From: Pseudofrankia inefficax
GTDB lineage: Bacteria > Actinomycetota > Actinomycetes > Frankiales > Frankiaceae
Assembly (NCBI RefSeq): GCF_000166135.1
Contig: NC_014666.1
Location: 8,184,001-8,248,000 of the forward strand
Reading direction: 5' to 3'
DNA: 64,000 nt
Under the pieces are notes generated by a model that searched no databases, had not been told where the DNA came from, and saw only the letters and a list, made by a program, of their open reading frames with translations. Of this stretch, positions 1-64,000 are shown in pieces. A program made the position numbers and the translations under genes. Within the stretch, counting starts at the first letter, position 1. Each line of letters starts with the position of its first letter.

Positions 1-572
1 GCCTCGTCATCGAGCCGGATCGCGGACATCACCCGAATGCCGGCGTCGGCGCCGGCGTCGACCTGACGGGTGAGGAAGTCGACAGGATGGACCTTCCCGA
101 GGCTGGCGCTGCCGACCTGGGGGTCGTAGTTCCAGATCACCCGGCTCTGGGCGAAGTTGAACGCGGACGTTATGCCGTTGCGGGCGAAGTCCAGGCTGCC
201 GTGCAGAGTGAACCAGTACAGGTCCTCGACGCCGGCGCCGGTCAGAACGGCCATGTTTTCGGCCAGCCAGCCGTAGAGCGTCTCGCCGACCCCCAGCCCG
301 CGCAGCCCGGACATGAACAGGTGGCTGTGCGCGGAGATGAACCCTGGGGCGACGATCGCCCCACCTACGTCCAGTACCGCCCTGGATGTCGCTGAGGCGC
401 TGGGGTCGACGGTCGAGGGTGGCGTCGGCGGGTCACCGGGCCCGATTCCGGTGATCGTGCCGTCGTCGCCGACGGTCAGCCAGCCGCGGAACGGTTCCGC
501 TCCGTCCGCCATCGTCAGCAGCAGCGCGTTGACGACCGTCAGCGCCGTCGCGTCCGTACCACCAGCGGTCAT
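1..572 (-). CDS. Amidohydrolase family protein (partial, C-terminus off left edge)
   Basis: The minus strand is open from an ATG at 572 to the window edge. The ATG follows a strong GAGGGAG ribosome-binding site. The roughly 190 visible residues begin with a small beta domain (ALTVVNALLLTM) and reach the metal-binding segment VAPGFISAHSHLFMSG, whose His-x-His is the first metal ligand pair of the amidohydrolase (TRZ/ATZ, cytosine or guanine deaminase-like) superfamily. Such enzymes hydrolyse amine or halogen groups from cyclic substrates. The substrate cannot be read from the N-terminal third alone. The remaining ligands and the stop codon lie outside the window. Confidence 0.8.
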   Translation of the reverse strand, partial: MTAGGTDATALTVVNALLLTMADGAEPFRGWLTVGDDGTITGIGPGDPPTPPSTVDPSASATSRAVLDVGGAIVAPGFISAHSHLFMSGLRGLGVGETLYGWLAENMAVLTGAGVEDLYWFTLHGSLDFARNGITSAFNFAQSRVIWNYDPQVGSASLGKVHPVDFLTRQVDAGADAGIRVMSAIRLDDE

Positions 573-733
573 GCCTGCTCCCTCGCGCCCGCGCACAGCC
601 ACCGACCATGAGGCCGCTTGTGGTCATGAGCCGGCTCCGCAGGGCCGGCGCACGCCTCACGCCCGCCTTGCTGGTCAGTACCGTCCTATCTGCTGGCACG
701 CTACCGACCTGCTGTTTCTCACGGATTAGGCGG

Positions 734-1183
734 CTATCGCCGTTCCTTGCGCCACACGAGCTTGAGGGCGGACCAGTCCACGTCGAGGGCGGCGACCTTG
801 GTGTCGACCAGACCGAGGGGGAGCGCCTCGTCACGGATGAGGTTCTCGGTGACATCGCTTCGATGGCCGGCCGCCTTGCGTGGCCAGGCGATCCACAGCG
901 CACCCGCCGGAAAGATCACCTGGCCGAAGCCCGCGATCGCAGCCTCCAGCTCTTCCGGCGTCCGGCAGAAGGCAACGACGACGTTCGCCGCGCCGGACGG
1001 AGGGCCGGCGGGCTCGGCGGCAGGCGGCGTGGAGATCCGCTGGCTCGTCACGTCGGCCGGAAGGTCAGGGATGGCCCAGCCCGCCGGCGCGCCGCACAGC
1101 ACAACCTCATGTCCGGCCTTGACCCCGAGCTTCCGCACCATCGCGGTGCCTGAGTAGCCTGCCTGCCCGTTTGTCACGGTCAC
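734..1183 (-). CDS. DUF3052 family protein
   Basis: This 149-residue protein has the layout I recognise for DUF3052: an N-terminal AGYSGT..VRKLG segment, a GAPAGW motif near residue 35, and a C-terminal half with IAWPRK and LVDTKVAALDVDWS followed by a basic end. The family is common in bacteria and functionally uncharacterised; it looks like a small cytoplasmic protein. The upstream GTG at 1183 is used because it keeps the conserved GYSGT segment; an internal ATG at 1141 is possible. It lies 160 bp from the amidohydrolase on the same strand and is divergent from the histidine kinase. Confidence 0.8.
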   Translation of the reverse strand: MTVTNGQAGYSGTAMVRKLGVKAGHEVVLCGAPAGWAIPDLPADVTSQRISTPPAAEPAGPPSGAANVVVAFCRTPEELEAAIAGFGQVIFPAGALWIAWPRKAAGHRSDVTENLIRDEALPLGLVDTKVAALDVDWSALKLVWRKERR

Positions 1184-1384
1184 AGTGTTATCCAGGGCTG
1201 GTCCGGCGAGGTCGGCCGGTGGCTCCGCGACCCCGCGCCAGCTGGGCAGCGACTCACCCCGCGACCCACCGGTTGAGGCGCGGCCAGGCCCCGCACACCC
1301 CCGGTACAGGGTGGGGTTCTCCCGACCAGGGCGGGCGGCCTGGGCCTATGGTGCGAGGCCTGGGCCACAAGGCAGGCTGGAACT

Positions 1385-3175
1385 GTGGAACCCGATCGTG
1401 TGGCAGCGGAGCGCGCCACTCCCGATAAGCAGGACACGGGCGTTTCGGCGCAGGGCGACGTCGAAGCCGCGGGTGACGAGGTCGTCGCTCTCGAGAAGAC
1501 CCGTTCGGACGAAGGCCTGCCGGACGCTGAGACCGACACCGCGAGCGAGACCAGCGAAGAAGACCGCGCCGACGACCCGGCCGGCGACGACGCTAGCGAC
1601 ACCGTGCCCGACGCTGACGAAGCGCATCACGCCGACAAAGAGCCCTACGCCGACGAAGCGCCTGACACGGATGAAGCCGCCGCCGAGACCGACGAAGCCG
1701 AGGCCAAGGACGTGGCCGAGACCGCCGCCGAGACCGACGACGCTGAGGCCGAGGCCAAGGATGTGGCCGGTGCCGAGGTCGAGGCGGACGGCACTGAGGC
1801 TCAGGGCAAGGACGGGGCCGACGCGGAGGTCGAGGGCGTCGCCGAGGCGTCGAAGTCCCGTCTTGACGCCGCTCCGGGCGGTGCGCCCGGAGCGGCCGGG
1901 CTGACCCCGGACGAGGCGCGCAAGCCGGTACCGGAGTCGATTCCCCTCCTGGGGATCGGTGCCCGGGCGTGGAAGCAGGTGACGTTCGAGCTGCTGAACC
2001 TGCCGCTCGCCATCGCCGGCTTCGTCTCCATGGTCGTGCTGCTCACCCTCGGCAGCGGCCTCGCGATCACGATCACCGGGCTTCCACTGCTGGCCGTCGG
2101 CTTGATCATCTGTCGCATGTGGGGGCAGGTCGACCGAGCGCGAGCCCGGTCATTGCTGGGCCTAGACATCCCAACGCCGTCCAAGGTCCCGGTTCGCAAC
2201 TCAGGGTTCTTCGGCTGGTTGTGGGCCCAGCTTTCCGACCCGGTCGGCTGGCGCGCGGCGTTGTATCTGCTGATCCGGCTCCCGTGGGGCGTGGTCTCGT
2301 TCAGCGTGACACTCACGGTCCTCGTCGGCCTCTGGCCGGTGGCGCCCTACGTCGTGTACGGATTCGCCGCCGTCGACCGCGCGTTGATGTCGGCGCTGCT
2401 CTCGCCGTCGAGCGCGATGGAACGGCGCATCCGCGAGCTGGAGGCTGGCCGGGAGACCATGGTCGATGCAGCCGCGGCCGACCGGCGGCGGATCGAACGG
2501 GACCTCCATGACGGCGCCCAGGCCCGACTCGTCGCGCTCGCTATGGATCTGGGGCTCGCGAAGGAACGGATGAATGAGGACCCAGCTACAGCGGCCCGGA
2601 TGGTCGAACAGGCGCACGGCGAGGTGAAGGTCGCGCTCGAGGAACTACGCAACCTAGCCCGTGGCATCCATCCGGCGATCCTCACCGAACGGGGTCTCGG
2701 GGCGGCGCTGTCGAACGTGGCCGGACGCTGCATCGTCCCGGTCACCGTCAACGTCGACCTGCCGAGCCGTCCGTCCGGCGCGGTCGAGGGACTGCTCTAC
2801 TTCACGACCGCCGAGTTGCTCACCAACATCAGCAAGCACAGCGGCGCGACCAACGCGGACGTCCGGCTGGCGCAGCGCGGCCGGACGATCGAGCTGACCG
2901 TCACCGACGACGGGCGCGGCGGGGCGAGCGCCACCTCGGGCGGTGGGCTCGCCGGGCTCACCGAGCGTGTTCGTGCCATGGACGGCACCTTCACGCTAAC
3001 CAGCCCGCCGGGCGGTCCGACGGTCGTAGAAGTCCGACTCCCCCAGCAGGATCAGGTCATGGCGGTGACACAGCCAGGCACCCCGGCCAGAAGCGAACGG
3101 GAGGTCAAACGTGATCTGCGCCAGGCCAGTCGTGAGCTGAAGGAATCCATGCGCACCGACCGCCCCAGCTCCTGA
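1385..3175 (+). CDS. Sensor histidine kinase with acidic N-terminal extension
   Basis: This 596-residue protein has four parts. (1) About 150 residues of low-complexity Asp/Glu/Ala sequence with imperfect repeats such as AETDEAEAKDVAET. (2) A membrane sensor region at about 175-350 with several hydrophobic helices, resembling the actinobacterial putative-sensor domain. (3) A HisKA_3 dimerisation domain with the phospho-acceptor His in RRIERDLHDGAQ near residue 375. (4) A HATPase domain with TDDGRGG and GGGLAGL boxes. It belongs to the NarL/DesK-type kinase group. No response regulator is adjacent, so it is an orphan here. The start is a GTG with a weak ribosome-binding site. The acidic extension is unusual and may be a spacer or cation-binding tail; that is inference. 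Confidence 0.9.
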   Translation: MEPDRVAAERATPDKQDTGVSAQGDVEAAGDEVVALEKTRSDEGLPDAETDTASETSEEDRADDPAGDDASDTVPDADEAHHADKEPYADEAPDTDEAAAETDEAEAKDVAETAAETDDAEAEAKDVAGAEVEADGTEAQGKDGADAEVEGVAEASKSRLDAAPGGAPGAAGLTPDEARKPVPESIPLLGIGARAWKQVTFELLNLPLAIAGFVSMVVLLTLGSGLAITITGLPLLAVGLIICRMWGQVDRARARSLLGLDIPTPSKVPVRNSGFFGWLWAQLSDPVGWRAALYLLIRLPWGVVSFSVTLTVLVGLWPVAPYVVYGFAAVDRALMSALLSPSSAMERRIRELEAGRETMVDAAAADRRRIERDLHDGAQARLVALAMDLGLAKERMNEDPATAARMVEQAHGEVKVALEELRNLARGIHPAILTERGLGAALSNVAGRCIVPVTVNVDLPSRPSGAVEGLLYFTTAELLTNISKHSGATNADVRLAQRGRTIELTVTDDGRGGASATSGGGLAGLTERVRAMDGTFTLTSPPGGPTVVEVRLPQQDQVMAVTQPGTPARSEREVKRDLRQASRELKESMRTDRPSS

Positions 3176-3200
3176 CGGCCAGAGCCCTGGCCCGCGCCGC

Positions 3201-3260
3201 CCGATCACCGGGCCCCCGATCGCCGGGCCCCCGATCGCCGGGCCCCCGATCCCTGGGCAC
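3201..3260. repeat. Four tandem copies of a 15-bp unit
   Basis: The unit ccgatcgccgggccc is repeated four times (first copy one base different, last copy diverged) just downstream of the histidine kinase stop codon. It is intergenic, and each unit contains a short GC-rich self-complementary core, so transcripts could fold. Confidence 0.8.
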
Positions 3261-3447
3261 AGACTGCCTGATCTTCGGGCCACACAGCCTGACCTTCGGA
3301 CCGAGCCTGATCTCTGGCCTTCCTCCGCGGTCGGTCGCGGCGGTCGCGGTGTGGTGTTCGGTTCGGCGCATTTCCGGCCCGCGGAACCGCCGATTTCCAT
3401 ACCTAATCGGTGATCACCGGTAGCCGTTCCCGCGCCCGAGAGGCCTT

Positions 3448-3576
3448 GATCACGAACTGGGTATGCAGATCGTCGTTCCGCGTCCCATTCGCACCTTTTA
3501 TTCATACCAAACTGGCGATCATGTCCGGCCAGTCCCGCGAGATCGCGCGAAGATCGCCAGTTGCGTATGCGAACCG
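3448..3576. repeat. Intergenic inverted repeat array
   Basis: A block at about 3500-3523 (ttcataccaaactggcgatc) recurs inverted at 3549-3575 (gatcgccagttgcgtatgcgaa). A third related arm lies at 3448-3468 (gatcacgaactgggtatgca). The 570-bp gap between the histidine kinase (+) and the CorA gene (-) is a convergent junction, so this may act as a bidirectional terminator or be a REP-like element. I see no gene in the gap. Confidence 0.55.
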
Positions 3577-3745
3577 GCGCCTGCCCTCGAAACGAAGATC
3601 CACCTCGGGAGCACGGCCCCACCGGTAGCCTGTCCCGCGCCCCCGGGGGAGCGCAGGCACCCGAGGCGTTCCTCGAAACACCTGGCCTCCCGCGGAACGC
3701 CTGACCTCGGCGTCCCGCGGAACGCGCCGACAGGACCCGCCTGGC

Positions 3746-4795
3746 CTACCACCAATCGCGGCGTTTGGCCCAGCGCAAGAGCGCCGCGGACATGGCGGCC
3801 ATCGCGATCAGCACGATGATCAGCTGCTCGGGGCGGGTCCTCGTGTTCACGATGATGTTCATGCCGTAGATCGAGGACACCGCGGTGATCGGCAGGGTGA
3901 TCGCGGCGATGACCGCCAGCCGTTCCGCCGCGATCGTCATCTTGGTGTCGATCCGGGTGCGGTAGAACTCGATGACGCCCTGCAGGTACTCGCGCTGGAC
4001 GTCGGCCAGGCCGCGTACCTGCTCGAACTCGTCGGTGATCTCGGCGAGCAGCGGCCTGACCCCGGCCGGGAGCGCCCAGACTCGGCCCATGAGCCGGGCG
4101 TAGGTCTCCCTGTTCAGCGCGCTGATCGTGCGCGCGGCGAGCAGGCCGTGCCGGGCCCGGAACAACTCGTCGAGGAAGGGCTCCGGCTCGCCGAAATGGC
4201 CGGCGATCACCCGTTGCTCCAGGCCCCAGACATCGGCGGTCAGTGCCTCGACGAACCTCTCCTGACTGGCCGCGAGGGCGAGCACGATCGCATGCGACAG
4301 ATCGAAGGGGCTAGCCGGGCGAAGCCGCCCGGCGTCCATCCGGGCCAGCACGGAACTGGTCTCGCGCAGCGCGACCGACGGGTCCACGGCGGGATTGATC
4401 GGCCCGTGCACCGTGACCAGGAAGTGGCGGCCGATGAACTGGTCGAGTTCGATGTAGTGCACGTGTCCGCCTACACCCTGCTCCGGGCCGTGGAGAACGA
4501 CGAAGACATGGTCGGCATAGGAATGCGTCTTGGCCACCAGGTTTCGCTCGGCGCAGTCGTGCACCGCCCGTGGGTGGAAGCCGAAAACGTCCAGCAACAC
4601 CCGTTCCGCGTCCTTTTCGCAGCTCGGAATGTCGACCCAGACGAACTCCGTACCGGTCTCCACCGCGTCGGCGTCGTCGGGGCTCTCGGCCTCGCCGCCG
4701 CCGGCAGGGACGACCGAGACCCTGCGGAGCAGTTCGCCAAGCGCCTCGACGGGGTGCCGCTCGACACCGGCCCTCGTCACCAGCCGAACATCCAT
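3746..4795 (-). CDS. corA: CorA-family divalent cation transporter
   Basis: A 349-residue CorA/MIT-type protein. The long cytoplasmic N-terminal region ends in two membrane helices (about residues 285-308 and 322-340), and the signature Gly-Met-Asn after the first helix is present as IYGMN near residue 309. These proteins form pentamers that take up Mg2+ or Co2+. A basic tail (RWAKRRDWW) follows helix two. An upstream ATG at 4915 is open, but I prefer the ATG at 4795, where the MDVRLVTR sequence begins to look like folded protein and a GAGGCGG lies just upstream. Zn2+ or other metals cannot be excluded as substrate. Confidence 0.85.
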   Translation of the reverse strand: MDVRLVTRAGVERHPVEALGELLRRVSVVPAGGGEAESPDDADAVETGTEFVWVDIPSCEKDAERVLLDVFGFHPRAVHDCAERNLVAKTHSYADHVFVVLHGPEQGVGGHVHYIELDQFIGRHFLVTVHGPINPAVDPSVALRETSSVLARMDAGRLRPASPFDLSHAIVLALAASQERFVEALTADVWGLEQRVIAGHFGEPEPFLDELFRARHGLLAARTISALNRETYARLMGRVWALPAGVRPLLAEITDEFEQVRGLADVQREYLQGVIEFYRTRIDTKMTIAAERLAVIAAITLPITAVSSIYGMNIIVNTRTRPEQLIIVLIAMAAMSAALLRWAKRRDWW

Positions 4796-5005
4796 GAACC
4801 GCCTCGACCCCACCCGCCGCGGCTGTTCAGCCGCCTGAACCGGCACCTTGCGGCCCGGAGGATGAACCGCACGATAGGTGGCGGCCAGCGCGGCTGTCCT
4901 CGCCCGCAGCGTCAACGCATCGTGAACACTCGGCCCCGCCTCTGGGCCGCCGAACGTGCCTCGGGCGGCATGATCGGCCTCGAACCGCGGCTGTCTCCGC
5001 CCAGC

Positions 5006-5641
5006 TCAGACCTGGTTGATCTTGCCGGCCGGGCGCGTCCCGTACCGCCCGGGAGCGCCCTTCGCCGCACGCGGCGAGCGGCGTGGAAGCCGCTGGAACA
5101 GGGCCGCGACCCCGGCCGCCGCGACCTCCCCGGCACCCACAGCGTCCCCGGCACCAACGGTGTCCCCGGTACCAACAGCGTCCCCGGTACCGCCAGCGCA
5201 GGCCTCGGCGGCGCTGGTCTCGGTGAAGCGGCTCCGGACCGACCAGGTCAACGCCTTGCGCAGGGTGACGGCCAGCAGCGCGATGCCGACGAACACGGCC
5301 AGCACAAGCGGGTCGATCCAGCCACGAAGGCCGAGCTGACCGTCGTCGCGAACGACCCAGCCCAGATAGAACGGCCAGGCCAGCGTGCCGACAGCTACGG
5401 CCGCGGCCGGCGACGCCCACCAGCCCAGCACCGCCACGAGGGCGCAGAGCAGCAACAGTCCGTCGTGCCGCACCCCCGGCATCGAGCTGAATCCGGCGCA
5501 GAGAATCAGGAAGCCGACGAAGCCCGCGGCCAGCACTACTTCGAACGGTGCGGTGGGCACCCGGACGGCCGGGCGTTGGCCCACGCTGGAGGGACCTGCC
5601 GTACCGACGGATCCATGGTGATCAGCTGTCGGTGACCGCAT
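5006..5641 (-). CDS. Small four-helix membrane protein with hexapeptide-repeat tail
   Basis: A 211-residue protein. The ATG at 5641 is chosen for its excellent GGAAGGAAGG ribosome-binding site. Four hydrophobic helices (about residues 33-52, 61-77, 79-97, 108-128) form a compact membrane domain resembling the DUF4118 four-helix region found inside KdpD. The tail holds about four in-frame copies of a six-residue Gly/Asp/Val unit (GDAVGT, GDTVGA, GDAVGA) and a basic end. Its function is unknown. Its closeness to the potassium module is suggestive only. Confidence 0.7.
   Translation of the reverse strand: MRSPTADHHGSVGTAGPSSVGQRPAVRVPTAPFEVVLAAGFVGFLILCAGFSSMPGVRHDGLLLLCALVAVLGWWASPAAAVAVGTLAWPFYLGWVVRDDGQLGLRGWIDPLVLAVFVGIALLAVTLRKALTWSVRSRFTETSAAEACAGGTGDAVGTGDTVGAGDAVGAGEVAAAGVAALFQRLPRRSPRAAKGAPGRYGTRPAGKINQV
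5115..5200. repeat. 18-bp coding minisatellite in the small membrane protein
   Basis: Units of the type gtccccggtaccaacagc recur about four times in tandem, in frame, and encode the GDxVGx hexapeptide array. They are imperfect but obvious by eye. Confidence 0.7.
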
Positions 5642-6022
5642 GATGCCTTCCTTCCGGCTCCGCTGCCGATGCCACCGGCCCCGCCGGTGACCGCGGCGAT
5701 GCGTCACCCGATCGCTGCCCACCGGCCTAAGCGTTTCGACTTACCGCCCCAGCGCCCTCGGCCGGTCTACTGCCAGGCTCACCCGAGCACGGAGCAACAG
5801 ACGCCACATCTACGCGATATTGACGACGCCGGGCCGACTTTCTACCCGGTGTTGACGCGGCCCCGTCCTGGGCAGCGGGCTCCGGACGAAATATCAGCAT
5901 CGATGGCTTAATTCCGTGAATCTTCACCGAGGAGCGGCTTTCCCGAAACTCCCGCGCTCAGCTCGGCGACCGGAGTGCTCCGCCGACGACCCGTCCTGGT
6001 GCTGCCGTCGACGACGGCCGGC

Positions 6023-6160
6023 GGTTGACGTCCCCCGCGGGTAAGACGGCCCGTCGATGGGACGGCAGGCCCCCCGGCGGGAAGCGTAGGTCCGTGTGCC
6101 GGCGTTGGGGGCGTCAACAAACCATTAATAAGGATCTTCGCGCCCACTTGCCGCCCCCAC
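6023..6160 (+). promoter_or_regulatory. Candidate structured 5' leader of the APC transporter
   Basis: The arm gttgacgtccccc (6024-6036) pairs with gggggcgtcaac (6107-6118): a 12-bp stem with one bulged base, enclosing about 70 nt of GC-rich sequence that can form internal hairpins. The 3' arm segment gggggcg (6107-6113) is also complementary to cgccccc at 6152-6158, so two mutually exclusive folds are possible. The element lies 135 bp upstream of a potassium-type transporter. I do not recognise a ydaO, M-box or other known riboswitch consensus here. In DNA this rich in GC, chance pairing remains a real alternative. Confidence 0.4.
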
Positions 6161-6254
6161 GATGTATTGCGGTCATAACCCAGGGAGCCGGGCAACCCGC
6201 CTCGGCGGCTCGGCAGCTTCGGCCTGGGCGCTCAGACTGCCGATGGAGGCACTG

Positions 6255-8447
6255 GTGACCACGCGGCCGCGATACCCTGCGAACGCGCCGGACAACGTCC
6301 AGCCGGCCGAAGACGGCCACTGTGGCCCCGAAGACCCTGGCCCCGCAGACCCTGGCCCAATCGAACACCGTGGCCCAATCGAACCAGCCGGCGTCCCGCA
6401 GCCCGCGCCGCCGTCGGAACGGCGCCGGGAGGTGAGCCGACCGGCCAGCCCGACCAGAAGCGGCCGCTACCGGCAGAGCCTGCGGGCCTGGCTGCTGCAG
6501 GGCCTGGCCGAGCAGTCACAGCGGCACGCCGGCCCGCACACGCAGCCGCCGGCCGAGGCGCACCGGATGCACCGGTGGTGGCGGGTCATGTGCCTGACCG
6601 GGGTCGACTACTTCTCGACGCTGGGGTACCAGCCGGGCATCGCGGTGCTCGCCGCCGGCGCGGTCAGTCCGGTCGCGACGCTTGTCCTGATCGTGCTGAC
6701 TCTGGCCGGTGCGCTGCCGGTGTACCGGCGAGTCGCGCACGAAAGCCCGCATGGCGAGGGCTCGATCGCGATGCTTGAGCATTTCCTGCCCTGGTGGGCG
6801 GGCAAGCTGCTGGTGCTCGCACTGCTCGGCTTCGCCGCCACCGACTTCATCATCACGATGACACTGTCGGCCGCGGACGCGTCGGCGCACATCGTCGAGA
6901 ATCCGTACACGCCAGCCGTGCTGCACGGCGAGTCGATGCTGATCACGCTGTTCCTGCTGGCGTTGCTCGGAGCGGTGTTCTTGCGGGGCTTCACCGAGGC
7001 CGTCGGCCTAGCCGTGGTCCTGGTCGTCGTGTACCTGTCGTTGAACGCGGTGGTCATGGTCGCCGCCTTCAGCAAGGTCGTGAGCGAACCCCACGTCATC
7101 GGCGACTGGCACCGACTCCTGATCGCCCAGCATCCCAATCCGTTCCTGCTGGTCGGGTTCGCCCTGATCGTGTTCCCCAAGCTCGCGCTCGGCATGTCCG
7201 GCTTCGAGACCGGTGTCGCCGTCATGCCGCTGATCCGGGGGGACGAGACCGACACGGAAGCCCATCCCCACGGCCGAATCCGGGGCGCCCGCCGGCTGCT
7301 CACGACCGCCGCCCTGATCATGAGCTGCTTCCTGCTGGCCAGCAGCCTGGTGACGGTGTGGCTGATCCCGGAGCGGGACTTCCAGACCGGTGGGCCCGCC
7401 AACGGCCGCGCTCTCGCGTATCTCGCCCACGAACTGCTCGGCAAGGCGTTCGGCACCGTCTATGACGTCAGCACCATCACGATCCTGTGGTTCGCGGGAG
7501 CCTCCGCGATGGCCGGGCTGCTCAACCTGGTCCCGCGCTATCTGCCCAGGTACGGCATGGCTCCACGGTGGACCCGGGCAGTTCGCCCGCTCGTCCTGGT
7601 ATTCGTCGGCATCGGGTTCCTGATCACCTGGGTCTTCGACGCCAGCGTCGACAAGCAGGGCGGCGCCTACGCCACCGGCGTGCTCGTTCTGATCACCTCA
7701 GCCTCGCTCGCGGTGACGTTGTCCGGAATGCGCCGAAGGGCCGACGGGCGCCGCTCGACCAAACGGCTCCTCGGCTTTGGCCTGATCACGGCTGTTTTCA
7801 TCTACACGACGATCGCCAACGTCTTCGAACGGCCGGACGGTCTGATCATCGCGTCTATCTTCATCGTCGTGATCGTGACCGTCTCGTTCATCTCCCGGTC
7901 GGTACGAGCGTTCGAGCTCCGGGTCACCGAAGTCCGCGCCGACGCGGCCGCACGCGAGTTCATCGCCGACGTGGCGGCGACGAGCCGACGAGACGGCTCG
8001 GGGGACGGCGAGCCCGCGGATCTGCGGCTGGTGGCCAACGAGCCCGACACTGGTGAGGCGGCCGAGTACCGCGGCAAGGAGGCGCAGATCCGTCGAGACG
8101 CGCACATCCCCGCCGGAGACCCCCTGTTGTTCGTCGAGGTGGCGATCACCGACGCGTCCGAGTTCGAATGTGCCCTCGATGTCACCGGCCTCGACCTGCA
8201 CGGCTATCGCGTGCTGCGGCTGACCAGCACCTCGGTACCCAACGCGATCGCCGCGCTGCTGCTCTACGTGCGTGACACCACCGGGACTCGCCCGCACATC
8301 TACTTCGAGTGGACGGAAGGGAACCCGTTCACCAACCTGATCCGGTTCCTGATCTTCGGCGTCGGGGAGGTCGCTCCGATCACTCGCGAGGTGCTACGCG
8401 AGGCCGAACCGGATCGTTCCCGGCGCCCCGCCGTCCACGTCGGCTGA
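6255..8447 (+). CDS. APC-superfamily permease, KimA-like potassium transporter candidate
   Basis: A 730-residue protein with three parts: a disordered Pro/Gly-rich N-terminus (about 95 residues, with [11 protein letters not shown]-like repeats), a membrane core of about 12 helices beginning at [15 protein letters not shown] (about residues 118-540), and a C-terminal cytoplasmic domain (about 550-730). The [10 protein letters not shown] entry sequence and the overall layout are those of the APC group that includes KUP/KimA-like proteins. The GTG at 6255 is preferred over an ATG at 6162 because GGAGG sits 5 nt before it. The gene is followed 50 bp later by kdpD and kdpE, so potassium uptake is the best inference; amino acid transport is the alternative. 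Confidence 0.75.
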
Positions 8448-8497
8448 ACAGCCATGGCCAGCGCACTACGACGACCAGACAGGACCGGACCACGCCC

Positions 8498-11239
8498 ATG
8501 ACCTCCGACGCCGTCGACGGGCCGCGGCGAGGCCGGCTGCGGATCTACCTCGGCGCCGCCCCCGGCGTCGGCAAGACCTACGCGATGCTGTCCGAGGGCC
8601 ACCGCCGGGCCGGACGCGGCACCGACACCGTGATCGGCCTGGTGGAGACGCATGGCCGCCACCTCACCGCCGAGATGATCGGCGAGTTCGAGATCGTCCC
8701 GCGGCGGACCGTCTACCACCGCGGCGCCCGCTTCACCGAGATGGACGTCGACGCGGTACTCGCCCGCAAGCCAGCGCTCGCCCTCGTCGACGAGTACGCG
8801 CACTCGAACGTCCCCGGCTCCCGCAATGCCAAGCGATGGCAGGACGTCGAGGATCTGCTCGGCGCCGGCATCGACGTCGTCACGACTCTGAACATCCAGC
8901 ACCTCGAGTCGCTCAACGACGTTGTCAGCACGATCACCGGGGTGCCACAGCGGGAGACCATCCCCGACGCGGTGGTCCGGGCGGCCGACCAGGTAGAGCT
9001 GGTCGACATGGCCCCGGAGGCGCTGCGCCGCCGGATGGCGCACGGAAACGTCTACGCGGCCGACAAGGTCGACGCCGCGCTGGCCAACTACTTCCGGGTC
9101 GGCAACCTGACCGCGCTGCGCGAGCTCGCACTGCTCTGGGTCGCCGGCAAGGTCGAGGAGCAGCTGGACGACTACCGGGTCGATCACGGAATCACCGACA
9201 CCTGGGAGGCCCGTGAGCGGGTTGTCGTCGCGATCACGGGCGGGCCGGAGGGCGACACACTGATCCGCCGGGCTGCCCGGATCGCGGCCCGTTCCACCGG
9301 TGGCAGCGACCTGCTTGCCGTCCACGTCAGCCGGCCGGACGGCCTGGTCACAGGCGCTGACCCGGCGGCGCTGGCCCGGCAGCGCGCCCTCGTCGAGAGC
9401 CTCGGAGGCAGCTACCACCTGGTTCTCGGCGACAACGTCCCGAAGGCGCTGCTGGACTTCGCGCGCGCCGAGAACGCCACCCAGCTGGTGCTGGGCGCGA
9501 GCCGGCGTGGCCGGTTCGCGCACCTGGTCAGCCGCGGCGTCGGCGTCACGACGACGGCTCGTTCCGGGTCCATCGACGTGCATCTCGTCACCCACGAGGA
9601 GTCCAGCGCCGGTGGTCGAGGAACGCGCATACCCGGCGAGGACGGGTCGAAATCGGGCGGAGCCTGGGTTCTCGGCGCTGGGCGGGCCAGACGGCGGGCC
9701 TCGTCGCTGACTCTGTCGGCAAGCCGGCAACTGGCCGGGTTCACCCTCGCCGGCGGCGCCCTGGCGCTCCTCACCGTGCTGGCGACCTCAAGCCGACAAG
9801 AGGTCAACCTGACCTCCGACACGCTGCTCTACCTGCTGGTCGTCGTCGCGTCGGCCTTCATCGGCGGGATCTGGCCTGCGCTCGCGGCCGCGGTCGCGGC
9901 CTCGTTGCTGTTGAACTTCTACTTCACCCCGCCGCTGCACACCTGGACGATCGACGATCGCAACAACGCGTTCGCGCTGGCGGCGTTCGTGGCGGTCGCC
10001 ATCGCCGTCAGCCGGGTCGTGGATCTCGCTCGGCGCCGTTCGGTGCAGGCGGCCCGGGCGAGTGCCGAAGCGGAGACCCTCGCGACACTCGCCGGCACCG
10101 TCCTGCGCAGTGAGCATCCACTGCCGGCGATCCTGGAACGTGTCCGCGAGGGGTTCGGCATGACGTCGGTGACCTTGTTGGCGGCCAGATCCGGTGACGA
10201 CGCCTCGAATCCGCCGCCGCCTGGGTCGGGCCGCGACCTTTGGGAGATCGTGGCGAACGTAGGTCCCAGGCCCGCCGAACACCCCTCCGACGGCGATGTC
10301 GAGGTGCCTGCCGGCCGGTTCACGCTCGTCCTCCGCGGCCGGCCGCTGCCGGCCGCGGACCGGCGGCTGCTCGCCGGATTCGCCGCACAGGCGGCCACCG
10401 CCGCGGAACGGCTCCGGCTGGCGCAGGAGGCCGCTTCCGTCAAACCACTCGCCGAGGCGGACCGGGTCCGCTCCGCTTTGCTGACGGCGGTCAGTCACGA
10501 CCTGCGCACCCCCCTGGCGGCGGCCAAGGCGGCTGTCACCGGCCTGCGGGCCGAGGATGTGGTCTGGTCGCCGGAGGAACGGGCCGAGTTGGTCGCCACC
10601 GCGGACGAGTCGCTCGACCGGCTGACGACGCTGGTCGAGAACCTGCTCGACATGAGTCGTCTCCAGGCGGGGGTGTTGTCGGTGTTTCCACGGGCGGTCC
10701 ACGTCGAGGATGTGGTCGCGCTCGCACTCGACTGTCTCGGGCCGGATGCGGTCGGAGTACGCATCCAGGTCAGCGCGGACCCCGAGGTGCCCGCGATGCG
10801 CGCCGATCCGGTGTTGTTGGAGCGCGTCATCGCCAACGTGGTCGCCAACGCGATCCGATTCTCCCCGGCGGGCTCGCCCCCACTCGTCAGCGCGAGCACG
10901 CTCGGCGACCGGGTGCAGATCCGCGTCGTCGACCGCGGCCCTGGCGTGCCCAAGACGGACCGTGACGCGATCTTCCAGCCGTTCCAGCGACTTGGCGACC
11001 GCGACAACACGGTCGGCACCGGCCTCGGTCTCGCGCTCTCCCGCGGCCTGACCGAGGCGATGAACGGGACCCTCACCCCCGAGGACACCCCCGGCGGCGG
11101 CCTCACGATGGTCGTCGAGCTTCCGGCCGCCAGCGGGACGACCGAGGAGGCTGTGGATCCGGCAACATCAGGGGGGCCGGCAACATCAGGGGGGCCGGAG
11201 CCATCAGGGGGGCCTGCGACCTCAGGGGGGCCGCGATGA
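8498..11239 (+). CDS. kdpD: Potassium-sensing histidine kinase KdpD
   Basis: A 913-residue protein with the complete KdpD order. First comes the KdpD nucleotide-binding domain (Walker A GAAPGVGKT at 19-27), then a Usp-like domain (about 240-370), the four-helix DUF4118 membrane region (about 408-508), a GAF-like linker, and a HisKA domain with the phospho-acceptor His in AVSHDLRTP near residue 666. A HATPase (GTGLGLALS) follows. KdpD senses low potassium or osmotic stress and phosphorylates KdpE; in some bacteria its Usp domain binds c-di-AMP. The ATG at 8498 is used rather than the open upstream frame, because homology starts there. The tail is a PATSGG repeat. No kdpFABC is nearby, which is unusual. 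Confidence 0.93.
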   Translation: MTSDAVDGPRRGRLRIYLGAAPGVGKTYAMLSEGHRRAGRGTDTVIGLVETHGRHLTAEMIGEFEIVPRRTVYHRGARFTEMDVDAVLARKPALALVDEYAHSNVPGSRNAKRWQDVEDLLGAGIDVVTTLNIQHLESLNDVVSTITGVPQRETIPDAVVRAADQVELVDMAPEALRRRMAHGNVYAADKVDAALANYFRVGNLTALRELALLWVAGKVEEQLDDYRVDHGITDTWEARERVVVAITGGPEGDTLIRRAARIAARSTGGSDLLAVHVSRPDGLVTGADPAALARQRALVESLGGSYHLVLGDNVPKALLDFARAENATQLVLGASRRGRFAHLVSRGVGVTTTARSGSIDVHLVTHEESSAGGRGTRIPGEDGSKSGGAWVLGAGRARRRASSLTLSASRQLAGFTLAGGALALLTVLATSSRQEVNLTSDTLLYLLVVVASAFIGGIWPALAAAVAASLLLNFYFTPPLHTWTIDDRNNAFALAAFVAVAIAVSRVVDLARRRSVQAARASAEAETLATLAGTVLRSEHPLPAILERVREGFGMTSVTLLAARSGDDASNPPPPGSGRDLWEIVANVGPRPAEHPSDGDVEVPAGRFTLVLRGRPLPAADRRLLAGFAAQAATAAERLRLAQEAASVKPLAEADRVRSALLTAVSHDLRTPLAAAKAAVTGLRAEDVVWSPEERAELVATADESLDRLTTLVENLLDMSRLQAGVLSVFPRAVHVEDVVALALDCLGPDAVGVRIQVSADPEVPAMRADPVLLERVIANVVANAIRFSPAGSPPLVSASTLGDRVQIRVVDRGPGVPKTDRDAIFQPFQRLGDRDNTVGTGLGLALSRGLTEAMNGTLTPEDTPGGGLTMVVELPAASGTTEEAVDPATSGGPATSGGPEPSGGPATSGGPR
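11159..11230. repeat. 18-bp minisatellite at the kdpD-kdpE junction
   Basis: Four copies of an 18-bp unit (ccggcaacatcagggggg and variants) encode PATSGG-type hexapeptides at the KdpD C-terminus. Each copy contains AGGGGGG. The last such run (about 11224-11230) sits just before the kdpE ATG and probably serves as its ribosome-binding site. Confidence 0.85.
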
Positions 11240-12051
11240 CCCGGGTTCTGATCGTTGACGACGAGCCGCAGATCCTGCGCGCGATGCGGATCAACCTGCG
11301 TGCCCGCGGTTACGAGGTGGTGGTCGCGGATACCGGCGCCACCGCGCTCACCGCCGCCGCCGAGACTCGACCGGACATCGTGATCCTCGACCTCGGCCTG
11401 CCCGACCTGGACGGCGTCGAAGTGATCCACGGCCTGCGTGGCTGGACCCGGGTGCCGATCGTGGTCCTGTCGGGCCGCGCGGACAGTCGGGACAAGGTCG
11501 GCGCCCTGGATGCCGGCGCCGACGACTACATCACCAAGCCGTTCGGCATCGACGAGCTGCTGGCCCGGCTGCGCGCCGTCGCCCGCCGCACCGGCGAACA
11601 GTCAGCGAGCCCCATCGTCCGGTTCGGCCGGGTGACCGTCGATCTAGCCGCCCACCGCGTCACCCGGTCAGCCACGCCGGCTGCCGGCGCACTCGGCGAG
11701 GCGACACCCAGCGAACGATCGCGCCTGGAACCGGCCGCCGAAGCAGCCACCGGAGCGGGGGCAGCGGGCCACCCGGACAACGGCGTCCCCGCGGAATCGG
11801 CCGCGGAGCCGGTGGAGGAGATCCACCTGACGAAGACCGAGTGGGGCCTGCTCAAGGTTCTTCTCAGCCACCCGGGCAAGCTCGTCACCCAACGTCAGCT
11901 GCTCACCGAGGTCTGGGGCGCCAACTACGGATCGGAGACCCACTACCTGCGCACCTACCTGAATCGGCTTCGCCAGAAGCTAGAGGAGGACCCCGCCCGC
12001 CCTCGGCACCTGCTCACCGATCCGGGCATGGGCTACCGCTTCCAGCCCTGA
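11236..12051 (+). CDS. kdpE: KdpE-type response regulator with extended linker
   Basis: A 271-residue OmpR/KdpE-type regulator. It has a receiver domain with acidic pair D8/D9, phospho-acceptor D52 in LDLGLPD, and the lysine of ITKPFG, and a C-terminal winged helix (TKTEWGLLKVLLSHPG to MGYRFQP). The start overlaps the kdpD stop in ATGA, indicating translational coupling. The family is usually about 225-230 residues; the extra length is an Ala/Pro/Glu-rich insert of about 50 residues (about 147-197) between the receiver and the DNA-binding domain. It may control the upstream transporter or a distant kdp operon; that is inference. Confidence 0.93.
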   Translation: MTRVLIVDDEPQILRAMRINLRARGYEVVVADTGATALTAAAETRPDIVILDLGLPDLDGVEVIHGLRGWTRVPIVVLSGRADSRDKVGALDAGADDYITKPFGIDELLARLRAVARRTGEQSASPIVRFGRVTVDLAAHRVTRSATPAAGALGEATPSERSRLEPAAEAATGAGAAGHPDNGVPAESAAEPVEEIHLTKTEWGLLKVLLSHPGKLVTQRQLLTEVWGANYGSETHYLRTYLNRLRQKLEEDPARPRHLLTDPGMGYRFQP

Positions 12052-12064
12052 CCGGGCGCGCCCG

Positions 12065-13546
12065 TCAGTGCTGGGCGCACAGCGTGGTCATCAGGTTCTT
12101 GGCGCGGTCGACGCAGGGCGTGAAGCTGTCGGCACGAAGCAGGTTCTTCGCCGCGTCGAGGGTGGTGTATTCGAGGAAGGCCGAGAGCAGGCTGTCCCCG
12201 GCCGGGTTGCCGTAGGTGTAGAAGTACTCGACCTCCCAGAACGGGTACTCGCCGCGTTCGACGGTGCTCAGGTCCGCCTCCCAGCCGCCGAGCTTGACCT
12301 CGTTGACCTTCTGGTAGGTCGCCGCGGCGCCGCGCTCGGCGTAGCCGATCGCGCCGGGTGTCCGGGAGACCTCGTCGAGCAGGGTCGCTTCGGTGCCGAA
12401 CTCGCACCGGATCGTCGCCGCCTGGGGATCGCGGTCCTTGCTGATGCAGTCGTTGGACGAGACGGCCGGTTCCGGGGTGCCGAGCACCCGGCGTTCGAAC
12501 GCTCCGCGGGTCCCCGACTCGGATCCCCGGGAGACGATCCGGATCGCGAGGTCCGCCCCGCCGATCTGCTTCCAGTTCGTCACGCGGCCGGCGTAGATAT
12601 CGCGCACCTGGGCGACAGTCAGATCGTGGACCCCGGTCGACTGGTTCACCACGAGCGAGAAGACGACGACCGCGACCGGCCGCGCCACCAGGGAGCCGAA
12701 CTCCCCGGACGCGGCGCCGTCGGACATCGCGAGCCGGGTGACCGCATCGCCGGCGTTCGCCCGGCCAGCGCCCTCGACGGACCGCAGGCCGGTGATGCTG
12801 CCGTCGGCGACAACGGTGAGGGTCGCGTTCCCACAGCTGTGGTGGTAGTCGTCGGCGATGCTCTTCACCACCGGAGCGAACGCCGTGGAGCCCTCGATCC
12901 GAAGCTCGCCGCGGACGCAGCGGATCGCGCTCGGCGTCCCGCCCGTGTGGTTGACGATCAGCAGACCAATGAGCAGGCCGGCTAGCAGCAGGGAGAGCCC
13001 GCCGAAGACGAGTCCGCGGTTGCGCCGCCGGTCGCTGTCTCGTTCCACCCGGCCGCCGCGGATGTAGCCGCCGGCGCCCACTTCCGTCCGGTCGCCGGAC
13101 AGCAGCACCAGGAGCTTGAAGCGATTGCCGCGGTTCAGCTCGAACTGCGGGATGCGGACCGTCTCGCCGTCGAACTCCGGCTGGATCACCCGATCCAGCG
13201 AGGCCGGGCTCGGCTCGACGACCTGGACAGCCTGGACCGTCCGGCCGGGGAAGGTGAAGGTGATCGGAGACTCGGTGCTGACGTCCTCCCGGCTGACGTC
13301 GAGCCGACCCGCGTTCTTCAGCCTCAACAGGACGAGGCTGCCGTCGGGCACGGGCTGACCGCGGTGGCGGATCTCGAAGTCGAAGTTGCTCGCGACCGAC
13401 CGGGGAGTCACACCGATCTTGCTGTTGAGGTGCACCCGGTAGGTCACGACCCGGCGGTCACCGAGGAACCGGTCGACCAGCCAGCCGGCCAGGGTCGCCA
13501 GCAGCCCCAACCCGGAGATGAACGTGTCCAGGTGGTTCCTGATCAT
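12065..13546 (-). CDS. Membrane-anchored PstS-like phosphate-binding protein with extra N-terminal domain
   Basis: A 493-residue protein with an unusual arrangement. A hydrophobic helix at about residues 8-26 is followed by a roughly 140-residue beta-rich domain (YRVHLNSKIGVTP, NFDFEIRHRGQ, LKNAGRLDVS), a basic stretch and a second helix at about 185-208. A periplasmic-binding-protein domain of PstS type (about 215-493) comes last: RIEGSTAFAPVVKSIADDY, NAGDAVTRLAMSD, RIVSRGSESGTRGAFE, GAIGYAE. The SGTRGAF segment matches the phosphate-binding loop of PstS. No pstCAB genes are present. The start at 13546 gives the membrane-helix N-terminus; an upstream GTG/ATG is open to 13630. A sensor or scaffold role rather than transport is plausible. 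Confidence 0.75.
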   Translation of the reverse strand: MIRNHLDTFISGLGLLATLAGWLVDRFLGDRRVVTYRVHLNSKIGVTPRSVASNFDFEIRHRGQPVPDGSLVLLRLKNAGRLDVSREDVSTESPITFTFPGRTVQAVQVVEPSPASLDRVIQPEFDGETVRIPQFELNRGNRFKLLVLLSGDRTEVGAGGYIRGGRVERDSDRRRNRGLVFGGLSLLLAGLLIGLLIVNHTGGTPSAIRCVRGELRIEGSTAFAPVVKSIADDYHHSCGNATLTVVADGSITGLRSVEGAGRANAGDAVTRLAMSDGAASGEFGSLVARPVAVVVFSLVVNQSTGVHDLTVAQVRDIYAGRVTNWKQIGGADLAIRIVSRGSESGTRGAFERRVLGTPEPAVSSNDCISKDRDPQAATIRCEFGTEATLLDEVSRTPGAIGYAERGAAATYQKVNEVKLGGWEADLSTVERGEYPFWEVEYFYTYGNPAGDSLLSAFLEYTTLDAAKNLLRADSFTPCVDRAKNLMTTLCAQH

Positions 13547-13630
13547 GCCGAGCACCTGACGACGCTCCCACCCGCGCGATCGAGCACCTCCCGCGTCGGC
13601 TCCGACGCGAAAGTCGAACGATTGGCCCAA

Positions 13631-14265
13631 AAGGTACCTTCGCCAACTACCTTCGCGACTGTCGCATCACGGACAGTTCATTCGCTGTTAACGGTTCGCG
13701 TCCCAGCGAAGCCGCAGCGCATCCGACCCGGCCTCGACCGAGCCAGCCGAGGCCGGGCGGCACCACCGAGCGGCCCACCGCGTCGCCGCGGCGTCCAAGA
13801 AATCAATCGCCGTTTATCGGCGGCGCCGGCCGACGCGCCGGAATTCGCGACAAAGAGCGCTGCCGAGCGGGCGGCCCAGCGCGCACCACGGCGATGACGA
13901 CGCAAAGTGGCGGCCACCACGCCCACCACGGGACGCAAACGGCCCCCGGCGACGGTTGAGACATCCGAGCGTAACGAGCGCGGGGTTCACGTATCGCAGC
14001 GGGTCTGCCGCGCAGCGGACATCCGAATATCCCCAAGGCGGCCTCTCGGAGCCATTGCGCGACAGTCTTTCGCGGAACAACCAACCCGTGTTCCCACATT
14101 TTCGCGCAGAACACCGTGACCCTCGTCACAGATCACCTTTAGCAGACACCTGACCTCAGTGCATTGCACGGAGAGTGACAGATCTGCCGGACAGCCGCCC
14201 TGGTCAGCGGCTTGTGGCTACGTCGAGTAGTTAGTTACGGTTTCCCCGGTCGCAACAAAGCACCG
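13631..14265. other. Intergenic region with no recognised gene
   Basis: About 640 bp between the PstS-like gene (-) and the riboswitch leader (+). It contains only short open frames with no ribosome-binding site or recognisable product. The stretch just before the riboswitch (about 14210-14260) should contain its promoter, but I see no convincing -35/-10 pair. Confidence 0.5.
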
Positions 14266-14267
14266 TT

Positions 14268-14465
14268 TCGGACGCCGAGTTCTGCCCCCGGTCCGGTGCC
14301 CCCTCCTAGAGATCGCCAGGGCAGAAGTGGGGGAACCATGTTCCTCCGGGCCCGCGCGCAGCGCGCGCCCTTGGGGTTAAGCCAGCCATTTCCCGAGCGT
14401 CCTCGGAAGAAAGGCTGGCCGGGCTTCCCGGCCCGAACCCGACAGCTAACCTCACAGGCGTGCGG
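14268..14465 (+). promoter_or_regulatory. ydaO/yuaA (cyclic di-AMP) riboswitch
   Basis: The leader of the transglycosylase gene contains blocks I recognise from actinobacterial ydaO riboswitches, in order: gccgagttctgccccc (about 14274), gcagaagtgggggaacca (about 14321), cccttggggttaagcc (about 14369), and the highly typical cgaacccgacagctaacc with ctcacaggcg (14434-14460). In actinobacteria this class sits upstream of resuscitation-factor and other cell-wall hydrolase genes, and c-di-AMP binding usually turns expression off. The identification rests on consensus reading by eye and on the matching downstream gene type. Confidence 0.9.
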
Positions 14466-14481
14466 GAAAGATTCCTCCAGA

Positions 14482-15234
14482 ATGCTCCAGGGCCGTCACC
14501 GCAAGAAGAGTAATGCCCGCCGCCGCCGTTCGTCGATTGTCGCCGCTGGTGTCATGAGCGCCACCGCGGGCGCCGCAATCTTCACCGGCGTCGCTCCTGC
14601 CAGCGCCGCCAGCAGCGTCATCTCCGACGCGCAGATCGCCGCCTACGCGCACAGCGCCGGTCTCGACAGCTGCCGCGGTGTCCCCCTCTCGACCTGGGTC
14701 GCGATCGCGCTGGCCGAGTCAAGTGGCAACACCTACGCCCACGCCACCGGCATCGAGGACTCGCGCGGGCTCTGGCAGATCAACATGTGGGCCCACAGCA
14801 GCTGGGTAGGCAGCCGCAACCTCTATGACCCGGCGACCAACGCCTGGGCCGCGACCCAGGTCTGCAAGGGCTCCGGCCCGGGCGCCTGGAGCACCTACTC
14901 GAACGGCGCGTACCGCGCGTACCTGTCGCGTGGCTACGCCGCCGCGAACGCGGTGAGCAGCGGTACCGTCTCGGCCGCTCCGGTGTCCCTGGCCAAGGCG
15001 GCCCCGGCCGTGCCGGCGAACGCCTGGTACCTGTCGCAGGCGGCGAACCACAGCTCCTACCTGGACGCGGTCCGCCAGCTGCAGACGAAGCTGTCGGGCC
15101 TTGGGTACACGATCGCGGTCGACGGCTACTTCGGCCCGCAGACCGACGGCGTCGTGCGCGCCTACCAGGGCAGCCACGGCCTTCCCGCCGACGGGGTCGT
15201 CGGGCCGCAGACCCACCAGGCCCTGTTCGGCTAG
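14482..15234 (+). CDS. Secreted lysozyme-like transglycosylase with peptidoglycan-binding domain
   Basis: A 250-residue exported protein. A basic N-terminus and hydrophobic core (IVAAGVMSATAGAAIFTGV) end in ASA, a signal-peptidase site near residue 42. The lysozyme-like domain (about 45-150) has the catalytic-type Glu in IALAESSGN and the DSRGLWQIN segment typical of SLT/lysozyme folds. A C-terminal PG_binding_1 domain follows (about 180-250: LQTKLSGLGYTIAVDGYFGPQT). The start at 14482 lies just after the ydaO riboswitch; the open frame further upstream runs through the riboswitch and is not coding. It probably cleaves peptidoglycan during growth or germination under c-di-AMP control. Confidence 0.9.
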   Translation: MLQGRHRKKSNARRRRSSIVAAGVMSATAGAAIFTGVAPASAASSVISDAQIAAYAHSAGLDSCRGVPLSTWVAIALAESSGNTYAHATGIEDSRGLWQINMWAHSSWVGSRNLYDPATNAWAATQVCKGSGPGAWSTYSNGAYRAYLSRGYAAANAVSSGTVSAAPVSLAKAAPAVPANAWYLSQAANHSSYLDAVRQLQTKLSGLGYTIAVDGYFGPQTDGVVRAYQGSHGLPADGVVGPQTHQALFG

Positions 15235-15362
15235 TCCGGGCCAGGCCCACCTCCGGCAGCCGCGCGACGGCTGCCGGTCCCCCAGCCGGCGGGCGAGCGA
15301 CCCGGCCAGCCCGCCGGCACCCAGGCACTCCCACGCGCCGTCCCCGCGACGCATGGGAGCAG

Positions 15363-15401
15363 AACCGCTCCGGCCTCCCTCCTGTCAGGGCCGGGGCGGT
15401 T
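15363..15401 (+). terminator. Hairpin after the transglycosylase gene
   Basis: Aaccgctccggcc pairs with ggccggggcggtt (13 positions, one G-T wobble) across a 13-nt loop. It lies 130 bp past the + strand stop and ahead of the end of the convergent helicase gene. There is no strong U-tract. Confidence 0.6.
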
Positions 15402-15434
15402 CGCCATTTCCGGGCGGTCAGAGCTGGTCGGGCG

Positions 15435-18011
15435 TCAGAGCTGGTCGACGGCGGTGACGGTGAGAGCGGCGGCGCCGATCTCGTCGGACTCGGCGAGGTC
15501 GACCTCGGCGCTGATACCCCAGTCGTGGTCACCGGCCGGATCGTCGAAGATCTGGCGGAGCAGCCAGGTACCGGGCTGGGTCGCCGTGTCGACGATGAGC
15601 ATCTTCGGGCCGCGGGCGTCCGCGCCGGTCCCGATCTCGTCATGCTCGTCGAAGTACGGCGCGAGGGCGTCCTCCCAGGCGTCGCCGTTCCAACCAGCCC
15701 CGCCGTCGAGGTCCCCGAGCTCGTCCCACCGGCGCAGCGCCGCGAGCTCGACCCGCCGGAACAGCGCGTTCCGCACGAGCACCCGGAAAGCCCGGACGTT
15801 CCTGGTAACGGCCGGCGGCTTGTCGCTGAGCCGGTCGCCATGCTCGATCGCGGCGGCCTCGGCCAGGTTGGCCGCGCTTGGGTTACGCAGGCGCTCCCAC
15901 TCGTCGAGCAGGCTGGAGTCGACCTGACGAACCAGCTCGCCGAGCCATTCGATCAGATCGGACAGTTCCTCGGTCCGGGCCGTGTCGGGCACGGTCTGGC
16001 GCAGCGCCTTATAGGCGTCGGCCAGATAGCGCAGCAGAAGCCCTTCCGAGCGGGCCAGGCCGTAGAAGCTGATGTACTCGGCGAACGTCATCGCCCGCTC
16101 GTACATGTCCCGGACCACCGACTTCGGCGCCAGCTCGTAGTCGTCGACCCAGGGCGCGCCGTGCCGGTAGATCTCCAGTGCGGCGGTCAGCAGCTCGTCG
16201 AGCGGCTTCGGATGGGTGACCTCCTGCAGCGCCTCCATCCGGTCGTCGTAGTCCAGGCCTTCGGCCTTCATCGCCGCGACCGCCTCGCCGCGCGCCTTGA
16301 ACTGCTGCGCCGACAGCACCTGCCGAGGGTTGTCCAGGATCGACTCGATGACGGACAGAACGTCGAGCGGATAGTCCGGCGCCTCCCGGTCGAGCAGGTC
16401 GAGCGCGCCGAGCGCGAACGGTGACAGCGGCTGGTTCAGCGCGAAGTCGAACTGCAGGTCACCGGTGAGCCGGATCGTGCGCCCGGTGGCGTCCGGCTGC
16501 TCGAGCTTCTCCACGACGCCGGCTGCGAGCAGTGCACGGTAGATCGCGATGGCCCGGCGGATGTGCCTGCGCCGCGCGGCCAGGTCCTCGTCGTTGTCGG
16601 TGAGCAGATGACGCATCGCGGTGAACGCGTCGCCCGGCCGGGAGATGACGTTCAGCAGCATCGAGTGGGTGACGACGAAATGCGAGGTCAGCGGCTCGGG
16701 CTCGGCGGCGATGAGCCGGTCGTAGGTCGGCTGCCCCCAGCCGACCTGGCCCTCGGGCGGCTTCCGGCGGACGACCTTGCGCCGCTTCTTCGGGTCGTCG
16801 CCGGCCTTCGCCAGCGCCTTCTCGTTCTCGATGACGTGCTCGGGCGCCTGCACGACGACGTAACCGGCGGTGTCGTACCCGGCCCGACCGGCCCGCCCGG
16901 CGATCTGGTGGAACTCCCTGGCGGTGAGGATGCGGTTCCTGGTCCCGTCGTACTTCGACAGCGACGTGAACATGACCGTGCGGATCGGCACGTTGATGCC
17001 GACGCCCAGCGTGTCCGTTCCGCAGATGACTTTCAGCAGCCCCGCCTGGGCGAGGACCTCGACGAGCCGTCGGTATTTCGGCAGCATCCCGGCGTGGTGC
17101 ACGCCGATCCCATGGCGCACGAGCCGGGAGAGGGTCTTACCGAACCCGGAGCTGAAGCGGAAGCCGCCGATCGCCGTCGCGATCTGGTCCTTCTCCGCCT
17201 TCGTCGCGACGTTGATGCTGGTCAGCGCCTGGGCACGTTCCAGCGCCGAGGCCTGGGTGAAGTGCACGATGTAGACCGGCGCCTGGTGCGTGGAGAGCAG
17301 TTCCTCGATGGTCTCCTGCAGCGACGTCATGACGTACTGGAAATAGAGCGGCACCGGCCGGTCGGCGGAGCGCACGACCGCGGTCGGATGGCCGGTCCGG
17401 CGGGTCAGGTCGCGTTCGAACCGGGTGACGTCGCCGAGCGTCGCCGACATCAGGACGAACTGGGCCTGTGGCAGCTCGATGAGCGGCACCTGCCAGGCCC
17501 AGCCGCGGCCCGGGTCGGCATAGAAATGGAACTCGTCCATCACGACCTGGCCGACATCGGCGTCGGCACCCTCGCGCAGCGCCAGGTTGGCGAGGATCTC
17601 CGCCGTGCAGCAGATGATGGGTGCCTGCTCGTTGACGCCCGCGTCGCCGGTGATCATGCCGACGCTCTCGGCGCCGAATATCTCGATGAGCGAGAAGAAC
17701 TTCTCCGAGACGAGTGCCTTGATCGGCGCGGTGTAGTAGGTGCGACGACCGGTCGCGAGCGCGGCGAAGTGCGCGCCGGCGGCCACCATGCTCTTGCCCG
17801 ACCCGGTCGGGGTGGCCAGGATGACGTTCGCCCCGGAGACGATCTCGATGAGCGCCTCCTGCTGGTGCGGATAGAGGGACAGCCCTCGGTCGCGCGCCCA
17901 CTCCTCGAAAGTCGCGTAGATCGCGTCCTCGCCAAGCGGATCCAGGCGTGCGGCGGGCAGCCCGCCCGGGGGCAGGGCGTCAACGAGGTCGGTGGTGGCA
18001 GGAAGCGTCAT
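15435..18011 (-). CDS. DEAD/DEAH-box (SKI2-like) helicase with DUF3516
   Basis: An 858-residue superfamily 2 helicase. Walker A is ATPTGSGKS at 66-74 and the Walker B motif is VMDEFHFY near residue 163. LMSATLG is motif III, and the second RecA domain has GVGINVPIRT and QIAGRAGRAGYD (motif VI). The C-terminal roughly 400 residues match the helical DUF3516 region of actinobacterial proteins. Substrates of this family are not well defined; RNA or DNA remodelling is likely. The ATG at 18011 follows GGAAG and is preferred to the open upstream extension to 18098. Confidence 0.9.
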   Translation of the reverse strand: MTLPATTDLVDALPPGGLPAARLDPLGEDAIYATFEEWARDRGLSLYPHQQEALIEIVSGANVILATPTGSGKSMVAAGAHFAALATGRRTYYTAPIKALVSEKFFSLIEIFGAESVGMITGDAGVNEQAPIICCTAEILANLALREGADADVGQVVMDEFHFYADPGRGWAWQVPLIELPQAQFVLMSATLGDVTRFERDLTRRTGHPTAVVRSADRPVPLYFQYVMTSLQETIEELLSTHQAPVYIVHFTQASALERAQALTSINVATKAEKDQIATAIGGFRFSSGFGKTLSRLVRHGIGVHHAGMLPKYRRLVEVLAQAGLLKVICGTDTLGVGINVPIRTVMFTSLSKYDGTRNRILTAREFHQIAGRAGRAGYDTAGYVVVQAPEHVIENEKALAKAGDDPKKRRKVVRRKPPEGQVGWGQPTYDRLIAAEPEPLTSHFVVTHSMLLNVISRPGDAFTAMRHLLTDNDEDLAARRRHIRRAIAIYRALLAAGVVEKLEQPDATGRTIRLTGDLQFDFALNQPLSPFALGALDLLDREAPDYPLDVLSVIESILDNPRQVLSAQQFKARGEAVAAMKAEGLDYDDRMEALQEVTHPKPLDELLTAALEIYRHGAPWVDDYELAPKSVVRDMYERAMTFAEYISFYGLARSEGLLLRYLADAYKALRQTVPDTARTEELSDLIEWLGELVRQVDSSLLDEWERLRNPSAANLAEAAAIEHGDRLSDKPPAVTRNVRAFRVLVRNALFRRVELAALRRWDELGDLDGGAGWNGDAWEDALAPYFDEHDEIGTGADARGPKMLIVDTATQPGTWLLRQIFDDPAGDHDWGISAEVDLAESDEIGAAALTVTAVDQL

Positions 18012-18257
18012 GGTGCTTCCGATCGTGCCTGACAATTCGGCCGGCCGCCCAGTGCCACTCACAACCGGGCCTCTCGCTACCAGCACAACTACGTCCAACC
18101 AACCAACACGCTGTTACCAAATCGTTCCAGCGTGGTGACCTACGGCGACCATATTTCGCCAGATGGCGCGTCGGATGTCCGTCTTGGGATGGTCATATCG
18201 GGCGCATCGGCCGTATGGTAAGCGGATCACATCGCCAAAGGCGGCTTGGGGCGTGGA

Positions 18258-19040
18258 ATGCTCAGGGTGCTGATCTATTGCGTTCTCTTCGCGCTCGTTC
18301 CGGTGGTCGCCTGGCTCACCGCCCGGCGGGTGTCGACGTTCGAGCGGCGACTGGTCGCTGCCGTAATGGTGGTCGTCCCGACGGGGCTCATCGTGTTCGT
18401 GATGGTGATGACCAGCCACGGTAAGGGAGCGACCGCGGCGCTCAGCGCCGAGGACGCGCCGAACTCCACGGCGAGCTGGAGCATTGGTCCACTGTTGGAG
18501 CTCGACACCGCTCCCGCAGCGGTAACGCCCACCGCCGATGCGGGCGTCGCCCCGCCGCCAGCCACAGCCGGCGCTCGTCCGCCGGCCTTGGGCGGTCGCC
18601 CGGACGCGAAGTCGGAGAAGCAGCCCGGCTCGACGAGTCCCCTGGCTCCCGGCTTCGCGCCGGTCGTGCCGGTGGAACCGGTTGGCGTGATCCTCCCGCC
18701 GGTCACGATCCCGTCGAGCGCTGGTCCCAGGACGCTTCCGCCGGTGACCGTGCCAGTGATCACCACGCCGCCGCGCCCGTCACCGCCGGCCGGGCCGACG
18801 ACGACACCGCCGGTCATCGAGCCGACGACGCCCGTCATCACGCCGCCGCGCACCACACCGCCGGTCACGACAAGCGCGGCACCGGCTCCGACGACACAGC
18901 CGCCGGTCACCACCGAACCGCCGGTCACCGAACCGACGAGCGCCGCGCCGACGATCGTGACCGATCCGGTGACCACCGGGCTGTCCGACCTGCTGAGCGC
19001 CTCCGCGTTCCTCTCCGCGACGGCCTCTCAGTCGGCGTAG
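18258..19040 (+). CDS. Membrane protein with Pro/Thr-rich extracytoplasmic tail
   Basis: A 260-residue protein of unknown function. Two N-terminal hydrophobic helices (about residues 3-20 and 30-50) are followed by a long tail dominated by Pro, Thr, Val and Ala with recurrent TPPV and TEPPVTEP motifs. Such tails often span the cell wall or are glycosylated. There is no catalytic domain. The ATG at 18258 follows a G-rich sequence 3-8 nt upstream. Divergent from the helicase. Confidence 0.7.
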   Translation: MLRVLIYCVLFALVPVVAWLTARRVSTFERRLVAAVMVVVPTGLIVFVMVMTSHGKGATAALSAEDAPNSTASWSIGPLLELDTAPAAVTPTADAGVAPPPATAGARPPALGGRPDAKSEKQPGSTSPLAPGFAPVVPVEPVGVILPPVTIPSSAGPRTLPPVTVPVITTPPRPSPPAGPTTTPPVIEPTTPVITPPRTTPPVTTSAAPAPTTQPPVTTEPPVTEPTSAAPTIVTDPVTTGLSDLLSASAFLSATASQSA

Positions 19041-19072
19041 CGCCGCGCCTCAGTCGGCGTAGCGCCGCGCCC
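19029..19072. repeat. 22-bp direct repeat at a gene end
   Basis: Tcagtcggcgtagcgccgcgcc occurs twice in tandem. The first copy supplies the last codons and TAG stop of the Pro/Thr-rich protein; the second lies in the intergenic region, suggesting a recent duplication of the 3' end. Confidence 0.8.
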
Positions 19073-19102
19073 GACAAGGGGCCGCCCGCTCCGCGCCTTG
19101 AT

Positions 19103-19179
19103 CATGATCGTCGGCTTGGCCCTCGAGTGGTTGCGGCCAGGCCCGATTCACGACCGCCCGAGGGCGAAAACGGCGATCA
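19103..19179. repeat. Interspersed palindromic repeat, copy A
   Basis: Left arm gatcgtcggcttggccctcg and right arm cgagggcgaaaacggcgatc are about 20-nt imperfect inverted repeats enclosing about 35 variable bases. The same arms recur at 21026-21102 and 56152-56228, always intergenic, so this is a REP/BIME-like family or a repeated terminator. Confidence 0.75.
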
Positions 19180-19441
19180 CCGCGCCGGGCCGACCGTCGC
19201 GGGCGCTGCGCTAGCCGCTGCGGGGCTGCCGGACCGGCCGGGATTCTCCCGCTGCGCGCGCCGGTTGAGGCGAACAGATCGCCGACGCCGGTGGACGCGG
19301 ATTCAGCTTCATAACGGACAGTCAAGATCTCAACCAGAAGTCCACTACCAGGACACGGACACGACACAAAGCAGTCGCTTGACTTCGCTGCGCTCTCACC
19401 TGCCGCTACTGTTGCCACCTCATGTGACTCGGGGGGGCGCA

Positions 19442-20119
19442 ATGCGAAACATGCGGGCGATCGACGGACGAACGGACATCAGGCTCGCTGAGGCGTCGGC
19501 GTTAGGACGACCGCGCCGGCACGTGGTGGCCGGCGCGTGGTTGGCCGCTCCTTTGGCGGTCCTGGTGCTGGGCCTGGCCGGATGCTCGTCTCACACCGGT
19601 GACGACGCGTCGGGCTCGGCTCAGGTCGAGGCCAGCGCCGTTGGCCTGGTGGCCCCGGAGACGTCGGATCCGGCGACATCCGAGCCCTCCCTCGGCGATA
19701 CGCCTTTGGGACTCGACGTCGCCGCCGACCCACCGCCCGTCGCGCCCACGTCCGCTATTCCGCCGACGACGAAGGCGGCCCAGGCGGCGCCAGCGCAAAC
19801 GGCGCCAACTCGGGCGGCCGCCGCCGCGGTGGCGGCTCCGCACACGTCGCAGGCCCCGCCGCCACCGCCAGCCCAGGCTGCCCCGCCGCCGCAGAACCAG
19901 GCGCCCGCACCAGCACCGCCGGCGACAACGGCTCCGCCGCCGGCGAACTGTGACCCCGCCTACCCGGACAACTGCCTGCACGACGGCATTGGCGACTACG
20001 ACTGCGCGGGCGGCTCCGGTAACGGTCCCAACTACGTAAGTGGCCCGATCCGCGTGTTGCCCCCGGACCCCTTCGGTCTCGACGGCGACGGCGACGGGAT
20101 CGGCTGTCAGTCCTCCTGA
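19442..20119 (+). CDS. Lipoprotein with Pro-rich linker and Excalibur-like C-terminus
   Basis: A 225-residue exported protein. The hydrophobic segment ends in the lipobox LAGC near residue 42, so it should be lipidated at that Cys. A long Ala/Pro/Thr linker follows, with runs such as APAPPATTAPPP. The C-terminal roughly 55 residues (NCDPAYPDNCLHDG, YDC, VLPPDPFGLDGDGDGIGC) end in DxDxDGxxC, the signature of the calcium-binding Excalibur domain. The ATG at 19442 sits after a G-rich run. It is likely a surface lipoprotein; its partner is unknown. Confidence 0.8.
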   Translation: MRNMRAIDGRTDIRLAEASALGRPRRHVVAGAWLAAPLAVLVLGLAGCSSHTGDDASGSAQVEASAVGLVAPETSDPATSEPSLGDTPLGLDVAADPPPVAPTSAIPPTTKAAQAAPAQTAPTRAAAAAVAAPHTSQAPPPPPAQAAPPPQNQAPAPAPPATTAPPPANCDPAYPDNCLHDGIGDYDCAGGSGNGPNYVSGPIRVLPPDPFGLDGDGDGIGCQSS

Positions 20120-20327
20120 CCGAGCGGCGAGCCGGCCGCACCAGCTCTCGCACGGGGGTGGTGGGGCCGGCCAGGCCGTCGCGGCCGTGCCGCACGGCGT
20201 TCCACGGATGCGCAGCGCTGTTCCACGGGCGTGCCGCGCGGCGGTTCCTCGGGCGTAGCGCGAAGCGCGGACACTTTGGCGCTGGCCTGGAGCAGGCCGG
20301 CGCCGGTCCGACCCGGATGATGAGGAC

Positions 20328-20987
20328 ATGCCGGTGGCCTGGTGGGTGGCGTTCGCCGCGGTCGGGATGGTGGTCCTGGCAGCGTGTGCCGTCGAGCTCA
20401 CGCACTGGACCGCGTCCCGCCGGCATTTCCCCGACCCACCAGCGAAGACCGGCGCCGACGACCAGACCGAGGTCATCGTGGTCTTAGGCTGCCCGACTCG
20501 CCACAACGGCAACGTAAGCGCCAACCAGCAGTGGCGGACCAAGATCGCAGTTCGCTCCCGGCGGCGCCGCACGGACAGCCTGCTGGTCTTCACCGGGGCA
20601 GCGACGCTGGGCGCCGCAGTTGCCGAAGCGGACACGATGGCTGGTTATGCGCGTTCCGCCCTCGGGGTCGCCGAGGAGCTGATCGTGTCCGAAGCCAGCT
20701 CGCGCTCCACCCGAGAGAACCTCGCCTTCTCCACCCCACAGCTGGAGCAGGCGACCGTCATCAGGATCGCGTCGAACCCGCTGCACGCCGCCCGGGCCCG
20801 CCGCTACCTACGCCAGAGCCGCCCCGACCTGTTCGCCCGCCTCGCGCGAACCCGCGACTACCGCCCGTTCGAACACCCCTGGCTCAAGCTCAACTCGGCC
20901 TTCTACGAACTAGGCCGCCCCATCCTGCGCCGCCAGTTCCCCAAACTCCGCGACCGCTTCCAAGGCCGCACCCGCCCGAAGCCCTAG
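20328..20987 (+). CDS. DUF218 (YdcF/SanA-like) membrane-anchored protein
   Basis: A 219-residue protein with one N-terminal membrane helix (AWWVAFAAVGMVVLAACAV) and a DUF218 domain. VIVVLGCP is the first strand, ADTMAGYA and the RSTRENLAF segment are the conserved middle part, and VIRIASNPLHAARARRYL is the typical late motif. The family includes SanA, YdcF and ElyC, linked to envelope integrity, but no reaction is established. A GTG at 20334 is an alternative start with better spacing to GAGG. Confidence 0.75.
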   Translation: MPVAWWVAFAAVGMVVLAACAVELTHWTASRRHFPDPPAKTGADDQTEVIVVLGCPTRHNGNVSANQQWRTKIAVRSRRRRTDSLLVFTGAATLGAAVAEADTMAGYARSALGVAEELIVSEASSRSTRENLAFSTPQLEQATVIRIASNPLHAARARRYLRQSRPDLFARLARTRDYRPFEHPWLKLNSAFYELGRPILRRQFPKLRDRFQGRTRPKP

Positions 20988-21025
20988 CTCCGCCTCCGCT
21001 TAGGTGCGCTCGTTCCGACGTCCCC

Positions 21026-21102
21026 ATGATCACCGTTTCGGCCCTCTGAGGGTCGTTGCCGGGTCTGTTTCGTAGCCAGGAGAGGGCGAAAACGCCGATC
21101 AA
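21026..21102. repeat. Interspersed palindromic repeat, copy B
   Basis: Arms gatcaccgtttcggccctct and agagggcgaaaacgccgatc are imperfect inverted repeats, homologous to copies A (19103) and C (56152). It lies between the DUF218 gene and the thymidylate-kinase-like gene, both on the + strand. Confidence 0.75.
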
Positions 21103-21320
21103 CGGGACGGGCGGACCTCGGCGGCGACAGCGCCAAGGTCCGCCCGCCCGGCCAGCGCCCCGCCGCCGTCAGATTGGCATCCGCCCACCGCGACGACACC
21201 GCGAAAGACCGCCTGGGCCATCGTCCGCTCGCCGCGTCACCGGGGCCCGGCCACCCGATCATGATCCGTAGCCGGCACCACCGGGGCGAACGGGCTCAAC
21301 GAAGCGGTTTACGGTCGGGT

Positions 21321-22031
21321 ATGCGCGCTCGACCGAGAATGATCGTGCTTGTCGGCGTCGACGGGGCCGGCAAGTCGACCGCGGCACGACGACTCGCCAA
21401 CGAACTGACGGCCTCGGGCACCCCCGCGCGCTACTTCGAGAACGCTGGCGGCCGGCCGATCATCGACGCCCTCGCACACCGCCTCGGCCGCCGCGACGGC
21501 CGCCATCTCCTGGGAAACCGCGGCTACCTCGGCGTCGAGGTCACCATCCGCTGGCTCGCGATCACCCGCGCCGTGACCCTCTCGACGCTCACCCGCCGAG
21601 TAGCCGTCATGGACCGCTACACCTACTGCCAATACGCCATCATGCGAGCCCGAGGCGACAGCCGCCCGACTCGCAGACCGACCGACGACCAGGACCTCTG
21701 GGAGGCTATCGATACGAGTGGCGGTCACGGGCGAGGCTTCAACCGCAGTGACCCACAGACCGGTGGACACGCCGAACGGCTGGTCCGCCTCTTGTACGCC
21801 CCATTTCCCAAGCCGGACGCCACCTTCTACCTGGCGGTTCCGCCCGAGAAGGCAGCCCGCCGCGTCCAGGCTCGCGGCCGCGACGTCGAGGACCCCATCT
21901 ACCTAGCCGCCTTCGCCGCGGCCTACCACACTCTTCCCGAGTTCCCGGGGTTCACAGTGATCGACGCATCCGGCAACGCCGAAGAGCTCCTCGCCACCAT
22001 CCAATCCCACCGATGCCCGTTGAACGACTGA
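21321..22031 (+). CDS. Thymidylate-kinase-like P-loop protein
   Basis: A 236-residue P-loop kinase. Walker A is VGVDGAGKST at about residues 11-20, MDRYTYCQY (about 96) matches the DRY/DRF motif of dTMP kinases, and the lid region contains RRVQARGRDVED. It is longer and more divergent than housekeeping Tmk, so a paralogue with another (deoxy)nucleotide or unknown substrate is likely. The ATG at 21321 has no strong ribosome-binding site. It lies at the left edge of the defence island, 90 bp before the DGQHR gene and on the same strand. Confidence 0.7.
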   Translation: MRARPRMIVLVGVDGAGKSTAARRLANELTASGTPARYFENAGGRPIIDALAHRLGRRDGRHLLGNRGYLGVEVTIRWLAITRAVTLSTLTRRVAVMDRYTYCQYAIMRARGDSRPTRRPTDDQDLWEAIDTSGGHGRGFNRSDPQTGGHAERLVRLLYAPFPKPDATFYLAVPPEKAARRVQARGRDVEDPIYLAAFAAAYHTLPEFPGFTVIDASGNAEELLATIQSHRCPLND

Positions 22032-22121
22032 TTCCACTTAAAGGGTGTCGTAGGTGGATGAGACGATTAGAGGCAAGCGTGCGACGTTCCAACGGGACGC
22101 GTGTGGTCGGAGGGGGCAGAC

Positions 22122-23354
22122 ATGATCCAGATCGAGGGCGACAGGGTGAGTGGGCGTCGGAGGGAAACGACGTTCCTAGCTCAGCGGTCCTACCAGGGTG
22201 GTCGTATCGTATATACGATACGCGTTCCACTGACCACGCTCGATCTAATCCTGCCGTTGCCGGATCCCGACCAGCCGATCGCCGACAATCGCAGGGTCGA
22301 TCCCCGACACGCTAAGGCGTTCGGCGACTACATCAAGGCGAAGCAGAGTTGGGTGGCACCGACCTTGCTCACCCGCGACAACGGCGGCTGCCGGTTCGTG
22401 GAGGTCCCCGACACCGACGGGCAGATCGGCTACCTGACGATCCCGTGGGCGACCGGAGCGATCTCGCCGCTGACTAACGTCGACGGTCAGCATCGCATCC
22501 TCGGCATCCATTTGATCATAAGGGCGCTGGGCGAGGAGGTCCAGAAGATCGACCGCGAGATCGGTCGGACCACTCGCGCTGATCGGATCGCCAACTTCGA
22601 GGTGGCGCGGGACAAGCTCACCGCCGACCTCAAGCGCCTCGAGAACGAGTCCGTAGGGGTCGACATTTACCTCGAACCGAGCAACGTCCTGGCCAGACAG
22701 ATGTTCGTGGACGTGGCGGACAACGCAAAGGGCATCTCCAGCGCGCTGAGGGCCCGCTTCGACAGCAGCAAGGTCGCGAACCGGATCCTCGACCCGGTGA
22801 TCGGCCACGCCCTACTCAAGGACAAGATCGACCTCGAGCAGGACAGGATGACGGGCAGGAACCCGAACCTCATGGGCGCCAAGCACGTCGCGGACCTCAT
22901 CCGCGGGGTCGCCGTCGGCGTCGGGGGACGGATGGGCAGGCAGCAGGAGCAGGATCTGGCCGACGAGGTACTGGTCGAACGTGTCCACGGATTCCTGAAC
23001 TGCCTCGCAGACGGGTTCGCGGATCTGTCGGCTATCGCAGAGGGCGCCCTCAAGCCGGTTGACCTGCGGGCGCAGTCGCTGCTCGGCTCGGTCGGCATGC
23101 TGCGAGTTCTGGCCGGCGTCTACCACGAGCTGCTCGAGACCGAGGAAGCGTCGGACGAGGAGATCATCGCCTTCTTCAGCAACCTGGATCCCCACATGAA
23201 CGCGCCCGCTTCCGGCAGCGGCATCTGGCTTAGCACCGTCGCCCGGGCGGACTTCGAACCCAACGGCGCTTCGCTGATCATGCGTACCCAGAACCTTGTG
23301 CACCTGGCCAAGGTCGTTACCGGTTGGTACCGCACTCCGCCAAACATCCTCTGA
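22122..23354 (+). CDS. DGQHR-domain protein (DndB-like)
   Basis: A 410-residue protein with the diagnostic DGQHR motif at residues 121-125 within TNVDGQHRILGIH. DNRRVDPRHAKAFGDYI (about 55-71) fits the N-terminal part of the DndB/DGQHR family. DndB regulates DNA phosphorothioation genes; other DGQHR proteins sit in mobile or defence loci. No dndACDE genes are present, so a sulfur-modification role is not supported. The ATG at 22122 follows GGAGGGGG. The gene converges on the Z1/MORC operon, separated only by a terminator. The coding region includes a perfect 20-bp palindrome (codons 28-34). Confidence 0.85.
   Translation: MIQIEGDRVSGRRRETTFLAQRSYQGGRIVYTIRVPLTTLDLILPLPDPDQPIADNRRVDPRHAKAFGDYIKAKQSWVAPTLLTRDNGGCRFVEVPDTDGQIGYLTIPWATGAISPLTNVDGQHRILGIHLIIRALGEEVQKIDREIGRTTRADRIANFEVARDKLTADLKRLENESVGVDIYLEPSNVLARQMFVDVADNAKGISSALRARFDSSKVANRILDPVIGHALLKDKIDLEQDRMTGRNPNLMGAKHVADLIRGVAVGVGGRMGRQQEQDLADEVLVERVHGFLNCLADGFADLSAIAEGALKPVDLRAQSLLGSVGMLRVLAGVYHELLETEEASDEEIIAFFSNLDPHMNAPASGSGIWLSTVARADFEPNGASLIMRTQNLVHLAKVVTGWYRTPPNIL
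22203..22222. promoter_or_regulatory. Perfect 20-bp palindrome, operator candidate
   Basis: The sequence cgtatcgtatatacgatacg reads identically on both strands, is conspicuously AT-rich for this genome, and lies 80 bp inside the DGQHR gene. It looks like a dimeric regulator site or a protein-binding mark. Confidence 0.45.
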
Positions 23355-23364
23355 TTCTGAGTAC

Positions 23365-23406
23365 CCGACGGCTGTCCCCCGCAACCGCGCGGGGGACAGC
23401 CGTCGG
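23365..23406. terminator. Bidirectional 18-bp-stem terminator
   Basis: Ccgacggctgtcccccgc pairs perfectly with gcgggggacagccgtcgg around a 6-nt loop. It lies 11 bp after the DGQHR stop and 52 bp past the end of the convergent Z1 gene, so it can serve both transcripts. Confidence 0.85.
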
Positions 23407-23457
23407 AAGCCGCCTATACCGCGTTCGACCGACAGCTCTCAGCAGGCAATGATGCTG

Positions 23458-26400
23458 CTATCGCTGGGCGTCGCGTTGGATAATGGCGCCAGCGTCGCTC
23501 TTCTTGACCTTGAAACCGATCTTGGACTTGGCAAGGAACGGTAGGGCGTAGGAGATGAGGGTCGCCACGTCACCGGCGGGTACGGGATCCGGGAGGTCGC
23601 TGGCGTTCTTGGGGCCGGCGGGTCCGGTGTCGAGCGCGAGGTTGAGCAGGACCGCCCCACGGGTAGGAGCGTGAAGCCCGACGGCGTAGGGGCCGCCCCT
23701 CGTGTCCAGTTCCTTGGTTCCCGACGGGCCGTCGACCAGCACACCGGCGATCGTCCGCATCGCGTCACGTTGCCTCGGTGAGCTGCCGTTGAAGCCTGGA
23801 CGGTCTTTACGCCGGGACGTGTTGATGACCGGCAGTGGCATCGGATGGTCTCCAGGGCGCCGGTGTGCAGCGCCCTGGAGCAGGGGCACGAAGACGACGA
23901 AGTCCCGCAGGATGCCGTCTTCGATCAACTCGTGGACGGCTCGCAGGCTGGGGCGTGGGTCCCAGCCTGGCAGCCAGATGAGCCCTGACATCACCTCGTA
24001 CACCACCTGCGCAGGCACGACGCCGAACCGCACCTGGTACGGAGACACCTCGTGCCCAGGCCGCCCATGCTCGTTGAAGTGCTGGAACTCCGCGCGCGAC
24101 GTGAGCGCAGAAATCAGCGGCAGTACCGCGGCGAGGTTTCGGGCGTTACGAGACCCGTCGCCCCGGTCCGGAAGCAGAGTGAAGTCCTCGACCTTGCCGC
24201 CAGCGCCCTGCCGGACAAGTTCGGCGTTGTACATCTTGCTGGTGGACGTCGGTTTGAGCCAGGGGAGCTGTTGGAAGACCATCGGCGGGACGTCTTCGGG
24301 TCGGACGCCTGGCAGGCCGTCGGGCGTCGGCTCGGAGTAGCGACGCAGCTCCGCGCGGAAGTCCTCCTCGTCCTCGACGATAGCTTGGAACGCCTCGTAG
24401 AGGTCGTAGGTCTTGGTGCCGACGCGAACGTTGCGGCCGATGTGGAGGCGGACGAGGTCGTGGTATCCGCGGCGGAAGCCGAACCAACGACCCATCTGCA
24501 TGAGGGAGTCGGCCTGCCCTGTCCTCCTGGTGTAATAGGAGATCGTAAGCCCCTCGACGGTGAAGCCCCGACTCAGCTTGGCGCCACCCACTAGGATCTT
24601 CCAGACGTCGCCGGTCTGGAAGTTCAATTCGTCCTGCTCGTAGTCCTTCTCCTTACTCCCGTTTACGACTATGACCGGGGAGCGGCCTTTCTCGATCCGG
24701 CCGAGGACGAGCCCAATCTTGTCGACGAGTTCGTCGAAAGTTGCGGGCAGGGGCATAGCGTCCGGCGCGGCCTTCCCCTCCGACGCGGCACGACCCCGCG
24801 CCCTGACTAGCAGTGCGGCGGCGACGGGGGAATAGTCCTCGTCGAACAGCTTGCGCAACCGGGCCGTCCCAGCCTGCGTGTCATAGCCGGAACGCCGCCA
24901 GATCTCGCGAATCCTGTTCGCGAGGTCGGCGTGGTCCGCCACGTTGACTGACTCGTGGACCAGCATGGTGTGATGTTGGAACCTCAGGTTCGGTCTGACA
25001 CTCTGGCGATAAAGCTTGATCGCACCCGACAACACGAAAGCGTCGAGGGCTCCCTGCATCTCCTCGCGCCAGCAGTCCTCGTCGTCGACCGACGCGGTCA
25101 GGTCTCGGACGTAGGCCTTCTCGTTGGAGTTGTGAATCGTCTTGGCCTGGTCGCCGTAGTCGACGCCCAGGTCGTGGAAGTCCGCCGCGCCCATGTAACC
25201 GTCGGGCCGTTCGAGGGCAAGTATGAAATCCTTCGGGAAGATGTCCTCGGAGTCGTCGGGATCGACGAAGACGTTCGCGAACGGGGTGGCCGTATAGCCA
25301 ATGTACTGCGCTCTACTCAGGACTCTCAGCAGTTCGGAGATCTGCCGATTGACAGCGGTCCGCTCCTGTTTCTCCTTCGGCGTCAATCTGGGCTTGCGGG
25401 TGTTGACGGAGGCTTGGTCGGCCTCGTCGTCGATGATCAGGGTCGGGATCTCGCCCAGATTCGCGCGGATCCCGCGTAGGTCAGCGACGAGCTTCTTCAG
25501 GACGGTGCTGTTCTTCTTGACGACCGCGATCCGGACATCGCTGGACAGGAGGTTCTCGGGACGGTAGAGGGGCACCAGCTTGTTCTTGAGTTGATTTCCC
25601 GCCCGGAAATCGAGCACCGCGAGACCTTGCTGGAGCCTCTTGTAGTCGCCATTGTAGGTGCTGAGCCGGTGGACGGCGGGAACCTCGTCCAGATTGCCGA
25701 TCTCGACGCCGTGACGCAGGAAGCGGCCGTCGTGCCAGTCGGTGTCCCCATGATAGTCAGTCTCCGCGAACTGTACAGGGTCGTTTTCGTCGCGGCCGAC
25801 GAGGATGTTCTCGACGCCAATCAGCTCCATGTCCAGACGTCGCTGCGTCTGCTGTCGCAGAATCTCGACAGTGCCAGTCAAGACGATGACGAGCCGAAAT
25901 CCGGCGTCGATCGCCTTCGCCACGACGCCGGTAAAGTTCGCTGTCTTGCCGCTCTGTACGTAGCCGACGACGAGGCCGCGCGATTGGAACCGTTCCTCCC
26001 AGGTCGGATCGGCCAATCGTTCGACGACTGCGGTCGTCGCTGTATCGAGTCGTCCGAGCGCCGGAGCCGCCCATCCCTCTCTCGCCAGAAGGTCCGAGTA
26101 CGCCTTCCAGTAGAAGTCGTGACCGGCCCGCCGTTGGGCGGTGTACCAGTGGTGCCAGTCCTTGTCCCTGGCCTCGATGACGACGCCGGCCGGGTCCGGA
26201 GGGTAGACCGCCTCTATCGTCGGCCAGGACGGCTCCGTGAACGCCAGCGCGCGGTAGATCACGGCTCGGCGCTCGGCCGTGTGGTGCCGTGTGCCCTCAG
26301 CCCAGGATGCGTCGTCGCCGGTGACGGCGTCCCACCGGGCGACGAGGATCTGGAACTGGATCCGGATCTCGTCGTTGACGCCCTGCCGGTTGAGGGCCTC

Positions 26401-26535
26401 GACGAGTGCCTTCTCGTCGTAGGGCGGGGCGCCTTTGCGCGCGGCGAAGAAGTTCACGGTGTCAAGAAGCGCCGAGGGCGCCTCGTCCAGCATGCTGTTC
26501 AGCGCCGGCAACAGGCCGACGACACAACCGCTCAT
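23458..26535 (-). CDS. Z1-domain superfamily 2 helicase/ATPase
   Basis: A 1025-residue protein. Walker A is GYVQSGKT at 191-198, Walker B is LIIDDEADQ near 370, TATPFAN is motif III, and GRWFGFRRGYHDL near 690 is the motif VI region. The middle and C-terminal part matches the Z1 domain (FKVKGGAKLSRG-like sequence seen here as LVGGAKLSRGFTVEGL). Z1 proteins occur with DNA methyltransferases, MORC/MutL-like ATPases and PD-(D/E)XK proteins in predicted restriction systems, and probably translocate along invading DNA. The ATG at 26535 lies 2 bp after the nuclease stop, indicating one operon. Confidence 0.9.
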   Translation of the reverse strand: MSGCVVGLLPALNSMLDEAPSALLDTVNFFAARKGAPPYDEKALVEALNRQGVNDEIRIQFQILVARWDAVTGDDASWAEGTRHHTAERRAVIYRALAFTEPSWPTIEAVYPPDPAGVVIEARDKDWHHWYTAQRRAGHDFYWKAYSDLLAREGWAAPALGRLDTATTAVVERLADPTWEERFQSRGLVVGYVQSGKTANFTGVVAKAIDAGFRLVIVLTGTVEILRQQTQRRLDMELIGVENILVGRDENDPVQFAETDYHGDTDWHDGRFLRHGVEIGNLDEVPAVHRLSTYNGDYKRLQQGLAVLDFRAGNQLKNKLVPLYRPENLLSSDVRIAVVKKNSTVLKKLVADLRGIRANLGEIPTLIIDDEADQASVNTRKPRLTPKEKQERTAVNRQISELLRVLSRAQYIGYTATPFANVFVDPDDSEDIFPKDFILALERPDGYMGAADFHDLGVDYGDQAKTIHNSNEKAYVRDLTASVDDEDCWREEMQGALDAFVLSGAIKLYRQSVRPNLRFQHHTMLVHESVNVADHADLANRIREIWRRSGYDTQAGTARLRKLFDEDYSPVAAALLVRARGRAASEGKAAPDAMPLPATFDELVDKIGLVLGRIEKGRSPVIVVNGSKEKDYEQDELNFQTGDVWKILVGGAKLSRGFTVEGLTISYYTRRTGQADSLMQMGRWFGFRRGYHDLVRLHIGRNVRVGTKTYDLYEAFQAIVEDEEDFRAELRRYSEPTPDGLPGVRPEDVPPMVFQQLPWLKPTSTSKMYNAELVRQGAGGKVEDFTLLPDRGDGSRNARNLAAVLPLISALTSRAEFQHFNEHGRPGHEVSPYQVRFGVVPAQVVYEVMSGLIWLPGWDPRPSLRAVHELIEDGILRDFVVFVPLLQGAAHRRPGDHPMPLPVINTSRRKDRPGFNGSSPRQRDAMRTIAGVLVDGPSGTKELDTRGGPYAVGLHAPTRGAVLLNLALDTGPAGPKNASDLPDPVPAGDVATLISYALPFLAKSKIGFKVKKSDAGAIIQRDAQR

Positions 26536-26537
26536 GG

Positions 26538-27527
26538 TCAGGAAACCCCCGTGGGACCAGGTCCGGCGAATGCGGCAAGTGCCGTCGGCGGAGTGCCTGG
26601 CGGCCAGCTCGTCAGGTCGAGACGGTATGAGACGGCTGCGACAAGTTCGGGATGGTGGATCATGGTCTCTATGTGGTCTCGGGTGATAGCCGGGAAGTCG
26701 TCATCGACCAGGTAGGCTGCAGGCGTGGTCCGCAAGAGGTAGCGCTCGCGGTAAAGGTCGGCGTCGCCTGCGCGCCATCCGGCTGCACGCAGGAGGCCGT
26801 CGAAGGCGGTGGTCTCGTCAACCAGCCGTCCGCGCACCCTGCCGACGAGCTCGGGCAGGGTGACGCTGTCCCGGTTGGGTCCAGTCCGGGTGAGTTGGAT
26901 CGAAACCAGCCACAGCGGACGGTGGGGGTTAGCCGCGAGCTGGGTCTCGCTGGCGATCAGATGCGTCCGCTTCTCGGACAACGTCGCCTTCACCTCAAGG
27001 TCGACGTCAGTCAATCCGAAGTCGTGCTCGCCGCGATCCGGGCCGAGCCAGGCCCCGACCGCCGTCTTCTCGCCGAGGCCGGTCAGCAGATGGTTGAGCA
27101 CCAGCAGCTCGCCTAGGAGGCCGACTGCCCTGTCCTCGCTAAGACGGGCGCGGGTGGCGAGCAGGTCGTGGAACGAGTCGATCGACAGAGCAGTGGCCTG
27201 CCGTAACGGCCTGCCCGTGACGAGATCGTCGACGACAGCCTCGACCAGCGCGTACGCCTCGACGTGGGCCAGGTGAGCGTCGATGTCAAGCACGAACCAA
27301 GGCCCCTCGCCATCGCGGTACACGGACGCGACAGAGACTCGGCTGAGCGCGGCGACATCCGGCTCCGGTCCGTCAACCGGCGTCCACAGCTCGATTCGCT
27401 CGACCTTCGGATCGATCTTCAAGAGGCACGTCGGCCGGTCGGCCAACAACAGCGTGATTGGGGAGCCAGCGACGAAATACTTCTCCAGCGTCTCCGGGCT
27501 CAGATGTTCGCGTGGGTTCAGGGTCAT
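26538..27527 (-). CDS. PD-(D/E)XK motif protein (DUF4420-like nuclease)
   Basis: A 329-residue protein. The nuclease core is readable: E140 in LLGELLVLNHL, W160, D169 in GEHDF, and E178-x-K180 in DLEVKA, the PD-(D/E)XK order of DUF4420 proteins. It is the probable DNA-cutting subunit of the system. The ATG at 27527 follows GGAAG and overlaps the ATPase stop (ATGA), giving tight translational coupling; the upstream extension to 27803 overlaps that gene and is not real. The next gene starts 2 bp after its stop. Confidence 0.88.
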   Translation of the reverse strand: MTLNPREHLSPETLEKYFVAGSPITLLLADRPTCLLKIDPKVERIELWTPVDGPEPDVAALSRVSVASVYRDGEGPWFVLDIDAHLAHVEAYALVEAVVDDLVTGRPLRQATALSIDSFHDLLATRARLSEDRAVGLLGELLVLNHLLTGLGEKTAVGAWLGPDRGEHDFGLTDVDLEVKATLSEKRTHLIASETQLAANPHRPLWLVSIQLTRTGPNRDSVTLPELVGRVRGRLVDETTAFDGLLRAAGWRAGDADLYRERYLLRTTPAAYLVDDDFPAITRDHIETMIHHPELVAAVSYRLDLTSWPPGTPPTALAAFAGPGPTGVS

Positions 27528-29071
27528 CGATCTTCCTTCGGCGGACCGAGGCCCGCGTCGATTTGCGCATGAACTGCGCGGTAGAGGATCTCCTGCCACG
27601 CCGCAAGCTCGGCCTTGCCCCTCGGGCCAAGGTAGGTGCCTTGAAAAAACTGGTTCGTGAGCAGGTGTAGCAGCGTCTTCAATACGGGCGCGTCGTCCGG
27701 GTCCTCGCTTTCCCAGCCGACCAGCGCTTCCCGGTAGCGGCGGTTGAGAACCAGCTCTGCCTTTTCTCGGTCGACGTCGAACACTCGGCGTCTTTGGAGC
27801 CATCTCCAGCGGATCGCGATCGGCGGGACGCCACGATCGAACTCGACGGCCTCGCCGTAGCCCCTTAGGACCGCGTCGGGCAGTCCACCATCCGGTTCGA
27901 CCACGGTGATTGGCTGGCGTTGACGGGCACGTCCACGTTTCTCTACCCCGGCGGCCACGTCGAGGTAATCAAGGAGGTTCTCGCCTGTGGTCACGCATGT
28001 CGCGGTCTCCAAGGCGCGGCGCAGGTCCGCCGAGAGCGTCAGACCAGACTTCTCGGGATTGATCGTCGCGTGGCCCCCACCGGTTCCAACGATGTCCAGT
28101 GCAATGCGGGCCAGTTCCCATCCCGGCCGGTCAGCCCACAGTCCGCACCAGCCACCGATCTGGAGGAGCCGGTCGCGGCGGTAGGCGAAGATGCCCTGGA
28201 ACTTAACTCCCGGATCTCCGCCGAGCTTGAACTCCGGGGCCTGCGACCGCGCCGGCCAGACATGCACGACCGCTCTAACAGGCTCAGAACCGTCGGGCAG
28301 GTCGATCCGTAGTCGCTGCGGGAAATCCGGGTCTCCCGAGACGGGGTACGCGAAAGGGTTGGTGATCTCTACGCGTCGAGGGATTCCGCCAGCGCCAGCA
28401 ACCACGTCCCAGGTTTCCAGGGTGATCCGCGGTCCGGACGGCCGGGCGAGCAGCCGATGGAACACCACCCCCAGGTGGTTCCGGATCTTGAGCATCGCAT
28501 CCTGGAGCCAGCGTCGCTGCTCGTCCGGATCACGGGTGCTCGGGAAGGTGCGGACGTCGCGCCACTCGATCAGGGTCCCGGTCACGAACCGCATCGCAGT
28601 CGCGACACCGTCGATCCGGGCCTCCACGTCCGCCGGGTTCAGCTCGCCGACCAGCGGGGACGACGTGTCACCCGACCTGATTAGCTTTCGTCCGACAGGG
28701 GTCGCGCCGCGGGCACGCGAGCAGATCAGCACGGTGTCCGCTTGGCTGAGCGAAGCCGCCTTGAGGCCGACACCGAAATGGCCAAGGTCCGTGTCACCGT
28801 ATTGACGCGTGCCGGCGTACATCATCGCCGCGTCAACCGCGGCCAGATCCATTCCCCGCCCGTCATCGATCACCTGCAGACCGACAGGCGCGTCGCTGGC
28901 GAGGAGGATCCGGATGCAGATCGCCCGGGCGCGAGCGTCGATGGAGTTGTCGACGAGGTCCGCCACGGCCGAGGCGAGCGTGTGGTGCAGGCCGATCCTG
29001 TTCGCGAGCGCAGGGTCCATCCGCACGGCCTGCATTGCCCCGACAGCCGCCGGCACCTCGAACGACGTCAT
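27524..29071 (-). CDS. MORC/MutL-like GHKL ATPase
   Basis: A 515-residue protein with a complete GHKL ATP-binding site: VADLVDNSIDA (N box, about 36-46), VIDDGRGM (G1, about 67-73) and GHFGVGLKAA (G2, about 96-105). The fold and the SIDA signature place it with MutL/MORC/Hsp90 ATPases rather than kinases, and no HisKA is present. ATP-driven clamp-like dimerisation on DNA is the expected role. The ATG at 29071 follows GGAGGGGG. Its stop overlaps the nuclease start, and it lies 15 bp after the methyltransferase end. Confidence 0.9.
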   Translation of the reverse strand: MTSFEVPAAVGAMQAVRMDPALANRIGLHHTLASAVADLVDNSIDARARAICIRILLASDAPVGLQVIDDGRGMDLAAVDAAMMYAGTRQYGDTDLGHFGVGLKAASLSQADTVLICSRARGATPVGRKLIRSGDTSSPLVGELNPADVEARIDGVATAMRFVTGTLIEWRDVRTFPSTRDPDEQRRWLQDAMLKIRNHLGVVFHRLLARPSGPRITLETWDVVAGAGGIPRRVEITNPFAYPVSGDPDFPQRLRIDLPDGSEPVRAVVHVWPARSQAPEFKLGGDPGVKFQGIFAYRRDRLLQIGGWCGLWADRPGWELARIALDIVGTGGGHATINPEKSGLTLSADLRRALETATCVTTGENLLDYLDVAAGVEKRGRARQRQPITVVEPDGGLPDAVLRGYGEAVEFDRGVPPIAIRWRWLQRRRVFDVDREKAELVLNRRYREALVGWESEDPDDAPVLKTLLHLLTNQFFQGTYLGPRGKAELAAWQEILYRAVHAQIDAGLGPPKEDR

Positions 29072-29086
29072 GAACCCCCTCCACGA

Positions 29087-30427
29087 TCACCCTGCCACCC
29101 GGGCGCGCCACAAACGCGAGCTGATCGCGACACAATACGACGCGACACGCTCGACGCCCACAGAGCCCACAGAGTGGCACCGGAAAGGCGAACAGAGCGA
29201 ATGTAGTGCTACAAGGAAGGCGTAGGCTGAAGATTCGATCTTGGCGTCGGCGACCGCCAAGCCGACGGGCGCGCCCCCGGACCGGCTCACTTCCTCCATC
29301 GCTGCGATCTGTTCGCCGATGCGTTGCGCGAGCAAGCCTGGCGCCGCGTTGCCGACCTGGAGGGCCATGGCCTCGACACCGCCGCGGAGTTCCGCGGTCG
29401 GTGGAAAAGTCTGGAGCAGCATCGCCTCACGAAGCGTGATCGCACGATCCTGGACGGGATGAGCGAAACGTCCGCGGGTGACGTTGGTGCACCATGAGGT
29501 CTGGGTCGGTGCGACCTGGTCCCACCACATCCGGCCGTAGATGTCGTAGTGTCCCTTGTGATCACGATGGCAGTCGAATACCGGGTTGTCGGGAAGGTCT
29601 GCGCGACCTCCACCCTCCGGGATCGTGCGCAGCCGTCGAATCGCGATCTCGCTGTGTCGCCGGGCCGCGTGAAACCGATCGTTCGGGTCCACCTGACCGG
29701 ACATCAGCGGACGTAGACGACCAATCGTCTCGCTGACGGTCGCGTACGGGCGCCGAGCTAGTATGGGCGGCGTTTCCGGGGCGCGGTGAGTCTCCGGCGG
29801 CAATCGAGGCTGGAGACTCGGCTGGCAATCACGAGGACTCGTTTGCGGCGTTGAGGCACTCCGTAGTCAGCAGTGTCGACGACGTGCGAGACGACCCGGT
29901 CGCCGAGCTCGTCGAGTTCGTCACAGAAGATCCGGAAATAGTGCTCCCAGCGACCCGACCAGGCCGGGGACGTTCTCGAAAGCGATGTGTCGAGGGCGTA
30001 GTTCCCTGACCATGCGTAGGTACTCGTAGATGAGTTCGTTGCGACGCAAGTCCTCGGCGTCCGCGTCTTGCCCGCGGCGAAGGACCGTGAAGCTCTGGCA
30101 GGGTGGGCAACCGAACAGTAGCGTCAGCTCGCCGGGGACCACCCCGGCCGCGCGCAGGTCGTCCAGCGAGACGTCCCGGATGTCGCGCACGATCGGCCAC
30201 AGGCCCAAGTTGGCCTCATAGGCAGCGGCCGCCATGCTGCCGATCTCCACCGCCGCTACGGGCTTGAAGCCCGCGACCCAGAAGCCCATGGAACCACCGC
30301 CGCAGCCGGCAAAAAGGTCGACGACCGTGTACACGAACCCGTCACCCTCCCGCAACGCCCGCGGCCCAACACGCAAGGCCTTCGACAAGGCCAGAGGAAA
30401 CCTCCGCCAAACCGGCGCAAGTTCCAT
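29087..30427 (-). pseudogene. DNA cytosine-C5 methyltransferase with two compensating frameshifts
   Basis: The N-terminal part carries DLFAGCGG (motif I), FGCPPCQSF (motif IV, catalytic Cys) and FENVPG (motif VI). The frame then shifts at about 29949-29955: the next segment, WEHYFRIFCDELDEL to DYGVPQRRKRVLVIASR (motif VIII), is read in another frame. It shifts back at about 29823-29830 to the original frame (SLQPRLPPETH to LREAMLLQTFP and ALQVGNAAP, motifs IX-X). The first and third segments share one frame, so the indels compensate. Either the gene is inactive, or there are sequencing errors or recoding. The start is uncertain (30427 ATG; GTG at 30334 or 30547 possible). All other conserved motifs are intact. 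Confidence 0.85.
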
Positions 30428-30478
30428 CTCCCACAACCGACGACGCCAACCGCCCCGCCTACTTAGGAAGACAAACTT

Positions 30479-30507
30479 ACCATACCTCTCAACGGATCCC
30501 CATTCAA
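30479..30507 (-). promoter_or_regulatory. Promoter candidate for the methyltransferase-to-Z1 operon
   Basis: On the minus strand, TTGAAT (30507-30502) and TATGGT (30484-30479) are separated by exactly 17 bp, in a locally AT-rich patch. Transcription would start near 30472, upstream of the ATG at 30427. Confidence 0.55.
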
Positions 30508-30622
30508 CTATTGTCCATATTTCGCGGCTACTGTCGCTACGCGCCACAACTTGCCCGCGCGGAGGCCTGGTGGCGGGATCGATGAACGCGTAGGACAGGG
30601 CCGGCGCAATCGCTCCTACAGT

Positions 30623-31060
30623 TCAGCTGACGGTAAGCCTTCGCGTCCGGACGACCTCCGCAACCCTTTCCGCAGCGACACCCGGGTCCTCGTGCTCCCA
30701 CACCCGGACGACTTGCCATCCAGCAGCCTCAAGGACGTGATCGGTGTTGAGGTCCCGTTCCCGGTTGATGCGGACCTTCTCGGCCCAGAAATCGGCATTT
30801 GTCTTGGCCACAGTGTGGTGTCGCGGACAGCCGTGCCAGAAGCACCCGTCGAGGAATACGACTACCCTCACCCGCGGGAACACCAGGTCGCCCGTCCGCC
30901 GAACCGCCGGCAGCGGTCGTGCACCGACGCGGTACCGCAGGCCGAGGCCGTGCACTGCGGAGCGCAGCGCCAGCTCGGGTTTGGTGTCGCGAGACTTGTT
31001 GGAGCGCATCGAGGCCCGGACGCCCGCGGAGGACGCCCACGACTCCCGAGTCCTCGCCAC
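30623..31060 (-). CDS. vsr: Very short patch repair endonuclease
   Basis: A 145-residue Vsr. The sequence MRSNKSRDTKPELALR, RTGDLVFP (catalytic Asp, about 58), VFLDGCFWHGCP (about 68-79) and TNADFWAEKV are the family hallmarks. Vsr nicks next to T:G mismatches created when 5-methylcytosine deaminates, so it normally accompanies a cytosine-C5 methyltransferase, here the next gene on the strand (about 195 bp on). The start at 31060 is a GTG; ATG at 31009 is an alternative. The gene is intact although the methyltransferase is not. Confidence 0.92.
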   Translation of the reverse strand: MARTRESWASSAGVRASMRSNKSRDTKPELALRSAVHGLGLRYRVGARPLPAVRRTGDLVFPRVRVVVFLDGCFWHGCPRHHTVAKTNADFWAEKVRINRERDLNTDHVLEAAGWQVVRVWEHEDPGVAAERVAEVVRTRRLTVS

Positions 31061-31149
31061 GAAGCCCAGCCTAACGGCAGCCGACCGGGCCGTTCCGTCA
31101 CACCCTCACGAAGCCAAACAGAGCGACAAGCGGTCGCCAAGCGGAACCG

Positions 31150-31413
31150 CTACGGCCTCCTATCTCCTCCTCGTTTACGTCGATTGGTCGGCTCTACGAC
31201 AATCGCTCCTCGCACCGTTGGACGGATAATACGTTGTCCGCCCGCAAGTCCCGCACAGACGAGGTGGGATTCAGAAGTGGGCAAATAGGTCACGGACTTC
31301 GTGATATGGTCACGTGCCATCCAGTCGAACTGGTATAGCCCCCCCTCATCGTCGTGGTGCCTGTCGAGGTCGTCGTGCAGGCGACGCAGAGCCGCAACGC
31401 GAACCGCCCTCAA
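31150..31413 (-). CDS. Possible small hypothetical protein
   Basis: An 87-codon frame with a TTG start and no clear ribosome-binding site. The product (DDEGGLYQFDWMARDHITKS, LPTSESHLVCAGLAGG) looks more protein-like than the usual shadow frames but has no recognised family. It may be a remnant. It lies in the 770-bp gap between vsr and the cyclophilin gene, in which I see nothing else. Confidence 0.25.
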   Translation of the reverse strand: MRAVRVAALRRLHDDLDRHHDDEGGLYQFDWMARDHITKSVTYLPTSESHLVCAGLAGGQRIIRPTVRGAIVVEPTNRRKRGGDRRP

Positions 31414-31831
31414 TGTGGCCGAATAGGTTCATCACGATGGCTCCCTGAACGGCACACCGATGTCGATGGGTGGCCGCGCAGGCAGCAAGGCGAGACCGAG
31501 CTATCTGACAGGGATCATGCATCGGGTCGGGCCGGGTCGGGCGGACAACTTGCCGTCCGACGCCCGACCTCGGCGGCGACTTTGCTGGGCGACACCAGGA
31601 GGGCGGAGATCTCGGCAACCGAGCGGCCGCCGCTCAGTTCCGGATCGAGCACGGCGCTTTGCGGGCCGCCGTATCACCCAGCGCGAAGGGTCTCCTGCCC
31701 TCATTTGCGTCCAGCCCGCGACCGCCATCCAGGCGTCGCCAGCTCGTAACCAAATGTGTTCGCTCCGGCGGAGGGAGGCGGCCGTCGTACAGGTTGGGTT
31801 GCTAGGCTGCGACGCCGGGAGGTAGCAACTG

Positions 31832-33118
31832 ATGCCGGACGAGAAGGACCCCGCCGGGCCGGATGAACGGCCCGCCGAGTCGAGTGCGCCGGCAGAGCCG
31901 GCGGCCAAGACCAGCACCGCGCCGCCGATCATCGTTTCGGCCGCCGGAATCCCGATGATCCCGGGCGTCGGCACGGCCGACGCGCTGCCGGGTGGGTGGG
32001 CTGGCCTGCTGCCGCCACCACGGGATCCAGCCGCCGGGCCGTGGTCGGCCACCGGTCCGACGCTGCGTGACGGCGCGGCCGACGACGAGGACGACGACGC
32101 GCGGGACGAGGACGACGACCTCGACGAGGCCGACGCCAAGGACCTCGACGCCAAGGACCTCAGCGCCGACGACCTCGATGCCGAGGACGACGCCCCGGGC
32201 GCCAGGCACCTCGCCCCCGAGAACCCGGACGCCGAGGACTTCGACGAGCCTGACCCCGCCGACTTCGATGACGACGAGGACGACGAGGACGACGAGGACG
32301 ACGACGAAGACGACGAGGCGAAGCCGAGCTGGCAGAAGGACATCTCGGCCGGGGCGCCACGCCGCCGTCAGCTGTCGCCCGAGGTGAAGGTCGCCGCCTT
32401 CGGCCTGTTGGCCGCGGCGCTGCTCATCACCGGCGCGGTCCTGATCTCGAAGGCGGTCGGTGGCTCGTCGAGCTCCGCCGACACGCTGGCCACGCTGCCG
32501 ACCCCGACCACCAAGCCGCTCGCGTCGACCAAGGTTGGCGACTGCGTCTACACCGAGGATGGCCAGCAGCCAGCCCGGGACGTCACGCTCCCGCCGGCCG
32601 GGCCGAGCGTCGACACGAAGACCGCGACGATGACGATCAACACCAACTACGGCACGATGGTCGCCACGCTGGACGCGGCGAAGGCTCCGTGCACGGTGCA
32701 CGCACTGGAGTACCTCGCTCAGCACAAGTTCTACGACCAGACGACCTGCCATCGCGAGACGGCCGGGTCGACCTCCGAGATCTTCGTCCTGCAGTGCGGT
32801 GACCCGACCGCCCAGGGCTCCGGCACCCCTGGGTTCGCCTACAAGAACGAGAACACGAGCGGCGTCAACTACAACCGCGGTGTCCTCGCGATGGCGAACG
32901 GTGGCCCGGACACCAACGGCAGCCAGTTCTTCATCAGCTACGCCGATCCGACCGAGGCCGGCGCCCAGGCGCTGGCCGGCGGCTACACGGTCTTCGGCCA
33001 GATCACCCAGGGCCTGGACGTGCTCGACAAGATCACCGCTCCGGGTGTGCAGGGTGAAGCCGGCGACGGCCCGCCGGCCAGCAAGCCCGAGATCGCCTCG
33101 GTCACCATCACCCAGTAA
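31832..33118 (+). CDS. Membrane-anchored cyclophilin-type peptidyl-prolyl isomerase
   Basis: A 428-residue protein. After a Pro/Ala-rich start, a strongly acidic segment (about residues 80-165, runs of Asp and Glu) precedes one membrane helix (about 188-210) and a C-terminal cyclophilin domain (about 260-428). The domain contains FYDQTTCHR, YNRGVLAMANGGPDTNGSQFFI and YTVFGQITQGLDVLDKI, the conserved core. It should catalyse proline isomerisation outside the membrane. The acidic part would lie on the cytoplasmic side. The ATG at 31832 follows GGGAGG. Confidence 0.88.
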   Translation: MPDEKDPAGPDERPAESSAPAEPAAKTSTAPPIIVSAAGIPMIPGVGTADALPGGWAGLLPPPRDPAAGPWSATGPTLRDGAADDEDDDARDEDDDLDEADAKDLDAKDLSADDLDAEDDAPGARHLAPENPDAEDFDEPDPADFDDDEDDEDDEDDDEDDEAKPSWQKDISAGAPRRRQLSPEVKVAAFGLLAAALLITGAVLISKAVGGSSSSADTLATLPTPTTKPLASTKVGDCVYTEDGQQPARDVTLPPAGPSVDTKTATMTINTNYGTMVATLDAAKAPCTVHALEYLAQHKFYDQTTCHRETAGSTSEIFVLQCGDPTAQGSGTPGFAYKNENTSGVNYNRGVLAMANGGPDTNGSQFFISYADPTEAGAQALAGGYTVFGQITQGLDVLDKITAPGVQGEAGDGPPASKPEIASVTITQ

Positions 33119-33133
33119 GGCGCCCGGTGGTGC

Positions 33134-33168
33134 GGCTCCTCGGCATCGACTGACGATGCCGAGGAGCC
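33134..33168. terminator. 15-bp-stem hairpin
   Basis: Ggctcctcggcatcg pairs perfectly with cgatgccgaggagcc around a 5-nt loop, 15 bp after the cyclophilin stop. It sits between convergent genes and could serve both. Confidence 0.85.
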
Positions 33169-33289
33169 CGAACCCGCCGCGGGGCAGCGGCCGGGGGTCA
33201 ACCGCCTTCTTGACTGCTGGTCATAACGACCCGGGCGACGAATAGCTCGAAAGTCGCATCAGGGTCCGGTCGGGTCGCGCCAAACAGGC

Positions 33290-35467
33290 TCAGGCCCGGT
33301 GGCGGGGAGCCACATGGTCATGCAGCCGGTGGTCCCGCGCCGCTGGAACCGGCATGACGGTCGGGTGCGGCCCATGCCTCCCGCCGGCGCCCGCGGGCTC
33401 CCCCGCGAAGACGGCGGCGAGCCGGTCGGAGCAGACCGGATGGCCGAACAGGTGGCCCTGGCCGAAGTCGGCGCCGTGTGCCAGCATCCGCGCCGCCTGC
33501 TCGCGCGTCTCGACGCCCTCGACGGTCACGGTGTGCCCGAGCCGGTGCGCGATCAGGACGATGCCCTCGACCATGTGGTCCAGCGCCAGCGCCGAGAGGC
33601 TTTCTCGACCCGCGTCCGGCCCGTCGACGTCCGCGTCGTCGTCGACCTGGCCCGCGAACTGGCCCGCGAGCTTGAGCGAGCTGACCGGCAGCGTCGGCAG
33701 GTAGGCGAAGTTCGAGTAGCCGGTGCCGAAGTCATCGATCGCGATCCGGATGCCGGCGGCGGCGAGGGCGCGCAGCGCCTCCAACGGCCGGCCGACCGTG
33801 TCGAGCATCAGGCTCTCGACCAGCTCGAGCTGCAGCCGGCCGGGCTCGATCCCGGCCCGCTCGACGATCCGGAGGATGACCGGCACGACGTCCGGTTCCT
33901 CCAGCTGGCGTACCGAGAGGTTCACGCTGACGAACGGGCGGACCGGTGGCTCGTCGTCGCCGAGCGCGGTGGCGGTCGCGGCGACGTTCGCCCACCGGGC
34001 CGCGTCCTGGCAGGCCGTCTCCAGCACGTGCAGACCGAGCGGGACGATCAGGCCGGACTCCTCGGCGGCGCCGATGAACTCCTCCGGCCGGCGCATCCCG
34101 CGCCGTGGATGGTTCCAGCGCACGAGCGCCTCGGCGCCCTGTATCCGCCCGTCGAGCAGCCGGACGATCGGCTGGTAGTGCACGACGAACTGACCGTCCC
34201 GCAGCGCGGCCGCGATCGCGCGGGTCGTCCGGGCCGCGGCGGCGGCCTGGTCCGACTCCGACACCCTGGTCGCGTCGACGCGTTGGCTCGTCGCGCCGTC
34301 CGAGCCGGTCACGGCGCCGGCCGCCGTGGGCGCCGAGGCGTCCGGCCCGGCCTGCCCCGGCGCGTACCGCGGGTCGGGCCGGTAGGTGACGTCCTCGATC
34401 GTGACGGCGAAGCACACCCGGGCCGCGTCGTCCTCGACCATCGTCGCCGTCAGCGCCACCCACACGGGCCCGCCGTCGGGGCCGGCCGTCCGGTCCAGCC
34501 GCCAGATGCCGTGCCCGGACCGGCCGGCCCGCACCGCGGCCCACATGTCGATCAGCTCGGCCCGATCCCGGGAGTGCACCAGGTCCCAGACGTCGCCGAT
34601 GGACAGGTGCGCGAGGTCCCGGCCGACGATCTGGCTGGCGGTGTCGTTGACCTCGACGATCTCGCCGCAGTCGGCGACCACCAGGGCGCCGATGCCGGCG
34701 TGGTCGAAGGCCGCGCGGAACTGGGCCGCGCCGCTGCGGCGGGCCCGCTGCGCGCTGCGCAGGGCGGCGAGCTCGGCCCGCTGCTTCTCGGCGGCGACGG
34801 CCTGGTCCCGCGTGCGGACGGCGTCGCCGTGACCGGCGGCGAGCGCGCCAAGGAGCGCGAAGACGGCGGCCGCGCGCCCGGCGCCGGCGGCGGCGGCCAG
34901 CGCAGGACCGAGGACGTCAACGCTGCGGGCGAGCGCGTCCGGGTCGGCGAACCCGATCCGGACCAGCCGCGCACCGACCGCTCGGCCGGTCTCCCGGTCG
35001 ACCGGGTCGGCCGCGACCGCGCGGAACAGCCGACCGGTGAGTTCGCGCAGCTCGGCCCGCATCGCCACGCCGTCGACGGGGTCGGTGGCGGCGAACGGGT
35101 CCGGGGGGCCAAACCCGGCTGGGGGCCCGAATCCGGCCGCAGGTGCCGACTGGACCGCGGGGGCAAACACCTCGACGGCGGCCGGTGAGGGCGGAGCCGA
35201 CGAGGGCGGATAGGCCGGCCCGCTGAGAACCGCGCACATGTCCGCGGCGGCGTCCTCCGGCTCCCCGTCGGAAATCGTGGCGGTGCCGGTCGGCTCGGCG
35301 GACGTCGAGCCGGCCGGTCCGGAAACGGGCCGCTTCTTCCGCGTTGCCGCAGGGGGCGGCGCGCTGGGCGGGGTCATCCGCCCGGCAGGCGCCAGCGGTG
35401 CCACACCCGCGCGTGCCAACAGCACGGTCACCGCCTCATACCAACGATCGGCGATCGGGTCGTCCAC
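33290..35467 (-). CDS. PAS-EAL protein, cyclic di-GMP phosphodiesterase candidate
   Basis: A 725-residue protein. An Ala/Pro-rich N-terminus leads to a helical region and a PAS domain (about 245-365: FDHAGIGALVVADCGEIVEVND). A C-terminal EAL domain follows (about 425-690). EAL residues are present: GAEALVRW, FVSVNLSVRQL, LELVES, IDDFGTGYSN and TVEGVET. These support metal binding and hydrolysis. No GGDEF domain is seen, so this is an EAL-only enzyme likely to lower c-di-GMP in response to a PAS signal. C-di-GMP controls development through BldD in filamentous actinomycetes. No membrane helix is obvious. Confidence 0.88.
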   Translation of the reverse strand: MDDPIADRWYEAVTVLLARAGVAPLAPAGRMTPPSAPPPAATRKKRPVSGPAGSTSAEPTGTATISDGEPEDAAADMCAVLSGPAYPPSSAPPSPAAVEVFAPAVQSAPAAGFGPPAGFGPPDPFAATDPVDGVAMRAELRELTGRLFRAVAADPVDRETGRAVGARLVRIGFADPDALARSVDVLGPALAAAAGAGRAAAVFALLGALAAGHGDAVRTRDQAVAAEKQRAELAALRSAQRARRSGAAQFRAAFDHAGIGALVVADCGEIVEVNDTASQIVGRDLAHLSIGDVWDLVHSRDRAELIDMWAAVRAGRSGHGIWRLDRTAGPDGGPVWVALTATMVEDDAARVCFAVTIEDVTYRPDPRYAPGQAGPDASAPTAAGAVTGSDGATSQRVDATRVSESDQAAAAARTTRAIAAALRDGQFVVHYQPIVRLLDGRIQGAEALVRWNHPRRGMRRPEEFIGAAEESGLIVPLGLHVLETACQDAARWANVAATATALGDDEPPVRPFVSVNLSVRQLEEPDVVPVILRIVERAGIEPGRLQLELVESLMLDTVGRPLEALRALAAAGIRIAIDDFGTGYSNFAYLPTLPVSSLKLAGQFAGQVDDDADVDGPDAGRESLSALALDHMVEGIVLIAHRLGHTVTVEGVETREQAARMLAHGADFGQGHLFGHPVCSDRLAAVFAGEPAGAGGRHGPHPTVMPVPAARDHRLHDHVAPRHRA

Positions 35468-36160
35468 GGCGCCTTCCCTGCGGGTCCGCGAGTTGATTGG
35501 GCCTCATCGTCCCAGAACGAGTTGACGCCTCCGCACGGGCACCCCTGCGTGGATCGGAACCCAACACGGCTCATGCGGGCTCCCGTCGGCACCACGCTGG
35601 GCGATTTCACCCGGGTCCGGCGGCGCGGCTCGCGATTGCGACATAACCGCGTGCGAGGCAGCGCGGTGCCGGCCCGAAAGCGAGGGTCGCCGTCGCATCC
35701 GGCCCGCCGGCGGCCCGGCCTGCGCCCAACACGGCCGGACGAACCAGGACGGAGTTAGCGGAATGTCCCCTCCGTATAAACGCGAGATTCGATGCCCGGC
35801 CGCCACCGGCGAGTAACAAAGCCGAATCACGTGCACGTCGCCAACCGAGGTGTAACGCGCCGGCCCACAATCCGCATGACGCGGGAAATGCGGCCCGCAC
35901 AATGCACGCGCAGAATGCACGGCCGTTCTGCACGGCGTGTATGCACGTGCACGCCGGCTGAACCCGAATGGAACACGGCCAAGGCCGAGGCCGCCAGAAA
36001 AGGTTCCGTCACGTAAGGGCCAGCCCGAAAAGGCTTCCGCGGGCACCGTCACGGGCCCGAGGGGGTACCGCGGTGCCAGGTGTGGGCCACGCGCTCACGA
36101 GGCGTGGCCGGCCCCGGTCCGCGACGGCCGCCGCCAGTGCGCCAGCCCTGCTGGGGCGAA
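35468..36160. other. Intergenic region without recognised gene
   Basis: About 690 bp upstream of the PAS-EAL gene and downstream of the XRE gene. A tataaa (about 35776) lies in it, but no partner -35 is convincing. No open frame has a ribosome-binding site or recognisable product. Confidence 0.5.
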
Positions 36161-36187
36161 CGCTGGCTCCCCGCGGCGGAGCCAGCG
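36161..36187 (-). terminator. 10-bp-stem hairpin after the XRE gene
   Basis: Cgctggctcc pairs perfectly with ggagccagcg around a 7-nt loop, 38 bp beyond the stop of the minus-strand regulator. Confidence 0.65.
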
Positions 36188-36224
36188 AGGAGGCTGAGCC
36201 GCAGGCAGCCGGTCTGTCAGGCCG

Positions 36225-37091
36225 TCAGAGCTGGCCGGCAATCTTCTTCAGGACGTCCGCGGTACGGGCCGGCGTCGTGCTGTCGACCGCCAGCCGGTCC
36301 ATGGCCTCCATGTACCGGTCCACTTCCTCGCGTTTGTCCAGGTAGTTGGCACCGCCGAGCACCTCGATGTACACGACATCCGGAATGTCCGGTTCGGGGA
36401 ATCGCAGGATGCTGAAGGCGCCGCCCTCGGCCGCGTGGCCGCCGAAGTCGAACGGCATGACCTGCAACGTCAGCGTCGGCGTGGACATCAGGTCGATGAG
36501 GTGTTCGATCTGCGCCTTCATCGTCTTGACGCCGCCGATCGGCCGCCGCAGCGCCGCCTCGTCGATGACGACCCACAGCCGCGGGGCGTTTTCCCTGCTC
36601 AGGACCTTCTGGCGGTTCATCCGTACGTTGACGCGGGCCTCGATGATCTCTTTCGACACGCCCCGGTTTCCCTGGGCGATGATCGCGCGTGCGTACTCCT
36701 CCGTCTGCAGAAGGCCCGGGATGAACTGGAGTTCGTAGGTACGGATGAGGGACGCCGACTCCTCCAGCCCGATGTATGGCTGGAACCAGTTCGGCAGGAC
36801 CTCGGAGAAGCTCTGCCACCAACCCTGCTGGTTTGCCTCGCGGACCAGCGCCATGAACGGCGCCCGCTCTGCCTCTTCGGTCACGCCGTAAAGAGTAAGC
36901 AGATCCTCGACGTCACGTTCCTTGAAACTCACACGTCCGAGCTCGAGCCGGCTGATCTTTGACTCGGATCCACGAATGTGGTAGCCCGCGTCTTCACGAG
37001 AGACGCCTTTGTCCTCACGCAACCGCCGCAGCTGGGAGCCGAGCATGATGCGACGAACGGTCGGGCCACCGCCCGCCGACGCTGTCGTCAC
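36225..37091 (-). CDS. XRE-family regulator with DUF5753 (Scr1-like)
   Basis: A 288-residue protein with an N-terminal helix-turn-helix (LRRLREDKGVSREDAGYHIRGS, then SKISRLELG, about 20-55) and a C-terminal DUF5753 domain (EESASLIRTYE, FIPGLLQTEEYARA, VDRYMEAMDRLA). This is the Scr1 type of Streptomyces and Frankia, usually encoded beside a DUF397 protein; the pair behaves like a toxin-antitoxin-like or developmental switch. The GTG at 37091 follows AGGGAG. The DUF397 gene here is divergent and 1.4 kb away. Confidence 0.9.
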   Translation of the reverse strand: MTTASAGGGPTVRRIMLGSQLRRLREDKGVSREDAGYHIRGSESKISRLELGRVSFKERDVEDLLTLYGVTEEAERAPFMALVREANQQGWWQSFSEVLPNWFQPYIGLEESASLIRTYELQFIPGLLQTEEYARAIIAQGNRGVSKEIIEARVNVRMNRQKVLSRENAPRLWVVIDEAALRRPIGGVKTMKAQIEHLIDLMSTPTLTLQVMPFDFGGHAAEGGAFSILRFPEPDIPDVVYIEVLGGANYLDKREEVDRYMEAMDRLAVDSTTPARTADVLKKIAGQL

Positions 37092-38518
37092 GTCCCACTC
37101 CCTCTGATCCTGCCGTCGTAACGGTAAGCAAGCTTGTCCGTGTCCGGGCGCGGCGTCCAGACCCATCCGGGGTAAAAGTCTCGCGACCTGCGGGGCAGAA
37201 CGTCCCACGACCCTTGCCGATCACGATTCACCGGGGATGCCACGTCCGCCGAATGGCTCGAAATCGGAGCAAAACAGACATTCACTCCGTCGCAACCGGT
37301 CACTGAATCGTGAAACCCCCGAACCCGCCCGGACCCGACGACCCGCCCGGAGCGGCCGAACGCCTCTATTCTGCCTGCGCCCGGAGCGCCCCCGGCCGTC
37401 ACCGCCAGCGCCCCGGACTCGCGCGAACCGACCGGGCTTCCCCGATGGCGGAGGAGCTTCGCCGAAGCGACATTGCGGCCATCCCCGTGACATGACTCAC
37501 AGTCATCCCAGACGCAGGCCACATAGGCAAGACGGCCCGGCCGATGATCGACAGATCGTCAACGCACAGTGACAATGGGGAGCCACTTGCGGGCGCGCAA
37601 AAGGGCAGGCCGACCACCCCGGGGCGCAGGGCGCCCTCGTCCGCCACTCGACCCCTCCATCGCGGTCACCGCGCGGGACCTCCCAGCCCACGCCCAGACG
37701 CACCCAGCCTGATCGGCCACGGTCCGTCAATTGCGTGATTCCTACACCATCGCGGGCCGGTTGGCACTATCGCCCCGATATGCCGCGTTGGGTATAGATC
37801 TCCGTCACGCTACGAACACGCTACCAACCCTGCCGGGCCCTTCCCCCTGCGCGGCGATCGGGCCACCCCTTCCGCGGTCATCCCCTTCGCCGGGCCGGAG
37901 CGTGTCGGCGCGGAGAACGCCCAGCCCGCGACCGCCGGTGCCGTGATGCGCCGGCCGAAGCGACACGGCAAAGGAGACGTAGGCCACAAAACGGCCGGGC
38001 TCCGTCGGATCGGGGAATCGAACCGGGGCGACCAGTCGACGCCCGTCGCCGCATTTGCGCAGGTCACCGGCTTGCAAGCCCGTGGGCCAGGACTGACGGA
38101 GCCACTTGCTCCTGCGGACGATGAGAACGTTCGCTCCCAACGTTTGCACACGTCCTCTCCCGGGCAGATGCACGTGCATGCGACCGTGCCATACTGCTGC
38201 TGCACAAAGAAGCACGGCGTATCCGGGAACTTCCGCGACGCGGAGGGGGGTGGGCTGGTGTACCCGACCACAGGTCGGCGTCCCGCTGGGACAGCCGTGA
38301 CGGTCATCGTTGCGGGCCGCCGAGCGCATGCCCGGACCGGTTCGTCAGAGGGACTGGTCGGAGGGCAGCCCCTCGCGAGGCGGAGGCACGGCTTGCAGGA
38401 CCGCTCGCAGCATCCGCGCCGTTCGCCAATGGCGACGAACGGCGCGGCCACCTCGTTTGACACGGATTCGGGGTGCGGTGGCAACCCTCCCCGGCATCCT
38501 CAGGAGACCGCCTTGACC
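37092..38518. other. Long divergent intergenic region
   Basis: About 1.4 kb between the XRE/DUF5753 gene and the DUF397 gene. No convincing gene is seen. It contains the palindrome atgcacgtgcat (38167-38178) and a long-range inverted pair ggctccgtc (37998) and gacggagcc (38095). A frame open from 37943 into the DUF397 gene has no homology before the DUF397 start. Confidence 0.5.
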
Positions 38519-38749
38519 ATGATCTACAACGGCATGTCTGCTGCCGCTCTGAAAAGCGCCACCTGGCAGAAGAGCCGGCGCAGCAACTCCCAGGGGAACT
38601 GCGTCGAGATGGCGCGGATCTCGGGCGATGCCGTCGCGGTCCGTAACTCCCGGCATCCGCAGGGACCGGCTCTCATCTACACCCTCGCCGAGATCGAGGC
38701 CCTGATCATGGGTGCCAAGGACGGCGACTTCGACAACTTGCTCTGCTGA
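38519..38749 (+). CDS. DUF397 domain protein (Scr2-like)
   Basis: A 76-residue protein with the DUF397 core: ATWQKSRRSNSQGNCVEMA, VAVRNSRHPQGPALIYTLAEIEALI. These small proteins accompany XRE/DUF5753 regulators and are thought to counteract or modulate them. AGGAGA lies 11 nt before the ATG; a TTG at 38513 is an alternative start. The stop overlaps the next start by one base (TGATG), so the two genes are coupled. Confidence 0.88.
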   Translation: MIYNGMSAAALKSATWQKSRRSNSQGNCVEMARISGDAVAVRNSRHPQGPALIYTLAEIEALIMGAKDGDFDNLLC

Positions 38750-39594
38750 TGGGCGTCGTCGTCGCCGCCACCGCCACGCCTGCCTCGCGCTCGTTCGGAG
38801 CCCGCATGGACACCCTGACTTCCTCGGAGAAGACGCTGACTGGAGAGCGCATCTTCACGTCCAGTGACCTTCCGAGCCTGTCGTTGCCCGACGCCGACGG
38901 CTTGGTGACCTGTCGGTGGTTCCAGGATCCGGCTCCCGGCCGGACCGCCTGGCGGACTTCCTCCCAGACCTACCGGCCCCCGCTGGCGGCGGCGGAGGCC
39001 TCCGCGGTCGACGACGACAACTTCGCGCCGCGTGGCCCCGGCCAGGTCGCGTTCGTCGCCGTCGACCGCACCTGGCTCGTCCGGGAGGGCATGGACCGGG
39101 TGCGCACCCGCGCGGTCGACGCGGTGGTGCTGCACGCCAAGGCCAGTCCTCCCGGTCGGACCGCGCTCGCGTTGGCGTTCAGCGCGCACCTGCGCACTCG
39201 CCAGCACCGGATGGGTCTCGGCGCGGATGTCGTCACGGCGGCGGTACGCCCCGACCTCGCCGGCGCACCCGACGCGTTCCGGGTTCCGCACCTGGTCACG
39301 GTCTCCGACGGCACCGGCACGGTCGCCGACACGATCATCTGGCAGGTCATGACCGGCGCGCGGTACGACGCCTGGCTCGGTGGGGCGCCGCGGCCCGATC
39401 ATGTGGCGATCGAGACCGCCCTGCCCGGTCTCGTCCGGCTGCGCCACCTGTGGCGCACTGGCCGGCTGGACCGCTCCCGCGCCGACACGCTGGCCGCCGT
39501 CCTCGACGGGGGCGAGCTCACCGCGCAGAAGATCTTCCGCTACCCGCGCGTCGTGCTCCCGATCGCCACCCGCGCCCTGCGCGGCGTCCTCTAG
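38749..39594 (+). CDS. Conserved-looking hypothetical protein
   Basis: A 281-residue protein with no family I recognise. It is a soluble alpha/beta-looking sequence (GQVAFVAVDRTWLVREGMDRV, VVLHAKASPPGRTALALAFSAHL, IIWQVMTGARYDAWL) ending in LPIATRALRGVL, with no membrane helix or signal peptide. It may start at 38749, coupled to DUF397, or at the internal ATG 38806. Coupling suggests a link with the DUF397/Scr-type module. Confidence 0.6.
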   Translation: MGVVVAATATPASRSFGARMDTLTSSEKTLTGERIFTSSDLPSLSLPDADGLVTCRWFQDPAPGRTAWRTSSQTYRPPLAAAEASAVDDDNFAPRGPGQVAFVAVDRTWLVREGMDRVRTRAVDAVVLHAKASPPGRTALALAFSAHLRTRQHRMGLGADVVTAAVRPDLAGAPDAFRVPHLVTVSDGTGTVADTIIWQVMTGARYDAWLGGAPRPDHVAIETALPGLVRLRHLWRTGRLDRSRADTLAAVLDGGELTAQKIFRYPRVVLPIATRALRGVL

Positions 39595-39817
39595 CACCTC
39601 GCCGCGTCCGGACCATCGGGCGACGGCTCGCACCCACCTGCCAGCCCCGGCACGACGATGTGCCCGGGGCCACCCACCCCGGACGGCCCGCCAGCGACGC
39701 CGGCCACCGCGCCAAGCCAGCCCCGGCCACATCGATGTGTCCGGGGTTTCCTGCTGTCTGGGGCGGTTTCCTGCTGTCGGAGGACAGAGGCGCCGCGACA
39801 GGCGGGGCCGAGACCTC

Positions 39818-39850
39818 GGGCCGCCCGTCGAGGGGCTCGACGGGCGGCCC
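39818..39850 (-). terminator. 15-bp-stem terminator after the cold-shock gene
   Basis: Gggccgcccgtcgag pairs perfectly with ctcgacgggcggccc around a 3-nt loop, 12 bp beyond the cold-shock stop. Confidence 0.85.
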
Positions 39851-39861
39851 GGCGGCCGTCG

Positions 39862-40068
39862 TCAGCTGGTAGGACGCACCTTGCCGGCCTGCGGCCCCTT
39901 CTGCCCCTGCTCGATGTCGAACTCGACGCGCTGCCCCTCGTCGAGGGATCTGAAGCCGTCGGTCTGGATCGCCGAGTAGTGGACGAAGACGTCCGGGCCA
40001 CCGCCGTCCACCGCGATGAACCCGAAGCCCTTTTCGGAGTTGAACCACTTCACGGTGCCCGAAGCCAT
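39862..40068 (-). CDS. csp: Cold-shock protein (CspA family)
   Basis: A 68-residue single-domain OB-fold protein with both nucleic-acid-binding motifs: [12 protein letters not shown] (RNP1 region) and DVFVHYSAI (RNP2 region). It binds single-stranded RNA or DNA and acts as an RNA chaperone. The ATG at 40068 follows GGAGG; the longer open frame to 40191 is not needed. It is divergent from the cystathionine beta-synthase gene. Confidence 0.93.
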
Positions 40069-40475
40069 GTCGACCTCCATGCCGATATTCGTGGGTGGGC
40101 TGCGCACCACCCCGCCCCACGCCGCCGGCACACCCCGCCACGGGCAGCCGGCGACGGTTCCCCCAGCCTGTCGCGCTGTCCCCGTCCACACCCGGCGGCG
40201 CGACAGCGGCCAGTTCGGGGGGACGGCGACGTCGTCACTCTATCCGCGCCGACCGACAACTGGATCATTGACCGCGCCGGCCGCAGGGCGTCGGCGTCCG
40301 TTCCGAGCGGGCACCGTCGTTACCAATGGCGGTACCTTCACTACCAACGGTTATCGCGTGGACGGCGATCGCGAACTCGCCAGCCCGGCCGAGGCCACCG
40401 GCGGTGTGGCCCGGCCGCGACGGGGGAGGACGCCGGCCACACGACCACGCACGATCAGGCAGGCGGGTGGCGGCG
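40069..40475. other. Divergent promoter region csp / cystathionine beta-synthase
   Basis: About 400 bp. The near-repeats taccaatggcggta and taccaacggttat (about 40320-40356) are the only notable motif. It probably includes the long 5' leader of the cold-shock gene. No gene seen. Confidence 0.4.
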
Positions 40476-42092
40476 ATGCGGATCCACGACGACTCCGGCG
40501 GCGTCGACGTCCCCGGTGACGACCGCCGCGGCAGGGTCGTCGACCGGGTGACCGACCTGATCGGGAACACCCCGCTCGTCCGGCTCACCGAGGCCGTCAC
40601 GGCCGCCGCGCGCCTGTGGCCGGCCGACGGAGCACCCGGGGAGGGCTCGCGCGGCGGGGCGCCGCTGCTCGGCAAGCTGGAGTACGTCAACCCGGGCGGC
40701 TCGGTGAAGGACCGGATCGCGGTGGCGATGGTGGACGCGGCCGAGCGGGACGGCCGGCTGCGCCCCGGCGGGACGATCGTCGAGCCGACGAGCGGCAACA
40801 CCGGCGTGGGTCTCGCCATGATCGCGGCGCTGCGCGGCTACCAGTGCGTGTTCACCATGCCCGACAAGATCAGCGAAGAGAAGCGCGCGGTGCTGCGTGC
40901 CTACGGCGCCGAGGTCCTCGTCTGCCCAACAGCGGTCGACCCGGACGACCCGCGCTCCTATTACTCTGTCGCCCGCGACGTCACCCGCCGGACCCCGGGC
41001 GCCTGGAGCCCCGACCAGTACTCCAACCCGGACAACCCGGCCGCGCACCGCGCCAGCACCGGCCCGGAGATCTGGCGGGACACCGGCGGGCGGGTGACGC
41101 ACTTCGTCGCCGGCATCGGCACCGGCGGGACGATCAGCGGGGCCGGGCAGTACCTCAAGGAGGTCAGCGGCGGCCGGGTGCAGGTGATCGGCGCCGACCC
41201 GGAGGGCTCGGTCTACTCCGGCGGCAGCGGCCGGCCCTACCTGGTCGAGGGCGTCGGCGAGGACATCTGGCCGGCCACGTTCGACAAGACCGTCGTCGAC
41301 CGCGTCGAGGCGGTCAGCGACCGGGACTCGTTCCTGATGACGCGGCTGCTGGCCCGGGAGGCGGGGCTGCTGGTCGGCGGCTCGTGCGGGCTCGCCGTGG
41401 TCGCCGCGACCAGGGTCGCCCGCGCGCTCGGGCCGGACGACCTGGTCGTCGTGCTGCTGCCCGACTCCGGCCGCGGCTACCTTTCGAAGATCTTCAATGA
41501 CGAGTGGATGTACGACTACGGCTTCCTCGACCCGCCGTCGGACGAACCGGTCGTCGGGGCGGTCCTGGCCAGCAAGCACACCTCCAATGGCAGGGCTGGC
41601 GGGAACGGCAGAGCTGGCGGGAACGGCAGAGCTGGCGGGAACGGCAGAGCTGGCGGGAACGGCAGAGCTGGCGGGAACGGCAGAGCTGGCGGCAGGCTGG
41701 CTGCCAGCCGGCCCGGCGGGTCCGCGGCGCCGGAGCTGGTGCACGTGCATCCCGACGAGACCGTCGGCGCGGCCATCTCCTACCTGCGCGAGTACAACGT
41801 CTCTCAGATGCCGGTGGTCCGGCACGAGCCGCCGCTGCGGGCCGCCGAGGTCGCCGGCGCGGTGCTCGAACGCGAGCTGCTCGCGGCCGTCTTCGCCGAC
41901 CGGGCCGTGATCGACGCACCGGTCGCCGCGCACATGTCGGCCCCGCTGCCGACGATCGGCGCGGGCGAGCCGCTCTCGACCCTGGTCGAGGCGCTCGGCA
42001 GCGACGATCCGGCCGTCCTCGTGCTCGACAGCGGGAACCCGGTCGGCATCCTCACCCGCGCCGATCTCCTCAGCTTCCTGGCCGCCAGGTGA
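40476..42092 (+). CDS. cbs: Cystathionine beta-synthase with C-terminal CBS domains
   Basis: A 538-residue PLP enzyme of fold type II. NPGGSVKDR holds the PLP lysine (about residue 77), EPTSGNTGVGLA is the substrate loop, and GIGTGGTISGAG binds PLP phosphate. The C-terminus carries a CBS-domain pair (about 415-538). It condenses homocysteine with serine to cystathionine. The gene is followed with a GTGA overlap by a cystathionine gamma-synthase/lyase, completing reverse transsulfuration. A repeat-built linker (six NGRAGG units) separates the catalytic and CBS parts. The start at 40476 has only a weak ribosome-binding site. Confidence 0.9.
   Translation: MRIHDDSGGVDVPGDDRRGRVVDRVTDLIGNTPLVRLTEAVTAAARLWPADGAPGEGSRGGAPLLGKLEYVNPGGSVKDRIAVAMVDAAERDGRLRPGGTIVEPTSGNTGVGLAMIAALRGYQCVFTMPDKISEEKRAVLRAYGAEVLVCPTAVDPDDPRSYYSVARDVTRRTPGAWSPDQYSNPDNPAAHRASTGPEIWRDTGGRVTHFVAGIGTGGTISGAGQYLKEVSGGRVQVIGADPEGSVYSGGSGRPYLVEGVGEDIWPATFDKTVVDRVEAVSDRDSFLMTRLLAREAGLLVGGSCGLAVVAATRVARALGPDDLVVVLLPDSGRGYLSKIFNDEWMYDYGFLDPPSDEPVVGAVLASKHTSNGRAGGNGRAGGNGRAGGNGRAGGNGRAGGNGRAGGRLAASRPGGSAAPELVHVHPDETVGAAISYLREYNVSQMPVVRHEPPLRAAEVAGAVLERELLAAVFADRAVIDAPVAAHMSAPLPTIGAGEPLSTLVEALGSDDPAVLVLDSGNPVGILTRADLLSFLAAR
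41586..41693. repeat. 18-bp coding minisatellite in cystathionine beta-synthase
   Basis: Six tandem copies of aacggcagagctggcggg (first and last copies with small changes; 108 bp in all) encode NGRAGG six times between the catalytic and CBS domains. The central copies are identical, implying recent expansion. Confidence 0.97.
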
Positions 42093-43264
42093 CCGCCGAC
42101 CACGACTACACCGGGCGGGGCTTCGAGACGGTCGCGGTGCACGCCGGCCAGGAGCCGGACCCGGCGACCGGTGCCGTCGTCGTGCCGATCCATCCGGCCT
42201 CGACCTTCGCGCAGGACGGGATCGGCGGCCTGCGAGCCGGCTTCGAGTACGCCCGCTCCGGCAACCCGACGCGGGCCGCGCTCGAGACGTCGCTCGCCGC
42301 GCTCGAGGGCGGCCGGGTCGGCCTCGCGTTCTCCTCCGGGCTGGCCGCGGAGGACGCGGTGCTGCGCGCGGTCTGCCGCCCCGGCGACCACGCGCTCATC
42401 CCGGCCGACGCCTACGGCGGCACCTACCGGCTGTTCCACCGCGTCTACGCCGACTGGGGCCTGGACTACACGCCCGTCGACCTGGCCGACCCGGCCGCGG
42501 TCCGCGCCGCGTTGCGCGCGGGGCGGACGCGGCTGATCTGGTGCGAGACCCCGACGAACCCGCTGCTGTCGATCGCGGACATCGCGGTGCTCGCCGAGCT
42601 GGCGCACGCGGCGGGTGCGCTGCTCGTCGTCGACAACACGTTCGCCTCGCCCTATCTCCAGCGCCCGCTCGCGCTCGGCGCGGACGCCGTCGTGCACTCG
42701 ACCACCAAGTACCTCGGCGGGCACAGCGACGTCGTTGGCGGGGCGGTCGTCGTCGCGGACCCCGAGCTGGGCGGGCGGATCGCGTTCGTCCAGAACGCCG
42801 CCGGCGCCGTGCCAGGGCCGTTCGACGCCTGGCTGGTGCTGCGGGGGATCAAGACGCTGCCCGTCCGGATGGACCGGCACTGCGCGAACGCCGCCCGCGT
42901 CGCCGAGCTGCTCGGTGGCCATCCCGGCGTCGCGGAGGTGCGCTATCCGGGCCTGCCGACGCACCCGGGGCACGCGGTCGCGGCGCGGCAGATGTCCGGG
43001 TTCGGCGGCATGGTGTCGTTCCGGGTCCGCGCCGGGGCCGATGCGGCGGCCGAGGTCTGCCGCCGGGCCAGGCTGTTCACCCTCGCGGAGTCGCTGGGCG
43101 GGGTGGAGTCGCTGATCGAGCATCCGGGCCGGATGACGCACGCCTCCGCCGCCGGCTCGCCGCTGGCGGTGCCCGACGACCTGGTTCGGCTCTCGGTCGG
43201 GATCGAGTCGGCCGACGACCTTCTCGCTGATCTGCGCCAGGCCCTCGACGCGGCCCTCGCCTGA
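42089..43264 (+). CDS. metB: Cystathionine gamma-synthase/gamma-lyase family PLP enzyme
   Basis: A 391-residue PLP enzyme of fold type I: ETVAVHAGQ, YARSGNPTR, the PLP lysine in STTKYLGGHSD (about 206-216), and ESLGGVESLIEHP near the C-terminus. It starts with GTG overlapping the cystathionine beta-synthase stop. Beside that enzyme, the lyase direction (cystathionine to cysteine) is likely, but sequence alone does not separate lyase from synthase, so the symbol is tentative. Confidence 0.88.
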   Translation: MTADHDYTGRGFETVAVHAGQEPDPATGAVVVPIHPASTFAQDGIGGLRAGFEYARSGNPTRAALETSLAALEGGRVGLAFSSGLAAEDAVLRAVCRPGDHALIPADAYGGTYRLFHRVYADWGLDYTPVDLADPAAVRAALRAGRTRLIWCETPTNPLLSIADIAVLAELAHAAGALLVVDNTFASPYLQRPLALGADAVVHSTTKYLGGHSDVVGGAVVVADPELGGRIAFVQNAAGAVPGPFDAWLVLRGIKTLPVRMDRHCANAARVAELLGGHPGVAEVRYPGLPTHPGHAVAARQMSGFGGMVSFRVRAGADAAAEVCRRARLFTLAESLGGVESLIEHPGRMTHASAAGSPLAVPDDLVRLSVGIESADDLLADLRQALDAALA

Positions 43265-43869
43265 GAGAACAGACAAGAACCGTCACTGCGCGAGCCGTTG
43301 GCCGACGGTGCGGGCCGGGCCGGCGGGCCGCCTGGCGGGCCGCCTCCGAGCGACGGTGTTCGAAAATCGGTAACTCTCCGCTACGAATACGCGAAATGTT
43401 GTGCGGCGTTGCGATGCTGGAGTCGCAATTTACAGTAACCATCCATCGGTGCCGCGACCAAAATCGCTAACCGAAGGTAAGCGGAGAGGCCGTTCCGATC
43501 CGGCCCAGGACCCGCGGACCAACCGCCGAAACACTTGACCGACTGCGAGCAAAGGCGATAGGCCCGTTCGCCAGCAAAGATAGGCCTGCGCAGCGCCTCC
43601 GACCCGCTGTGGCACGTAGATGGCTCGAGTATGTCTTCGATACGACGTTCCGTCGCCGACCGGGCTCAATTCCGTCCACGATGGACATGCCGACGAAGCC
43701 GCAGATCGCGGGGGCATTACTGTCCTCTGAGGTTGTCTAAGCCGCGGCGCCCGCCACGGCCCGTAAGGATGGCTCGTTACGCAGAGCCACCAACTCCGGG
43801 CCGCGTCGGTTCGCCTCACCGGCCGACGACCCGACCATGACCACGCAGCGCTATCGGGAGGGGTGGGGC
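43265..43869. other. Intergenic region
   Basis: About 600 bp between the PLP enzyme gene and the repeat-bearing hypothetical. It is moderately less GC-rich. Small open frames have no ribosome-binding site or known product. Confidence 0.45.
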
Positions 43870-45093
43870 GTGGCAAGAGGAAACCCGACGTTGGCGGGCG
43901 GCGCGGCCTGGCCGGCGGCGCCGCCGGAACAGCACAGCGATGACATCCAGGGCCTGTATCTGGCCTCGGACAACACCGGCCAGCACACGGCCTCAAACGA
44001 CACCGGCCCGTACCTGGCCGCCGACAGCACAGGCCCGTACCTGGCCTCAGACAGCACAGGCCCGCACGTGGCCTCAGACAGCACAGGCACAGATATGAAC
44101 ATCGACGGCCCGGCTGGTCGATCCGACCAGTCCCTGACCGGTCCCGCCGGCACCCGGGAAAGCATGCCCACTGGCGACGACGCGCTCTCCACCGGGGAAC
44201 GCGCCGGCCGGCTGCTGCGGGAGCTCCTCACGGGGACGCCGGAGTATCGCCGGATGTGGGAGTCCCGGGTCCGCCGGGCGAGCGCCCAGGAACCGAGCTT
44301 CGCGGCGGTGGCTCGCGTCATCGCCGAATACCTCTGGAACGCCGGCATCGTCGCCGAGGAGGACCAGGAGCTCGACCGAGCCCTCAAGGACCGGGTCAGC
44401 CGGGCCCTCGGCGGCGGGCGCATCTCGGCCCAGACGATGGAATGGTTCATCGAGGCGTTCGGGATGCGCGAGCACGAGGCCGGGCTGTGGGCGGCGTTCG
44501 CCGGCCTCACCGACCCCGGCGTCGAGGCCGGCTCTGGAAGCAGGCGTGGTGCGCCGGCGCTGATCCTGCCGCAACGCCACCGCACTCTCGCGCTGTTCGA
44601 GCGCTACCGGTTCGACCACACCGGGTCGCTCGTCGAGCAGCACACCCATCAGGTGATCTCCGCCCAGGAGGACGGGGTCGCCGTCTACCCGTGGGTGCTG
44701 CGCTCGGACGCGACCGAGAGCACGGTGCTGGTCGGTGGGGAGCCGGGCTCCCAGCACGCCTACAGCTCCCGGCTGACGCTCACCGAGGTCGGGCTCGACC
44801 GAACCCTCGGCCGGGGCGCCCGGCACTCGCTGGAGCTGCGGGCCCGGTTCCCGTCGGGCCAGCCGGTCCAGGAGATCCGGCGAGCGGTGCGGGCCAAGAC
44901 GGAGAGCGTCGACCTCGCGATCGCCTTCGACCCGGCCCAGTTGCCGCGCGACCCGCGGTGGACGGTGTGGAGCACCCACGAGGGTGGCCTGATCGTCGAC
45001 GACGAGCCGGTGGTCCTGTCGGAGAACAACACCCTGCACCGGTTCCTGCCAGCGATCCATCACGCCGTCGTCGGCTTCCGCTGGTCCTGGTAA
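43870..45093 (+). CDS. Uncharacterised regulator-like protein with N-terminal nonapeptide repeats
   Basis: A 407-residue protein of unknown family. The GTG at 43870 follows AGGGGTGGGG; an ATG at 43837 is open but lacks a ribosome-binding site. Residues about 32-76 are five copies of a nine-residue unit (ASDSTGPYL type). The middle (about 105-220) is helical and could contain a helix-turn-helix (ALGGGRISAQTMEWFIEAFGM). The C-terminal roughly 190 residues are beta-rich and end in AVVGFRWSW. It is divergent from nothing and stands alone; it may be lineage-specific. Confidence 0.7.
   Translation: MARGNPTLAGGAAWPAAPPEQHSDDIQGLYLASDNTGQHTASNDTGPYLAADSTGPYLASDSTGPHVASDSTGTDMNIDGPAGRSDQSLTGPAGTRESMPTGDDALSTGERAGRLLRELLTGTPEYRRMWESRVRRASAQEPSFAAVARVIAEYLWNAGIVAEEDQELDRALKDRVSRALGGGRISAQTMEWFIEAFGMREHEAGLWAAFAGLTDPGVEAGSGSRRGAPALILPQRHRTLALFERYRFDHTGSLVEQHTHQVISAQEDGVAVYPWVLRSDATESTVLVGGEPGSQHAYSSRLTLTEVGLDRTLGRGARHSLELRARFPSGQPVQEIRRAVRAKTESVDLAIAFDPAQLPRDPRWTVWSTHEGGLIVDDEPVVLSENNTLHRFLPAIHHAVVGFRWSW
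43963..44097. repeat. 27-bp coding minisatellite
   Basis: Five tandem copies of a 27-bp unit (gcctcagacagcacaggc plus nine variable bases) encode nonapeptides such as ASDSTGPYL. The downstream copies are nearly identical, the upstream ones diverged. Confidence 0.9.
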
Positions 45094-45289
45094 CCGCCTC
45101 TCGGGAGAGGCCGCTGGCCGCGGCTGGCGCCTTCGGCCCGCGGTCTCTCCCGGCCGAGCACGGTCAGTGTTACCGCAACATGACAGCCGCGACTCAACCG
45201 CGCCTGGGACCCTTGGATCCGCGGCGGGCCGGCGCATAGCGTGCAACCGTCCGAGATCGCGGCCTCAGGTGCCGCCCAGGAGGTTGGCG

Positions 45290-45844
45290 ATGGCTGGTTG
45301 GCGTGTGCTGAGCGTCGTGGGCAACCCGAAGCCGCAGTCGAGGACCCGGCAGGTGGCCGAGGCGGTGGCCGAGCGGGTCGTCCGCGGGCTGCCGGCCGGT
45401 ACCGCGGCGGGAGACGCCTCGACGGCCGAGGTCATCGAGGTGTCCGAGCTGGGCGCCGGGCTGCTCGGCTGGGGTGATCCGGCCGTCAAGGCCGCCACGA
45501 CGGCGATGGCCGCGGCCGACGTCCTCATCGTCGCGACGCCGACCTACAAGGCCACCTATACGGGCCTGCTCAAGCTGCTGCTCGACCAGATCGGCGCCGG
45601 CGAGCTCGGCGGCGTGCCGACCATCCCGGTCCAGGTCGCCGCGGCGCCGCAGCACGCGCTCGCCGTCGAGGTCCACCTGCGCCCGGTGCTCGTCGAGATC
45701 GGTGCTTCCCTGCCGACGTCGGGGCTGTTCGTCCTCGACAGCACTCTCGACACCCTGGGCCAGACGCTCGACCAGTGGTCGACGCCCAACCTCGACGCGG
45801 TGATCGCGCTGGCCACCGCCCGCGCGGGGCGCGTCCGGGCCTGA
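45290..45844 (+). CDS. NADPH-dependent FMN reductase
   Basis: A 184-residue flavodoxin-fold protein: VVGNPKPQSRT is the FMN phosphate-binding loop, VLIVATPTYKATYTGLLKLLLDQ is the second signature, and the C-terminus carries LRPVLVEIGA. It would reduce FMN with NAD(P)H, supplying reduced flavin. The ATG at 45290 follows AGGAGG at good spacing; the upstream extension to 45167 is not needed. Convergent with the acyl-CoA dehydrogenase gene. Confidence 0.88.
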   Translation: MAGWRVLSVVGNPKPQSRTRQVAEAVAERVVRGLPAGTAAGDASTAEVIEVSELGAGLLGWGDPAVKAATTAMAAADVLIVATPTYKATYTGLLKLLLDQIGAGELGGVPTIPVQVAAAPQHALAVEVHLRPVLVEIGASLPTSGLFVLDSTLDTLGQTLDQWSTPNLDAVIALATARAGRVRA

Positions 45845-45857
45845 ACCGGCGGGCCGG

Positions 45858-47633
45858 TCAGCCGCGGGTCACCGGAGGGACGCGGGCGAGGATGGCCGCG
45901 ACGTCGGTGCCACGTGGCAGCGTGCCGTAGGCCCGGCCGCCGCCGCCGGCCAGCCGGGTGGCGCAGAAGGCGTCGGCGACGGCGGGCGGCGCGTGCCGGA
46001 CCAGCAGCGCGCCCTGCAACACCAGCGCCATCCGTTCCACCAGGCCCCGGGCGCCGAACTCCAGCTCGCTCGGGTCCGCCGTCGGCAGCCCGGCGAGATC
46101 CGCGCGCAGCGCGGCGATGGCCGCGTCGAGACGGTCGTCGCCGCCGGCGGACCGGGCGACCTCCGCGTCGAACGCCGCGACGGCGGCCGGCTCCCGGCCG
46201 AGCGCGCGCAGCACATCCAGGGCGTTCACGTTGCCCGCGCCCTCCCAGATGCTGTTCAGCGGCGCCTCGCGGTAGAGCCGCGGCATCCCCGACTCCTCGG
46301 CGTAGCCGTTGCCGCCCAGGCACTCCAGCGCCTCGGCGACGAACCCGGGCTGCCGCTTGCAGATCCAGAACTTCGCCAGCGCGGTCGCCAGCCGCAGGAA
46401 CGCGCGCTCACCCGCGTCGCCACGCACACCCCGGTCGATCGCGCCGGCCAGCCGTAGCACGAGCGTCGTCGCGGCCTCCGACTCGACGGCGAGGTCCGCC
46501 AGGACGTTGCGCATCAGCGGCTTGTCGACAAGCAGGGCGCCGAACGCGGACCGGTGCCGCGCGTGGTGCATCGCCTGGACGAGCGCGGCCCTCGTTCCGG
46601 CAGCCGAGCCGAGCGCCGAGTCGAACCGCGTCATCGCGACCATCTCGATGATGGTCCGGACGCCGCGCCCCTCCGGCCCGACCAGCCAGCCGACGGTGTC
46701 GTCGAACTCCGGCTCGGCCGAGGCGTTGGAGCGGTTACCGAGCTTGTCCTTCAGCCGCTGGATGCGGAACGTGTTGCGTGACCCGTCCGGAAGGATCCGC
46801 GGCACCAGGAAGCAGGACAGCCCGCTCGGCGCCTGCGCCAGCACGAGAAAAAGGTCGCTCATCGGTGCCGAGGTAAACCACTTGTGTCCGTGAAGCCGGT
46901 AGCCACCGTCCGGGTGGGCGACCGCGACCGTGGTGTTGGCGCGGACGTCCGAGCCGCCCTGCTTCTCGGTCATCCCCATGCCGGCGATCAGGCCCAGCTT
47001 GCCGGTCGGTGGGCACAGCGCGCGGTCATAGACCCGGCTGGTCAGCAGCTTCTCGTAGACGGCGGCGAGCTCCGGCTCGGCCCGTAGCGCCGGGATGACG
47101 GCGTAGGTCATCGAGACCGGGCAGGTGTGGCCCTGTTCGACCGTGCTCCAGACGTGCAGCCCGGCGGCCCTGGCGACGTGCGCACCCGGGCGGCGGCTGC
47201 CCCACGCGGCGCCGGCCAGGCCCTCCCGCACGGCGACGTCCATCAGCGCGTGCCACGACGGGTGGAAGTCGACCTCGTCGATCCGGTTGCCGTACCGGTC
47301 GTGGGTGCGTAACTCGGGGACATGGCGGTTGGCCAGGTCGCCCCAGCGGGCGGCCTGCTCGCTGCCGGCCAGCCAGCCCAGGCGGTGCAGGTCGTCGACG
47401 TAGAAGGCGGCGCCCTCGCGGCGCAGGCCCTCTTCCAGCACCGGGTCGTCGGCCACGTCGTAGTCGACCAGCGGCGGCGGCTGGTTCGTCACCACGTGGG
47501 TCACGGCCGGACGCGACCGCACCGGCTCGCCGCCGACGCGCTTCGCCCCGCTGGAGGATCGTTGCGTCGACCCAGCCGTCGTCGATCCGGCTGTCATGGA
47601 TCCAGCCGTCGTCGAACCAGGTGCCACCGTCAT
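45858..47633 (-). CDS. AidB-like acyl-CoA dehydrogenase
   Basis: A 591-residue flavoprotein of the acyl-CoA dehydrogenase superfamily: GMGMTEKQGGSDVRANTT (flavin loop), LHGHKWFTSAPMSD, RIQRLKDKLGNRSNAS and ALECLGGNGYAEE (catalytic region). The TEKQGGSDVR and RLKDKLG signatures are those of AidB, linked in E. coli to the alkylation response. The N-terminus has TTAGSMTAGS repeats (four 15-bp units, 47566-47625). The ATG at 47633 follows GAGGAGG. The last gene of a lipid-type run: ligase, phosphatase, dehydrogenase. Confidence 0.9.
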   Translation of the reverse strand: MTVAPGSTTAGSMTAGSTTAGSTQRSSSGAKRVGGEPVRSRPAVTHVVTNQPPPLVDYDVADDPVLEEGLRREGAAFYVDDLHRLGWLAGSEQAARWGDLANRHVPELRTHDRYGNRIDEVDFHPSWHALMDVAVREGLAGAAWGSRRPGAHVARAAGLHVWSTVEQGHTCPVSMTYAVIPALRAEPELAAVYEKLLTSRVYDRALCPPTGKLGLIAGMGMTEKQGGSDVRANTTVAVAHPDGGYRLHGHKWFTSAPMSDLFLVLAQAPSGLSCFLVPRILPDGSRNTFRIQRLKDKLGNRSNASAEPEFDDTVGWLVGPEGRGVRTIIEMVAMTRFDSALGSAAGTRAALVQAMHHARHRSAFGALLVDKPLMRNVLADLAVESEAATTLVLRLAGAIDRGVRGDAGERAFLRLATALAKFWICKRQPGFVAEALECLGGNGYAEESGMPRLYREAPLNSIWEGAGNVNALDVLRALGREPAAVAAFDAEVARSAGGDDRLDAAIAALRADLAGLPTADPSELEFGARGLVERMALVLQGALLVRHAPPAVADAFCATRLAGGGGRAYGTLPRGTDVAAILARVPPVTRG

Positions 47634-47797
47634 GGCGCCGCACCTCCTCAGCCGGACGTCGCCGGCCGTCGCGGTCATCCTGCTCCCGTATCCGCTTCGC
47701 ATCCAGTACCCAGCCACAATCCGACCCGCACCCGGGCACGGGTCTGGCCCGCGCGGACCGGTCGGCGCGCGGGTGCGGCGGGCGGGAACGCGGGCCG

Positions 47798-48535
47798 TCA
47801 GCGGTAGCTGAGCAGCTCGCGGCCCGCGGCGTCGATGTGGCTGTGCTCGTTCACCGAGATGAGGCTGGTACCGGAGCGGCCAGACACGATCTTGGTGATG
47901 CCGCCATTGATCATGGTGCGGTTCAGCTGGACGAGACCCTCGACGCCGACGCCGAGCAGCCGGCCGCACAGGGCGGCGATCGGGCCGGCCGACGAGAAGA
48001 CCACCGCGGTGCCACCGGAGCCGAGCCGGCCGGACAGCTCGTCGAGCGCGCCCGCGACGCCGTCGCTGAACGCTCGGAAGCTGCCCGGCCCGGTGTCGCC
48101 CCGGCCCATCCACTCGGCCAGCGCGTTGTCCAGCAGGCCCTGGAACGACCGCGACGAGATGCCGCTGGAGGTCGACACCCGCTGGGCGGGCGGGCGGCCG
48201 TCGCCGACCATCGTGTCCTGGTCGTACTCGTTCCACCGGGCGTCGGCCTCGGTCTCGCCGGCCCAGCCACCGTCGCCGAGGGCGACAGCCGGGCCCGCGC
48301 CGGTACCGGTGGCGGGCTGGCTCGCCGGGGCGCCGGCGTAGGCGGCGAGTGCCGCGGCGGCCGTCTCGCGCTGGCGGCGCAGGGTGCCGCTGGCCGCGAG
48401 ATCGATCCGCACGCCCCGGGCCCGCAGCTCGGCCCCGGCCAGCGCGGCCTGCCGGTGGCCGAGCTCGGACAGGACGTCGTAGTCGGCGGCGCCGAACGAC
48501 GCCTGGCCATGCCGCACCAGGTAGATGACGCTCAC
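47798..48535 (-). CDS. Histidine phosphatase family protein
   Basis: A 245-residue phosphoglycerate-mutase-like protein: VRHGQASF near the N-terminus carries the catalytic His, with ASGTLRRQRET, AVVFSSAGPIAAL and a final NEHSH. The substrate is unknown. It lies between an acyl-CoA ligase and an acyl-CoA dehydrogenase in one direction, so a lipid-linked role is possible. The family is broad. Confidence 0.88.
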   Translation of the reverse strand: MSVIYLVRHGQASFGAADYDVLSELGHRQAALAGAELRARGVRIDLAASGTLRRQRETAAAALAAYAGAPASQPATGTGAGPAVALGDGGWAGETEADARWNEYDQDTMVGDGRPPAQRVSTSSGISSRSFQGLLDNALAEWMGRGDTGPGSFRAFSDGVAGALDELSGRLGSGGTAVVFSSAGPIAALCGRLLGVGVEGLVQLNRTMINGGITKIVSGRSGTSLISVNEHSHIDAAGRELLSYR

Positions 48536-48610
48536 GCCGGCCTCCGATCCGCCCGCCCGCTGTCCGGGCCCTGGTTCGAAGCTATCCAGAACCGGCGCGC
48601 GAGGCGGGGG

Positions 48611-50317
48611 TCAGGGCGCGGGGACCAGCTCGGCCACCAGCTCGCCGACGGCGTACTGCTGGCGCAGCCGCCGCTTGTCGAACTTGCCGACCGAGGTCTT
48701 GGGCACCTCCGCGATCACCTGCCAGCGTTCCGGCACCTGCCAGCGCGCGACCTTGCCGGAGAGGAACTCCCGCAGCTCGGGGAACGTCGCCTCGACGCCC
48801 GGCCGCAGCACCACCAGCGCGAACGGCCGCTCGCCCCACCGGTCGTCCGGCACGCCGATGACACTGGCCTCGGCGACCGCCGGGTGCGCCATCAGCAGGT
48901 TCTCCAGCTCGACGGACGAGATCCACTCGCCGCCGGATTTGATCACGTCCTTGGCCCGGTCGGTCAGCGTCAGGTAGCCGTCCGGGCTGATGTGCCCGAC
49001 GTCGCCGGTCCGCAGCCAGCCGTCGTGGAACTTCTCCGGGTCGGCGGCCGCGGCCCCGGTCGCCGCGCCGCCGGAGTAGTAGGAGCCGGCGATCCAGGGG
49101 CCGCGCAGCTCCAGCTCGCCGGCGCTCACGCCGTCCCAGGGCAGGATCTCGCCGCCTGCACCGACCAGCCGGGCCGCGACGTTGGCGACGAAACGCCCCT
49201 GGGTGAGCCGGTACGGCCAGGCCTCCTCGGGGCTCAGGCCGGCCGGCGGACGCGCGACGGTGACCAGCGGGGAGGTCTCCGTCATGCCGTACGCGTGGAT
49301 CAGGGTGATCCCGAGCCGGTCGTAGGCCTCCATCAGCGACGGCGGGCAGGCCGAGCCGCCGACGACCGCCTCCTTCAGCGACGAGACGTCGGCCGCGCCC
49401 GGGTTCGCCTCCAGGTAGGCGAGCAGGCCCTGCCAGATCGTCGGCACGCCGGCCGCCTTGTTGACCCGGGTCTTCTGGATCATCTTCGCCAGCGGCTCGG
49501 CCTGCAGGAACGGCCCGGGCAGCACCAGCTCGGTGCCACCGAGGAACGCGATGTACGGCAGCCCCCAGGACAGCACGTGGAACTGCGGCACGATCGCGAG
49601 CACCCGGTCGGCCGACGAGATGCCCATCATCGACGGCAGGGCGGAGCCCATCGCGTTGAGGAAGATCGACCGGTGGCTGAACACGACGCCCTTGGGGTCG
49701 CCGGTCGTGCCGGAGGTGTAGCACATCGCGGCCGCCGTCGTCTCCGGCACCTCTGGCCAGTCGAACGTGTCCGGGCGGCCGGCGATCAGGCTGGCGTAGT
49801 CGTGCACCTCGACCGGGCGGCCCGCGGCGCTCGCCAGCGCGGGCAGGTCCGTGCCGACCGCGGCGGCGTCGAGTGCGCCGTGATTGACGACAACGTGCTC
49901 GACCGTCTTCATCGCCGGCAGCAGCGCGACCAGCGCCGGCAGCAGCGTGTGGTCGACGAGGAGCACCCGGTCCTCGGCATGGTTGGCGATGAAGGCGATC
50001 TGCTCGCCCGGCAGCCGCAGGTTCAGCGTGTGCAGGACGGCGCCCATCGCGGGGACGGCGAAGTACGCCTCGATGTGCTCCTCGTTGTTCCACATCAGGG
50101 TGGCGACCCGGTCGCCCGCCGTGACGCCCAGCTCGGTGAGCCCGTGCGCGAGCCGGGCCGCGTTGGCGCCGGCCTCGGCGAACGTGGCGACCGTCAGGCT
50201 GCCGTCGCCCTGCGCGGTGAACAGCTTCTGGTCGGGATACACCGTGACGGCATGCTCCAGCAGCCGCCGAATGCCCAGCGGCACGTCCTGCATCGTGCTG
50301 ATCATGGTTGCTGCCAC
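48611..50317 (-). CDS. fadD: Long-chain fatty acid--CoA ligase
   Basis: A 568-residue adenylate-forming enzyme. CYTSGTTGDPKGVVFSHRS is the P-loop motif, YGMTETSP the A5 motif, and GWLRTGDVGHI the hinge region. The conserved late lysine region is KTSVGKFDKRRL. It activates a fatty acid to acyl-CoA through acyl-AMP. The GTG at 50317 has AGAGGA just upstream; ATG 50305 is an alternative, and the longer frame to 50578 is unlikely. It heads a three-gene minus-strand run. Confidence 0.9.
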   Translation of the reverse strand: MAATMISTMQDVPLGIRRLLEHAVTVYPDQKLFTAQGDGSLTVATFAEAGANAARLAHGLTELGVTAGDRVATLMWNNEEHIEAYFAVPAMGAVLHTLNLRLPGEQIAFIANHAEDRVLLVDHTLLPALVALLPAMKTVEHVVVNHGALDAAAVGTDLPALASAAGRPVEVHDYASLIAGRPDTFDWPEVPETTAAAMCYTSGTTGDPKGVVFSHRSIFLNAMGSALPSMMGISSADRVLAIVPQFHVLSWGLPYIAFLGGTELVLPGPFLQAEPLAKMIQKTRVNKAAGVPTIWQGLLAYLEANPGAADVSSLKEAVVGGSACPPSLMEAYDRLGITLIHAYGMTETSPLVTVARPPAGLSPEEAWPYRLTQGRFVANVAARLVGAGGEILPWDGVSAGELELRGPWIAGSYYSGGAATGAAAADPEKFHDGWLRTGDVGHISPDGYLTLTDRAKDVIKSGGEWISSVELENLLMAHPAVAEASVIGVPDDRWGERPFALVVLRPGVEATFPELREFLSGKVARWQVPERWQVIAEVPKTSVGKFDKRRLRQQYAVGELVAELVPAP

Positions 50318-50899
50318 CGTGTCCTCTCGGCGCCGAGAGCCAGGACCGCGCACGGCCGGGCCGGTCAGTGCGCGAAACCGTAAGGCCCGGCCATCGGGCG
50401 CGCAACCCACCAGATCTCCGCGTGGTTCGCCACCGGGCCCGCGCCGGCACCGTCGATCCGGCCCGTTCGAGCCGGCATGGATGTGATACAGGTCACCGAC
50501 AGTCTGCCGCATCTGGGACACCGCGGCCAGATTCACGGGCACAGATGGACCGAATGTCTCTATTGACGTGACCCCCAAATGTCCCCTCCGGGGGATGTCC
50601 GCGGCGGGGCGCCTGCCGTATGGTGTAGCCGTCTCGTTACCCCCGCCGACCGAGGTCCTGGTCAGACGGGTGACGGGTCACCGGCCGTCAGCTGTTCGGG
50701 CCGACCGGTCGCCCGGACCGGGCGGCCACTCGCGGCCGGGCTTGGCGGAGTGCTCCTGGCTGGGTGGCGCTGGCGCCGGGCGGACGTCGTCCGCGCGGAA
50801 CGAGTGGTCCGGGCCCGGAACGCGGCGCGAAGATGACGGAGATGCGTTCGAGCGGAACCCCCCACGCTCGAGCGAGGCCACGGCGAGCGAGGTGTTCCT
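50318..50899. other. Divergent intergenic region
   Basis: About 580 bp between the acyl-CoA ligase (-) and a response regulator (+). A short self-complementary stretch around gtcccctccgggggatg (50580-50597) is the only notable motif. No gene with a ribosome-binding site is seen. Confidence 0.45.
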
Positions 50900-51298
50900 G
50901 TGCGAGCCATCGGGACGCGGCCCTACATTCCAGGGCGCGCGCTGATCGTCGACGACAACGACATGATCCGGACGCTGGTCAGCCGGCTGCTGAGCCACGA
51001 TGGGCACGAGGTCGACGCCGCGGCGTCGGTCGAGGACGCGCTCGCCCTGCCCGTGGCCGACTACCACGCGCTGATCATCGACGTGCGCCTCGGCGCCGAA
51101 CGCGGGACCGACCTGATCGAGCGGCTGCGCTCCCAGGACCCGTCGATGCCGGCCCGCTGCCTGCTGCTGACCGGCGGGATCGACGACGACCTGCCGCCGG
51201 ACGTCGCCGTGCTGTACAAGCCGTTCACGGCCGACGACCTGTCGGCCGCCGTACGCGCCTTGGGTGACGTGCAGCCCAGCGGTGCGTCACCGAGGTGA
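50900..51298 (+). CDS. Single-domain response regulator
   Basis: A 132-residue receiver: acidic residues D18/D19/D21 in IVDDNDM, phospho-acceptor D61 in IIDVRLG, Thr in LLLTGG and Lys in LYKPF. No output domain, so it should act by protein interaction. The GTG start follows GAGGTG. Its stop overlaps the next start (GTGA), so it is coupled to a kinase-like partner. Confidence 0.88.
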   Translation: MRAIGTRPYIPGRALIVDDNDMIRTLVSRLLSHDGHEVDAAASVEDALALPVADYHALIIDVRLGAERGTDLIERLRSQDPSMPARCLLLTGGIDDDLPPDVAVLYKPFTADDLSAAVRALGDVQPSGASPR

Positions 51299-52080
51299 CC
51301 GTTCACACCGCCCCCGGCACCGGTCGTGCCACCGCCGTGGGCCCAGCGGCCCGCCCGGCGGTCGCCGTCGCGCCGGTCCAGGCGCACGACCCGGTCAGCG
51401 ACACCACCCGGCTGCTGCTGCGGTTGATCGCCGCCGGCCAGGAGCGTGAGCGCCAGCACCTGTGCGACGCCTTCCACGACGGCCCGATCCAGGACCTCAC
51501 CGCCGTCCTGCTGACCTGCGCCGCGGTGCGCCGGACCCTCGACGGGCCCGCGGCCGAGAAGCTCGCCGCCGTCGAGACCCAGCTGCGCGACGCGATCACC
51601 ACCCTGCAGCTGCCCGCGCCGGCGTTCCGCGCCGGCAGTGACGCGTCCAAGATCCTCACGACGGCCCTCACGAACCGGGTGCGCGGGACGCTCGCCCGCG
51701 AGCTGGAGACCGTCCTCGACGTCGACGAGGCGCCGCCGAGCCGGGCCGAGATCGCCGAGGTCCTGTCCGCGGTGCAGTTGCTGCTGCTGGAGAGCGATCC
51801 GTGGCGGCCGGCCCGGCGCGCCAGCGTGACCGTCCGGTCCGGCCCGGACGGCGTCACCCTGACCCTCTGCGCTTCCCCGGATCCGTGCTCGGCGACCAGC
51901 CTCGACGCGGCGCACGACGCCGTCGCCCGGGCCGGCCGGCTGCGCCGGGTCGCCGCGATCGTCGGCGCCCGGATCACCGAGGAGCAGCCCGGCGGCTCCT
52001 GGCGGGCGTCGCTCAGCTGGCCGCGGCGGACCCCGCCGCCGATTACCCAGGGCCGCCTGGACGTCCCGCGGCCGAGCTAG
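51295..52080 (+). CDS. Histidine-kinase-like protein with degenerate ATPase
   Basis: A 261-residue protein. RERQHLCDAFHDGPIQDLTAVLL (about 56-78) matches the HisKA_3 dimerisation and phospho-acceptor helix, with the His in FHDGPIQ kept. The C-terminal half should be a HATPase domain, but I find no N-box Asn or DxGxG motif; the corresponding stretch is EVLSAVQLLLLES. It may be a phosphatase, a phosphotransfer protein or an inactive kinase acting on the coupled receiver. Confidence 0.7.
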   Translation: MTVHTAPGTGRATAVGPAARPAVAVAPVQAHDPVSDTTRLLLRLIAAGQERERQHLCDAFHDGPIQDLTAVLLTCAAVRRTLDGPAAEKLAAVETQLRDAITTLQLPAPAFRAGSDASKILTTALTNRVRGTLARELETVLDVDEAPPSRAEIAEVLSAVQLLLLESDPWRPARRASVTVRSGPDGVTLTLCASPDPCSATSLDAAHDAVARAGRLRRVAAIVGARITEEQPGGSWRASLSWPRRTPPPITQGRLDVPRPS

Positions 52081-52120
52081 CGCGTCCGTCCCAAGACGGC
52101 CCGGCGATCGCCGGCCGAGC

Positions 52121-53113
52121 TCAGGGCGCCGCGGGCGGATGCACGAGCCCTGGGACCTTCAGCGTGCTGAACAGGTCAAGGAAGGCGGCCGCGGCCGGCG
52201 GGAAGGCCGTGCGCGCGTAGCCGACGACGGCGACGACCGGCGCGTCCGCCAGCCGCACCCGATGGGCGGCGAGATCCGCGCGGACCGCGGCGTCGGGCAC
52301 CAGCGCCACGCCGAGCCCGGCGGCCGCGAGGCGCGCGGCGGCGTCGACCGTGCGGGTCTCGACGGTGGCCCGCGGGGTGAATCCGGCGGCCCCACAGGCC
52401 TCCAGGACCAGCGTCCGCAGGCCGTGCCCCGGCGCGTACAGCACCCAGTCGACGGCGGCGAAGGCGCGCAGCGGCACCCCGGCCGTCCCGGCCCGCGGGT
52501 CGCTCGCGGGCACGACCAGCGCGTAGCGCTCGTCACCGAGAAAGCGCACCGGCCCGGCCCAGTCCGGCGGCCTGGCGCCGATCGCGAGGTCGGCCCGGCC
52601 CTCGGCCATGAACTCCTCCAGGCCAAGCCGGTCCGGGAACTCGGTCAGTCGTGGCGGCACGTCGGGGAAGCGGTCCCGGAAGCGCGCGATCGCGTCCGGC
52701 AGCACCCAGGTGGCGAGCGACGTCAGGGTGGCGATGTGCAGCGTGCCGCCGTCCAGGCCGGCGGCCGCGCGGGCCCGGATCACCGCGGTGCCGGCGTCGG
52801 CGAGCAGGCCGCGGGCGGCGTCGAGGAAGGCCCGGCCGGCCGGCGTGAGCCGCGCGCCCCGGCTGGAGCGTTCCAGCAGCTCGGCGCCGAGCTGCCGTTC
52901 CAGGGCCCGGATCTGCTGGGACAGCGACGGCTGGGCGACCAGCAGCCGGGCCGCCGCCGCGGTGAAGGACTGCTCCTCGGCGACGGCGACGAAGTAGGCC
53001 ACCTGCCGTAGATCCAGCCACGGCTGCCGGGACCCCGGGCCGGTCGGCTTCGGGGCGACGGCCGGACCGGTGGGCCCGGGACCGCCCGCCTTTGAGTCCC
53101 GTGGGGCATCCAT
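52121..53113 (-). CDS. LysR-family transcriptional regulator
   Basis: A 330-residue LysR protein. The winged helix-turn-helix spans about 35-95 (LRQVAYFVAVAEEQSFTAAAARL, PSLSQQIRALERQLGAELL). The effector domain has the usual alpha/beta pattern. It is divergent from the amidohydrolase-ferredoxin-diiron operon, the standard arrangement for a LysR protein controlling its neighbour. An unusual Pro/Gly-rich extension of about 33 residues precedes the DNA-binding domain. Confidence 0.9.
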   Translation of the reverse strand: MDAPRDSKAGGPGPTGPAVAPKPTGPGSRQPWLDLRQVAYFVAVAEEQSFTAAAARLLVAQPSLSQQIRALERQLGAELLERSSRGARLTPAGRAFLDAARGLLADAGTAVIRARAAAGLDGGTLHIATLTSLATWVLPDAIARFRDRFPDVPPRLTEFPDRLGLEEFMAEGRADLAIGARPPDWAGPVRFLGDERYALVVPASDPRAGTAGVPLRAFAAVDWVLYAPGHGLRTLVLEACGAAGFTPRATVETRTVDAAARLAAAGLGVALVPDAAVRADLAAHRVRLADAPVVAVVGYARTAFPPAAAAFLDLFSTLKVPGLVHPPAAP

Positions 53114-53126
53114 AGCAGTTTTCTAT
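53112..53126. promoter_or_regulatory. LysR box candidate
   Basis: Atagcagttttctat (ATAG-N7-CTAT, a T-N11-A type site) overlaps the LysR start and faces the divergent operon. Autoregulation is the usual reading. Confidence 0.45.
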
Positions 53127-53378
53127 AGCTCCAGGTGGGTTTGCGTCTTGGACCTCGGGTCAGGAAGAAGGGACGATGACCGTGGCGACTCGCGACGAGG
53201 CGAGCGCCCACGATCACCCGCCTGGCAACGACGCCGTGGCTCGCCACACAACCGGTGTTCCCGCCAGCCTCAGTCTGTCCCGGTCGGCCATGGGCACCAG
53301 TACCTCGTTCGCAGTCCAGGGCTGCCCGGCCGTGCCGAGACCCGGCCAGGCCAGCCCCGCGGGTTTGATCGGAGACAG

Positions 53379-54896
53379 ATGCGCGACCCGAACCTCCCGG
53401 CCGGATCCCCTCAGTCCGGCCCCGGCGACGCGGTGGGCGTCACCGTCCTCGCCGGCGGCCGAGTGATCGACCCGGCGAACCGTTTCGACGGGATCGCGGA
53501 CGTGGTCTGCGCGAACGGCAGGATCGTCGCGGTCGGGCCGGGCGCGGGAGCCGCCTATGCGGCGCCGGGCGCCACGGCCGCCCTTGCCGCCCCCGGCGTC
53601 ACGGTCGCCCCCGGCGTCACGGCCGCACCCGGCACCCCAGCGGCCTCGGCGGTGTCCCGACCCCCCGCGGGGCCCGTCGAGGTCATCGACTGCACCGGCC
53701 TGATCGTCACCCCGGGCCTCATCGACCTCCATGTGCACGTCTACCCCGGCCTCGGCGACTTCTGCGTCCATCCGGACCGGGCCGGCGTCGAGGTCGGCGT
53801 CCCGGTCGTCATCGACGGCGGCACCTCGGGCGTGCGGACGCTGGGCATCTCCCGGGCGTTCGCGCAGGGCCCCGGGGTGCGGACCCGGGTGCTCGCGTTC
53901 ATGGACCCGTGCCTGCTCTACCTGGCGACGAAGGACTTCATCGCGCACCGCCTGGAGATCGCCAACGACCCGCGCAACCTCGACCTGGACGCCGCCGCGG
54001 CGGCCGTCGAGCAGAACCGGGACTACGTCATCGGCTTCAAGGTCCGCGCGACGACCACCGAGGACGACCGGGTCTCGCCGTTCCTGGAAGGCGCCAAGTC
54101 CATCGCCGGCGACCTGCCGATCATGATCCATCTGGGCAAGTACCCGTACACGAAGAGCCTGACGAACCTGGACGCGCTGGCGGCACTGCGCCCCGGCGAC
54201 ATCGTCACGCACGCCTTCCGCGGCCACTCGGGCGCGTTGGTGAACGGCGCGCCCGGCGGCGGGACCGGGCGCGCCGCGGCCGACCAGGTCGCCGTCCACC
54301 CGGTGTTCGCCGACGCGGTCGCCCGGGGGGTCCGGCTCGACCTGGGCCACTCCGGCTCGGACTTCCGGTTCGCCGCCGCCCGGGCGCTGCTGGACCTCGG
54401 CTACGCGCCGGACACGATCAGCACCGACCTGAACCTGTTCAACGAGGACGGCCCGGTCTACTCGCTGCCGGAGACGCTGTCGAAGATCTGGGCGCTGGGC
54501 GTCCCGCTGGTCGACGTGATCGCGATGGCGACGGTCAACTCCGCCGCGTCGATCCGCCGGTCGGACGTGCTGGGGACCCTCGGCGTCGGCCGGGCCGCGG
54601 AGGTGAGCGTGCTGCGGGTCGACGAGGGGCCGGCCGCGTTCTCCGACGGCTTCGAGACGGTGGCCGGCGAGCGCCGGCTGGCGCCCGTCGGCTGCGTGCG
54701 GGGCGGCACCTGGATCGAGGCGACCGGACCGTTCAGCCGGGCGGCCGCCTCGGTGGCCGCGGCTCGCGCCGAGGCCGACGCCGCGGGGCTGCCCCGCCGC
54801 AGGGCCGGCAGCGCCGCGGCCGAGGCCGCCGCCGAGTCCGCCCGCTTCGGGATGCCCGCCGGTGCCGGCCCGGCGCTGACGTCCCAGGCCCGGTAG
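53379..54896 (+). CDS. Amidohydrolase/deacetylase family metallohydrolase
   Basis: A 505-residue amidohydrolase. An N-terminal beta domain (VTVLAGGRVIDPANRFDG) contains an Ala/Pro/Gly-rich insert of about 45 residues. Then come PGLIDLHVHVYPG (metal-binding His-x-His), MIHLGKYP, IVTHAFRGHSG and STDLNLFN, the last holding the catalytic-type Asp. It is closest in layout to dihydroorotase-like amidohydrolases. The ATG at 53379 follows GGAGA. It is the first gene of a four-frame coupled run and divergent from a LysR gene. Confidence 0.85.
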   Translation: MRDPNLPAGSPQSGPGDAVGVTVLAGGRVIDPANRFDGIADVVCANGRIVAVGPGAGAAYAAPGATAALAAPGVTVAPGVTAAPGTPAASAVSRPPAGPVEVIDCTGLIVTPGLIDLHVHVYPGLGDFCVHPDRAGVEVGVPVVIDGGTSGVRTLGISRAFAQGPGVRTRVLAFMDPCLLYLATKDFIAHRLEIANDPRNLDLDAAAAAVEQNRDYVIGFKVRATTTEDDRVSPFLEGAKSIAGDLPIMIHLGKYPYTKSLTNLDALAALRPGDIVTHAFRGHSGALVNGAPGGGTGRAAADQVAVHPVFADAVARGVRLDLGHSGSDFRFAAARALLDLGYAPDTISTDLNLFNEDGPVYSLPETLSKIWALGVPLVDVIAMATVNSAASIRRSDVLGTLGVGRAAEVSVLRVDEGPAAFSDGFETVAGERRLAPVGCVRGGTWIEATGPFSRAAASVAAARAEADAAGLPRRRAGSAAAEAAAESARFGMPAGAGPALTSQAR

Positions 54897-54907
54897 GCGC
54901 GCCGACG

Positions 54908-55261
54908 ATGGCCTATGTGATCGGGGCCGCGTGCGTCGACATCATGGACCAGTCCTGCGTCGAGGACTGTCCGATCGACTGCATCTACACCGGCGCGCGC
55001 AAGCTCTACATCCACCCGGAGGAGTGCATCGACTGCGGCGCCTGCGCCCGCAGCTGCCCGGTCGACGCGATCAGCTGGGACCGCGACCTCGACCCGGCCG
55101 ACCCGGACATCGCCCACATCCAGGACGCGGCGGCGTTCTTCTACCAGCCGCTGCCCGGTCAGCCGGCGCCGCTGCGAGAGCCGGGCGGCGCGGCCGGCCT
55201 CGGTCCGGTCGGGGTCGACACGGCACTCATCACGGCCATTCCGGCGCAGGGCGAGCGATGA
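54908..55261 (+). CDS. fdxA: Seven-iron-type ferredoxin
   Basis: A 117-residue ferredoxin. Cysteines at 9, 17, 21 and 25, then 40, 43, 46 and 50, give a 3Fe-4S/4Fe-4S pattern, with CIDCGACARSCP as the classical 4Fe-4S motif. It is followed by a tail of about 60 residues. It lies 11 bp after the amidohydrolase and before the diiron protein, so it probably supplies electrons to that protein. The ATG at 54908 begins the canonical MAYVIG sequence. Confidence 0.92.
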   Translation: MAYVIGAACVDIMDQSCVEDCPIDCIYTGARKLYIHPEECIDCGACARSCPVDAISWDRDLDPADPDIAHIQDAAAFFYQPLPGQPAPLREPGGAAGLGPVGVDTALITAIPAQGER

Positions 55262-55359
55262 GCCGCCCCGCCACGAGACCGACCCCAGACCTTCCCAACG
55301 GCTCCGCCGCCGCGGTGAGCGTGGGAACGGACCCGACGGCAGCGAGGACGCAACGGTGA
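55258..55359 (+). CDS. 33-residue micro-ORF bridging ferredoxin and diiron genes
   Basis: ATG at 55258 overlaps the ferredoxin stop (ATGA), and the TGA at 55357-55359 overlaps the next GTG start (GTGA). The product starts MSRPATRPTPDLPNG and has no recognised domain. The double overlap suggests translational relay, but it could be a chance frame in the linker. Confidence 0.4.
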   Translation: MSRPATRPTPDLPNGSAAAVSVGTDPTAARTQR

Positions 55360-56078
55360 GCGCGGTACGGACGAGCGGCGAGAGCGGACGGCCGCAGGGC
55401 TCGGCGGCGCCGAACAAGTTCTACGACGCGCTGGTGACCACGATCGAGCAGGCCCGCGCGGCGCTGCCCGACGAGGAGGCCACGTTCTTCAACCGCCCGA
55501 TGAGCGAGCCCGAGCTGATCGAGTGGCTGTGCTTCCAGGCCTACTACGAGAAGCGCGCGGCCGAGTTCATCGGGCGGTGGCTGGCCGACACCCCGGAACT
55601 CGACGCCTTCACGCTGCTCGCCCGGCAGGTGCGCGACGAGGCGCGGCACTACCAGCTGCTGATGCGAGCGCTCGACCGGCGCGGCGTCTCCTCCCTGGAC
55701 CGGTGGAAGCCAGAGCCTGAGTGGGAGGAGTGGATCGACGGCTGGTACCCGTCCGGGGCGGACACGATCGAACGGGTGGCGGCGCACAACGTCACCGGCG
55801 AGATCGGGGCGGCGAACGCCATGCTCGCGGTGAAGCCCCGGCTGCCGGCCGACGTCGCGGCGGCGATCGACAAGATCCTCCCGGACGAGCAGTTCCACAT
55901 GCGACTCGGCCGGACGGTGCTCGCCCGCTACTGCGTCGACGACGAGGCCCGGGAACGCGTCCGCCACCGCGCCCGGCGCACCTTCGAGCTGGAGCAGGCC
56001 GGTCGCGCGGCCTACAACCGGCGGATGGCCACCCTCGGCCTGGCCGACCCCGACGCCACCACCCCACCCCTGGCCTGA
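55356..56078 (+). CDS. Ferritin-like diiron protein
   Basis: A 240-residue helical protein with carboxylate/His motifs typical of ferritin-like diiron sites: YYEKRAAEF, RDEARHYQLL (ExxH), an internal Glu in VTGEIGAANAM and DEQFHMRLG (ExxH). It resembles the PaaA/PaaC type of phenylacetyl-CoA epoxidase-related proteins, and could be an oxygenase component or an oxidoreductase. It belongs to the operon with the ferredoxin and amidohydrolase. The GTG at 55356 follows GAGGA. Confidence 0.75.
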   Translation: MSAVRTSGESGRPQGSAAPNKFYDALVTTIEQARAALPDEEATFFNRPMSEPELIEWLCFQAYYEKRAAEFIGRWLADTPELDAFTLLARQVRDEARHYQLLMRALDRRGVSSLDRWKPEPEWEEWIDGWYPSGADTIERVAAHNVTGEIGAANAMLAVKPRLPADVAAAIDKILPDEQFHMRLGRTVLARYCVDDEARERVRHRARRTFELEQAGRAAYNRRMATLGLADPDATTPPLA

Positions 56079-56151
56079 CCCTGGCCCATATCCGGCCCCG
56101 CCCGGATCCGGCCAACGGCCCCGGCCCTGCCCTGCCTCGCCCGAGACCAGC

Positions 56152-56228
56152 AAGATCGGTGTTTTCGCCCTCGCGTGGCTGTAACCGCGGCGTTTTTGTG
56201 ACCAGGCGAGGGCCAAGACGGCGATCAA
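56152..56228. repeat. Interspersed palindromic repeat, copy C
   Basis: Arms gatcggtgttttcgccctcg and cgagggccaagacggcgatc, homologous to copies A and B. It lies between the convergent diiron-protein and histidine-kinase genes. Confidence 0.75.
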
Positions 56229-56258
56229 GCCAGCGGGCGGACCTCGCCGGGCCCGACG

Positions 56259-57719
56259 CTAGGAGTGGGTCGTCCGCGAGATCGCGGGCGGTGGCTGACC
56301 GTGCGGCCGGCGGACCGCGGACGGCCTCGTGGTGGCACCACCGTCAGGGCAGAGCCCATCCGCGCGAAGCCCGTCCGAACGATGGTGGTAGGCCCACGGG
56401 CCGTCCGGGGCGGGGGTCTCGGGGCTGGCCGTCGGAGCCGGGGTGGGCTGCTCGGCCGCGGGCAGCAGCAGGCTGACGGTGGTGCCGACGCCGACGGTCG
56501 AGCAGAGCTGGACCTCGCCGCCGGCCTCGGTGACGATCTCCCGGACGACCGCCAGGCCGAGGCCCGTGCCGCGGTCCGCGGGCTTGGTGGTGAAGAAGGG
56601 CTCGAACGCTCGGGCTCTGGTCGCCGGGGTCATTCCGTCGCCCGTGTCGGAGATCCAGACGCCGACGTGGCGCCGGCTGGACCGCTCCGCCTCGGCCGGT
56701 GGGCGGTCGGCGGGGTGGCGCCGCGCGTTGGGGTACCAGACCGGCGCGCCGGTGCCGAAGCCCGCCGGGGCGGGCGGGAAGGCGGCGGTGGCCACGTCGT
56801 GCTCGTCGCACAGCACGACGTTGCCCGTGGTCACGGTCAGCGTGCCACCGCGCGGCATCGCGTCCCGGGCGTTCATCGCCAGGTTCACGATCGCCTGCTC
56901 CAGCCGCGCCGGGTCGGCGCGCACCCGCCAGAGGGCGTCGTCAAGCTCGATCCGCAGGTCGATCCGCGCGCCGAGCGGGCGGCGCAACATCGCCACGGTC
57001 TCGCGCAGGACCGCGTTCACGTCGATCGGCCCAACCAGGGCGGGCTGGCGCCGTACCGCGGCCAGCAGTTCGGCCGCGAGCTCGGCGGCCCGCTCGCCAG
57101 CGCGCTGGATCTGGGCCACGTCCCTGCGCACCGCGTCCCAGCCGCCGGGGACACCGCGGGCGTCCACCCGGGACGACGCGGCCCCACCGTCACCGGCCGG
57201 GTCGCCGCCGACGCCCGCCGGACCGGCCGGGTCGCCGCCGGGCCCACGTCCGTCATCCAGCGCGTCGGCGACGAAGTCGGCGTAGTTCCTGATGACCGAG
57301 AGCAGGTTGTTGATGTCGTGCGCGACGGTGCCCGTCAGCTGCCGCAGGCTCTCGAACCGCTCGAGCACACTCGGCTCGCCGTTCCGGGCCGCCACCGCGG
57401 CGGCGGCCGGCGCCACGCCGCGCTGCCGAGGGCCCGTAGACGGTGCCGCGCCGGCCCGAGGCACGGCCCCCCGCTGGACGGTCGCCGTCTGGACCGCCGC
57501 GGACCGGGCGGCGACGGGTGCCGGCGCGACCGAGGTCGTCCTGACCGCGGGCGGCGGCGCCACCGGCGGCCAGACGTTCGACGGGTCCGGGTAGGACGGA
57601 TGGTCGGCGGGAAGGCCGAGGTGCCACTCGCCGGCCGGCCGGCCGTCTGCCGGGTGGATGCCCCGCGGCCGTGGGGCCGTCGGAAGGGACGCGGCGGTGG
57701 CGTCCGGCTCGCTGTTCAT
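56259..57719 (-). CDS. Histidine kinase, NtrB-type
   Basis: A 486-residue soluble kinase. After a Pro/Ala-rich disordered N-terminus of about 110 residues comes a HisKA domain with the His in GTVAHDINNLLSVI (about 136), interrupted by a Gly-rich insert. The HATPase has NLAMNARDAM (N box), SDTGDGMT (G1), FEPFFTTK (F box) and GTGLGLAVV (G2). No sensor domain is visible. It is divergent from a REC-cyclase protein, a plausible partner. The ATG at 57719 is used; the longer frame to 57851 lacks homology. Confidence 0.88.
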   Translation of the reverse strand: MNSEPDATAASLPTAPRPRGIHPADGRPAGEWHLGLPADHPSYPDPSNVWPPVAPPPAVRTTSVAPAPVAARSAAVQTATVQRGAVPRAGAAPSTGPRQRGVAPAAAAVAARNGEPSVLERFESLRQLTGTVAHDINNLLSVIRNYADFVADALDDGRGPGGDPAGPAGVGGDPAGDGGAASSRVDARGVPGGWDAVRRDVAQIQRAGERAAELAAELLAAVRRQPALVGPIDVNAVLRETVAMLRRPLGARIDLRIELDDALWRVRADPARLEQAIVNLAMNARDAMPRGGTLTVTTGNVVLCDEHDVATAAFPPAPAGFGTGAPVWYPNARRHPADRPPAEAERSSRRHVGVWISDTGDGMTPATRARAFEPFFTTKPADRGTGLGLAVVREIVTEAGGEVQLCSTVGVGTTVSLLLPAAEQPTPAPTASPETPAPDGPWAYHHRSDGLRADGLCPDGGATTRPSAVRRPHGQPPPAISRTTHS

Positions 57720-58279
57720 GTCACCCCCGATGCGGTGTCGGTCCGCGCGAACCAACCGGCAACGCCTCAACTCGCGGTCCAAGCCCTGGACGATCTCCCG
57801 TTGCGCATGCCTCCGCCGTAGAGGCAAAGCCCCCACCTCGGAGAGGATCACGCCCCCGGCACCGCGATGCGTGCCGGAGCGTACCGCGCTCGCTACGCCG
57901 AAGCGTGGCCACGCGAACAGCTACCAGTCGATCGCAAGCCACGATGGCGGCCACCTGGCCACGCGGCGCACGGCCCACCTGTCCATCCGGCCGCACGGCC
58001 GAGCGGCGCCGCACCCAATAAACCCGAACCGACCTGCCTCGTCCAGATCGCCTGATCGGTGGCGCCGGGCCACCGGCGGCCGTCCAGGAGTGTCACCGAA
58101 CGTCCGTTCTCGCCCGATTCGCCGGAACAGCAAGGCCTTCGCGCGAATACGGTGGTCGCGAACGGGCGCCGCGCCAATGGTCCTATGGACGCAAACCCCG
58201 AGAAGGTGGTACTGGCACCACTGTGCCTGTGGGACCAGCCCCCTGTGCAGAGGGTCACCTCCCAGGCTGAACTAGCACC
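57720..58279. other. Divergent promoter region between kinase and REC-cyclase
   Basis: About 560 bp. No convincing gene; the open frames starting near 57658 and 57867 lack ribosome-binding sites and family features. Confidence 0.45.
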
Positions 58280-59683
58280 ATGGAGCAGATCGGGGTTCTG
58301 CTGGCGGACGACAACCTGATCGTTCGTGCCGGGGTGCGGGCCTTGCTCGCCCGGGTGCCCGGGGTGTCCGTGGTCGGCGTCGCCGCCGACCGCGACGAGC
58401 TCGTTCGCCTTGCCCGCGAGCACCGACCACGGGTGGTGGTCACCGACATCCGGATGCCACCGACCTTTTCCGACGAGGGCATCGAGGCCGCGCGGGAGAT
58501 CCGGCTGCACGCGCCGGGGACGGGCGTGGTGCTGCTCTCCCAGTACGACGAGCCGGAGTACGGGATCAGCCTGCTGGCCGGCGCCGACGCCGGTGGCTGC
58601 GCGTACCTGCTCAAGGAGCGGCTGGCCGACCCGGAGATCCTCGTTCGGGCGATCCGGGAGGTCGCGGCCGGTGCCGCGCTGCTCGACCCCCGGATCGTCG
58701 CCGCGGTGCTCAGCCCGGTCCGCGACGCCGCCGACCTGACCGACGACCAGGAGCGGCTGCTGCGCGAGGTCGCCGAGGGCCGTTCGATCAGGGCGATCGC
58801 CGACGGCCAGGGCGACACCCCGGCCGCCGTGAACGCCGCCATCGACGCCCTGCTGCTGCGGCTCGCCCATGGCGCCAGCGCCGGCCGGGCCGGGGCGCTG
58901 CGCCAGCTGCGGATGCTGCACGCCGCGATCGTGCGCCGCGACGAGCAGGGCGAGGCGCTGTCCCGGCTGCTGCCCGGCGGCCTGGCCGAGAAGCTGCGGG
59001 AGGACGCCAGCGCCGGGCAGTCCGCGGAACGGCTGACGGTCACCGTCCTGATGTCGGACATCCGGGGCTACACGACCATCGCCGAGCGCACCGACCCGAT
59101 CGTGCTGGCGGGCCTGCTCGACGCGCACCGCCGGGAGATGAACGCGGCGATCCTCGCCGAGGAGGGAACGGTCCTGCAGTACGCCGGTGACGCCGTCATC
59201 GCCGTCTTCGGCGCGCCCTACCCGCAGGACGACCATCAGACCCGGGCGACCCGGGCCGCGACCGCGATGCAGGCCCGTCAGCGGGCGCTGAACGCCCACT
59301 GGCGGCAGGAGGGCCTGACCCCCTTCGGGCTCGGGATCGGCATCAGCACCGGCGAGGTGGCCGCCGCGCTGCTCGGCTCGGAGGCCCGCCGCGAGTACAC
59401 GCTCGTCGGCGACACCATGAACCTCGCCGCCCGGCTGCAGGCCTTCGCCCACGCGGGCCAGACCGTGCTCTCCGAGCCCACGGTCACCGCGCTGCGCGGC
59501 CCCCTGGCCGCCGCGCTCGCTCCGCTGCCCCCGATGACCGTGAAGGGCCGCGCCGGGTCCGTCCACGCGTACCTGCTGGACGCGCCGGCCGTGGTTCCCG
59601 TCGCGACGGTCGGGATGCGGCCGGCGCCGGCACCCGTGGGTCAGCGGCCGCCGCTGAGGTCGAGAAGGGCCGCGGTGGCGTAG
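58280..59683 (+). CDS. Response regulator-class III nucleotide cyclase fusion
   Basis: A 467-residue protein. The receiver (1-125) has acidic residues D10/D11, phospho-acceptor D56 in VVTDIRMP and a Lys in YLLKERLA. A middle helical segment (about 150-200) resembles a LuxR-type helix-turn-helix. The class III cyclase domain (about 250-430) has its metal Asp in LMSDIRGYT, the second in QYAGDAVIAVFGAP, and NLAARL supplying the transition-state Asn and Arg. Phosphorylation probably controls cAMP or cGMP synthesis. It is divergent from a histidine kinase. Its 3' end overlaps the convergent SDR gene by 43 bp. Confidence 0.9.
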   Translation: MEQIGVLLADDNLIVRAGVRALLARVPGVSVVGVAADRDELVRLAREHRPRVVVTDIRMPPTFSDEGIEAAREIRLHAPGTGVVLLSQYDEPEYGISLLAGADAGGCAYLLKERLADPEILVRAIREVAAGAALLDPRIVAAVLSPVRDAADLTDDQERLLREVAEGRSIRAIADGQGDTPAAVNAAIDALLLRLAHGASAGRAGALRQLRMLHAAIVRRDEQGEALSRLLPGGLAEKLREDASAGQSAERLTVTVLMSDIRGYTTIAERTDPIVLAGLLDAHRREMNAAILAEEGTVLQYAGDAVIAVFGAPYPQDDHQTRATRAATAMQARQRALNAHWRQEGLTPFGLGIGISTGEVAAALLGSEARREYTLVGDTMNLAARLQAFAHAGQTVLSEPTVTALRGPLAAALAPLPPMTVKGRAGSVHAYLLDAPAVVPVATVGMRPAPAPVGQRPPLRSRRAAVA

Positions 59684-60417
59684 GAGGACGACTCGGGCAG
59701 GCAGAACCAGAGGATGGCGGCGGCCACCTCGGCGGGAGTGCCGGCCCGGCCGAGCGGGGCGCTCGGGCCGACCTGGGCGGCACGGTCGGGCTGGCCGCCG
59801 CTGGCGTGGATCTCGGTGTCGATGATCCCCGGCCGGACCGCGTTGACCCGGATGCCCTCGGCCGCGACCTCCTTGGCCAGACCGATCGTCATCGTGTCGA
59901 TGGCCCCCTTGGACGCGGCGTAGTCGACGTACTCGCCGGGGCTGCCCAGCCGGGAGGCCGCCGACGACACGTTCACGATCGCGCCACCCGTCCCGCCGTA
60001 ACGCGTCGACATCCGGCGCACGGCCGCGCCCGCGCACAGGAAGGCGCCGACGACGTTGACCGCCAGCATCCGTTCCAGCCGCTCGGGCGACATCTCGTCG
60101 ACGCGGGCGCGCCGGTCCACGATGCCGGCGTTGTTGACCAGGACCGAGACCGGGCCGAGCCGGTCGGCCGCCGCGAACAGCGCGGTGACATCGGCGCTGG
60201 ACGACACGTCGGCCCGCACGGCGACCGCTCGGGCACCCGCCGCCTCGCAGCGGGCCAGCACACCGGCGGCCGCCTCGTCATCGGTCCGGTAGCTCAGGCA
60301 CACGTCCCAGCCGTTCCTGGCCAGCTCGACGGCGGTCGTCGCGCCGATCCCCCGGCTTCCACCGGTCACCACCGCCACGCCTCGCTGCGCCGGCAGCGAC
60401 TCGGCTCCGACCGTCAC
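59641..60417 (-). CDS. SDR-family oxidoreductase
   Basis: A 258-residue Rossmann protein: VVTGGSRGIG (cofactor loop, about 16-25), VNNAGIV, and catalytic Ser plus YAASKGA (YxxxK). A FabG/glucose-1-dehydrogenase-like SDR; the substrate is unknown. The GTG at 60417 follows GGAGG at 6 nt spacing. It overlaps the cyclase gene end convergently. Confidence 0.9.
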   Translation of the reverse strand: MTVGAESLPAQRGVAVVTGGSRGIGATTAVELARNGWDVCLSYRTDDEAAAGVLARCEAAGARAVAVRADVSSSADVTALFAAADRLGPVSVLVNNAGIVDRRARVDEMSPERLERMLAVNVVGAFLCAGAAVRRMSTRYGGTGGAIVNVSSAASRLGSPGEYVDYAASKGAIDTMTIGLAKEVAAEGIRVNAVRPGIIDTEIHASGGQPDRAAQVGPSAPLGRAGTPAEVAAAILWFCLPESSSYATAALLDLSGGR

Positions 60418-60811
60418 GCCGGCCTCCGTTCCGTCCGTCCTGTCCCCGACTGGACTCCCGCGACGGCGCAAGCCCGCCGGCAGCCTCCCACCTTTGGTGG
60501 CGTCCGCCGGGATGGCCCGGCCAGCGGCTTCGCGGTCGGTCCACACCCCGCGTGCCCGGCCGTCCGGGCGGGCCTTCCGGCCCGGCCGCGATGAGACTTT
60601 CTGCCGTCGTATCAGCGGAAGCCGCGCGTCTGACGCCTTTCGGTGCGGGTATGGACCCACGAGGGATGGGGACCTACCTCCCCCGGGCCCCCGTTAGGAG
60701 GCGCGGAAGCAGGTTCTTTCACGCTTCCTTCGGCATAGGGCTTCCCCTTACCTATGAGGCACGTCACAATCGGCCAAAGCAGGTCGGACGGCGCAACCCG
60801 AGGAGGAGGCC
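60418..60811. other. Divergent intergenic region
   Basis: About 390 bp between the SDR (-) and a small protein gene (+). It contains an inverted pair ggaagc (60705-60710) and gcttcc (60723-60728) and a GC-rich stretch around 60670-60700; a leader structure is possible. No gene seen. Confidence 0.4.
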
Positions 60812-61228
60812 GTGGAGCAGGCCCAGGACCGGTCCGTCGCGACCACGGTCGCGACCGGCAGCAGTGTGATTGTGGGTCTGCGGGTGGGCGACCCAGGCGA
60901 GCTCGCCGATGTCCTGCTCGCCGCCGAGCTCGCGGTGAGCACGGGCGCCAGGCTCGTGGTGGTCGCCGAGCGCGACCGCTGGGCACGGTTCGCCCGCTGG
61001 ACGTCCGGCATGTACTGCGCGTTCGGGATGGACGGGGTCGCGCAGGCGTCGCAGACCGCGGAGCGGGCCGTCCAGGACGACCTCTACGAGCGGGTGGCCG
61101 GCGTGGTCGGGCTGGTGCCGGTGGACTGGACGCTGGTGTGGGCGTCGGGCTCCGCCACCCGGGCGGCGGTCCGCTACGCCCGGCGCAACCCCACCGTCCT
61201 GGTCATGTTCCGGCCGGCCTGCCGGTAG
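60812..61228 (+). CDS. Small hypothetical protein
   Basis: A 138-residue soluble protein of unknown family. The GTG at 60812 follows GAGGAGG. The sequence alternates hydrophobic strands and helices (SSVIVGLRVGD, ARLVVVAERDRWARF, WTLVWASG, PTVLVMF), reminiscent of a universal-stress-like fold without its ATP-binding motif. Nothing in the surroundings defines a role; it is convergent with the F420-type oxidoreductase. Confidence 0.6.
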   Translation: MEQAQDRSVATTVATGSSVIVGLRVGDPGELADVLLAAELAVSTGARLVVVAERDRWARFARWTSGMYCAFGMDGVAQASQTAERAVQDDLYERVAGVVGLVPVDWTLVWASGSATRAAVRYARRNPTVLVMFRPACR

Positions 61229-61274
61229 CCGCCGGTGGCCGCCGGACCACGTCCGGCGGCTCGGGCCGACAGCC

Positions 61275-62198
61275 TCAGACCTGTGGCAGGACCTCGGCGG
61301 CGAGCAGCGCGATCTGGTCCAGGTCGTCCATATCCAGGAGCTGCAGGTACAGGCGGTTCGCGCCGATCTCGGCGTACTCGCCGATGCGCGCGACGATCTC
61401 GGCCGGCGTGCCGGCGACGCCGTTCTCCTTCAGGTCCGGCACCTCGCGGCCGATCGTCGCGGCCCGCCGGGCGACCTCGGCGTCGTCCCGGCCGCAGCAG
61501 ACCGTCAGCGCGACCGAGCGGATGAGGCTGCCCGGGTCGCGGCCGATCTCCTCGCAGGACCGGCGGGTCCCGTCGAACAGCCGGGCCGCCTGCGCGACCG
61601 GCTGGAACGCCGCGTTGTACTCGTCGGCGAAACGGGCGGCCAGCCGCGGCGTACGCACCGGGCCGAACCCGCCGACGATCACCGGCGGGCGTGGGGACTG
61701 GACCGGCTTCGGCAGCGCCGGGCTGTCGGTCACCGAGTAGTACCGGCCCTCGAAGCCGAAGGTCTCCGTCGCGGTCCACAGGCCAGTGATGATCTCCAGC
61801 TGCTCGGCGAGCCGGTCGAACCGCTCGGCCAGCGGCGGGAACGGGATCGCGTAGGCCTTGTGTTCCGCCTCGTACCAGCCGGCGCCGAGGCCGAGCTCCA
61901 CCCGTCCGCCGCTCATCTCGTCGACCTGAGCGACGGAGATCGCCAGCGGGCCCGGATACCGGAACGTCGCGCTGGTCAGCATCGTGCCCAGCCGGATCCG
62001 GGTGGTTTCGCGGGCGAGGCCGGCGAGCGTCACCCAGGAGTCGGTCGGCCCGACGCCCGGGTCGCCGCCGCCGATGCGCGCGTAGTGGTCGGAACGGAAG
62101 AACGCGTCGAACCCGCCCTCCTCGGCGGCACGAGCGACGCCCAGCTGCTGGGCGTAGGTGTTGCCCTGCTGCGGCTCGACAAAGATCCGAAGGTCCAT
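61275..62198 (-). CDS. LLM-class F420-dependent oxidoreductase
   Basis: A 307-residue TIM-barrel luciferase-like protein: FDAFFRSDHYAR, IRLGTMLTSATFRYPGPLA, GRVELGLGAGWYEAEH and PVIVGGFGP are typical of actinobacterial F420-dependent enzymes of the TIGR03560-like group. F420 rather than FMN use is inferred from family membership. The substrate is unknown. The C-terminal region carries NRLYLQLLDMDDLDQI. Confidence 0.9.
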   Translation of the reverse strand: MDLRIFVEPQQGNTYAQQLGVARAAEEGGFDAFFRSDHYARIGGGDPGVGPTDSWVTLAGLARETTRIRLGTMLTSATFRYPGPLAISVAQVDEMSGGRVELGLGAGWYEAEHKAYAIPFPPLAERFDRLAEQLEIITGLWTATETFGFEGRYYSVTDSPALPKPVQSPRPPVIVGGFGPVRTPRLAARFADEYNAAFQPVAQAARLFDGTRRSCEEIGRDPGSLIRSVALTVCCGRDDAEVARRAATIGREVPDLKENGVAGTPAEIVARIGEYAEIGANRLYLQLLDMDDLDQIALLAAEVLPQV

Positions 62199-62390
62199 GC
62201 TTCCTGCCTACCAGCAACGCGGACGGTTCGCGAAGTGGCCGGTCCGCCGGATCTGTCCGGCGACGGCAGGCGTCGCTGGCACCGCCCGGGGGAAGGACCA
62301 CGGCGAGGTGTGGACCCCGACGTGCCGGATCACCACCTGCCCTGAGAGGCTCCCCGGCAAGAATCCCGGCACTGGCGCTGCACGGAGGAT

Positions 62391-63689
62391 GTGTTCCGCT
62401 TGAGATCCACGAGCTCCGCCCGCCTCGGCGGGCCGGTGACCATCGCCCGCCTCGGCGGGCACCGGCGGGCGATGGTCGCCGTCCCGGCGACGACGCGCGC
62501 CCGCCGACCCGGCCGACGGGTCCGGCCAGGCGCGGTGGCCGCGCTGCTGGCCGCCGCGCTCCTCGCCGCCGCAGGCGCGGCCGGTTGCTCCAGCACGAGC
62601 GCGAACGCCGGCGGGGCCGCGACCTCCGACCCGATGGCCGGGATGAACATGGCGACGACGATGCCGGCGCAGCTTCCGCCGGCCGCGACGCCGACCAGCG
62701 TCAACGTCTACTCCCACGACGGCGCGAACGCCCTGAGCCCGAACGTGGCCGGGCAACGACAGCTGGTGTACGTGCCGAACAGCGACCAGAACTCGGTGGA
62801 CGTCATCGACCCGACGACGTTCAAGGTCATCGATCACTACACCACCGGGAAGAACCCGCAGCACGTGGTGCCGGCCTGGGATCTGAAGACGCTGTACGTC
62901 ACCAACGACCTGGCCAACAGCCTGACCCCGATCGACCCGACGACCGGCAAGCCCAAGGGCCCGAACATCCCGGTCGACGACCCGTACAACATGTACTTCA
63001 CCCCGGACGGGAAGTACGCGATCGTCGTCGCCGAGGCCCGCGAGCGACTCGACTTCTACGACGCCCAGACCTGGAAGCTCGTCCACCAGGTGCACGTGGA
63101 CTGCCCCGGGGTCGACCACATCGACTACTCCGCCGACGAGAGCTTCCTGGTCGCCACCTGCGAGTTCTCCGGGAAACTCGTCAAGATCGACTGGAAGAAC
63201 TTCCAGGTGCTCGGCTACCTGACCATCGGCGGGATGCCGCAGGACATCAAGCTCGACCCGCAGGGCGAGGTCTTCTACGTCGCCGACATGCAGTCGAACG
63301 GCGTTCACCTGATCGACGCGAAGACCTTCACCAAGATCGGCTTCATGCCGACAGGCAAGGGCGCCCACGGGCTCTACCCGAGCCGGAACGCCAAGCTCCT
63401 CTACGTCTCCAACCGGGGCGAGGGCTCGATCTCACTGATCGACTTCGCGACCCGCAGGATCGTCGGCCGCTGGCAGATCCCCGGCGGCGGCAGCCCCGAC
63501 ATGGGCGGAGTCTCGGCCGACGGCAGCGTGCTGTGGCTGTCCGGCCGCTACAACCGCGAGGTCTACGCCATCTCGACGACGGACGGGCACCTGCTCGCGC
63601 GCATCCCGGTCGGCGCCGGCCCGCACGGGATGTCGGTCTGGCCACAGCCCGGCCGCTACTCCCTCGGCCACACCGGCATCCTGCGCTGA
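62391..63689 (+). CDS. YncE-like beta-propeller lipoprotein
   Basis: A 432-residue exported protein. A basic N-terminus and hydrophobic helix end in AAGC near residue 65, a lipobox, so it is probably a lipoprotein. Seven-bladed propeller repeats follow, each with PN/VxVID-like strands (VYVPNSDQNSVDVID, TLYVTNDLANSLTPID, LLYVSNRGEGSISLID, LLARIPVGAGPHG). A possible metal or copper link is suggested by the MAGMNMATTM segment after the Cys. GTG 62391 follows GGAGG closely; TTG 62400 is an alternative start. Confidence 0.85.
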   Translation: MFRLRSTSSARLGGPVTIARLGGHRRAMVAVPATTRARRPGRRVRPGAVAALLAAALLAAAGAAGCSSTSANAGGAATSDPMAGMNMATTMPAQLPPAATPTSVNVYSHDGANALSPNVAGQRQLVYVPNSDQNSVDVIDPTTFKVIDHYTTGKNPQHVVPAWDLKTLYVTNDLANSLTPIDPTTGKPKGPNIPVDDPYNMYFTPDGKYAIVVAEARERLDFYDAQTWKLVHQVHVDCPGVDHIDYSADESFLVATCEFSGKLVKIDWKNFQVLGYLTIGGMPQDIKLDPQGEVFYVADMQSNGVHLIDAKTFTKIGFMPTGKGAHGLYPSRNAKLLYVSNRGEGSISLIDFATRRIVGRWQIPGGGSPDMGGVSADGSVLWLSGRYNREVYAISTTDGHLLARIPVGAGPHGMSVWPQPGRYSLGHTGILR

Positions 63690-63796
63690 TCCAGGTCCGT
63701 CCAGCTGACCCGGGTTCGTCCACCCGAGCGCGGGGCCGGCCGTCGGCACTAGCCTGATGTCCGGCCCCGCGTCCGTTGTGTGCTGAGGGAGAACCT

Positions 63797-64000
63797 GTGT
63801 CCGTGCTCGACCGTTTCCGCCTGGACGGCAAGGTGGCCGTCGTGACCGGCGCGTCCGCCGGGCTCGGTGTCGCGTTCGCGAAGGCGCTGGCCGAGGCGGG
63901 CGCCGACGTGGCGCTGGGCGCCCGCCGCGTGGAGCGGCTCGAGGACACGAAGGCGGTCGTCGAGGCCGCCGGGCGCAAGGCGGTGGCCGTCCGGGCGGAC
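63797..64000 (+). CDS. SDR-family oxidoreductase (partial, cut by right edge)
   Basis: GTG at 63797 follows GGGAG and opens into FRLDGKVAVVTGASAGLGVAF, the TGxxxGxG cofactor loop of a short-chain dehydrogenase, with ADVALGARRVERL after it. Only 68 codons are in the window. The catalytic YxxxK lies outside, so substrate and family subgroup cannot be told. Confidence 0.85.
   Translation, partial: MSVLDRFRLDGKVAVVTGASAGLGVAFAKALAEAGADVALGARRVERLEDTKAVVEAAGRKAVAVRAD

Follow-up and report, generated by a model that had tools for sequence, protein, structure and literature searches.

A cytosine methyltransferase gene with two frame changes, probably a pseudogene, in a horizontally acquired paraMORC-DUF4420-Z1 locus of Pseudofrankia inefficax

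Introduction

The third type of MORC/paraMORC restriction-modification operon combines a GHKL ATPase with a Z1-type helicase, a protein of predicted restriction-endonuclease fold, a cytosine methylase and Vsr (Iyer, Abhiman and Aravind, 2008; PMC2292703). A putative defence system that comprises Z1, DUF4420 (printed as DUF4220) and a cytosine methyltransferase has also been described (PMC9523054).

The present analysis concerns 64,000 nucleotides of Pseudofrankia inefficax DNA (contig NC_014666.1, positions 8,184,001 to 8,248,000 of the forward strand), hereafter the window. An earlier note on this DNA had reported a methyltransferase frame broken twice beside intact effector genes. The locus, with its paraMORC ATPase, DUF4420 nuclease and Z1 helicase, is an already known system of predicted restriction type. 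Its ATPase, DUF4420 and Z1 genes are adjacent and intact, and the linked C5-cytosine DNA methyltransferase (MTase) gene is present in the window and broken. On the sequence evidence below, this MTase is probably a real pseudogene within a horizontally acquired paraMORC-DUF4420-Z1 restriction-type locus.

Gene content and origin of the locus

The features of the locus are collected in Table 1.

Table 1. Features of the inserted segment and of the interrupted MTase gene (window coordinates).
Feature	Position	Strand	Evidence and remarks
Inserted segment, 9.7 kb	22003..31712	.	Missing at the same site in two close relatives; collinear DNA and GC3
DndB-like protein, convergent with Z1	22101..23354	+	PF14072; within the inserted segment
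Z1 superfamily II helicase-like protein, intact	23458..26535	-	PF10593; MzaC-like (PADLOC MzaC); conserved-site test normal
DUF4420 PD-(D/E)XK nuclease-like protein, intact	26538..27527	-	PF14390; MzaD-like (PADLOC MzaD); conserved-site test normal
GHKL (MutL/paraMORC-type) ATPase, intact	27524..29071	-	PF13589; MzaB-like (PADLOC MzaB); conserved-site test normal
Readthrough tail beyond MTase motif X	29087..29305	-	Stop-free to 29087, 16 bases ahead of the ATPase start
C5 MTase, probable pseudogene, whole alignable extent	about 29300..30334	-	PF00145; frame-aware alignment 30328-29300 with two frame changes
MTase C piece, target-recognition region and motifs IX, X	29306..29803	-	Frame that of the N piece
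Second MTase break interval	29771..29813	-	Frame-aware alignment; direction opposite to the first
Second TGA stop, N/C frame, between the breaks	29867..29869	-	
MTase M piece, motif VIII (DTADYGVPQRRKR; GVPQRRKR)	29812..29946	-	Frame differs from N/C; HMM and alignment
First MTase break interval	29921..29965	-	Holds in-frame TGA 29921-29923; frame-aware alignment and rescoring
MTase N piece, motifs I (DLFAGCGG), IV (PCQ), VI (ENVPG)	29951..30334	-	Frame shared with the C piece
Vsr-type mismatch endonuclease, intact	30623..31060	-	PF03852; conserved-site test normal

The DNA on either side of the inserted segment is collinear with two close relatives, G033 (93-94%) and G031 (about 88%), both of which lack the segment itself. 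GC3 is 0.73 in the M and C pieces of the MTase, 0.78-0.85 in the inserted neighbour genes and 0.91 in the flanking genes. Collinearity and GC3 mark the segment as an insertion, and the MTase locus was probably acquired horizontally. An insertion hotspot lies between a helicase gene and a cyclophilin gene (window 18098-31832; L121, L122, L124, L125), and its contents vary among related genomes. An HNH endonuclease gene occupies it in G033, almost nothing is inserted in G031, and in G030 and G032 the neighbourhood of the same cyclophilin gene holds another kind of paraMORC system, which includes two MTases and Vsr.

The gap between the Z1 gene and the DndB-like gene, which converge, contains an inverted repeat (23365-23406) of 18 perfectly matched bases around a 6-base loop, likely a two-way terminator. 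No other dnd genes were found by the DndB-like gene, whose inserted neighbours are the Z1, DUF4420, GHKL, MTase and Vsr genes. Homologues of the DndB-like protein lie away from Z1 in seven other matches and beside it in one locus (L204), and a functional link between the two genes is not supported by these neighbourhoods. The DndB-like gene as a marker of methylase-free versions was rejected on the same seven homologues and on the presence of a DUF1156 methylase in L204.

The MTase gene is interrupted by two frame changes

The double break described in the earlier note is borne out by HMM matches and alignment, which place motifs I, IV, VI and IX-X in one frame and motif VIII in another. An HMM from an alignment of intact MTase homologues matches the N piece with 119 bits (E 3e-35), the M piece with motif VIII with 40 bits (E 4e-11) and the C piece with 161 bits (E 5e-48). 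The three pieces are collinear on the minus strand, with M off-frame relative to N and C, and matches of this strength and order show that the presence of motif VIII in the other frame is not due to chance. Motifs I, IV, VI, VIII, IX and X are all recognisable in the correct order. They occupy neither one readable frame nor two complementary subunits, being separated by two frame changes and two main-frame stops. The comparison with orthologues that the note had proposed agrees with this picture: all single-ORF homologues keep N, M and C together in one frame. The nearest intact homologues are only about 45% identical to the window's MTase, so there is no near-identical intact copy to date or confirm the breaks, and a DNA-level search found no copy elsewhere in the genus.

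Frame-aware alignment placed the breaks at 29935-29965 and 29771-29813, with 24 homologues as reference and also with six homologues taken singly. At the first break the pre-TGA reading scores -1.1 against 0.4 (shuffled mean -8.4); because both readings match the family about equally there, this break is confined only to the wider interval of Table 1. Of the two positions proposed previously, 29950 falls inside that interval and 29826 is slightly off. The breaks are about 150 bases apart. The shifts compensate arithmetically, as had been claimed, and half of all pairs of frame-changing indels would bring the phase back by chance alone; no reading is restored, since two main-frame TGA stops lie between the breaks. 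The M frame is closed by TAG 29758-29760, and these three stops together leave no continuous MTase product. Translation would end at 29923, and the product would be a fragment bearing motifs I-VI without motif VIII, the target-recognition region or motifs IX-X. From such a truncated fragment, no methylation by this gene would be expected.

At the 3´ side, no stop was found near the expected C-terminus, and the C piece runs open through the readthrough tail. Motif X reads GNAAPG where the usual form is GNAVPP, and the acidic residue of motif II is replaced by G. The catalytic motifs IV, VI and VIII are unaltered.

Conservation of the MTase and its neighbours

Departures from the consensus class were counted in a leave-one-out test at columns conserved in at least 90% (or at least 95%) of 58 homologues. 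The MTase departs at 10 of 79 columns at the 90% threshold, against a homologue mean of 3.5%; only two of the 58 homologues are higher, and both are divergent. At the 95% threshold it departs at 4 of 56 columns, where the maximum among the 58 homologues is 6.9%. A smaller set agrees: the MTase departs at 11 of 74 sites there, and 24 intact homologues at 1-6 of about 75 each. The surplus of changes at conserved sites in the MTase is moderate. The effector genes were correctly described as intact: all four neighbours have an open frame and normal conservation, with violations at 2/131 sites in the paraMORC ATPase, 2/65 in DUF4420, 5/296 in Z1 and 1/49 in Vsr (1.5-3.1%, close to the respective homologue means).

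Across 41.6 kb of flanking coding DNA in the window, no clear frame disagreement with G033 or G031 was found. The sole multi-frame match (window 605-837) was rejected as a frameshift; it falls where a stop-to-stop ORF has its N-terminal end, next to an overlapping ORF. This two-relative comparison replaced a survey with a codon-usage HMM over 464 kb of genome sequence, in which frameshifts were not separable from ordinary gene junctions.

MTase genes in homologous loci

We collected 80 loci with related ATPases, 71 of which carry the ATPase-DUF4420-Z1 triad. A full-length C5 MTase is present in 50 of the 71, 15 of these also having a DUF1156 (HmaB-like) methylase, and a DUF1156 methylase alone in seven. 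Partial C5 matches occur in another seven, three of them at locus edges. The examined flanks of seven triad loci (five with full flanks) hold neither a C5 nor a DUF1156 MTase, the two families to which this count refers. At the window locus, an intact C5 MTase and DUF1156 are both missing.

Clearly broken MTases were observed in three related loci (L197, L204 and L151), and L151 and L204 carry DUF1156 besides. In Svornostia abyssi (L197:8363-9506) the MTase is frameshifted relative to an intact relative, L199, that is 92-93% identical, and the Z1 ORF of L197 is also shorter. The Cellulomonas hominis locus (L204:8400-16705) combines a broken MTase with a DndB-like gene convergent with Z1, in the layout of the window. 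The C5 MTase of L075 (13333-14662) occupies two overlapping ORFs in different frames, with a break near the target-recognition region, and may be either a natural split or a frameshift. In L078 (4791-6089), a NaeI-type restriction endonuclease gene adjoins paired ATPase and Z1 genes, which are accompanied by Vsr and a C5 MTase; DUF4420 was not detected there.

Explanations for the interrupted MTase

A plain pseudogene, which was missing from the three options of the earlier note, fits best. It accounts together for the shifts, the conserved-site substitutions and the absent C-terminal stop. The GC3 of the M and C pieces, lower than in the inserted neighbours, and the broken MTases of L197, L204 and L151 also speak for it. 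Against it count the unaltered catalytic motifs, the moderate size of the conserved-site excess and the distance of the nearest intact homologues; nor does the sequence offer a reason why restriction-type genes should stay intact next to an MTase without activity.

That the assembly contains two indel errors and the MTase is intact in the cell is considerably less probable. Two indels would suffice, and motifs IV, VI and VIII are intact; however, errors account for the shifts alone and leave the conserved-site substitutions and the missing C-terminal stop unexplained. With no clear frame error in the flanks, a pair of errors confined to about 150 bases would have to be a local accident. The surroundings of the breaks do not favour such an accident: no homopolymer longer than four bases occurs in 29740-29990, the longest by the breaks being CCCC, and the predicted strand folding is ordinary (z 0.96 and -0.81). 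The option of sequence errors raised in the earlier note is therefore possible and disfavoured.

A different proposal cuts across these explanations, namely that selection still maintains the effector triad, which now discriminates self from non-self independently of linked methylation. We consider this unlikely. The ATPase, DUF4420, Z1 and Vsr genes are normally conserved and the MTase is not, but the same pattern is expected from recent MTase loss. The seven triad loci without a C5 or DUF1156 MTase are in keeping with the proposal, but only these two families were looked for there, and two other C5-MTase-Vsr loci of the genome could protect in trans. For the corresponding option in the earlier note, a switch away from methylation-based self-recognition, nothing speaks directly, and we give it a similarly low probability. 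If the proposal were true, discrimination between self and invader would not depend on linked 5-methylcytosine, which may then hold too for the 5-7 homologous triads without a linked C5 or DUF1156 MTase.

The reason given in the note, that an unprotected methylation-dependent nuclease would be toxic, is weak. A methylation-dependent nuclease is harmless without methylation; toxicity would be expected only of a methylation-sensitive one. The argument is further weakened by the effector triads elsewhere that lack a linked MTase of the two tested families and by the two intact C5-MTase-Vsr loci of this genome. The activity of the triad is itself putative, and reasoning from toxicity is conditional on a methylation-sensitive nuclease. 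That the cell tolerates the triad suggests that it is not autonomously toxic, being unexpressed, trigger-dependent or devoid of its activity; alternatively, another MTase in the genome may cover its sites. The same genome holds two further intact C5-MTase genes with Vsr (L144:5983-8630 and L145:5667-7774), in one case with an HNH endonuclease gene downstream, and these loci are candidates for protection in trans. The two other C5-MTase genes lie at C1:8736914 and C1:8496292 of the genome. Such protection and an inactive or self-sparing effector are not separable here.

Readings in which the broken gene still yields an active enzyme are the least probable. Programmed recoding, in which the ribosome changes frame twice to make a full-length MTase, is very improbable: the pieces are ordered and alignable and the first break could fall on a UGA, but two opposite shifts would be required in one gene, stops intervene, MTase conservation is relaxed, the single-ORF homologues have no shift there, and the slippery heptamer X XXY YYZ is absent from 29740-29990 (+1-type sites lay outside this systematic scan). 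A split enzyme assembled from separately translated polypeptides is just as hard to sustain: C5 MTases can be split, as in the two-subunit enzymes M.AquI and M.EcoHK31I, and the L075 MTase lies in two overlapping ORFs, but here motif VIII alone is in the other frame, its piece has no listed ORF that both reaches 60 aa and begins at a usual start codon, and the ORF of the C piece starts with TTG.

As a pseudogene, the MTase would be ordinary; its use is as a naturally occurring methylase-minus example of a system that has been predicted but not characterised. With a strain that has intact ATPase, nuclease-like and helicase genes and a broken methylase, one could test directly whether the system needs cytosine methylation to recognise self.

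Comparison with known systems

Relative to the putative defence system of PMC9523054, the window has two of the three core genes intact together with a DNA-repair-type endonuclease (Vsr), whereas the third core gene is the probable pseudogene and an AIPR gene is absent. Compared with MzaABCDE, the MzaB-, MzaC- and MzaD-like proteins of the window match PADLOC models, and a DndB-like gene is located at the Z1 end. The MzaA sigma factor and the MzaE AIPR protein were not among the Pfam matches of the proteins scanned at 22104-31060. The window is without genes like those of the Hma system (HmaB methylase, HmaC ATPase), whereas the nearest homologous operon (L148, Blastococcus) unites HmaB- and HmaC-like genes with the same triad. 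In L148 (3776-15552) and similar loci (L150, L164), these genes (DUF1156 methylase, DUF499 ATPase) share an operon with the MzaB/D/C-like triad, and the combination may be an Hma-Mza hybrid. The third type of paraMORC operon (PMC2292703) has the same gene set as the window, from which the window differs in its broken cytosine methylase.
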